A DNA stretch of 27,493 bases from a virus. The stretch spans positions 1 to 27,493 of the IMG/VR virus record IMGVR_UViG_3300037247_000962; one strand, 5' to 3'. The position numbers were made by a program, and so were the translations under genes. Below the pieces are notes generated by a model. The model did not search any database and was not told the DNA's origin. It was given only the letters and a program-made list of their open reading frames with translations. Positions 1 to 27,493 of this stretch are shown here, piece after piece (positions within the stretch are counted from its first letter, which is position 1; each line of letters opens with the position of its first letter).

Positions 1-1
1 C

Positions 2-1040
2 TGCGGGGTCGCCCGCACCTGTCGCCGTCTTTCCGATTACCGAGAAACCAGCGGAGTTCCGCAACTTGATGTTGCTGATGGCGTCGTTCGCAATCTGGCC
101 TGTAGCAAGCGCGGCAAAAACTAGGTTTCCGGCGGCAGTTCGACCAAGCACTGTTTCATCGCCTGCCACAATGTCAGCAGGGTCGCCGCTGCCGGTGGTG
201 GACTTTCCGATTACGGAGAAGCCCGCAGAGTCTCGGATGATAGTGTTGTCTGCTGCACCTGCCACGAGGTCGGATGTTCCAACCGCATTGCAGGTCGGCG
301 TATCCAAGATGGCACGCACAAATGTATTGACGCAGGCGGACGGGTAGTTAAGCAGCGCGGCGAAATCCACTCCGCCTGTCCCGATGGCGCCCAACACACC
401 ATCGGTAGCCCCGACGCGAATACCGTTGCCTGTCCCGCGTGCAGTAACTTGCAGCGGGTTGGCAGTCGAAGCCGCGAGAGTCTGAATGTTGAGAAGAATC
501 GGCGTGCCAGTCGCGGTCGAGGCAGTAGTCTCTCCGAAGGTGAAGGCGCTCCTGCCGGCAGTTGCCAGGAACCAATTCCACACGATGGCGTTGTCGCCGT
601 TGGCGATAGTGGCCCCACCAGCCGCCGCTCCAATGGTGTCGAGTGTAACCGTCCCGCATGACCCCCACAGAATCGTCGTGGTGCTTGAGGTCAGACATTC
701 TCCGTTCGCTCCTCGGGCCAGCCTCGCGTTCACCGTAGCATTCCTGTAAATCAGGTCGCCCTCGGTGGTAACGGGAGACAGTGCATTGAAGGCTGGGTTC
801 GCTGTGGTCTGTCCGGTGCCCCCCTGAGCTATCGTGACCGCAGCATTAGTGGTGAGGATGGTTGTGGTCGCGTTCGGTAGCGTGTAGGTCTTGAGCGAGG
901 TCGCTGGGCCAGTGAAATCCATGAAGGCATTGTTTGTACCGCCGCTCCCCCCAGGCAGGAGACCACTTACGTCTGCGGTCAGACTCACTGCCTCGCAGGT
1001 AGGAGAGTCCAAAATGGCGCGCCGTGGGGTAGTTGAGCAA
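2..1040 (-). pseudogene. Continuation of the tail fibre in a shifted frame, running off the left edge
   Basis: From about 1018 leftwards a different minus-strand frame is open to the window edge and has the composition and repeats of the tail fibre: RAILDSPTCEAVSLTADVSG, then a GGTNNAFMDFTGPATSLKTY stretch and an AQGGTGQTT segment. Then comes a second NGDNAIVWNW/GIRVGATDG module, and near the edge two SAGFSVIGK segments. There is no start codon or ribosome binding site for it. It is the 3' part of the same gene after a frameshift. The cause may be a real mutation, programmed or phase-variable switching, or an assembly error in repetitive sequence. Confidence 0.8.
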
Positions 1041-1315
1041 CGCCCCAAAATCCACTCCCCCAGTCCCGAGTTCAACCAAGATGCCATCGGTCGCTCCCAC
1101 TCGGATGCCGTTCGCTGTGCCGCGTGAAGTGACCTGGAAAGGATGCGCGGTCGAAGCAGCCAGGGTTGCGATGTTGAAAAGAATCGGGTCGGTAGTGGCG
1201 GTACTGGCGATGTTCTCGCCAATTTTGAATCCGATCTTGCTGGCTGTAGTGAGGCTCCAGTTCCAGACAATCGCGTTGTCGCCGCTGTTGATGGTAGCCG
1301 CCCCAACAGCCGCCG
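330..1315 (-). repeat. Two tandem homologous tail-fibre modules
   Basis: Sequence at about 1018-1315 and at about 330-625 encodes the same module, from NAIVWNW through GTxNGIRVGATDG to GTGGVDFxALLNYP, about 690 bases apart. The copies differ at many positions, so the duplication is not recent. The end of the right-hand copy lacks 20 bases relative to the left-hand copy. Confidence 0.8.
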
Positions 1316-4300
1316 TGATGGTATTAAGCGACGGCGAACCTCCGCTTACATCAGCGGCGCAACTCCAGAGGCTTGTTGATTCCGTCCATTTGGGAATATC
1401 GTTGTCAATGCAGCCCTGCAAAAGAGCGAGTTCGCCGGTTGCAGTAAATTCCATCCCTGAGAGACTGCTGGAAAGACCCACACCGTCTGCTGTGGCGTTC
1501 AGGTCAACCGCAATCGAATTTCCTGAGACGGCAACGCCATCACCGCCAGTCGGCCTAGGAGCGACGACGTTGACGAATACTTTCCCTGCTGCGCCGGTTT
1601 CGATCACGATGCCAAGCGGAACAACAAAATTCGGGTCGCTCGGCGGGCTGTCCACCATCGCCCCCGCCGTGCTGCTTGACAGGTAGATGTCATCCGTCAA
1701 GCCGGTCGTGGCGATGTCTCGCACTACGCCATAAAGAGTCACAAAACCATTGCTCAAATCTTCGATGTTGTGCGTGGCGAAACCAACCGCCTGAGCGGTG
1801 CTCATTGCGTCGGCCTTCGCCAAGGCGATGCTAGGCAAGCCGCTGACAATCCCATCTATGTAGACGACTTGCCCATCGGTGATCGTGACTCCCGTCTCAT
1901 TCCGAACCCGAATCCAACCTTCCTGACCAATCTGCAAGGTGATGTCAGCTTCGTCGTTGTGGAAAGACATTGCCTGTTCGGTTGAGTCATAGAACAGGTT
2001 TCCGGCAGCGTAGCTTGGAGCAGACATGGCTGTGAAGCGCACTTGAACAGGGAAAAGCGGATTGTTCGCCCGAACCGGGCTGCTCGTGCCGGTCGCGGCT
2101 TCCCAGGTGGCGTCCGTGCCGTCGCTGCTAAAGATGCTGTTGGCTCCCCCAATCGTCAGTAGTTGCCATTTGGGAGTGGCGAGTTGGCCTACCATAAGAC
2201 CACCGCGAAGTACCGTGGCCGCAGTCGTGTCGGTGTGAGTTGCAGAGAGAATCTCGTGGCTGCTTCCGCCAGTGTTGCAATCTGCCGCCGCAGCTTCTAG
2301 GGCCGTACCACCAGCGTTGATTCGGACACACCGTGCGGCGGTTAGGGCGGTCTGTAAGTCCTCTACGTCAAGAACCCCTTCGGCGCTTGTCTCTGATCCA
2401 GGCGTGAAGTTCTCATCGCTTAGGAGAGTTGCCAGTTGAGCAATCGTGGTCGGAGAGAACAAGCTGAGGTCGTCCGACGCCAGTGCAATATCGCTAAAAG
2501 CCGCAGTATTCAAGGAAGCACGAAGCCGCTGAGTGGCACTCTCATAAACGACGCGTCCCGTGCTGGCATCGCTTACAGTTGGAGAAGTCCAGTTCGGCCA
2601 CTGGATGTAGGGAGTTGAACCCGTACCAGTAAAGCTGGGCGCTTTTATCGTGTGACTAAACTCCCACTCTTCACTGGTATTGAACTTCATGGTGCCATCT
2701 GTACCCGCAGGATCGGCTTCGGCGGCGACACAGACTTCGTTATTCTGGCAGCGAATGAATCCCGCGTCGGCTACGTCATTCCCAAATCCAGAGGTCACAC
2801 TGGCTATGTTGAGAGCCCCCGAAGAATCCCATTTATACTCGACGTTGGTTGCAACCTGGACTAAATCCTCAACAGGGGGAGTGGCAAGAGAAACTTGTGT
2901 TCTGGTTATCCTAATCCAATACTTGCCGCTGACAGCATTTACTGTGTCCTGTGCCCATCCAGATAGGTCGGACGCAATCCACACCAAGTCGCCGTCTTGA
3001 CGAAATCCGTTGGTATTGTCTGAGGGTGAAAAAGCCGTCCAGCCTGAAGCACCATCGGAGAAGGCGAAAGTAGGTTTAACCCCTGCACCTGAGGCCACCG
3101 TGTCCAAGATGAACTCTACTTCATCAAACTGGGCCGCCATACCAATATAGACAAGATCGCCATTGCTGACGAACAGGGTAGAGTCAGTGGCAGTTGAATT
3201 AAAATTGGCAGTAACATCCGTGAACCCCCCATTGAAGGTAAAAGCTATTTCAACGTTCCCGAAACTTCCTGCCTCATTGAGAATGGGATTGATGCCAATG
3301 CCGGACAGTAGGCTATAAGTCGTAGCCGTCCCTGCGCCCACCTTTGATACCTCTAAGGCAAAGACATTCCCACCCGTGCTGTTGGCGGTATCCAAGGTAA
3401 TACCCAGTGCTGCATCAATATCGCCCGCCGCGACTCCCGTCCCGATCCATTCAATTTCTATTGACTTGGTGTCACCAAAACCGGCTGCGTTCGTGATTAT
3501 CCTAATCGCATGAGTGCCGGGAACTCCGGCTGTCTGCTCGATGCGGAGGATTCCCAGAGTGACTGCGCGTGGATTCGTAGAGCCATCTATTGTGACGTTC
3601 TCAGTTGCGCCGAACACGTTGTCGTCACCCGCATAAAGCAACGTCGTGCCGCTGTCGTCAGGGATGGTTAGGGTGTTGGCGGAAGTGGGGTCGGTGAAGG
3701 CAAGCGTGGTGTAGGTGCCATCGTCGGTTGCTCCCTCAAAGCGGAAGGGGGAAGCGCCTAAAATTTCCGCTCCCGTGTAGTCGTGCTGGCCGGTCCAAGT
3801 GTAGTTTGCCGTGAGGTCCATATCGGCGGGCACAACTGAACCCCAGGACGGATTCCCTGCTGGATTCCCGTGCGCGAGCGTGGTGGTGGTGCCTTGATTG
3901 GCGAACTGTGGACCTGCCAAGAGTAGAGCAGTGTTCACCCAATTGCTTCCGCTCCACCGTAGGAAATCTTCTGCCGTCAGGCTGGTGAAAGTCGCAAGGG
4001 GGGAAGTGGACCCACTCCCACTGGTTCCGGTCACGTCCGAGAGTAGGGTTAAGCTGTAGTCGCCCTCGGCTGCGACCACCGCCCCGGTGCGGGTGAACAC
4101 GCTGTCTACCGGCCAGCCGGAATCAGCGACAATGGTTGCTGAGCCTACGGCCTGAAAAGTGGTCGTGTCGAGTGTGATGCAGTCGGTCGTGCCCCGGTAG
4201 CAGATGCGGAACGGTTTCAACGCTGATCCGGTAGCCGTAATCCAGTTGAACAGGTATCCGGTTCCGGTATTGCTCGCGGTGTCCGTTCCCGTGAAGAGAT

Positions 4301-5099
4301 CGTTTGCTCCAGTGGTCGCGTTCCAGGTCCAGGTGCTCGTCCACGCCGCCATTGCCAGGGCTTGGTTTCCGCCCGGTGCGGTTATTCCGTCCCACGCTAC
4401 AGAGCCTCCGACGCCGGCGTCCATCGTGAAACGGTTGTTGGCGGTGTCCCAAACACAAGTGAGGTTGGCCCCGCAATTCAGTCGAATGAGACCGCCCGCA
4501 CGAATGGCCTGTGAAACGGTTGCATCTTCCAGGTCAATCACGAGCGGAGAGTGGGGAACACCTTGCGAGTGAGCTTGCCCGAAGAGAAGGAACAGAAGAG
4601 CAGCCAGGAGTAGCGCCCGCCATCCCCAGAGCGCAATCCGTTCCTTAATCCCCATCTTTGTCACCTGCTGCACTACCTGAACTGGAGTTCCTTCTGGCGG
4701 CGGCTGCAACCAGTCTTTCTTTTCTGGCAGCCGGTTCAGGATTGACTCCAAGCTCCGGTTGATTGGCCTCAACAGGTCCAGCACATCTTTCTGTGCTCCT
4801 TCGACCATCTCTCTCAGGAGTTTGAATTGGTGGACCACTGGAAGTTGTTCGGCGCTCGGCTTGAACTCGGCGCGGGCTTCCGGCTTCGGCGGCTTTCCGA
4901 GGGTGTAACAAGTGTAGGCAGCCCAGGCATCGTGCTTCTCTTGGCTGTACTTGGAATGCAGTTTGTAGGATTGCTCTACGAAACCTTTGAACTGCTCGCC
5001 GTCTACCTCGAAGCCCTTCCGGGCTTCGTCGTGACCACGCTCCTTGAGCCAGCCGTCGAGTGTTGGATAGTACGATGGGTTAATCCACATCTTCGCCAT
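846..5099 (-). CDS. Giant tail-fibre-like protein, N-terminal 1417 codons (frame breaks near 1020)
   Basis: The ATG at 5099 follows GAGGGAGCAAG. Residues 1-148 are soluble and helical. Residues 158-173 are a hydrophobic segment followed by a signal-peptidase-like GQAHS. From about residue 180 to the end the sequence is Thr/Ser/Gly/Asn rich, with many repeated beta modules (for example NGDNAIVWNW-like and GTANGIRVGATDG segments) typical of trimeric tail fibres or adhesins that bind the host surface. After the ALLNYP segment near position 1030 the frame turns into atypical Arg/His-rich sequence (from about GLSYLRGSES) and stops at 846. The true protein-like sequence continues in another frame. 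The last roughly 57 codons here are therefore probably not native. Confidence 0.82.
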   Translation of the reverse strand: MAKMWINPSYYPTLDGWLKERGHDEARKGFEVDGEQFKGFVEQSYKLHSKYSQEKHDAWAAYTCYTLGKPPKPEARAEFKPSAEQLPVVHQFKLLREMVEGAQKDVLDLLRPINRSLESILNRLPEKKDWLQPPPEGTPVQVVQQVTKMGIKERIALWGWRALLLAALLFLLFGQAHSQGVPHSPLVIDLEDATVSQAIRAGGLIRLNCGANLTCVWDTANNRFTMDAGVGGSVAWDGITAPGGNQALAMAAWTSTWTWNATTGANDLFTGTDTASNTGTGYLFNWITATGSALKPFRICYRGTTDCITLDTTTFQAVGSATIVADSGWPVDSVFTRTGAVVAAEGDYSLTLLSDVTGTSGSGSTSPLATFTSLTAEDFLRWSGSNWVNTALLLAGPQFANQGTTTTLAHGNPAGNPSWGSVVPADMDLTANYTWTGQHDYTGAEILGASPFRFEGATDDGTYTTLAFTDPTSANTLTIPDDSGTTLLYAGDDNVFGATENVTIDGSTNPRAVTLGILRIEQTAGVPGTHAIRIITNAAGFGDTKSIEIEWIGTGVAAGDIDAALGITLDTANSTGGNVFALEVSKVGAGTATTYSLLSGIGINPILNEAGSFGNVEIAFTFNGGFTDVTANFNSTATDSTLFVSNGDLVYIGMAAQFDEVEFILDTVASGAGVKPTFAFSDGASGWTAFSPSDNTNGFRQDGDLVWIASDLSGWAQDTVNAVSGKYWIRITRTQVSLATPPVEDLVQVATNVEYKWDSSGALNIASVTSGFGNDVADAGFIRCQNNEVCVAAEADPAGTDGTMKFNTSEEWEFSHTIKAPSFTGTGSTPYIQWPNWTSPTVSDASTGRVVYESATQRLRASLNTAAFSDIALASDDLSLFSPTTIAQLATLLSDENFTPGSETSAEGVLDVEDLQTALTAARCVRINAGGTALEAAAADCNTGGSSHEILSATHTDTTAATVLRGGLMVGQLATPKWQLLTIGGANSIFSSDGTDATWEAATGTSSPVRANNPLFPVQVRFTAMSAPSYAAGNLFYDSTEQAMSFHNDEADITLQIGQEGWIRVRNETGVTITDGQVVYIDGIVSGLPSIALAKADAMSTAQAVGFATHNIEDLSNGFVTLYGVVRDIATTGLTDDIYLSSSTAGAMVDSPPSDPNFVVPLGIVIETGAAGKVFVNVVAPRPTGGDGVAVSGNSIAVDLNATADGVGLSSSLSGMEFTATGELALLQGCIDNDIPKWTESTSLWSCAADVSGGSPSLNTITAAVGAATINSGDNAIVWNWSLTTASKIGFKIGENIASTATTDPILFNIATLAASTAHPFQVTSRGTANGIRVGATDGILVELGTGGVDFGALLNYPTARHFGLSYLRGSESDRRRKWSPAWGERRYKQCLHGFHWPSDLAQDLHATERDHNHPHH

Positions 5100-5101
5100 G
5101 A

Positions 5102-5401
5102 CTACTTGCTCCCTCGGTTGTAGAACTCTCGCACCATGAAGGTACTGCTTCCACCGCCAGCGACCAGTTGCAACCACCCTGCGGTCTGATTCTTGTCGAA
5201 CCCGCCCGCGCGCTGGAACCGATGCAAGCCAGCCTCGCCATACTGGACCGGGGTATCAGTCATCAGCCCTTCGATGGCCTCGAACTTCCGCGGCCAGCCA
5301 GTCGCTAGGGGCTTCTCCCAAACGTCAATGGTGTCGCCCCCGCCCTGAGAAACTATGGCTTCGGGGTCGCCCGCGTCGTTGACTGTGATTTCAGTGGTCA
5401 T
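5102..5401 (-). CDS. Hypothetical protein, probably virion-associated, 99 aa
   Basis: A small protein with Gly-rich turns (VSQGGGDTID and VAGGGSSTFM) and aromatic residues, probably beta-rich. It lies just before the tail-fibre gene, which starts two bases after its stop, so a fibre-associated role is reasonable. No family is recognised. Confidence 0.65.
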   Translation of the reverse strand: MTTEITVNDAGDPEAIVSQGGGDTIDVWEKPLATGWPRKFEAIEGLMTDTPVQYGEAGLHRFQRAGGFDKNQTAGWLQLVAGGGSSTFMVREFYNRGSK

Positions 5402-5410
5402 TGTCCTACC

Positions 5411-6085
5411 TCATGGAATGACGAGAATTTTTGCTATGCACCAAGCATCCTCCGCGCTCAAGTTCTCCGTGTTGATGACGCGCAGGGCGAATGTGGCCGC
5501 AGCCGCTATATCTGTGGTGGTCACAACAGCCGAGACGCCCGTGGTGTCCGTGGTCGCAATCGTGATCGTCACATCAGGCGTGAGGTTGGCCGTGGCGCTG
5601 CGAAGATTGAGTAGAACGCCGTTGCTGCCCGAACTGGACACCGAACAGGACATGCCCAGGACCTTGAAGGCATTGTTGGCGAACATAGGCTCATCGGCAT
5701 CAGCTTCGGCGGCTGCGTCCTGTGCATTACAGCCCGTACCTCCCTGGTTGTAGAGAAGAGTGGCAGCGTCAACGTAGAACTGGCCCGAGGCATACCCCGT
5801 AACCGGGCTCATGTAGATAGTTCCATCGTTGGCCTGTTCTCCGCACAGAAGTACGTCCGTCACGAAGCCAGCGTAGACGGCGCCAGATGGCGTCAGCAGA
5901 TCCGCACCAATTACTGACAACTCGCTGTCTCCCGTCCGTTTGAGTTCTGGGCTGTTGGGTTCACCTGGATTCCCGAACACGATTGAATAGGTGAACGGGA
6001 CGTAGATGTTCCCGGTTTGAGCACCGATAAAGAGTGCTCCAATCAGTAGTGAAACAAACAAAACTCCGATGCTTGCTTTCTTCAT
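5411..6085 (-). CDS. Secreted or virion surface protein with signal peptide, 224 aa
   Basis: The N-terminus is a strong Sec signal peptide (MKKASIGVLFVSLLIGALFI, likely cleavage after GA at residue 22). The mature part is Thr/Ser/Ala rich and beta-prone, with a VTITIATTDTTGVSAVVTTT stretch in its C-terminal third. This is similar in style to modules found in phage tail fibres and bacterial surface proteins. Cys residues at about 81, 119, 147 and 216 may form disulphides if exported. An exported protein between portal and fibre genes is unusual. It could decorate the envelope, or the hydrophobic head could serve another purpose in assembly. Confidence 0.75.
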   Translation of the reverse strand: MKKASIGVLFVSLLIGALFIGAQTGNIYVPFTYSIVFGNPGEPNSPELKRTGDSELSVIGADLLTPSGAVYAGFVTDVLLCGEQANDGTIYMSPVTGYASGQFYVDAATLLYNQGGTGCNAQDAAAEADADEPMFANNAFKVLGMSCSVSSSGSNGVLLNLRSATANLTPDVTITIATTDTTGVSAVVTTTDIAAAATFALRVINTENLSAEDAWCIAKILVIP

Positions 6086-6354
6086 GTCGTCTCCTCTGTT
6101 CCTGGTTCGACTCTTCTCTCAAGATGGGCGCGTAGCATTCGTACAAGTTCTCTCCAGACCCCTACCCTGCTGCCCAGACGAATCTGTTCAAAGACATTGG
6201 GTGTGCTGGCTACGCTGTTCACGTTGTCTACCATGCGGTCAAGATCCTGCGCTGCCTCAAGTTCGCACACCCTTTCCAGCGCCGCGACTATCCGCTCGTC
6301 TGCGAAGATTTGCTCAAGCATCTCCCTTTCTCCGCGACTGAGTGGTTCAGGCAT
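6082..6354 (-). CDS. Hypothetical helical protein after the portal, 90 aa
   Basis: An acidic helical protein (SRGEREMLEQIFADERIVAA and on) with a basic C-terminal third. It overlaps the portal end by 8 bases and the next start by 4 bases. Small helical proteins at this position are common in phages and may be assembly factors, but no family is recognised. Confidence 0.7.
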   Translation of the reverse strand: MPEPLSRGEREMLEQIFADERIVAALERVCELEAAQDLDRMVDNVNSVASTPNVFEQIRLGSRVGVWRELVRMLRAHLERRVEPGTEETT

Positions 6355-8455
6355 TGGGCGCTTCTTCTTCTGGCGGTTCCGCCGTCATCTCTTGCGCTGC
6401 TTTCGCGGCCTCGGCTGTTTTCTTGACCCCTTCCATAAACTCTCTGGTCTGTTGGCCTGCCGAAACATCAATTCCGACCTTCGCCAGCAGTTGAGTCTTG
6501 ACATTCTCTTCAAGTATTTCCCACTTAATGGGTATGCTGATGCTCATTCGAGCTTCCGGCAACTGCGGCTGCGGCTCCTCTTGGTTCAGCAACTCATTGG
6601 GGCTTTGACCAGGGAAGGTCTCGGCCACGATCTGAGCCGCTTTCTTCTTGTTCCAGGTCGCCGGGTCTGCGCTCGCCAAGGCGTAAATCTGTCGGGCGTC
6701 CTCCTTGCGAATCTCATCATCGAGCGCCAGGGTCGAACCTTGGACCGGGAACACTTCATAGTCCTGCTGAATGTCCAGTGGTCCGAGGTCGCGCTTAATC
6801 GTTTTCCCTTCTCCTACAGTAAGCACTCTCTCGAAGAAGCGTTCGGGAATCTCCAAGTTGTCCCGCATGGTCTGTTGCAGCATGGAAATCTTGATGTCGC
6901 TCTCTTCTTTCAGCGAGAGGTTCAAAGACTCGATGGTGTCCGCTGTGAGACCCTGGCGCGCGCGCTCCTGAATCAATCCCAGTGTCGCCCGGCGCTCGCT
7001 CTGGGGGATGGCCGGGTTGTCCCCGCCGCCGCTCATCAGGTCAGGCTCGGCCATGTTTATCAGAGAGAGCAGGGCTTGTTCGCTGGTGAACGCTTCCGGT
7101 GGGATCCCGGGCCGGCGCTCTTCACCCACCCAGTCATTGGGATTGTCCACGAAGGCAACCCGATACAAACCACGGTCTATAATCTCACTTGGCACGTTGG
7201 CTGTTTTCTTGACGAAGTAGAGCGGCTTCAAGTGGTTCGTCATCAAGTCGGTGCGCTGTCCCCAGAATACGTTGTGCAGGCGGAACAGGAACCGCAGAAC
7301 ACGCGGAGAGGTATCGCCAATCGCCCACAACAAATCCTGAATGGGAGCGAACCCGGACAGAGCGAATTTCCCTTGCAGGTCCCACGGGTACGGCATTTCT
7401 CCGAGGAACACTTTGTCATTTCCGTAGAAGGCAATCCACGGCCAACCCTCTCTGAACGTGTGCTCTTTGGTGATCTTGTAGCGAACCCCAGGAAGCAGCC
7501 GGGTTTCGAAATCGGGCCGCGTCTTGTAGATGGCGTCCCGAAGTTCCTGTACCAAACTGTCGTCGGCCTCGCTCCCGGTCCTCTCTTTTTTGAAGGAGCC
7601 CAGGTCTATCAGTTCCTCTACCTGCTTCTTAATGAGTACAGGCTTCTCTTTTCCGTCCCGCGGGTCGAGGAACTTCCGCTTACCGAAATACTGGAGCCAG
7701 ATGTCGTCCTCGAAGCTGTCAAGCAGGTGCCACGCTGACTTGTGGATGGTTTCCAACTCGGGCTCTGGATACCAGTCGCCCAGGAAAACGAAGGATGACA
7801 CCGGGCCTTCGAAGCGTGTCTTTTTCTCTCTGACCTCTACTTCCGGGCCGAGCCGAGCCAGAGCGCCTGCTCTGTCGTCCTCGTTCAGCGCGTTGAAGCG
7901 GGTAGTCTTGCCGCCATCAAACTCTTCCTGGTTGGCAAGCCGGAATCCTCCTCCACCCTCCTCACCGTTTTCCATCACGCCAAACTTGTCCAACATGGCC
8001 TGCGGCCTGCGGCGGAAGGGGCGTTCAACTTGGATGGTGTCCCAGAAGTGTGCCTTGAGCCCCAAACCGAAGATGTTGCCTTGTAGGACGTGCCGGCGCT
8101 GGAGTTGCTGTTCACCCGCGCGGTCCCACTGGAACATCAGGTAGCCTGAGAGCCAGTCGGAAACCTCATCATCTTCGGCTCGCACTCGAAGCAGTGGGGC
8201 TTGCGATGACAGACGAGCCGACTTGCGCCGCGTGATAATCCAAGCGTCAGGAAGGCAGATGTTGGTTCGAGTCTTATCTTCCTTGCCGGTCCTTTTGTCA
8301 ATGATGGGTTCGACCCGGCACTTGTACTGCTGGTAGGCTTCGCGGAACTCCCCCCAGAAGTTGTCCTCCAGCCATTGCTTGGACGCCTTGCGGCGGTCAA
8401 TCATGTCGTCCAGGCGCTTCTTGGCTTTCTCGTCCGGTGTTTGTTCTTTTGCCAT
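6347..8455 (-). CDS. Portal protein, 702 aa
   Basis: Length, position just after the terminase nuclease and sequence style indicate a P22-type large portal. Early segments include WLEDNFWGEFREAYQQYKCR (28-47), then RTNICLPDAWIITRRKSARL and HVLQGNIFGLGLKAHFWDT, typical of the clip and stem-flanking regions of such portals. The portal forms the dodecameric ring through which DNA enters the capsid and to which terminase and tail attach. The ATG at 8455 lies two bases after the terminase stop. The C-terminus is charged with a Glu/Pro tail and overlaps the following small gene by 8 bases. A plus-strand open frame of 513 codons over it is only its antisense shadow. Confidence 0.88.
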   Translation of the reverse strand: MAKEQTPDEKAKKRLDDMIDRRKASKQWLEDNFWGEFREAYQQYKCRVEPIIDKRTGKEDKTRTNICLPDAWIITRRKSARLSSQAPLLRVRAEDDEVSDWLSGYLMFQWDRAGEQQLQRRHVLQGNIFGLGLKAHFWDTIQVERPFRRRPQAMLDKFGVMENGEEGGGGFRLANQEEFDGGKTTRFNALNEDDRAGALARLGPEVEVREKKTRFEGPVSSFVFLGDWYPEPELETIHKSAWHLLDSFEDDIWLQYFGKRKFLDPRDGKEKPVLIKKQVEELIDLGSFKKERTGSEADDSLVQELRDAIYKTRPDFETRLLPGVRYKITKEHTFREGWPWIAFYGNDKVFLGEMPYPWDLQGKFALSGFAPIQDLLWAIGDTSPRVLRFLFRLHNVFWGQRTDLMTNHLKPLYFVKKTANVPSEIIDRGLYRVAFVDNPNDWVGEERRPGIPPEAFTSEQALLSLINMAEPDLMSGGGDNPAIPQSERRATLGLIQERARQGLTADTIESLNLSLKEESDIKISMLQQTMRDNLEIPERFFERVLTVGEGKTIKRDLGPLDIQQDYEVFPVQGSTLALDDEIRKEDARQIYALASADPATWNKKKAAQIVAETFPGQSPNELLNQEEPQPQLPEARMSISIPIKWEILEENVKTQLLAKVGIDVSAGQQTREFMEGVKKTAEAAKAAQEMTAEPPEEEAPNA

Positions 8456-8457
8456 TG

Positions 8458-9444
8458 TCAGTAGCTTATCCCCGGCGCCAGCGGCGGCAGGCTTTCAACC
8501 ACGCGGTCGCGTGGAATGTACTGCGGGTTCTCGATCTCCAGATAGCGCATGAGGTCGGTCATGTGTTTGCGCTTCTCCATTGGGTCAGCGTGTGGGTCGC
8601 GCTTCTCGGCCTGGGTGGGCGTGAGCCGCGCATAGCGGTTCTCGCGCAGTTCCAGTCTCAGTTCGATCAGGGTGTTGAACACATGGATGACCGGCCGGTA
8701 GCTGACGGTCCCATCCCCGTTGTCGTACTTCTTGGGCAGCAGCCGGTCGTTGACTTTATCCCGGCCAGCCTTGAAGTCTCGCTTGGCTTCCTTGCAGTGA
8801 ATCCCCAAATCCTCGTAGCGGTGCCAGAAGGTCTCGGGTTCGTCGCGCCCTTTCCGGCGCTCGGTAAAAATACCCTTGGCGTGCGGGTCCATGATGCGCT
8901 GGTAAATCTCTTCCTTCTTGCCCTGGTTGTCGGCGTAGCCGCCCGCCGAGAATACGTTGGGTTCCGGGCCTTCCAAAAAGTCCAAAATTTGGACATAGGA
9001 ATCAATCGTGTAAATGTCGTCGTCCTCGGGTAGCCGGCCTTTGGTGCCGTAGACGTTGGAAGGCCAATACTCGCGGTAGTACCAGTGGTCGTCGTCCGGA
9101 CTCACGGCCATCCAGAGGAAAGCGTGCGGCCGGCGCCCGTGCGGGTCAATCCCCATGTAGCGCGTCCAGTCGTAGGGAATGGGGAAAGGGTCGCACCAGT
9201 TGATGTCCACGTCAAAGTTGGGGAACACCCGCGCCCCGGAGTAGGCTTGGTTGTCAATCTCCTGCTCCTGCGCCCAGGCTTCCTTGGTGCTGTACTTCGG
9301 GCGCTCTTCCTCCTCCCAGGCTTTGTTCTTCATGGGGTCGGCGGTGTAGTGGATGCGCAGGACGCGCCCGCCAATGTCGTTCCGATAGTCTACGCAACCC
9401 GGAGGCAGCGTTGGTTTTGGCGTGACCTTCTCAAGTCCGAACAC
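8458..9444 (-). CDS. terL: Terminase large subunit, C-terminal nuclease half
   Basis: The 328-residue product begins at the linker after the ATPase and contains the RNase H-like nuclease of large terminases. LRIHYTADP (29-37) and WAQEQEID (57-64) match the segment that normally follows the ATPase. The MGIDPHG segment (97-103) carries the first catalytic Asp, with a following strand (AFLWMAVSP) as expected. The nuclease cuts concatemeric DNA at the start and end of packaging. The start is taken as the GTG at 9444; no Shine-Dalgarno sequence is visible, so it may depend on translation of the upstream frame. The stop is followed within two bases by the portal start. Confidence 0.85.
   Translation of the reverse strand: MFGLEKVTPKPTLPPGCVDYRNDIGGRVLRIHYTADPMKNKAWEEEERPKYSTKEAWAQEQEIDNQAYSGARVFPNFDVDINWCDPFPIPYDWTRYMGIDPHGRRPHAFLWMAVSPDDDHWYYREYWPSNVYGTKGRLPEDDDIYTIDSYVQILDFLEGPEPNVFSAGGYADNQGKKEEIYQRIMDPHAKGIFTERRKGRDEPETFWHRYEDLGIHCKEAKRDFKAGRDKVNDRLLPKKYDNGDGTVSYRPVIHVFNTLIELRLELRENRYARLTPTQAEKRDPHADPMEKRKHMTDLMRYLEIENPQYIPRDRVVESLPPLAPGISY
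8980..8995. repeat. Perfect 16-bp palindrome inside the terminase nuclease gene
   Basis: GTCCAAAATTTTGGAC is a perfect palindrome in the coding sequence and is almost identical to the 15-bp palindrome at the lipoprotein start near 24.13 kb. It could be a second site for the same DNA-binding protein, or a chance sequence. The codons here read through it normally. Confidence 0.35.
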
Positions 9445-9453
9445 GCGCCATGT

Positions 9454-9678
9454 TTAGCACGAGTTAGGAGCGTTTTGTCCAGTGGTTTTTACGCGCTCCT
9501 CATCCTCTCTTCTTTTCTTATCGGGTGGTAGTTGGGTGAGGAGACGTTGACAAGTTGGTTCGTCGTTAGATTCAGCGGCCTTCCTGAACAGATAGCTATG
9601 CCAGCGACACAGATGCAAGCCTGTCGCCAAATAATGCACATAGGAACGAAGTTCACAGCCTCTTACTTCACAATTCAT
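9454..9678 (-). CDS. Small Cys/His protein directly before the terminase nuclease half, 74 aa
   Basis: Cys and His residues (MNCEVRGCEL, then LHLCRWH) form a CxxxxC...CxxH zinc-type pattern, followed by a charged C-terminus. It starts in a TGATG overlap with the membrane protein gene. Its frame is the same as that of the terminase nuclease half, from which it is separated by one TAA and three codons. It is the last gene of the block between the two terminase halves. Confidence 0.62.
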   Translation of the reverse strand: MNCEVRGCELRSYVHYLATGLHLCRWHSYLFRKAAESNDEPTCQRLLTQLPPDKKRREDEERVKTTGQNAPNSC

Positions 9679-9884
9679 CAATCCGTCCCAGAGTCAAAGT
9701 GTATTCTGCGCACGACTTGGTACTCAATTGGCTCGGCCGAGGGCTTGATCGGTTCGGGTGGAGGCGGCGTGACCAGCAGCCAAGAAAGGAAGATCAAAAC
9801 CACGAAGTAGACTACAACAACGAGCACCGCTCTACAGAAGTTTCTGGCAGGGCTAGGATGACGCTGTTCCCGCAGTGCCCGCAT
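9678..9884 (-). CDS. Membrane protein, 68 aa
   Basis: One transmembrane helix (AVLVVVVYFVVLIFLSWLLV, residues 19-38) follows a basic N-terminus, and a Pro-rich segment (TPPPPEPIKP) comes directly after the membrane. GGAGG five bases before the ATG at 9884 supports this start even though it overlaps the upstream gene by about 70 bases. Its Pro-rich extramembrane part is spanin-like, but the protein is short and the context is not a lysis module. Confidence 0.62.
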   Translation of the reverse strand: MRALREQRHPSPARNFCRAVLVVVVYFVVLIFLSWLLVTPPPPEPIKPSAEPIEYQVVRRIHFDSGTD

Positions 9885-10114
9885 GAAACCTCCAGCGGCT
9901 CAGGCGGCAGTGGTTGTATCACATAGTCGAAGCTGTGGACAATAGCAGAGTTCAGGAAGCAGGTCGGGCAGAGATGGGGGAACCAGCGGAATGGGCCGGC
10001 CAGTTTGTTGAGGTCGCGGGCAAGCTCGACCCGCATCAGCGCGCCGGCAATCCAGGGGCTTTGGCCGAGCCCGCCATCGTCATCTTCGGGCCGGACAGCG
10101 GTTAAGTGTCTCAC
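9812..10114 (-). CDS. Zinc-ribbon hypothetical protein, 100 aa
   Basis: The start is a GTG that overlaps the upstream stop as GTGA. CPTC and, 39 residues later, CGHC give two CxxC pairs of a possible zinc site, with PFRWFPHL and IQPLPPEPLE segments nearby. The final 70 bases overlap the next gene, which has a strong ribosome binding site of its own. No family is recognised. Confidence 0.58.
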   Translation of the reverse strand: MRHLTAVRPEDDDGGLGQSPWIAGALMRVELARDLNKLAGPFRWFPHLCPTCFLNSAIVHSFDYVIQPLPPEPLEVSCGHCGNSVILALPETSVERCSLL

Positions 10115-10326
10115 CACCAAAGCCAGAACGAAGCTGCTAGGAGCACGACGACGACAACCCAGAAAGCCACGAAGCCGCCTATCCGTGTGCGGTCTATGAT
10201 GGTTTGCCCAAACGAGTCCACTTTGATGCTCTTCTGACAGTCGGGGCAGGTGGCCGTCCCACGGCGCCCGCGTAAATGTGTGGTGTAGAGTCGGGGATGA
10301 ACGCACTCAGTTAGGTTCCCCATCAT
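10111..10326 (-). CDS. Tail-anchored zinc-ribbon membrane protein, 71 aa
   Basis: The N-terminal half has Cys and His residues (ECVHPRLYTTH and ATCPDC) of a probable zinc site. The C-terminal 25 residues are one transmembrane helix (GGFVAFWVVVVVLLAASFWL), giving a tail-anchored layout. Two adjacent ATGs at 10326 and 10323 follow GGGAGG; the first is used here. The combination of zinc ribbon and tail anchor is reminiscent of small host zinc-ribbon membrane proteins, but no family is assigned. Confidence 0.68.
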   Translation of the reverse strand: MMGNLTECVHPRLYTTHLRGRRGTATCPDCQKSIKVDSFGQTIIDRTRIGGFVAFWVVVVVLLAASFWLWW

Positions 10327-10694
10327 CCCTCCCACGGCCAGGGTATCCAGCGGTCCAGTTCTCCTTTGGGATGGGTGAGTTGTCTATAGTGTTGTAGGTG
10401 TTGACGGAGAGGTTCGATGACAGTGCCATCTTGCGTGGCTGTGGTCCAGCAGCCTTCCAGCATATTTGGCAACTTTGGCAACACGGCCCAGAGCCCGGCC
10501 TCCGGTCCAGAGTACCCCCCACACCACTTGCACAGCCAGCGCCGCTCCTTGCGCTTGTCCTCGAAGTCAAGCCAGCCGCCGTGGGGCTTGTAGGTTCCCA
10601 CCGCCTTGCAGTCCGGGCAGCGGAGTCGGTCGCGCAGCCCGATCAGCCGTGAGAAGTCATAGAGTTGGTGGACCGCTTTCTGCCAGAGAGTCAT
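10323..10694 (-). CDS. Zinc-ribbon protein, 123 aa
   Basis: CPDC near residues 26-29 and CKWC near residues 55-58 form a zinc ribbon with a charged loop (GWLDFEDKRKERR) between them. The C-terminal part is unassigned and ends in a Trp/Pro-rich segment. It starts and ends in ATGA-type overlaps with its neighbours. A nucleic-acid-binding role is likely but unspecific. Confidence 0.7.
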   Translation of the reverse strand: MTLWQKAVHQLYDFSRLIGLRDRLRCPDCKAVGTYKPHGGWLDFEDKRKERRWLCKWCGGYSGPEAGLWAVLPKLPNMLEGCWTTATQDGTVIEPLRQHLQHYRQLTHPKGELDRWIPWPWEG

Positions 10695-10933
10695 TTCCCT
10701 TGCCTCCACTTGCGCACCCATGCAGCAGCAGCGCTCTTGGCTTCTTCTGTGGCCGGCACCGCGATCATCTCATACCCGAGCAGGTTGAAAGTAACGGCGT
10801 GGCACATGCCCTCAATCATTCGGCGCCGAAGTTCTAGTGCTCGGTCCAGTTCTCGCTTCTTGAGAATATAGTCAAGCTGGTCCAGCAGGGACGGAATGTT
10901 AGGTGGAAGTAGCTCAAGCCTTTCTCCGTTCAT
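10691..10933 (-). CDS. Hypothetical helical protein, 80 aa
   Basis: A charged helical protein (LLDQLDYILKKRELDRALEL and on) with a basic C-terminus (AAAAWVRKWRQGK). The ATG at 10933 is chosen because GGAGG lies eight bases upstream and the start overlaps the previous stop as ATGA. The stop overlaps the next start in the same way. No family is recognised. Confidence 0.68.
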   Translation of the reverse strand: MNGERLELLPPNIPSLLDQLDYILKKRELDRALELRRRMIEGMCHAVTFNLLGYEMIAVPATEEAKSAAAAWVRKWRQGK

Positions 10934-11106
10934 CTCTTTTTCCTCCGTTCCCATTGACCACTCCAGTAGCGGCAGGGGCAGAAGGCAGTGTGCCAGCACC
11001 CAATCTTTCCCTTCTTCGTCTTGGTGACAGGCGCCTTGCAGTAGCCACACCTGTCGCCTGCGCGTGGCTTCTGTCCTACTGGAACGCTTCTCCAGACGGT
11101 TCTCAT
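10930..11106 (-). CDS. Cys-rich small basic protein, 58 aa
   Basis: The frame begins in an ATGA overlap with the kinase gene. It contains CGYC (residues 20-23), then C37, H39 and CPC (43-45) with a Trp-rich basic tail, which looks like a zinc-binding fold. Only this last part of a longer open frame is a gene, because the upstream part is antisense to the kinase codons in phase and lacks a start signal. Confidence 0.6.
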   Translation of the reverse strand: MRTVWRSVPVGQKPRAGDRCGYCKAPVTKTKKGKIGCWHTAFCPCRYWSGQWERRKKR

Positions 11107-11531
11107 TCCACCACGAAGTACCTGGCGGGCGGTTCGAACTGTGCTGCTTGTCGTTCGATCACGGGAATGATCTCGGTGTCGTTTTCTTCGCGGGCGCGGT
11201 CCAGGCAGATTTCCTCGCTGGTCTTGACCCAACAGTAGCTCGGGTTGAATACTTCCCACGGCTCCCGGCGCTTCCTGGTAGTGAACGTCCCGTCCAGCAC
11301 CACCTTGTTGCCTGAGAGCAGCAGCGCCTCGACCATGATGCGGACCACCACCCAGACGAACGGCTCTGCCTTGGGGATGAACCTCTCCCCGTGGAAGGCT
11401 TCCCTCACATGATCTGGACAGACCACGGTGTAGCCGCTCGGGACGAAGTGCCTGAGCACCGTAGTCGTCTTGCCGGACCTGGGGAGCCCTACCATCACTA
11501 CGAACTGATATTTTGCGTCGTGCATTTTCAT
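11103..11531 (-). CDS. P-loop kinase, polynucleotide-kinase-like (AAA_33)
   Basis: The 142-aa product is a complete small P-loop kinase. The Walker A motif is GLPRSGKTT (residues 15-23). A PDHVREAFHG segment (39-48) sits where this family contacts its substrate. VVLDGT (77-82) is the Walker B-like strand, followed by TRKRREPW. The C-terminal NDTEIIPVIERQAAQFEPP block is characteristic of T4 Pnk-type and related AAA_33 kinases. It probably phosphorylates 5' ends of nucleic acid or another small substrate using ATP, for example in RNA or DNA repair against host cleavage. It is coupled by overlaps on both sides. Confidence 0.82.
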   Translation of the reverse strand: MKMHDAKYQFVVMVGLPRSGKTTTVLRHFVPSGYTVVCPDHVREAFHGERFIPKAEPFVWVVVRIMVEALLLSGNKVVLDGTFTTRKRREPWEVFNPSYCWVKTSEEICLDRAREENDTEIIPVIERQAAQFEPPARYFVVE

Positions 11532-11719
11532 CCCTCCCGAAATCTGTAGCGTTTGGTGCGTGGAGGTTTATCTCCCATCTTGAGCCGACCCAAAGCAGGG
11601 CAGCTACAACGTCTGGTTTCAAGACCGCAGCCGACACAGAACAACTCATTCTGTCTCGTCGGGATGGGCAGAGCTTCCCGTTGGCAGGCTTCGCAAACTC
11701 TGGCAGCGGTCTCAGCCAC
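11528..11719 (-). CDS. Zinc-ribbon protein, 63 aa
   Basis: Cysteines form CEAC (residues 9-12), CVGC (28-31) and a following CSC, a full zinc-ribbon set. The C-terminus is basic (KPPRTKRYRFREG). The start is a GTG inside the end of the previous gene, and the stop overlaps the start of the kinase gene. It belongs to a series of small zinc proteins in this block. Confidence 0.65.
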   Translation of the reverse strand: MAETAARVCEACQREALPIPTRQNELFCVGCGLETRRCSCPALGRLKMGDKPPRTKRYRFREG

Positions 11720-12056
11720 GGCCCACCACCGGCACTAGGATGCCTTGCTCGAGCAGGAACTTGTGGTCAATCTGGTTCTCGGCTATCAGCTTCTCAAGCA
11801 GAGTCCCGTACCACTTGGCCTGCTCCCCGTAGGGCGCACATTCGAGGTTCCTGGCGCCCGCCACCCTTCTCGCTTTCCTCTGTTGGTACTCGGGCGTGTG
11901 GCCGGTGTGCTGTTCTATGTGGATTTCGGCGTGGGCTTGCACGTCCATCGGGAACCCTGCGGCTATGTCCTGCCCACACATGCCGCACTTAATCACCTTG
12001 CCCGCTACCAGTTCGCGGGTCTTGTCCACGTCGAGGATTGCGTAGAGTACGTTCAT
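11712..12056 (-). CDS. Putative zinc-binding protein, 114 aa
   Basis: CGMCGQDI near residues 24-31 followed by HAEIHIEQH near residues 42-50 gives a CxxC...HxxxH pattern of the C2H2 kind. The rest is helical with a basic patch (QQRKARRVAGAR). It starts just after the upstream stop and its end overlaps the next gene by 8 bases. Probable nucleic-acid binding; no family is assigned. Confidence 0.68.
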   Translation of the reverse strand: MNVLYAILDVDKTRELVAGKVIKCGMCGQDIAAGFPMDVQAHAEIHIEQHTGHTPEYQQRKARRVAGARNLECAPYGEQAKWYGTLLEKLIAENQIDHKFLLEQGILVPVVGRG

Positions 12057-12058
12057 CT

Positions 12059-12487
12059 CTAAATGGCGCGGGCCTTCTCTAGCTCTTTAACGCGCATACA
12101 ACCTAGGCATAGGCATGTCGCAAAGGTGTGATAAGGATAACCGTCCTTGTGCCACCACTTCGCTTCATCTAACCGCGCCTCCCGCAGCAACTCTTCCAGG
12201 TCAGCGGCGGCGGGTTGGAGTTTTTCTAAGCGTGGAATCAGCCTCTCAATGACGTTGAGCTTGGCACTCTCGCCGTGTTCTTTTTTCCAAATCTCATCAA
12301 AAAGCCTACGACATTCAGAAACACACGCCGCCAACACTTCCGCCCGCGCTTGCTTCACAAGTTCAGCCGTCTCATCTGGAACAGCACAAATGCTTCCGTC
12401 AGGGAGGAGTTGAATCCTCTGCGGAGCGGGGTCGTTGAGAATTGCCTCAAGCTCCTTGATGGTCGGTTTCTTTCTATCGTCAGCCAT
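12059..12487 (-). CDS. Hypothetical helical protein, 142 aa
   Basis: Residues 8-35 (TIKELEAILNDPAPQRIQLL and on) resemble a short N-terminal segment that I associate with small phage proteins of unknown function. The middle is helical, and the C-terminus carries CLCLGC, a possible metal site. The ATG at 12487 is preferred over one six codons earlier because GGAGGAGAAGGG lies just before it. Confidence 0.7.
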   Translation of the reverse strand: MADDRKKPTIKELEAILNDPAPQRIQLLPDGSICAVPDETAELVKQARAEVLAACVSECRRLFDEIWKKEHGESAKLNVIERLIPRLEKLQPAAADLEELLREARLDEAKWWHKDGYPYHTFATCLCLGCMRVKELEKARAI

Positions 12488-12516
12488 TTCCCTTCTCCTC
12501 CCCACCCTTTAGAAGT

Positions 12517-12545
12517 GGGGGGCGACCTGCTAAGAGCCGCCCCCC
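12517..12545. promoter_or_regulatory. GC-rich hairpin
   Basis: GGGGGGCG (12517-12524) and CGCCCCCC (12538-12545) are perfect 8-base arms around a 13-base loop in the 93-base gap between two genes. A second, overlapping CCCCAC/GTGGGG pairing is possible at about 12500-12520, closer to the ribosome binding site of the next gene. No T-run follows on the minus strand, so attenuation or translation control is as likely as termination. Confidence 0.45.
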
Positions 12546-12580
12546 TTGCTCACGTCTGTTCTAGGGGACGATTAGTTGGT

Positions 12581-12796
12581 TTACGCACCTCCTTCTGTTG
12601 GAGATTCCGGCGCGGGCGGTGCTTCTGCCGGGTCGGTTTTTGCATCCTCCTCTACTTCGGAGGGCTTCATGCCTATGAGCCGGTCGGACTGCCGGCGACG
12701 TGCTTTGCGCCGGTCAGGTGGCCCTCCTGTTTCCATCGGTTCGCCTTGAGCTAGTTGCCGTTCCGCCTCTGTTGGGCTGCGTCCTTGGTCGTTCAC
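12581..12796 (-). CDS. Disordered Pro/Glu-rich protein, 71 aa
   Basis: The product is low-complexity and highly charged, with an RRKARRRQSDR basic patch and an acidic Pro/Ala-rich C-terminus, so it is probably largely disordered. The GTG start at 12796 has a strong AAGGAGG six bases upstream, which decides the start. A gap with a GC-rich hairpin follows. Function is unknown. Confidence 0.65.
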   Translation of the reverse strand: MNDQGRSPTEAERQLAQGEPMETGGPPDRRKARRRQSDRLIGMKPSEVEEDAKTDPAEAPPAPESPTEGGA

Positions 12797-12817
12797 TGTG
12801 TTTCCTCCTTAGATTGA

Positions 12818-12891
12818 GGGGGTAGTCCAGGGATAGACAGAGCTTCCCTCGTCTCCGTCTCGCAATCCGGCCAGGATTCCAGACTACCCCC
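12818..12891. promoter_or_regulatory. Inverted repeat in an intergenic gap
   Basis: GGGGGTAGTC (12818-12827) and GACTACCCCC (12882-12891) form perfect 10-base arms with a 54-base loop, filling the gap between two genes of the terminase-splitting block. The long loop and lack of a T-run argue against a simple terminator. It may be a protein-binding pair, a structured leader, or a scar of rearrangement. Confidence 0.4.
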
Positions 12892-12894
12892 CTT

Positions 12895-13134
12895 TCACCA
12901 CCATCCTTTGGGCTTGTAGATGACCTCCACTCCGATTGGAATCCCGCCGTGGTGCATCCACTGGAGATATTCGTATCTCTGGAACAGGAACACATTCCCA
13001 CGGTAGAAGGCCGCGCCCCAGTGTTGCTCAGGGTTTCGGTTGTTCCAGACCCACATGAAGTCCATTCTCGCTGCACCAGTGACCTCGTTCATCTGTGGAA
13101 ACTGGTCGCTCGGCATTCCGTCAAACAAATCCAT
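12895..13134 (-). CDS. Hypothetical aromatic-rich protein, 79 aa
   Basis: The product is unusually rich in Trp, Tyr and Phe (MDFMWVWNNRNPEQHWGAAF and YEYLQWMHHGGIP), suggesting a compact beta-rich fold. No motif is recognised. It follows the upstream gene directly (TGAATG) and is followed by a 98-base gap. Confidence 0.68.
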   Translation of the reverse strand: MDLFDGMPSDQFPQMNEVTGAARMDFMWVWNNRNPEQHWGAAFYRGNVFLFQRYEYLQWMHHGGIPIGVEVIYKPKGWW

Positions 13135-13350
13135 TCAACGCCCCAGGTATCCTGTCACGGGCAGCGGGATCATCGCACCGCAATCCTGGCAGTAGACACC
13201 ACCAGAAGGCTTGGTGAACCCGCTGGTGTGGGTACACTGAGACCTGTGGTAGTCAACGATAAGCCTCGCAAGACACTTGGACTCTCCATCCGGTGCAGAG
13301 TCACCAGCCAATACCCTCCGGGCTTGAGCACACAGTTCGTTTAGCTCCAT
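13135..13350 (-). CDS. Small protein with zinc-type Cys pairs, 71 aa
   Basis: The C-terminal half contains QCTHTSGF and YCQDCGAMI, a C...CxxC arrangement like a small zinc ribbon. The N-terminal half is helical. It begins one base after the terminase stop with GGAG about ten bases upstream. It is the first gene of the block that separates the terminase halves. No family is assigned. Confidence 0.68.
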   Translation of the reverse strand: MELNELCAQARRVLAGDSAPDGESKCLARLIVDYHRSQCTHTSGFTKPSGGVYCQDCGAMIPLPVTGYLGR

Positions 13351-13351
13351 C

Positions 13352-14146
13352 TCAAAGCTCCGTGTGGTCTCCGAACCACGAGGGCGCCGTCGAGCTCGTC
13401 AGGATGATCTGGTCGGCCACGGGCTTGGCAGCGTTGTAGCTGTCCTCCGCTCCGTCTATGTGCGCGGCCTCGTCCATGATGAAGATGGTCGGGTGGTAGC
13501 TGCGCACCTGATCGGGTCCACCCGCCATGCCCTGGACCAGCGATTGATGCAGCCAAGTGAACTTGTCTGCCGGCATATCGGCAAGGCGCGAGGCTAGGGG
13601 ATACCGGCGCTGCAGCCACTCGTCTTGGCGGCTGTAGAGCGTCTTGACGTAGCCCTCCGAGCCCCGCCCGGTCACAAGCTCGTTCGACTTCTCCTGCTTC
13701 TGGGACTGGAAGATAGCCCGGACGCGCTGGTGGAACTGCGCGGCCCAGGTTGAATAGCCGGCCAAGGCCCAGGAGAGCATCATTTCGCGGCTCTTGGGGA
13801 TCCATAACAGCGGCTCCTTGACCAGCCGGGTGAAGATGATGGGGAAGTAGCGCTTGCGCGGGAATCGCTTGTAGGCGCGCGCCGGGGGATCCTTCTTGCG
13901 CCGCTCCCAGTGCTCGTCAAAGGTGAGGGTGAAGTTCTGTAGCCAGTAGAGGGGACCTGGAATCCAGACCCAATCTTGATCGGGAAGTTCATGGCGCCGA
14001 CCCTCTTCCCAGACTCCGTGTAAAATCCGGGCGATTATACCACGCTCGGCAAACTCGGAGTCAACTTGTTGTTGCTCTCCAGAGGTTAGGAGCGCCCCCT
14101 GTAGAGCGCCCTGATCTTCCGGCGCCTTTCTTTTAGTTTGCGCCAT
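13352..14146 (-). CDS. terL: Terminase large subunit, N-terminal ATPase half
   Basis: The 264 residues cover the packaging ATPase: a Walker A-like KSREMMLSW segment (118-126), in the place of the classical P-loop as in many large terminases; Walker B TIFIMDEAAHID (220-231) with the catalytic Asp-Glu pair; and motif III IILTSSTA (247-254). The protein then stops at DHTEL, where the linker to the nuclease would begin. The nuclease half is a separate gene 3.9 kb downstream (8458-9444). The motor uses ATP hydrolysis to push DNA through the portal into the capsid. The ATG at 14146 follows GGGACAAGG. The stop lies one base before the next ATG, so the gene ends cleanly rather than looking like a decaying fragment. 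Confidence 0.88.
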   Translation of the reverse strand: MAQTKRKAPEDQGALQGALLTSGEQQQVDSEFAERGIIARILHGVWEEGRRHELPDQDWVWIPGPLYWLQNFTLTFDEHWERRKKDPPARAYKRFPRKRYFPIIFTRLVKEPLLWIPKSREMMLSWALAGYSTWAAQFHQRVRAIFQSQKQEKSNELVTGRGSEGYVKTLYSRQDEWLQRRYPLASRLADMPADKFTWLHQSLVQGMAGGPDQVRSYHPTIFIMDEAAHIDGAEDSYNAAKPVADQIILTSSTAPSWFGDHTEL

Positions 14147-14256
14147 GCCCTTGTCCCGACCTGCCTGTAGGCCAACAGGTAGCAGTCAACACAGAGAACC
14201 GTCCCCCTGACCGTTATGTTGCCTTCCTTCTCGCCGCACTTAGAGCAGGTCCTCAT
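14086..14256 (-). CDS. Zinc-ribbon protein, 56 aa
   Basis: The frame starts in an ATGA overlap with the membrane protein gene and ends 61 bases inside the terminase gene. It has a textbook zinc ribbon, CSKCGE at residues 4-9 and CVDC at 22-25, followed by a strongly basic tail (TRAWRKLKERRRKIRALYRG). It probably binds nucleic acid. The zinc motif and translational coupling support it despite its length. Confidence 0.62.
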   Translation of the reverse strand: MRTCSKCGEKEGNITVRGTVLCVDCYLLAYRQVGTRAWRKLKERRRKIRALYRGRS

Positions 14257-14606
14257 TTAAGCATTGTTGCGAGCCAGAAGAACATGCCAAACATGGCAAC
14301 TACCACAAGTAAGTCCCCAATGCTGGCCCGGACTGTACCTATCGGAATTATGTCAGCGAGAAGAGGGAAACGGTGGTGCGGCGCCATCGTTACATGTACT
14401 TTGTCGGAAGCGTGAACCGCGCGCGATACTGGCATCCTCCATCCGTTCGTTCTCAACACGAGCCAGTTGGATAACACTCCAGCAAAGAATATCGCCACCA
14501 GTCCAGCCCATATAAAATCCTCTCGCCATAGTGAGCCCACGATATTTCCCAGACACCACACACTCGCATAGGGCAAGATGCGGCGAGTTATCTGCATTCT
14601 CGTCAT
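14253..14606 (-). CDS. DUF5317-like membrane protein, 117 aa
   Basis: Hydrophobic segments lie near residues 13-25, 32-48 and 95-114. Between them is a NGWRMPV segment, then a His-containing loop, then ADIIPI and a RASIGDLL segment. This order of NGGRMPV, GDxIPL and SIGDLL is what I recognise in DUF5317, an uncharacterised bacterial membrane family. The ATG at 14606 forms an ATGA overlap with the upstream gene. Its presence between TerS-like and TerL genes is odd for a packaging module and suggests later insertion. The function is unknown. Confidence 0.65.
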   Translation of the reverse strand: MTRMQITRRILPYASVWCLGNIVGSLWREDFIWAGLVAIFFAGVLSNWLVLRTNGWRMPVSRAVHASDKVHVTMAPHHRFPLLADIIPIGTVRASIGDLLVVVAMFGMFFWLATMLK

Positions 14607-14959
14607 GGGAGTGGACACTGACAGAACGCTATGTTGCGCTTGTGCTGTGGGCAGATTACGGGAGTTAGTCCAGCATCCATTGGTTCCCACGGCACCGTCT
14701 GTACCCTCGGCTCCGATTCCTTCATCTCCAGTTCGCGGATTGCCTTTGCAACTCCAGATGCGATATGTGAGAGCGAACAAATGTCTGCTCTTGCGGCTTT
14801 GGGATAGGTCGCCATGTAGCGAAGGGCTTCGTTAGCGCACTGGTCCTTCACGGCTTTTCGGTCGGCAGACAGGAGGGCCTCGATTCTTTCGGCCATGCGC
14901 CTGCCAGTGTCTCCCCAACGGCGAATGATCTCTAGTATATCCAGAAGCTCGCGGCTCAC
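14603..14959 (-). CDS. Hypothetical protein with C-terminal Cys/His motif, 118 aa
   Basis: The N-terminal 80 residues are helical (ELLDILEIIRRWGDTGRRMA and a following Ala-rich helix). The C-terminus has CPQHKRNIAFCQC, a compact CxxH...CxC pattern that may bind zinc. It starts in an ATGA overlap with the TerS-like gene and ends in an ATGA overlap with the membrane protein gene. No family is recognised. Confidence 0.7.
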   Translation of the reverse strand: MSRELLDILEIIRRWGDTGRRMAERIEALLSADRKAVKDQCANEALRYMATYPKAARADICSLSHIASGVAKAIRELEMKESEPRVQTVPWEPMDAGLTPVICPQHKRNIAFCQCPLP

Positions 14960-15483
14960 TGTTGTTTCTCCCCGTCCGTCAACTCCTGCGGCCAGTAGCC
15001 AGTGTCCTTCTTAACCTCGACCTCTGCCTCGCTCGGCCAGCGGCGGAACCGCACCGCAAACTCCAGTTCCTCGTTACCCTTCTTCGCGTAGGCCGCGTAG
15101 CCAAACTCTGTATATTCTGCTGGCTGACTCAGAGAAATCTCAGTCTGAGTCCTGGGCATCAGGATTTGCGTCCCCTTGAGCGTCTCAAGGCAGGCTGTGA
15201 GGTCTTTCTTTTTCAGATGGTGCTCTAGCCCCTGAGCCGCCTTGTGGACCAACCTGACCACATCAGAGCGCCCTTCCGCTTGAATGGCTCGAAACTCCTC
15301 CCGGCTCAGGATGCGCTGGACCACGCTCCTTGAAATACCCTCATTCTTGGCGGCTTCCCGCTGGCTCTCTCCAGTAACTATTCGCTGTGCCACGCGAGCG
15401 TTTCTCGCTAGGTTTTTCAGTGAGCTTCCATGCTTTCTGGTGGACCTTCTTTGTCTCGGTTTCTTGGTGCGCTTCTTTCGCAT
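14956..15483 (-). CDS. HTH protein, probable terminase small subunit
   Basis: The 175-aa product has a very basic N-terminus and a helix-turn-helix around residues 31-65 (RIVTGESQREAAKNEGISRS followed by VVQRILSREEF). This resembles the DNA-recognition domain of phage small terminases, which mark the packaging site and hand DNA to the large terminase. The middle (about residues 72-110) is a helical pair that could oligomerise. The genomic position ahead of the terminase ATPase gene supports the call. No strong ribosome binding site is seen before the ATG. A different HTH regulator acting on the adjacent array locus cannot be excluded. Confidence 0.65.
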   Translation of the reverse strand: MRKKRTKKPRQRRSTRKHGSSLKNLARNARVAQRIVTGESQREAAKNEGISRSVVQRILSREEFRAIQAEGRSDVVRLVHKAAQGLEHHLKKKDLTACLETLKGTQILMPRTQTEISLSQPAEYTEFGYAAYAKKGNEELEFAVRFRRWPSEAEVEVKKDTGYWPQELTDGEKQQ

Positions 15484-15490
15484 GGTAGTT

Positions 15491-15523
15491 GCTGTGCTCT
15501 CAGCGTGTTAAGCCTAGCACAGC
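15491..15523. promoter_or_regulatory. Stem-loop between the array and the TerS-like gene
   Basis: Perfect 8-base arms GCTGTGCT (15491-15498) and AGCACAGC (15516-15523) enclose a 17-base loop, directly before the ATG at 15483. It could end or stabilise the array transcript, or act as an operator or translation control for the next gene. No T-run follows on the minus strand, so it is not a classical terminator. The 30 bases between it and the array show nothing else. Confidence 0.4.
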
Positions 15524-15553
15524 CGAGGAAATTGGCCTACTCAAAGAGGACCA

Positions 15554-16666
15554 GTTGACGCTCGATGGTCATGCTCAATCTTTATCTCTGGCTCGCTCGA
15601 CTAGGTTGCTCAATCGTTTCTTTTGGCTCGCTCGGTTCGGTTGCTTCATCACTGATCTTGGCTCGCTCTGAGACTATGCTCAATCGAGGTAGTTGGCTCG
15701 CTCCAACCTCCTGCTCTATCTAACTATGTGGCTCGCTCTCATTCTTTGCTCAATCGGCCCTACTGGCTCGCTCTTCGAGTTTGCTCAATCGAACTTCATG
15801 GCTCGCTCGTTCTCTCCGCTCAATCATTCAGCATGGCTCGCTCGTAGGTTTCTGCCCTATCGCCCGTTGTGGCTCGTTCTGAGGCTATGCTCAATCTTCC
15901 GTGTTGACTCGCTCGAACTCCTTGCTCAAACATGACTCCTGGCTCGCTCCGTGGACTTGCACAATCACTACACATGGCTCGCTCAATACGCTTGCTCTAT
16001 CTACTTCTAGGGCTCGCTCGACTCATGTGCTCAATCTCTAGTCTTGGCTCGCTCTCGCTCCCTGCTCTATTCTGTGTTCTGGCTCGCTCTGGAAAGATGC
16101 TCGATCTCTTGTTTTGGCTCGCTTCCTACTTTTGCTCAATCCACATGCTTGGCTCGCTCGCGGGGGATGCTCAATCATGCGGGGTGGCTCGCTCCTGTTG
16201 CTCTGCTTCAACGCTTGTCATGGCTCGCTCTTGTACCATGCTGAATCTGGTGCAGGGGGCTCGCTCCTTGATTATGCTCAATCCCGTACAGTGGCTCGCT
16301 CGGTGTCTCGGCTCCATCACGTCCCATTGGCTGACGCTCAACGGCGATGCGCAATCCGGCAGGATGGCTCGCTCACTGAACATGCTCAATCAATTCCTGT
16401 GGCTCGCTCGCTTTACATGCTCGATCACTTATTTGGGCTCGCTCTGATCCGATGCTTAATCTGATGTAGTGGCTCGCTCGTGCTGACGCTCCAGTGTGAT
16501 GCCCAATCCAAAGGGGTGGCTCGCTCGGCCAGAATGCTTGATCTGGGCAGTTGGCTCGCTCTGCTGTAATGCTCAATCTCAAGTAGTGGCTCGCTCGGCG
16601 TACTTGCTCAATCAAGCTATATGGCTCGCTTTCTGCGAATGCTGCATCTGTGATCGTGGCTACTTC
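15554..16666 (-). repeat. TIGR-like guide array: about 31 units of 35 bp, two boxes and two 8-nt spacers per unit
   Basis: On the minus strand each unit reads GATTGAGCA, 8 variable bases, GAGCGAGCCA, 8 variable bases. GGCTCGCTC (plus strand) begins at 15590, 15625, 15660, 15695, 15730, 15765, 15800 and 15835, exactly 35 bases apart, and continues with rare 36-37 base steps and one 47-base step to 16658. The two boxes are related (GA-TT-GAGC and GA-GC-GAGC). All of roughly 60 spacers differ. Since 35 is not a multiple of three and the spacers vary, this is not coding. CRISPR spacers are far longer. The layout matches TIGR arrays, where each processed RNA of about 36 nt carries two short guide segments loaded onto a Tas protein. 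The end near tas is degenerate and overlaps its stop codon; the far end (15554-15580) is also degenerate. Confidence 0.92.
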
Positions 16667-17772
16667 ATCGGCCAGTTGGGGACTTCGATCTTGTGAGTGT
16701 GCCCTCCGAGCACTGCCAAGGAGTAGGCTTCCACTGGCTCCCTGCCGAAGTGTTCGATGTGCGCGACCCAGTGCCAGTGAGACAGGAAGAGTTTGACGGC
16801 CCATCGTTTCGCCCTGGCGTGAATGTGACCTGGAGGGAGCATCAGTTGGCCTTCGCCCTCCGGTACACGCTTAGGCTTGACTCCTTCTTCCCCGGCAGCA
16901 ATTCGCTCACGATATTCGTTCGCCGCTGTTGGAGTTACACAGCCAGCGTACCAGGGATAGGCGTCAGTGCCTTTTCCGATTTTCTTTGTTCGCATAACTT
17001 CCGCGGCTTGGTCTGCGAGTTCTCCCCTTTCGTTTCGCCCGATTTCGTAGGCTTTGCGTTGCAAGAGCAGCTTGCCGTAGAAGTCACTTTCCCGACCCGA
17101 TTGTTTGACAAAAGATTCTCCAATCTTCCAGCACAGAACTTTCAAGTCGGCATTCCAAGGGCGACGGGCCATGACTCTCCTGACGCCATCACGGGTCAAG
17201 TCTTGGTGTTCTCCTTTAGGCGTGGTGGTGGCCTGTCTCAGCAGAGATTGATACTTTCGGCCTGTGCGCACGGCTGCTTGAACCAGTAGCTCTTGCGGGT
17301 TTAGTTTGCCGTTTTTCTGGACAATTTCTTGGACAAGTTTGCTTGCACCTTCTTTGCCCAACCACTTGTTGGTACTATCCTGACCAGCAAACCGCCAAAT
17401 GTTTCCTGCTCTTGGACACATCGAAATGTCAATGTAGGCGAGCAAGGCTGCTGAAATCACCTTGTCAATGCCAGTGATGGTCTTGGCCCAACGTCCCACA
17501 ACGAACTGGTCGGAGTAGGCATCTAGGACTCGGTGCATACTCCGTTCCATGCGCTCAGCGTTGTCTCTGAACCAGATCAGGATTTCGTGGGGTTCCTTGG
17601 ATTTCTCCATCGCGTACACTTGGTTACTGGCTGCCTTACGGGGTTCTTGCAGAGCGTAGTAATCGTCCACAAGAAAGCGGGCTTGTTTTCTTCCCAAGGT
17701 TTTGGCTCCGAGCGCAATGTCTCGGGCCAACTTCTGCATCGGTTCTAACATCGTCGTGTTGGTGTCTCCCAT
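16660..17772 (-). CDS. tas: Tas-like protein (IS110/Nop-type RNA-guided DNA-binding protein without nuclease domain)
   Basis: Residues 1-95 form long helices, as in the coiled coil preceding Nop and IS110 C-terminal domains. Residues 99-132 (ITGIDKVISAALLAYIDI, then IWRFAGQD) match the helix-hairpin-helix core of the IS110 Transposase_20 domain. RRPWNADLKVLCWKIGESF (203-221) and PPGHIHARAKRWAVKLFLSH (313-332) are further strongly conserved blocks of this protein group. The IS110 N-terminal DEDD/RuvC-like domain is missing, and I see no HNH or other catalytic motif. The neighbouring two-spacer array makes the best call a stand-alone Tas protein of a TIGR-Tas system, which would bind short guide RNAs and find matching DNA. 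AAGGAG lies upstream of the ATG at 17772. The stop codon lies inside the first array element. The symbol is my assignment; an orphan IS110-like protein is the alternative. Confidence 0.85.
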   Translation of the reverse strand: MGDTNTTMLEPMQKLARDIALGAKTLGRKQARFLVDDYYALQEPRKAASNQVYAMEKSKEPHEILIWFRDNAERMERSMHRVLDAYSDQFVVGRWAKTITGIDKVISAALLAYIDISMCPRAGNIWRFAGQDSTNKWLGKEGASKLVQEIVQKNGKLNPQELLVQAAVRTGRKYQSLLRQATTTPKGEHQDLTRDGVRRVMARRPWNADLKVLCWKIGESFVKQSGRESDFYGKLLLQRKAYEIGRNERGELADQAAEVMRTKKIGKGTDAYPWYAGCVTPTAANEYRERIAAGEEGVKPKRVPEGEGQLMLPPGHIHARAKRWAVKLFLSHWHWVAHIEHFGREPVEAYSLAVLGGHTHKIEVPNWPMK

Positions 17773-17919
17773 GATTCATTCTCCTTTTGGTTTGAAAGGG
17801 ACGAGTGCGATTGTAGTGAGCGTCCATCACATTTACAGCCGCGTCTTGCCTGTCGGGTGTCCAGACCCGGCCCACCACGGCTTCCTCGCCCGATTCGTCT
17901 CTCCCATTGAAAACTGTGC

Positions 17920-18087
17920 CTAACTTATAATTCCTTGCCGCAATAGCTTTAAGGCGAGCGCGGTTCCAAGCAGTTTCGCCCTGTCTGGTTTTGACTTCTT
18001 GGCCTCGCGTTCAATCTGTTTCTGCAATACTTCTAATTGCCACAGATAGACTTCGCGTTTGCGCCATTGCTTGACTTTGCGCTTCAT
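17920..18087 (-). CDS. Small basic helical protein, 55 aa
   Basis: The ATG at 18087 has GGGAGAG upstream, itself part of a repeated GTTTTCAATGGG element, and the frame ends in TAG at 17920. The product is basic and mostly helical (WRKREVYLWQLEVLQKQIER and a Leu-rich C-terminus), compatible with a short coiled-coil DNA-binding protein. It is the last gene before tas, and a promoter-like sequence lies inside its 3' end. A role as a regulator of the neighbouring repeat-array locus is possible but unsupported. Confidence 0.5.
   Translation of the reverse strand: MKRKVKQWRKREVYLWQLEVLQKQIEREAKKSKPDRAKLLGTALALKLLRQGIIS
17924..17952 (-). promoter_or_regulatory. Candidate promoter for tas and the repeat array
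   Basis: On the minus strand TTAAAG (17947-17952) and TATAAG (17924-17929) are separated by 17 bases. The -10 box is a five-of-six match and the -35 box is weak. It lies in the end of the 55-aa gene, about 150 bases before the tas start, and could drive tas together with the array behind it. The 147 bases from 17773 to 17919 hold no convincing gene. Confidence 0.35.
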
Positions 18088-18183
18088 TCAACTCTCCCAT
18101 TGAAAACTGGGGGGCGGTGTCCGCGCCCTTGCTACAAGGCTAGACCTCACAGTGGTGTTTGCCTCTGTGCCGCCCATTGAAAA

Positions 18184-18450
18184 CTATGTACGGCGACCTG
18201 TGCCCTTGCACTCCGGGCAGGTCACGAAATGCCAACCATCGTCACTCGGTTTTTTCTTTTCAGCTTCCAGCCACAGAGAACGCCACGGTTCTTCCAGATT
18301 GCCCTCAACCCTGAGTCCGCTGCGTGAGGGGCCACCTTGTATCGGCACGAAGCCGATGCCTTCACACTCTCCCTTGCATACGGTCGCAGGATCAGGGTAG
18401 GGAATGCCGAGTGCTGTGTACCTGTCAACATAGATGTATTGTTCGCTCAT
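18184..18450 (-). CDS. DnaJ-type zinc-finger protein, 88 aa
   Basis: The protein has two half-motifs of the DnaJ zinc-finger kind: CKGECEGIGF at residues 25-34 and CPECKGTG at residues 78-85, separated by an acidic to basic linker with a WRSLWLEAE segment. The full J-domain and the other two repeats of DnaJ are absent, so it is a small stand-alone zinc protein of the type common in phages. The ATG at 18450 is preceded by a purine-rich GGGATGAGGTGATG. It probably binds nucleic acid or a protein partner. Confidence 0.78.
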   Translation of the reverse strand: MSEQYIYVDRYTALGIPYPDPATVCKGECEGIGFVPIQGGPSRSGLRVEGNLEEPWRSLWLEAEKKKPSDDGWHFVTCPECKGTGRRT

Positions 18451-18454
18451 ATCA

Positions 18455-18541
18455 TCACCTCATCCCGTAAAAGTTCATCGCCCGCTTCACGCGCTCCATT
18501 GGAAATCCGATACGGTTCAACTCCTGCAACCAGCCCACCAC
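18455..18541 (-). CDS. Possible 28-aa peptide
   Basis: A GTG-started frame encodes a plausible amphipathic peptide with the segments WLQELNRIGF and ERVKRAMNFYGM, ending four bases before the ATG of the next gene. GGGGCGGG lies upstream. It fits the packed gene order but could also be a leader without a product. The segment GCCGTGGTGGGC at its start is repeated near 17.88 kb. Confidence 0.35.
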   Translation of the reverse strand: MVGWLQELNRIGFPMERVKRAMNFYGMR

Positions 18542-18562
18542 GGCTGTTCCCGCCCCAGTCCT

Positions 18563-19648
18563 TTACTTCCTGAGCTTGCTGTAGTGCAACAGCGGAGAGC
18601 CAGCTTCCGCCAGAGAGCGCAATACAGTAGCTGTTGTGCCCTCACGCTTGAGTCGAGACACAGAGTAGACTGACGGCTTGACCTGGACTTCGTAATCGGC
18701 TGTCGAGTAGACCAAAAAGCCCGACGCAACATAAACAGGGTCTGTTTTCTTCGTCTGTTTAACTCCGGCCCGCCGGGCCTCGATAACGTAGCTGCGAACC
18801 AGCTTACTCCAATATCGGCTAAACAGGAGCGGCGTAGCGAACACATCGGACGAGACTGCCTTGCCATCGAGAACCAGGACCGCACCGATTGCGTTGTTCG
18901 GGCGCGCTTCCTTCAATTCCTTTTCGATGGCAAGTTCACCTTTGCTCTTCACCGCTTCGACAGCGATGTAGGCAGAACCCGTGTCTACAAACTCCCAGGC
19001 TATTGTTCCGGTCGAGGTTCCCATCAGAAGTTCTCCTGATGGCGCCGTAATAAACTCAGCAGTATCGCTAACAACCATGTCTGTGAGGGTTCCGGTTGAA
19101 GCGATACCACCCGCCTGGGCGATTGCAGCCCATGTTGTATTCTGGCTGCCAGTGCCCACGCTCCCACGAACCGACGGAGAAGCCATGACACCTGAGTATT
19201 TGAACGTCACGGTTTCGCCCTTCCATCGGTTTCGCTGAGCACAAAGGACTGAAATCGGCACAGGGTCAGAGGTTGGCGGAACAATCCGGTCCTCAGAAAT
19301 CACGCGGTCCTGCTTCCCACCAGCCAGAATCTCACCAGCAAGCAGAATCAGATGCTTGCCCGAATTGTTCAGGAGCACAACCTCGTACTGGTTCGGCCTG
19401 TCCCGGCCTCGTATCAGCCCTGGTTTGATCTCTGTGACCTCGACCGTTCCGTTCTCCATGCCCTCGGCCAATGTCACGTAGTCCAGGGCTAGGCTTGGGA
19501 AGTTCGTAGGATAAACAAAGACCACTTCCATTCGTTCGTTTTGAAACGCTGCGGAATCCCCTACGCTCCACAACTCATGCCGGAAATCCCCGGCTGTGAG
19601 TGGAAACGTAAGAGCCAGCAGCAACAGCACCATCAGTAGTTTTTTCAC
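18563..19648 (-). CDS. Secreted ARPP-1-like (DUF6569) domain protein, 361 aa
   Basis: The first 20 residues are a clear Sec signal peptide (MKKLLMVLLLLALTFPLTAG). Residues 95-125 hold the family-like core, NSGKHLILLAGEILAGGKQD and a following RIVPP, then a segment ending in NRW. This pattern of ...GE...GGKQ.R...PP...RW is what I associate with ARPP-1 (DUF6569) proteins, a poorly understood domain found in several bacterial phyla. The start is GTG with AGGAGGGTG just before it. The C-terminal half is mixed alpha/beta and unassigned. A protein of this type is unusual in a phage and looks like cargo acquired from a host, possibly changing the envelope of an infected cell. It closes a run of exported proteins. 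Confidence 0.7.
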   Translation of the reverse strand: MKKLLMVLLLLALTFPLTAGDFRHELWSVGDSAAFQNERMEVVFVYPTNFPSLALDYVTLAEGMENGTVEVTEIKPGLIRGRDRPNQYEVVLLNNSGKHLILLAGEILAGGKQDRVISEDRIVPPTSDPVPISVLCAQRNRWKGETVTFKYSGVMASPSVRGSVGTGSQNTTWAAIAQAGGIASTGTLTDMVVSDTAEFITAPSGELLMGTSTGTIAWEFVDTGSAYIAVEAVKSKGELAIEKELKEARPNNAIGAVLVLDGKAVSSDVFATPLLFSRYWSKLVRSYVIEARRAGVKQTKKTDPVYVASGFLVYSTADYEVQVKPSVYSVSRLKREGTTATVLRSLAEAGSPLLHYSKLRK

Positions 19649-19679
19649 AACACCCTCCTGTTTTACTGTTTCAGTGATT

Positions 19680-19823
19680 TCAACGCGGCGTCTTTTCTTC
19701 CCGCGGCTCCTGCGCCGCCTTGGAGCCTTCGGGAACCTGAGCCGAAATCCCCAGGACCGAAAAGCTCACCACACAAAGCAAGGCCAGGAAACGACTCAAG
19801 TATGTTTTCGCCAATTTAATCAC
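19680..19823 (-). CDS. Small exported peptide, 47 aa
   Basis: The frame starts at GTG 19823, or more probably at the TTG at 19814, which is better spaced from the AGGGGGG site. It encodes a signal-peptide-like segment (YLSRFLALLCVVSFSVLGISA) and a short charged mature part of about 20 residues. It sits between two genes for exported proteins and ends about 30 bases before the start of the larger one. The small size keeps confidence moderate. Confidence 0.45.
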   Translation of the reverse strand: MIKLAKTYLSRFLALLCVVSFSVLGISAQVPEGSKAAQEPREEKTPR

Positions 19824-19828
19824 CCCCC

Positions 19829-20158
19829 TCATTCTTCCTTGACTTCTGGTTTCTCGGGTATTCGGATAAACCTCATGGTGTTCGGGTCGAACAAAAACTT
19901 GTCCTCGGGCGCGTTGTGATCTTTCCGAACGACCGCAAGCACGCTGTTGAAGTTTCTTTGCAGATTTTGAATCCGCTGTTGAGCCAAGAGCAAGTCCTTG
20001 ACGATCACGTTGAGTCTGAGGTTCTCTAGCTCGGTCAACACCAAGCTGACTTCCGGCTCTACCCTCGCAGGCTGCTCTGCGGTCTGCGCTGTGGCCGGGC
20101 TGAACCCCACCATCAGTAGAACAACCACCACAAACAGGATCACTGGTAGCTTTTTCAT
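19829..20158 (-). CDS. Secreted helical protein with signal peptide, 109 aa
   Basis: The protein starts with MKKLPVILFVVVVLLMVGF and a likely cleavage site after ATA, a standard Sec signal peptide. The mature part has a coiled-coil-like helix (VLTELENLRLNVIVKDLLLA and onward) and a charged C-terminus. The ATG at 20158 is preferred over one three codons earlier because it forms an ATGA overlap with the upstream stop and has AAGGAGA about ten bases before it. Export suggests action in the periplasm or outside the cell. The function is unknown. Confidence 0.7.
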   Translation of the reverse strand: MKKLPVILFVVVVLLMVGFSPATAQTAEQPARVEPEVSLVLTELENLRLNVIVKDLLLAQQRIQNLQRNFNSVLAVVRKDHNAPEDKFLFDPNTMRFIRIPEKPEVKEE

Positions 20159-20316
20159 GGTTTCCATTCTCCTTTTATTTCAATCAAACCTTGTTCCACG
20201 ATACTTCTCATGGCAGATTTCAGGTTGCGCCAAACGTAGAAGGTTCCAGCTATCCAGCCGAAGGCGAAGGCCAACACCAGCAGAAACACGACTGCTGTGA
20301 CCAGGAGCAGCTTCAT
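20155..20316 (-). CDS. Small membrane protein, 53 aa
   Basis: A long hydrophobic helix occupies residues 3-28 (LLLVTAVVFLLVLAFAFGWI and following), then a short amphipathic tail ends in GEWKP. The start is coupled to the upstream stop and the end overlaps the next start as ATGA. It could be a membrane anchor. No homologue is recognised. Confidence 0.6.
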   Translation of the reverse strand: MKLLLVTAVVFLLVLAFAFGWIAGTFYVWRNLKSAMRSIVEQGLIEIKGEWKP

Positions 20317-20549
20317 TACCAGTTCGGGTGCTTCTCTTCGTAGTGTTTGCGCATCTGTCCGCGCATCGAACTCATGCGGGCAAAGCCCTTTCCTCTTCTC
20401 TTGCAAGTGGGAGCGGGGTAGATTAACGTCCTTTTCTTGCAGGTGAGGCAACGCAGGGCAATAGTGCGGGACAGGCTAAAGCCAGTGCAAAGAATTTCCT
20501 CAAACACCGCGACCCAGTGAACGCCCTGTCTAGGAGATTTCTTTCTCAT
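20316..20549 (-). CDS. Small basic Cys/His protein, 77 aa
   Basis: The product contains CLTCKKR, then a further Cys and a C-terminal MRKHYEEKHP segment, giving a C-C-C-H-H set that could bind zinc as in C2H2-like phage proteins. The ATG at 20549 lies inside the end of the upstream small membrane gene, and the stop shares one base with the next ATG (TAATG). It is basic and probably binds nucleic acid; no family is assigned. Confidence 0.62.
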   Translation of the reverse strand: MRKKSPRQGVHWVAVFEEILCTGFSLSRTIALRCLTCKKRTLIYPAPTCKRRGKGFARMSSMRGQMRKHYEEKHPNW

Positions 20550-20658
20550 CGTCTGCCTTGTCCTGCTGTTTCTTCTGCCTGAGCTTCTTCGTGATTTCGT
20601 CCAGCAAAAAGACGAGAAGCACAAGCGACACAATCAGAACTACATGGCTCCACGTCAT
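20530..20658 (-). CDS. Tiny membrane protein, 42 aa
   Basis: This short frame begins with an ATGA overlap and has GAGGAACC upstream. It encodes one transmembrane helix (VVLIVSLVLLVFLL, residues 6-19) followed by a highly charged cytoplasmic-type tail (EITKKLRQKKQQDKADDEKE). The hydrophobic core, charged tail and coupling make it a credible gene despite its size. Its function is unknown. Confidence 0.6.
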   Translation of the reverse strand: MTWSHVVLIVSLVLLVFLLDEITKKLRQKKQQDKADDEKEIS

Positions 20659-20900
20659 TCCGTTGGTTCCTCTCGGCGCCTCGGCCAGAGCGCCTGTGAT
20701 TCTACGGCAAGGTGGGACCAGTAGTGGTCCGCAATTTCATAGCAGCGGCCCCACATGATGCTGTTGGTTCGGATGATCTCCCGAGCGTTGCGCTGGCTTT
20801 CCAGGGCTTCCACCTTCCAGTAGTAGAGGTCAACTCGGTTCATGCCCCAGAGGAAAGCCAGAATGCAGACGAGCGCCCAAGCTGTGGTTTCCCGCTTCAT
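20655..20900 (-). CDS. Single-pass membrane protein, 81 aa
   Basis: A hydrophobic N-terminal helix (residues 6-22, including WALVCILAFLWGM) is followed by a charged, aromatic C-terminal part likely exposed on one face of the membrane. GGAAAG precedes the ATG at 20900. Its stop overlaps the next small membrane gene in an ATGA arrangement. It is the second of several consecutive membrane or exported proteins. No family is recognised. Confidence 0.65.
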   Translation of the reverse strand: MKRETTAWALVCILAFLWGMNRVDLYYWKVEALESQRNAREIIRTNSIMWGRCYEIADHYWSHLAVESQALWPRRREEPTE

Positions 20901-20902
20901 TG

Positions 20903-21193
20903 TCAGTTCTTTCCAGGGATGAACTTCTCGATGGCGTAGAACTCCGGGTTGATGGTTTGCTTTAGGGCAATCGTAAACGGGATGAGTGAGCAAAGCAGAA
21001 TGAGCGTGCAGATTCCCCGCAGAATTACGAGGTCGCCTGCCTCCGTCGCGACTTTCCTGAACATGCGGTGGATAATCCAAGCTACCAGTACAAGCACAAG
21101 GCCGAAAACGAGGTTGAAGAATAAATCAAGCTGGACCTGTAGTACCGCCGCTTCCCATGCTGTCCGACCGAATTTCTCAACGAGTTCGTTCAT
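20903..21193 (-). CDS. Membrane protein with two transmembrane helices, 96 aa
   Basis: Two hydrophobic segments are evident: about residues 24-44 (FFNLVFGLVLVLVAWIIHRM) and 61-79 (ICTLILLCSLIPFTIALK), joined by a short basic loop. The ATG at 21193 is chosen because of the GGAGGAAAACC site before it; the frame is open further upstream but would overlap two genes. The size and two-helix topology are compatible with a holin, but no lysin gene is adjacent, so this is only a possibility. Confidence 0.7.
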   Translation of the reverse strand: MNELVEKFGRTAWEAAVLQVQLDLFFNLVFGLVLVLVAWIIHRMFRKVATEAGDLVILRGICTLILLCSLIPFTIALKQTINPEFYAIEKFIPGKN

Positions 21194-21405
21194 TTGGTTT
21201 TCCTCCGTTTCTCTCTTGGACAGAAGTGACACCGGGCTCGGCTCTTCGGCACCCTGCTGGCCTTGAAATACATGGTGTGACCGCATTCCAGCGTGACCTC
21301 TGCGTACATAGAAAGAGAACTGCTTCGCGGATAGACCCTGTGGAGTTGTACCGTCTTGACTTTGCGCCAGGGGTCGCCTCTGATTTCTCCAATGGTTACG
21401 CTCAT
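21190..21405 (-). CDS. Small basic protein with a Cys-based zinc pattern, 71 aa
   Basis: The product has an ECGHTMYF segment and a C-terminal CHFCPREKRRKTK, a CGH...CxxC layout seen in small zinc ribbons. It is basic throughout. GAGGGAAGAGG precedes the ATG at 21405. It lies between a cysteine-rich gene and a two-helix membrane protein and ends just as the latter begins. No function is known. Confidence 0.65.
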   Translation of the reverse strand: MSVTIGEIRGDPWRKVKTVQLHRVYPRSSSLSMYAEVTLECGHTMYFKASRVPKSRARCHFCPREKRRKTK

Positions 21406-21740
21406 CCTCTTCCCTCAACGTCGCACCGCTGGCATAGGTTCTGCCAATGCCCGTAGGTTTGGACCCTACGACTCGCAGGTTGTGTGCAGTTGCCCGGCTG
21501 GTGCTCGTTCACCTTTTCGCACCGGCTAGACTCGCAATCGCATTTTGAGCCAATCGTCTGGAGGTCCTTCTCGACCGCTTCACGGAAAACGAGAATGTCG
21601 TGGCAGACCTCTTGAAAGGAATGTTTGAAGGGGTACTTGGTTGCTGCGGCCTCGACCGCTGTCCACTGTTCCAATAGCTCAAAGGCGGCGGTCTCGAAGT
21701 TCCTTAGCGCGTTGAGATATTTTTTCTGTTCCGGCGTCAT
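21402..21740 (-). CDS. Hypothetical protein, 112 aa
   Basis: The N-terminal two thirds are helical. The C-terminal third holds six cysteines (KCDCESSRCEK, then NCTQ and LCQRC), suggesting a metal-binding module. The start overlaps the upstream stop by one base (TGATG). No family is recognised. It is probably co-translated with the zinc-binding protein before it. Confidence 0.7.
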   Translation of the reverse strand: MTPEQKKYLNALRNFETAAFELLEQWTAVEAAATKYPFKHSFQEVCHDILVFREAVEKDLQTIGSKCDCESSRCEKVNEHQPGNCTQPASRRVQTYGHWQNLCQRCDVEGRG

Positions 21741-22021
21741 CAGTAGTCGTCCTCGATGCGTTCGTCCACATCGGCTTGGGTGTAGCCGGTCAGAATCTCC
21801 GGGCGGTAGTGGGACAGCTTCTCGCGCTCACACTGCCCGCAGACGCGGACCAGGGGGATACCCTGCGCGTCGTTTTCCCACCAGGGATACTCCCCGCTAC
21901 CACAGGAACACAGCTTCTCGCTTTCGATTTCTGCCCAGTCCGCAAACGGGAAAGGCTCTTCGCCAATATCCCGCTTCGCCTCGCAGTATTGCCTGTAGAG
22001 TTCTTCTTGGGTTTGTGCCAT
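21740..22021 (-). CDS. Zinc-binding hypothetical phage protein, 93 aa
   Basis: The protein has a clear zinc-ribbon pattern, CSCGSG near residue 38 and CGQC near residue 61, separated by a PWWENDAQGIPLVRV segment. This matches a small uncharacterised family I associate with phages and metagenomic sequences, which ends in an acidic tail (here RIEDDY). The N-terminal 35 residues form an acidic helix. The start is supported by AGGAGGTC six bases upstream and by the promoter before it, making this the first gene of a new transcription unit. Confidence 0.8.
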   Translation of the reverse strand: MAQTQEELYRQYCEAKRDIGEEPFPFADWAEIESEKLCSCGSGEYPWWENDAQGIPLVRVCGQCEREKLSHYRPEILTGYTQADVDERIEDDY

Positions 22022-22049
22022 TGTGACCTCCTGCTCTCAAGGTAGGTCT

Positions 22050-22079
22050 ATTGTCGGTCTAGGCCAGGATGGTTGTCAA
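22050..22079 (-). promoter_or_regulatory. Sigma70-type promoter
   Basis: On the minus strand a perfect TTGACA (22074-22079) is followed after 18 bases by GACAAT (22050-22055). An A-rich stretch just upstream of the -35 box could act as an UP element. The predicted transcript starts near 22043, about 22 bases before the ATG of the gene at 22021. This is one of the few non-coding gaps in the right half of the window. Confidence 0.55.
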
Positions 22080-22116
22080 GAGGTTTTTTTCAGTTTTTAT
22101 CAGTGGCGCGGAAGCC

Positions 22117-22269
22117 CTACTTATTCAGCAGTTCCCCGCCCAGGGCTCTCGCCCGGACTGGCTGGTGTCCGCGCACTCGGGCAACACCGCCCAGGGGGTT
22201 CTTCTTTTTCTTTTTCTTGTGAGACCCGTGCGACTTCTTCTTTCTTTGCGGGCCTAGATGCTGCGGCAT
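22117..22269 (-). CDS. Very basic 50-aa protein with a lysine run
   Basis: This small frame starts with ATG at 22269, five bases after the upstream stop, with AGGGATAAG as a possible ribosome binding site. It ends in TAG at 22117. It contains RKKK and a run of six lysines, then Arg-rich sequence with GG pairs, like small DNA-binding or condensing proteins. It fills what would otherwise be a gap of about 250 bases. Codon-level support is limited, but the frame is clean and its position fits the operon. Confidence 0.5.
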   Translation of the reverse strand: MPQHLGPQRKKKSHGSHKKKKKKNPLGGVARVRGHQPVRARALGGELLNK

Positions 22270-22273
22270 GAAC

Positions 22274-22594
22274 TTATCCCTTCGCCATCGCGCTTGCCCG
22301 GAGCAGCACCGGCTCTGTCACCTTGGCTTTCTTTTCCTTCTGCAATTCAACCAGCCGCGCGCGCTTCTTCACGAGGTCTTGCCGGAGTTTTTCCTTGACT
22401 GTGCGCCCGAGGGCCGAGGCCGGGGTATCAATAACCTCTTGCAGAAGGGAGATGTCCTCTTTGGCGTTCTTGATCGGGTCGAACTTGCCGCCGCGGGCTT
22501 CTATTGGTATGTCACCGTGACCCACCTTCTTCCGGGCTTTCAGTTGCGCTTCGGTGACGCGCGAGAAGTCCACCCAACTAAGCTCAATTGGCAT
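22274..22594 (-). CDS. Hypothetical helical protein, 106 aa
   Basis: The C-terminal half is a long charged helix, probably a coiled coil (roughly residues 45-95, with repeated E/K/R and Leu). The N-terminal part begins with a PIELSWVDFSRV segment. The ATG at 22594 is favoured because GGAG lies seven bases upstream; a GTG one codon earlier is possible. No family is recognised. Confidence 0.68.
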   Translation of the reverse strand: MPIELSWVDFSRVTEAQLKARKKVGHGDIPIEARGGKFDPIKNAKEDISLLQEVIDTPASALGRTVKEKLRQDLVKKRARLVELQKEKKAKVTEPVLLRASAMAKG

Positions 22595-22811
22595 CACATA
22601 GCTCCAACTCGAATTTGCTGTGCAAGGTCAGTTTCTCTGCTTGTTCTTCCGTGAAATGCAGGTTGATATGGGAATCTCCGTAGCGGGTGCAGTCAGGGGA
22701 AATCCACATATCGCTGTACTCGCAAGCCGCGAAGGTTGCTCGAACCATCGGGTGATCTTTAATCATCACACATTCCAACCCGATCAGTTCAACTTTGGCT
22801 CTGATCTTCAT
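22584..22811 (-). CDS. Hypothetical protein, 75 aa
   Basis: A small protein with alternating hydrophobic residues (KIRAKVELIGLECVMI) that suggests a beta-sheet fold. It has four cysteines, but they are not arranged as a zinc ribbon. It starts in an ATGA overlap with the basic protein upstream and its end overlaps the next gene by 11 bases. No function can be assigned. Confidence 0.68.
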   Translation of the reverse strand: MKIRAKVELIGLECVMIKDHPMVRATFAACEYSDMWISPDCTRYGDSHINLHFTEEQAEKLTLHSKFELELCDAN

Positions 22812-23026
22812 GCTACTCCCGCTAGGGCTGCGGCTCTGTTCCCCAACCGCGACTTCCTCTTCCTGCGCCGGGCTAGGGAGCGGCCAAACCGTTGCGCGCG
22901 TTTGTGCGGAACTTCGGACAGTGTTCGACTGGCAGCGGCTCGGGTTAGCCCAGGAGCCTTGGTTGCCTTGCCGCGGGCTGCGGCCAGGAACAACCCGAAC
23001 TGCTTCGGGCTGGTGATCTCGGGCAT
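22808..23026 (-). CDS. Small Arg/Lys-rich protein, 72 aa
   Basis: The product is rich in Arg, Lys and Ala (for example RSLARRRKRKSRLGNR) and probably binds nucleic acid. No family is recognised. The ATG at 23026 follows the previous stop immediately and the gene ends in an ATGA overlap with the next one. Such basic small proteins are frequent in phage accessory operons. Confidence 0.6.
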   Translation of the reverse strand: MPEITSPKQFGLFLAAARGKATKAPGLTRAAASRTLSEVPHKRAQRFGRSLARRRKRKSRLGNRAAALAGVA

Positions 23027-23215
23027 CTACTTTCGCAGGAACCCTTTCTTCTTCTTCTGACCTTCCAGCAATTCAGCGAGTAGCGCGGCTATCTCATAGC
23101 CGACAACAACCATTTCGTCCAGGGCCGCTACTACGCTCTGCTCGGTCCCCGCTTCTGTTTGCCCTTTGAATTGTTGTGCCCGGTCGCGTAGGCTTTTCGG
23201 TGTTGGGTGACTCAC
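23027..23215 (-). CDS. Hypothetical small protein, 62 aa
   Basis: This short, mainly helical protein ends in a Lys-rich tail (GQKKKKGFLRK). The GTG start overlaps the upstream stop in a GTGA arrangement and the gene is followed directly by the next ATG. No domain is recognised. Support comes from tight packing in the operon and lack of a competing frame. Confidence 0.6.
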   Translation of the reverse strand: MSHPTPKSLRDRAQQFKGQTEAGTEQSVVAALDEMVVVGYEIAALLAELLEGQKKKKGFLRK

Positions 23216-23493
23216 GTTTCGTCTGCCTCCGTAGGGATTGTCAGGGCCGGCTTGCCCTGCTTAGCCAACTCCTGGTTGACCAGGGAGATTGTCTCCGTTG
23301 CCGCGTTGCGCGACTGGCGAATGTTCTCGCCGCCCTGTTCGAGCACCACATGGTACTCGATCACGCCGTCCGCCCGGCGCACTTCCCGAATGAAGGAAAC
23401 TACTCCCGACACTACGGGAAGGAACCGACCACCGATTTGGACGGCGATGGCCGCTTTCTTCATTACCTCAAAAATCGTGTCCAGCTTACTCAC
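23212..23493 (-). CDS. Hypothetical protein, 93 aa
   Basis: No family is recognised. The start is a GTG at 23493 with a GGAGAGAGG site just upstream. Residues 12-36 are moderately hydrophobic (VMKKAAIAVQIGGRFLPVVSGVVSF) and could be an amphipathic or membrane-associated helix. The remainder is helical and charged. Its stop overlaps the next start (GTGA), so the two are coupled. It is the first gene after the lipoprotein and may share its promoter. Confidence 0.68.
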   Translation of the reverse strand: MSKLDTIFEVMKKAAIAVQIGGRFLPVVSGVVSFIREVRRADGVIEYHVVLEQGGENIRQSRNAATETISLVNQELAKQGKPALTIPTEADET

Positions 23494-23518
23494 GACTACC
23501 TCTCTCCGACCCTAAAGA

Positions 23519-24127
23519 TCAAGCCGGGGCCAGCCCTCTTGCTGAGGTCGGCAGCAAGAGTGACCATCTGGCCCCGGTGATTGGCACTGCCCGCTCGGGT
23601 ATCCCCATAGAAGCGAACGTATCCACCAGTTGAAACCCCACGTTGATTCCGATGCGAATGAACTGCAACCACTTGCTGACTTCGGCGCGCCGTTCACCTT
23701 CGATGCCGAGCAAGCCTACATTTACTGCTTGGTCGAGTTGGTCAGCAATCGCAATTAGATAACCCCGGAACTGAGCGGCTTGGTCTGCTCCAAAGTTGTC
23801 TTGCCACTGGTCAAGGAAATTGCTGGCAAGGATTTCAGCTTGGGCAATCTTTCCAAAGTTCATCAAAAGATTCGTGTAGGAGTCTCCCTCGAAAGCCACG
23901 CCGCTGTTGTGCAGGTCCACCACTGCTTCGGTTGCAGCTAGGACGTTCACCGAAACTTGGCGTAGGACACCCGTGGCCGTGTACCACGCATTGACCTCAT
24001 CGGGTGAGATTCCCAGTGGGACGTTGACGATTGTTCTCTTCTGGCAGGAAAGCGCCGTAAGGCTGAGAAGAACGGTTAGAATTACCGCTGCCGACCACTG
24101 CCGTAGTTTCACAACGAACCTCCGCAT
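23519..24127 (-). CDS. Phage-encoded lipoprotein, 202 aa
   Basis: The N-terminus has a basic head (MRRFVVKLRQW), a hydrophobic core (AAVILTVLLSLT) and a lipobox ending ALSC, predicting lipid attachment at Cys28 and export to the envelope. The mature part is helical with no recognised domain. The ATG at 24127 is chosen over an in-frame TTG two codons earlier because it gives the standard signal peptide. The gene has its own upstream promoter. Phage lipoproteins can act in superinfection exclusion or as outer spanins. This one is longer than a typical spanin and has no Pro-rich stretch, so an exclusion or envelope-modifying role is only a possibility. Confidence 0.78.
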   Translation of the reverse strand: MRRFVVKLRQWSAAVILTVLLSLTALSCQKRTIVNVPLGISPDEVNAWYTATGVLRQVSVNVLAATEAVVDLHNSGVAFEGDSYTNLLMNFGKIAQAEILASNFLDQWQDNFGADQAAQFRGYLIAIADQLDQAVNVGLLGIEGERRAEVSKWLQFIRIGINVGFQLVDTFASMGIPERAVPITGARWSLLLPTSARGLAPA

Positions 24128-24142
24128 GTCCAAATTTTGGAC
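24128..24142. promoter_or_regulatory. 15-bp palindrome touching a start codon
   Basis: GTCCAAATTTTGGAC is a palindrome with 7-base arms around a central T. It ends one base before the ATG of the lipoprotein gene, where a ribosome binding site would be expected, and no better site is visible. It could be a repressor operator downstream of the promoter or a small hairpin that masks translation initiation. A 16-bp version is found at 8980-8995. Confidence 0.45.
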
Positions 24143-24181
24143 TTCTTTCGGTGGGACTGTGCTCTCTCACTCACAGGCTTC

Positions 24182-24211
24182 TTATATCGCACTACGGGGT
24201 CGCTTTGTCAA
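24182..24211 (-). promoter_or_regulatory. Sigma70-type promoter for the lipoprotein gene
   Basis: Read on the minus strand, a perfect TTGACA (24206-24211) is followed after 18 bases by ATATAA (24182-24187), or after 17 bases by GATATA. This is the best promoter match I found in the window. It sits in the 80-base gap between the resolvase-like gene and the lipoprotein gene, with a predicted start of transcription about 45-50 bases before the lipoprotein ATG. The spacer contains the core GTAGTGCG that also occurs in the inverted repeat near 27.4 kb. Confidence 0.65.
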
Positions 24212-24627
24212 TCCTTTTTGTTTCTTCGGTATGGACGTTTCGGGCCAAGGTCAAGACTATCTAACTGGACTCTTTGCAGCGTGGTTGCTGCGTGTTTTCT
24301 GAGGCTTCGTTTCAGCAGGGCGAAATACTGTCGCGCCGGGATGACTACCACCCATTCTTTCTTCGGTTCACGAATGAAGAAACCGGAGACGCCGGCCAGT
24401 GCTTCGAACAAACCCTTGAACCCTTTGGAGACGAGTTTGACCTGGAACGGTTCTCCCTCGATCACAACGTCTATAGACCGGACATTCTCATCCCGGCTCT
24501 GGGCCGCCCTCCAAGAGCGTTCAGCGTAAAGCCCGGCAGCCTGAGCCATGTGGACAATTTCTCTCTCCCCTTCCTGTCCCTTCTCTCGGTTCCTACGTCC
24601 GCGCTTGCGGTTGGCTGCTTTGCTCAT
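24208..24627 (-). CDS. Holliday-junction-resolvase-like (PD-(D/E)XK) nuclease
   Basis: The 139-aa product resembles small PD-(D/E)XK nucleases of the Hjc type. A basic N-terminus with REKGQEGEREI supplies the usual N-terminal glutamate, and SIDVV (Asp53) then FQVK (residues 61-64) resemble the catalytic D...(E/Q)xK core. Hjc-type enzymes cut four-way DNA junctions; phage versions resolve replication intermediates before packaging. The usual glutamate of the ExK motif is Gln62 here, so activity is uncertain. The ATG at 24627 is preceded by AAGGGGATGAAAG. The C-terminal third is basic and unassigned. Confidence 0.6.
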   Translation of the reverse strand: MSKAANRKRGRRNREKGQEGEREIVHMAQAAGLYAERSWRAAQSRDENVRSIDVVIEGEPFQVKLVSKGFKGLFEALAGVSGFFIREPKKEWVVVIPARQYFALLKRSLRKHAATTLQRVQLDSLDLGPKRPYRRNKKD

Positions 24628-24811
24628 CTTTCATCCCCTTTGCTCTGTGTTCGTTTGCCACGTCTCGCCAGCAGGCGATACATAAGTCGTGGTCCTTTGA
24701 CGTAAAGAACTTCCTCTTATACCCGTGCTTGCGGACCTTGCGCACGGAAACCGCTGGCCGCTTGCGGCAGCGGTAGCAGAGTTTCGCCGGCTTCTTGCGT
24801 TTTCTGCTCAC
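24593..24811 (-). CDS. Small basic zinc-ribbon protein, 72 aa
   Basis: The product is strongly basic and carries two CxxC pairs: CYRC near residues 12-15 and CIAC near residues 44-47, a layout typical of a single zinc ribbon. The first residues (MSRKRKKPAK) and the middle are Lys/Arg rich, consistent with nucleic-acid contact. It starts within the stop of the upstream gene and its end overlaps the start of the resolvase-like nuclease gene by 35 bases, so translation is likely coupled. No specific function can be assigned. Confidence 0.72.
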   Translation of the reverse strand: MSRKRKKPAKLCYRCRKRPAVSVRKVRKHGYKRKFFTSKDHDLCIACWRDVANEHRAKGMKDEQSSQPQART

Positions 24812-25062
24812 TGCACCTGTTTCTTACTCGGCTTGACCGGAATCATGGTGGTAGCACCAGACCTTGTGATGACGTTATACATGGGTTCTCCGTCCTCCCC
24901 AACCTCCCCTGAGTCTAACACCTGGAACAAGGTAGTCTTGATCTTTAGAATCTTTCCATTCTCCAGGCGATAACGAGAGAACGGTTCATATTCCACTTCG
25001 AAGTCAAGGCTCATCACTTCCTTGGTTGACCCGTCTTTCAGTTTCATCAAGCATTTTTCCAT
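24808..25062 (-). CDS. Hypothetical protein, 84 aa
   Basis: I do not recognise this protein. It is small and acidic to neutral, with alternating hydrophobic and charged residues suggesting a beta-rich fold and no transmembrane segment. The ATG at 25062 is preceded by AAAGGAG at good spacing. The stop overlaps the start of the next gene in an ATGA arrangement, so it belongs to the same tightly coupled run as the MazG-like gene. Confidence 0.75.
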   Translation of the reverse strand: MEKCLMKLKDGSTKEVMSLDFEVEYEPFSRYRLENGKILKIKTTLFQVLDSGEVGEDGEPMYNVITRSGATTMIPVKPSKKQVQ

Positions 25063-25065
25063 TCG

Positions 25066-25338
25066 TCAACTCCTTTCTAGTTTCTCTAGTGCTTGTGCCT
25101 CCTCATAATCGTCGGTATAAACCGAAGCAATGAAGTAGGCGAAGTTGGCTACATCAGCAGCCTCTCGTTGAATTTCACTTGGGTTCTTCTTTAATGCGAC
25201 GGCGTTGGCTAGTTCGTTTACTTCCTGTCTCAGCCGCCGCAAGTGCCAGCTTGGGTTTTCGTTTTCCCAACCGCTTTTCGTCCTACTGTTGTCATCAAGA
25301 ATCCTGTCTGCGATTGCAAAAAACTCGGCTTGCGTCAT
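25066..25338 (-). CDS. MazG-like nucleotide pyrophosphohydrolase
   Basis: The 90-aa product fits the all-alpha NTP pyrophosphohydrolase (MazG-like) superfamily. The metal-binding pattern is visible as EVNE at residues 39-42 and EAAD at residues 59-62, separated by a short helix break, as in single-domain MazG-like proteins. These enzymes hydrolyse nucleoside triphosphates to monophosphate and pyrophosphate. In phages they are thought to cleanse nucleotide pools or lower alarmone levels during infection. The length is normal for a minimal single-domain member. It is translationally coupled to the HNH gene upstream by a TGATG overlap and followed after three bases by a small unknown gene. Confidence 0.72.
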   Translation of the reverse strand: MTQAEFFAIADRILDDNSRTKSGWENENPSWHLRRLRQEVNELANAVALKKNPSEIQREAADVANFAYFIASVYTDDYEEAQALEKLERS

Positions 25339-25898
25339 CAGACTATCCTCTCAATCGTGAGTCCGTAGTGGTGGAAGGCTGCCTTGAGCCTGTCCACGGG
25401 GAACCCCAGGCCGCGTAGACCCAAGACGTAGCCCACTATGTTCAACTTCTCGGTCAACTTCTTTTCCAGTTCGGTTTTGTCCCCATGACATTTCGTGCAA
25501 AGCAGTATCAGATTAGCCCTATCGTTGGGCTGGCCCAAATGCTTGTCGCACACAAACCGGAAGGGAACAATGTGATCTCCGTGCAGCTTGCAGTGGAAAC
25601 GACGCTTCTGGGTTTGCTCGCTGATACCACAGCAGGCGCAGTAGTGTTCCGAGAAGCGCAGTTGCCGGTTAGCTTCCGGCCAACTGCCGCCGCGGTAGGG
25701 CTTGGCGCCCGAGCGCTTGCGCCGATCTCCGCGCTTCTTCTTACGCTCGGACCACCGCTGCCGAAGGTGGGCCGCGCAGTGTGCGAAGGTTCCGTAACGC
25801 GCGCGGTTGCAACCCTCTGTCTTGCAGGGCTTACCAGGGATGCCCGCTCGGGCAGACGTGCGCGAACCTGTGCCCGCGGAACGATTGGCACTTCGCAT
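25338..25898 (-). CDS. HNH endonuclease
   Basis: The C-terminal half carries a recognisable HNH nuclease motif: a CxxC pair (YCACC), then a GDHIVP segment with the catalytic His, then NLILLCTKCHGDKT with the second zinc CxxC and the final His. The N-terminal part has another zinc-type pattern (CKTEGC, then AHCAAH) and a very basic linker. HNH proteins of this kind act as homing, packaging-associated or restriction-like nucleases in phages. The start is uncertain: the ATG at 25898 is chosen because earlier starts overlap the DUF5131 gene more, but its ribosome binding site is weak. The stop shares a base with the start of the MazG-like gene (TGATG). It is 8 kb from the tas gene, so a link to that system is not implied. 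Confidence 0.82.
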   Translation of the reverse strand: MRSANRSAGTGSRTSARAGIPGKPCKTEGCNRARYGTFAHCAAHLRQRWSERKKKRGDRRKRSGAKPYRGGSWPEANRQLRFSEHYCACCGISEQTQKRRFHCKLHGDHIVPFRFVCDKHLGQPNDRANLILLCTKCHGDKTELEKKLTEKLNIVGYVLGLRGLGFPVDRLKAAFHHYGLTIERIV

Positions 25899-26694
25899 AG
25901 CATTTTCCACAAAGAGACATACAGGAAAACGGAACTTGGCTCCACTCCTTGCCATCGAGGAGTATCCCCTTCTCTTCCAAGTTCGGGTCGGACCACTGTT
26001 TGAAAAAGAAAGGAACGTCCAACTCAACACAGTGGTCCCGAATTGCCCGGACGTGAACAGGGTCAATGGGACGCGCCTCCGGGCCCGACTCGCCTCCCGC
26101 AATCACCCAATCCAACCCCCTGCGGTGTGCAGCAGAGCCATCGTCGCGGCCGAGCCAAGCGGGGCCATCCCCCTTGTCGCTAAAGTCGGGCCGCGGTCGA
26201 AGGTTGACCGGACCAAGAAACGGCTCCAGACTCACGAACCGTAGAGCAGCGGGAATATCCAGCAGTTTGGGGATGCGCTCGTCGGCCATCTCCTGGTTCT
26301 CAACCGAGACTCCGAACCAAACGTGAAGCCAGGGTAGTTCTGGTATCCAAGAGGGGAGGCATTCCATGATTCGCTCGGGTCGCTTGGTGAGAATCATGTA
26401 GATGTGCTGCGGGGTTTTTCTTATGACTTCCCACGCATCGGCTCTCCAGTTGTCGGCCTCTTCAATGAAGAAGTCCGACCAGGAGCAGGTGAAGATGCGC
26501 ACGCCATCCTTCCATTTCTTTAGGGGCGCGTAGAACGTGGGATCCTTGGCGCGGGTTACGGTGTTGAAGTCCCTCTCGTACTTCGTCATGTCGCGCTCGG
26601 CGTAGCAGTGGGCGCAGCCAGGGGAAACCTTCTTGCACCCGTACCACGGATTCCAGGTCGCGTCAGCCCATCGAATGTGCGTAGTTTTTCCCAT
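25831..26694 (-). CDS. DUF5131 / phage Gp37-Gp68-like protein with a Cys-rich C-terminal extension
   Basis: This 287-aa protein matches the DUF5131 family, formerly called phage Gp37/Gp68, which is common in phages and mobile elements. The family signature is present: a WNPWYGC segment near residues 14-20, followed by cysteines 20, 27 and 30 in a CX6CX2C arrangement typical of the family. Later family motifs are a TKRPER segment, a GVSVENQ segment, a LEPFLGP segment and a GGESGPEARP segment. The enzymatic reaction of the family is not established; a radical-SAM-like iron-sulphur fold has been suggested from the cysteine pattern. Family members usually end soon after a DGxxW segment. Here about 35 further residues follow, with five cysteines and two histidines, suggesting an added zinc-binding tail. 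That tail overlaps the following HNH gene. Confidence 0.9.
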   Translation of the reverse strand: MGKTTHIRWADATWNPWYGCKKVSPGCAHCYAERDMTKYERDFNTVTRAKDPTFYAPLKKWKDGVRIFTCSWSDFFIEEADNWRADAWEVIRKTPQHIYMILTKRPERIMECLPSWIPELPWLHVWFGVSVENQEMADERIPKLLDIPAALRFVSLEPFLGPVNLRPRPDFSDKGDGPAWLGRDDGSAAHRRGLDWVIAGGESGPEARPIDPVHVRAIRDHCVELDVPFFFKQWSDPNLEEKGILLDGKEWSQVPFSCMSLCGKCYAKCQSFRGHRFAHVCPSGHPW

Positions 26695-26695
26695 C

Positions 26696-27370
26696 TTACT
26701 TCTTCTTCTCCCCTGGCTCTTTCATTTCGCCGGCAGCGTGAGCAACCTCGTCGTCGGTCATGCCGGCCAGGAGCGCGGTAATGAAGTCCAGAATCGTCAC
26801 CCGGTTCTCTGTGTGCAGGAGCGTTTGCAGGCGCCCGAACTGTTGGCTCCAGGCGACGTAGAGGCTGGTGGGGACCACATAGGTTAGGCGCTTGTGAATC
26901 TCCCGGGTCAGCTTGATCGCCTTGGAGACGGCTTCCTTGAAGGAATCCACATTCACCTTCTTGGCGAGGGCAATCCACTTACGGTTGATTCCTTTCGCCT
27001 TGTGGAGCCGCGCGAGGTTAGTTGCGTTGGTGTCGCCCATCTGTTCGATGTCGGCGTACTTCACCATGCCGCTGTCAATCAACATCTGGACGACCGATAG
27101 TTTAGCCATCAGGGTAGAGCGGGCCTTCCGGGTCAGCTTCACCAGCTTGTCGAGGCAGCCTCTCTTGTCGGTGGTGGTCCAATGACTGAACCCGTCCAGC
27201 TTGTAGGTCTCGGCCCGCCGATATTTCTCCAGGTTGACGTACCAGCGCACTTGGCTCATGCCGGTGTCTCGGCCTTGGCGAACCAAATCTTTGAACGTCT
27301 GCCTGGGTCCCTTCTTTTTTGGTTCCGGGGGTTTCACGAGTTTCAGTTTCGGTCTGTTAGCGAACACCAT
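26696..27370 (-). CDS. Hypothetical basic protein, 224 aa
   Basis: I do not recognise this family. The start is set at the ATG at 27370 because a strong AAGGAGG site lies five bases upstream; a GTG six codons earlier would place that site inside the gene. The N-terminal 30 residues are rich in Lys and Pro. The rest is predicted mostly helical, with a Lys/Arg-rich middle (TRKARSTLMAKLSVVQMLID) that could bind nucleic acid, and a charged Lys-rich C-terminus. It is the first gene of a leftward run and ends one base before the DUF5131 gene, so the two are probably co-transcribed. A DNA-binding accessory role is a guess from composition and position. Confidence 0.8.
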   Translation of the reverse strand: MVFANRPKLKLVKPPEPKKKGPRQTFKDLVRQGRDTGMSQVRWYVNLEKYRRAETYKLDGFSHWTTTDKRGCLDKLVKLTRKARSTLMAKLSVVQMLIDSGMVKYADIEQMGDTNATNLARLHKAKGINRKWIALAKKVNVDSFKEAVSKAIKLTREIHKRLTYVVPTSLYVAWSQQFGRLQTLLHTENRVTILDFITALLAGMTDDEVAHAAGEMKEPGEKKK

Positions 27371-27385
27371 CTTTTCCTCCTTTTC

Positions 27386-27448
27386 CACCGCACTACTACT
27401 TCTTCTTACCTTAGATATATATAAACCCGTAGCCGCCGTAGTGCGGTG
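27386..27448. promoter_or_regulatory. 11-bp inverted repeat around an AT-rich leader
   Basis: A perfect 11-bp inverted repeat has its arms at 27386-27396 (CACCGCACTAC) and 27438-27448 (GTAGTGCGGTG). Between them is a run of alternating T and A (27412-27423) that could supply a -10 region for the leftward genes. The left arm lies just upstream of the ribosome binding site of the first gene, so the element could be an operator or a leader stem. No clear -35 box is visible and the regulatory role is inferred. The core GTAGTGCG also occurs inside the promoter near 24190. Confidence 0.35.
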
Positions 27449-27493
27449 ATAACAGCGGAAAACTTTCTAACCATAACAGGCTCAACACCTTCT

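What the first reader, a model, noticed from the sequence alone, without database searches (positions are those of the whole stretch)
15554..16666. Non-coding array of 35-bp units with two conserved boxes and two 8-nt variable spacers: a TIGR array
Seen directly: about 31 units at an almost perfect 35-bp period, each GATTGAGCA-N8-GAGCGAGCCA-N8 on the minus strand. Spacers all differ while boxes are strongly conserved. The period is not a multiple of three and no frame survives, so selection is on DNA or RNA rather than protein. Known: TIGR arrays of TIGR-Tas systems have alternating repeats with paired short spacers and give about 36-nt dual-guide RNAs. The match in period, spacer pairing and adjacent gene is close. 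Few such loci are described and this one is long.
Basis: partly seen in the sequence, partly recalled or inferred. Interest (0 to 1): 0.97.

Follow-up and report, generated by a model that had tools for sequence, protein, structure and literature searches.

The report
Phage TIGR-TasA dual-guide RNA array
A virus of bacteria or archaea carries 31 tandem units that look like the coding part of short two-part guide RNAs, next to the gene for the protein that would use them to grip chosen DNA sites without cutting; this is a clear, fairly long example of the recently described TIGR-Tas systems, not a new kind of system.

Summary
On the minus strand at 16666-15559 lie 31 units of about 35 nt: edge repeat GAGCGAGCCA, 8-nt spacer A, loop repeat GATtGAGCA, 8-nt spacer B. 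Repeat columns carry about 1.5-2 bits (less in the apical triplet of the loop repeat), spacers about 0.1 bit, and no spacer recurs. The array starts inside the stop codon of a 370-aa gene (17772-16660) and ends in a 3'-truncated edge repeat. That protein is a solo Nop-domain Tas protein (TasA). A profile of its family hits solved TasR (E 2e-27) and TasH (E 2e-17), and its AlphaFold model (pLDDT 93) matches TasH, TasR, IS621 and Nop5. At least 62 of 80 related viral loci have the same kind of array. Their edge repeats covary as in the TasR-tigRNA structure. Membership in TIGR-Tas (dual-repeat, TasA type) is well supported; tigRNA processing and targeting here are inferred. Family data add two leads. 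Arrays are replaced much faster than tas (TasA 100% identical, 2 shared units). One relative's unit matches 16/16 an excisionase-like gene of another prophage in the same host genome (0.06 such matches expected over six units), suggesting non-cutting interference with rival elements. New member of a known kind.

The parts
16660..17772 (-). tasA: solo Nop-domain TIGR-associated protein, 370 aa, no nuclease domain
   Evidence: Profile of 49 relatives hits TasR 9mty (E 1.8e-27), TasH 21kl (E 2.1e-17), IS621 (E 1.4e-5); PHROG 4285 'transposase' E 4.6e-36; AF2 pLDDT 93.3, pTM 0.90; fold matches TasH Z 18.9, TasR 17.5, IS621 14.5, Nop5 8.8
15559..16666 (-). TIGR dual-repeat array, 31 units of about 35 nt
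   Evidence: self-identity 0.67 at lag 35
16657..16666 (-). first, 5'-truncated edge repeat (GAAGTAGCCA); overlaps the tasA stop codon TAG (16662-16660)
   Evidence: same arrangement in 29 of 38 arrays lying directly downstream of tas
15559..15563 (-). last, 3'-truncated edge repeat GAGCG (array end)
   Evidence: many relatives end the same way
16480..16491 (-). odd edge GAGCGTCAGCAC inside the array (after unit 5), resembling the array end GAGCGTCA
   Evidence: interpretation as an internal end or junction is inference
16302..16339 (-). odd edge GAGCGTCAGCCA followed by a degenerate unit (spacer ATGGGACGT, loop GATGGAGCC, spacer GAGACACC)
15491..15523 (-). GC-rich hairpin after the array (GCUGUGCU...AGCACAGC) without a U-run; possible weak terminator or boundary
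   Evidence: MFE -26.6 kcal/mol for 86 nt, z -1.38

Best explanation
This is a dual-repeat TIGR-Tas locus of the TasA (nuclease-less) type in a viral contig with phage-type genes. Steps and their status: (1) tasA and the array are read in one direction, probably as one transcript, because the array begins inside the tasA stop codon (shown as anatomy, transcription inferred). (2) The transcript is cut in the middle of each edge repeat (GAGCG^AGCCA) into about 31 RNAs of 35 nt, AGCCA-A8-GATtGAGCA-B8-GAGCG (inferred from truncated array ends and the 36-nt tigRNAs of studied systems). (3) A TasA dimer holds one such RNA; the edge halves pair with each other (supported by covariation) and the loop repeat binds the other protomer. 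(4) The RNA opens a 16-bp DNA site, spacer A pairing one strand and spacer B the other (established for TasR and TasH, inferred here). (5) Having no nuclease, TasA would hold the site and block transcription, replication or integration, most likely of competing mobile elements (inferred; one suggestive natural target in a relative).
For: Array anatomy. Tas identity by sequence profile and fold. At least 62 of 80 relatives carry a 34-39-nt (mostly 36) dual-repeat array at the gene. Edge repeats across the family (GAGCGAGCCA, GAACGAGTCA, GAGTGAACCA, GATCGAGACA, GAATGAATCA, GATTGAAACA) keep pairs 3-8 and 4-7 in 14 of 14 cells, with changes on both sides, and 0 of 500 shuffles match. Loop repeats vary mainly in the apical triplet GAT-NNN-GCA. 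Role: the KBS 96 prophage array unit 2 gives TAAAAGCA+GAATCGAA, an exact 16/16 match with no gap in another prophage of the same genome. The match sits at the start of an excisionase/Cox-like HTH gene beside a repressor and an integrase. Expected number of exact matches over all six units with gaps 0-2 is 0.064. Arrays turn over quickly while tasA stays constant, as expected of guides that follow changing targets.
Against: No transcript or small RNA data. No target found for this array: within the window none with fewer than 3 mismatches, no more than controls. No excess of targets over control orientations among about 80 related contigs. Halomonas NO4 gave no exact host target for its seven units. 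The KBS 96 match is single, post hoc as to its place, and not in this virus. No canonical terminator follows the array.
Confidence: 0.93

Rival explanations
1. TIGR-TasA locus, but its job is within the virus itself: RNA-guided regulation of its own genes or help to its own integrase through DNA bending, not interference with rivals.
For: TasA has no nuclease, so self-binding is tolerable; the published TasR structure bends DNA nearly 180 degrees and the authors propose such roles.
Against: No self target with fewer than 3 mismatches in the 27-kb contig; the target orientation is no more frequent than control orientations. The contig is linear and may be a fragment, so this is not exhaustive. 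Fast unit turnover fits changing foreign targets better than fixed own genes.
Confidence: 0.2
2. A degenerate tandem satellite or noncoding repeat with no guide function, next to an IS110-like transposase gene.
For: Pfam and PHROGs call the gene family a transposase.
Against: The same two-box architecture sits at tas in 62 of 80 relatives with different box sequences that covary. The protein lacks the N-terminal DEDD domain of IS110 (only about 24 residues precede the coiled coil). The boxes were not found widely elsewhere in IMG/VR.
Confidence: 0.02
3. A CRISPR-like array served by another effector.
For: Regular repeats with unique spacers and rapid turnover.
Against: Repeats are 9-10 nt and spacers 8 nt in two alternating classes; no cas gene found among the window proteins searched; the neighbour is a Nop-domain protein.
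Confidence: 0.01

Closest known systems
TIGR-TasA systems (Faure et al. 2025, PMC12045711), e.g. Flavonifractor plautii FpTIGR
   Same: Solo Nop-domain protein without nuclease; downstream dual-repeat array; truncated edges at both ends; shared box motifs; unit about 36 nt
   Different: Unit is 35 nt because the loop repeat has 9 nt (GAT-NNN-GCA); 8-nt rather than 9-nt spacers; 31 units against the usual 5-15; two internal array-end-like junctions; no clear terminator
TIGR-TasR (TaTasR, PDB 9mty)
   Same: Nop fold (Z 17.5), sequence profile E 1.8e-27, edge repeat pairs supported by covariation
   Different: TasR carries an N-terminal RuvC nuclease and UG/CCA boxes; here GA(N)/(N)CA boxes and no nuclease
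TIGR-TasH (Salicola phage CGphi29; PDB 9vzx, 9w04, 21kl)
   Same: Nop fold (Z 18.9), viral home, 16 nt of spacer in all
   Different: TasH carries an N-terminal HNH nuclease; absent here
IS110/IS621 bridge-RNA recombinases
   Same: Shared Nop-like domain (Z 14.5)
   Different: No DEDD domain, and an array of units instead of a single bridge RNA
Box C/D snoRNP Nop5
   Same: Distant fold match (Z 8.8)
   Different: No fibrillarin or L7Ae-type partner seen; guides DNA in the relatives, not RNA methylation

Membership tests
TIGR-Tas, dual-repeat array | Two alternating 8-12-nt repeats separated by short (about 9, here 8) nt spacers, repeated many times | tested here: met
   Edge 10 nt, loop 9 nt, spacers 8 (few 9) nt, 31 units
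[quoted passage not shown]
   GAAGT-AGCCA at 16666 and GAGCG at 15563-15559
TIGR-Tas, dual-repeat array | Adjacent gene for a Nop-domain (Tas) protein | tested here: met
[quoted passage not shown] extra edge pair supported by covariation | tested here: met
   GA...CA in both repeats; edge pairs 3-8 and 4-7 covary across the family
TIGR-Tas, dual-repeat array | Typical (not defining): rho-independent terminator after the array | tested here: inconclusive
   GC-rich hairpin 15523-15491 without U-run, z -1.38
TIGR-Tas, dual-repeat array | Processing to about 36-nt tigRNAs bound by Tas | not testable with these tools
   Predicted 35 nt from truncated ends; no RNA data
TIGR-Tas, dual-repeat array | Tandem-spacer targeting, A on one DNA strand and B on the other | tested here: inconclusive
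   No target for this array; one exact candidate for a relative's array
TasA subtype | Nop domain without fused HNH or RuvC nuclease | tested here: met
   Only about 24 residues before the coiled coil; no nuclease family hit
IS110 transposase | N-terminal DEDD/RuvC-like domain | tested here: not met
   Model residue 25 aligns to IS621 residue 125; nothing corresponds to the N-terminal domain
CRISPR-Cas | Single repeat class of about 25-36 nt and Cas proteins | tested here: not met
   Two alternating 9-10-nt repeats; no cas match among the window proteins searched

The most novel reading that the evidence does not exclude
TasA arrays are fast-changing guide libraries with which temperate viruses silence, without cutting, the early or excision genes of rival prophages in the same cell. 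The locus here is such a library, and the KBS 96 prophage unit that matches an excisionase-like gene of a co-resident prophage is a first natural TIGR target.
Probability: 0.3. Interest if true: 0.85.

Novelty: new member of a known kind. Interest (0 to 1): 0.48.

Why it matters
TIGR-Tas is a recently described kind of RNA-guided DNA-targeting system whose natural targets and, for nuclease-less TasA, whose function are open questions. This locus is a clean, long, viral example of the TasA type. The family around it gives evidence on both questions: arrays that change almost wholly between viruses with identical TasA, and a testable candidate target in a rival prophage of an isolate (Acidobacteriaceae KBS 96).

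Tried and rejected
Targets in the window itself: none with fewer than 3 mismatches; target orientation no more frequent than controls. Targets of 938 distinct units among 0.9 Mb of related contigs: target orientation 2/54/624 hits at 0/1/2 mismatches against 1-2/51-62/580-628 in controls; the exact hits for L066 unit 21 appear to be an indexing artefact of the script. IMG/VR scans for two unit targets gave 94 and 13 stretches; for the first (checked) the gap lengths are mixed and contexts unrelated to the KBS 96 site, so chance. Halomonas NO4 (7 units; six searched without gap, one with gaps 0-2): no exact host match; one 15/16 match in a chromosomal region, within chance. Six KBS 96 units: only unit 2 matches. 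Rfam: no family in the window. The window protein has no match in named phages or plasmids. A close sister virus was sought with the portal-like protein: only one 43% relative. CRISPR, satellite and IS110 readings rejected as given under rivals.

Full report
Observation. The minus strand from 16666 to 15559 holds 31 units, edge GAGCGAGCCA - A(8) - loop GATtGAGCA - B(8). Most units are 35 nt, a few 36. Self-identity at lag 35 peaks at 0.67; shuffled sequences peak at 0.39-0.46. Edge columns carry 1.5-2.0 bits; loop columns 1.6-2.0 bits except the apical triplet (0.5-1.25); spacer columns mostly below 0.2 bits; no spacer is repeated. The boxes occur in the window only in the array.

Ends. The first repeat is a 5'-truncated edge that overlaps the tasA stop codon (TAG at 16662-16660, followed by CCA). 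The last is a 3'-truncated edge, GAGCG. Relatives show the same ends: in 29 of 38 arrays directly downstream of tas the stop codon runs into the truncated first edge, and many arrays end in GAGCG. If both truncations mark the processing point, the cut lies at GAGCG^AGCCA, giving RNAs of 35 nt here and 36 nt in most relatives, as measured for studied systems. Two internal edges, GAGCGTCAGCAC (16491-16480) and GAGCGTCAGCCA (16339-16328), resemble the terminal GAGCGTCA and may be old array ends joined together (inference). After the array there is a GC-rich hairpin but no U-run.

Protein. The gene at 17772-16660 encodes 370 aa. Pfam gives only a weak IS110 match and PHROGs a family called transposase. 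A profile of 49 relatives finds TasR (9mty, E 1.8e-27), TasH (21kl, E 2.1e-17) and IS621 (E 1.4e-5) among solved structures. The AlphaFold model (mean pLDDT 93.3, pTM 0.90) matches TasH (Z 18.9), TasR (Z 17.5), IS621 (Z 14.5) and archaeal Nop5 (Z 8.8). Only about 24 residues precede the coiled coil, so there is no RuvC, HNH or DEDD domain: TasA. Compared with the short (about 270 aa) relatives it has insertions near residues 140-200 and 275-310, shared with other long members.

Family. One IMG/VR scan gave 80 related loci. At least 62 have a clear dual-repeat array at the gene, mostly of period 36. Edge and loop repeats share GA at the start and CA at the end. Across the family, edge positions 3-8 (G-C, A-U, U-A) and 4-7 (C-G, U-A) covary in every distinct edge consensus that was counted: 14 of 14 cells paired, 7 cells with changes on both sides, 0 of 500 shuffles as good, and none of the slid registers as good. 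Only seven distinct consensus sequences, chosen by me as the clear ones, went into that count. This is the kind of edge pairing described for the TasR-tigRNA structure. Further relatives lie in bacterial and archaeal genome records, including the isolates Acidobacteriaceae KBS 96 and Halomonas NO4. The window protein has no match among named phages or plasmids; another family member finds the known TasH phage Salicola CGphi29 and two other phages weakly.

Array dynamics. Viruses with near-identical tas genes have very different arrays. L061 and L062 have identical TasA over 274 aa and 86-96% identical DNA in the best-aligned flanking blocks, but share 2 of 24 and 14 units. L059 and L066 (99.6%) share none exactly. 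L052 and L054 (97.3%) share 4, in the same order. Whole A+B pairs are kept or lost together.

Targets. From the published cut geometry (8-nt 3' overhangs) I infer that a target reads A then rc(B) on one strand. No excess of such sites over control orientations was found in the window or in related contigs. In the genome of KBS 96, whose prophage carries TasA and six units, unit 2 matches exactly, 16/16 with no gap, at 6329962-6329977. The other five units do not match. Under a second-order Markov model built from 160 kb of that genome, 0.064 exact matches were expected over all units and gaps, 0.021 without gap. The site lies near the 5' end of a small HTH gene (PHROG 66 excisionase/regulator, Cox-like) in another prophage with integrase, repressor, capsid and head protease genes. 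That prophage is on the same scaffold about 0.5 Mb from the TasA prophage if the chromosome is circular. This fits interference without cutting, since a nuclease directed there would break the host chromosome; but it is one match, its location was judged after the fact, and Halomonas NO4 gave none.

Verdict. Membership in TIGR-Tas (dual-repeat array, TasA type) is well supported by every defining sequence and structure feature that could be tested. RNA processing and two-strand DNA binding follow from work on relatives (PMC12045711). The biological role is open; interference with rival mobile elements is my first choice at roughly 50%. The confidence of 0.93 in the best explanation applies to its identity as a TIGR-TasA guide array, not to that role. 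The find is a good new member of a known kind rather than a new kind; whether this very locus is listed in the published supplementary table could not be checked.

Noticed in passing
L085:5977-8103: A TasA homolog interrupted by an intein-like insertion (Hint domain, LAGLIDADG and intein splicing matches), 709 aa in all.
   Followed up: partly
window 8458-9444 and 13352-14146 (-): The large terminase looks split: an ATPase-like part and a nuclease-like part lie about 3.9 kb apart with other genes between (judged from sequence by eye; no family match); no Rfam intron found.
   Followed up: no
L061, L062, L063, L064 arrays: TIGR arrays turn over almost completely between viruses whose TasA is 98-100% identical; whole A+B unit pairs are kept or lost.
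   Followed up: yes
L112:1501-1516 (KBS 96 genome, 6329962-6329977): Exact 16-nt A+rc(B) match of the KBS 96 prophage TIGR unit 2 at the start of an excisionase-like gene of another prophage in the same genome.
   Followed up: yes
L090:5259-5285 and L092:8768-8794: The same lone edge-N8-loop unit in two contigs without an array; probably chance or a shared relic.
   Followed up: partly
window 25831-26694 (-): DUF5131 family protein (PF07505, E 2.8e-73; phrog_2045), of unknown function, carried by the virus.
   Followed up: no
window 18563-19648 (-): ARPP-1 domain protein (PF20208, E 4.1e-39) upstream of tasA on the same strand.
   Followed up: no
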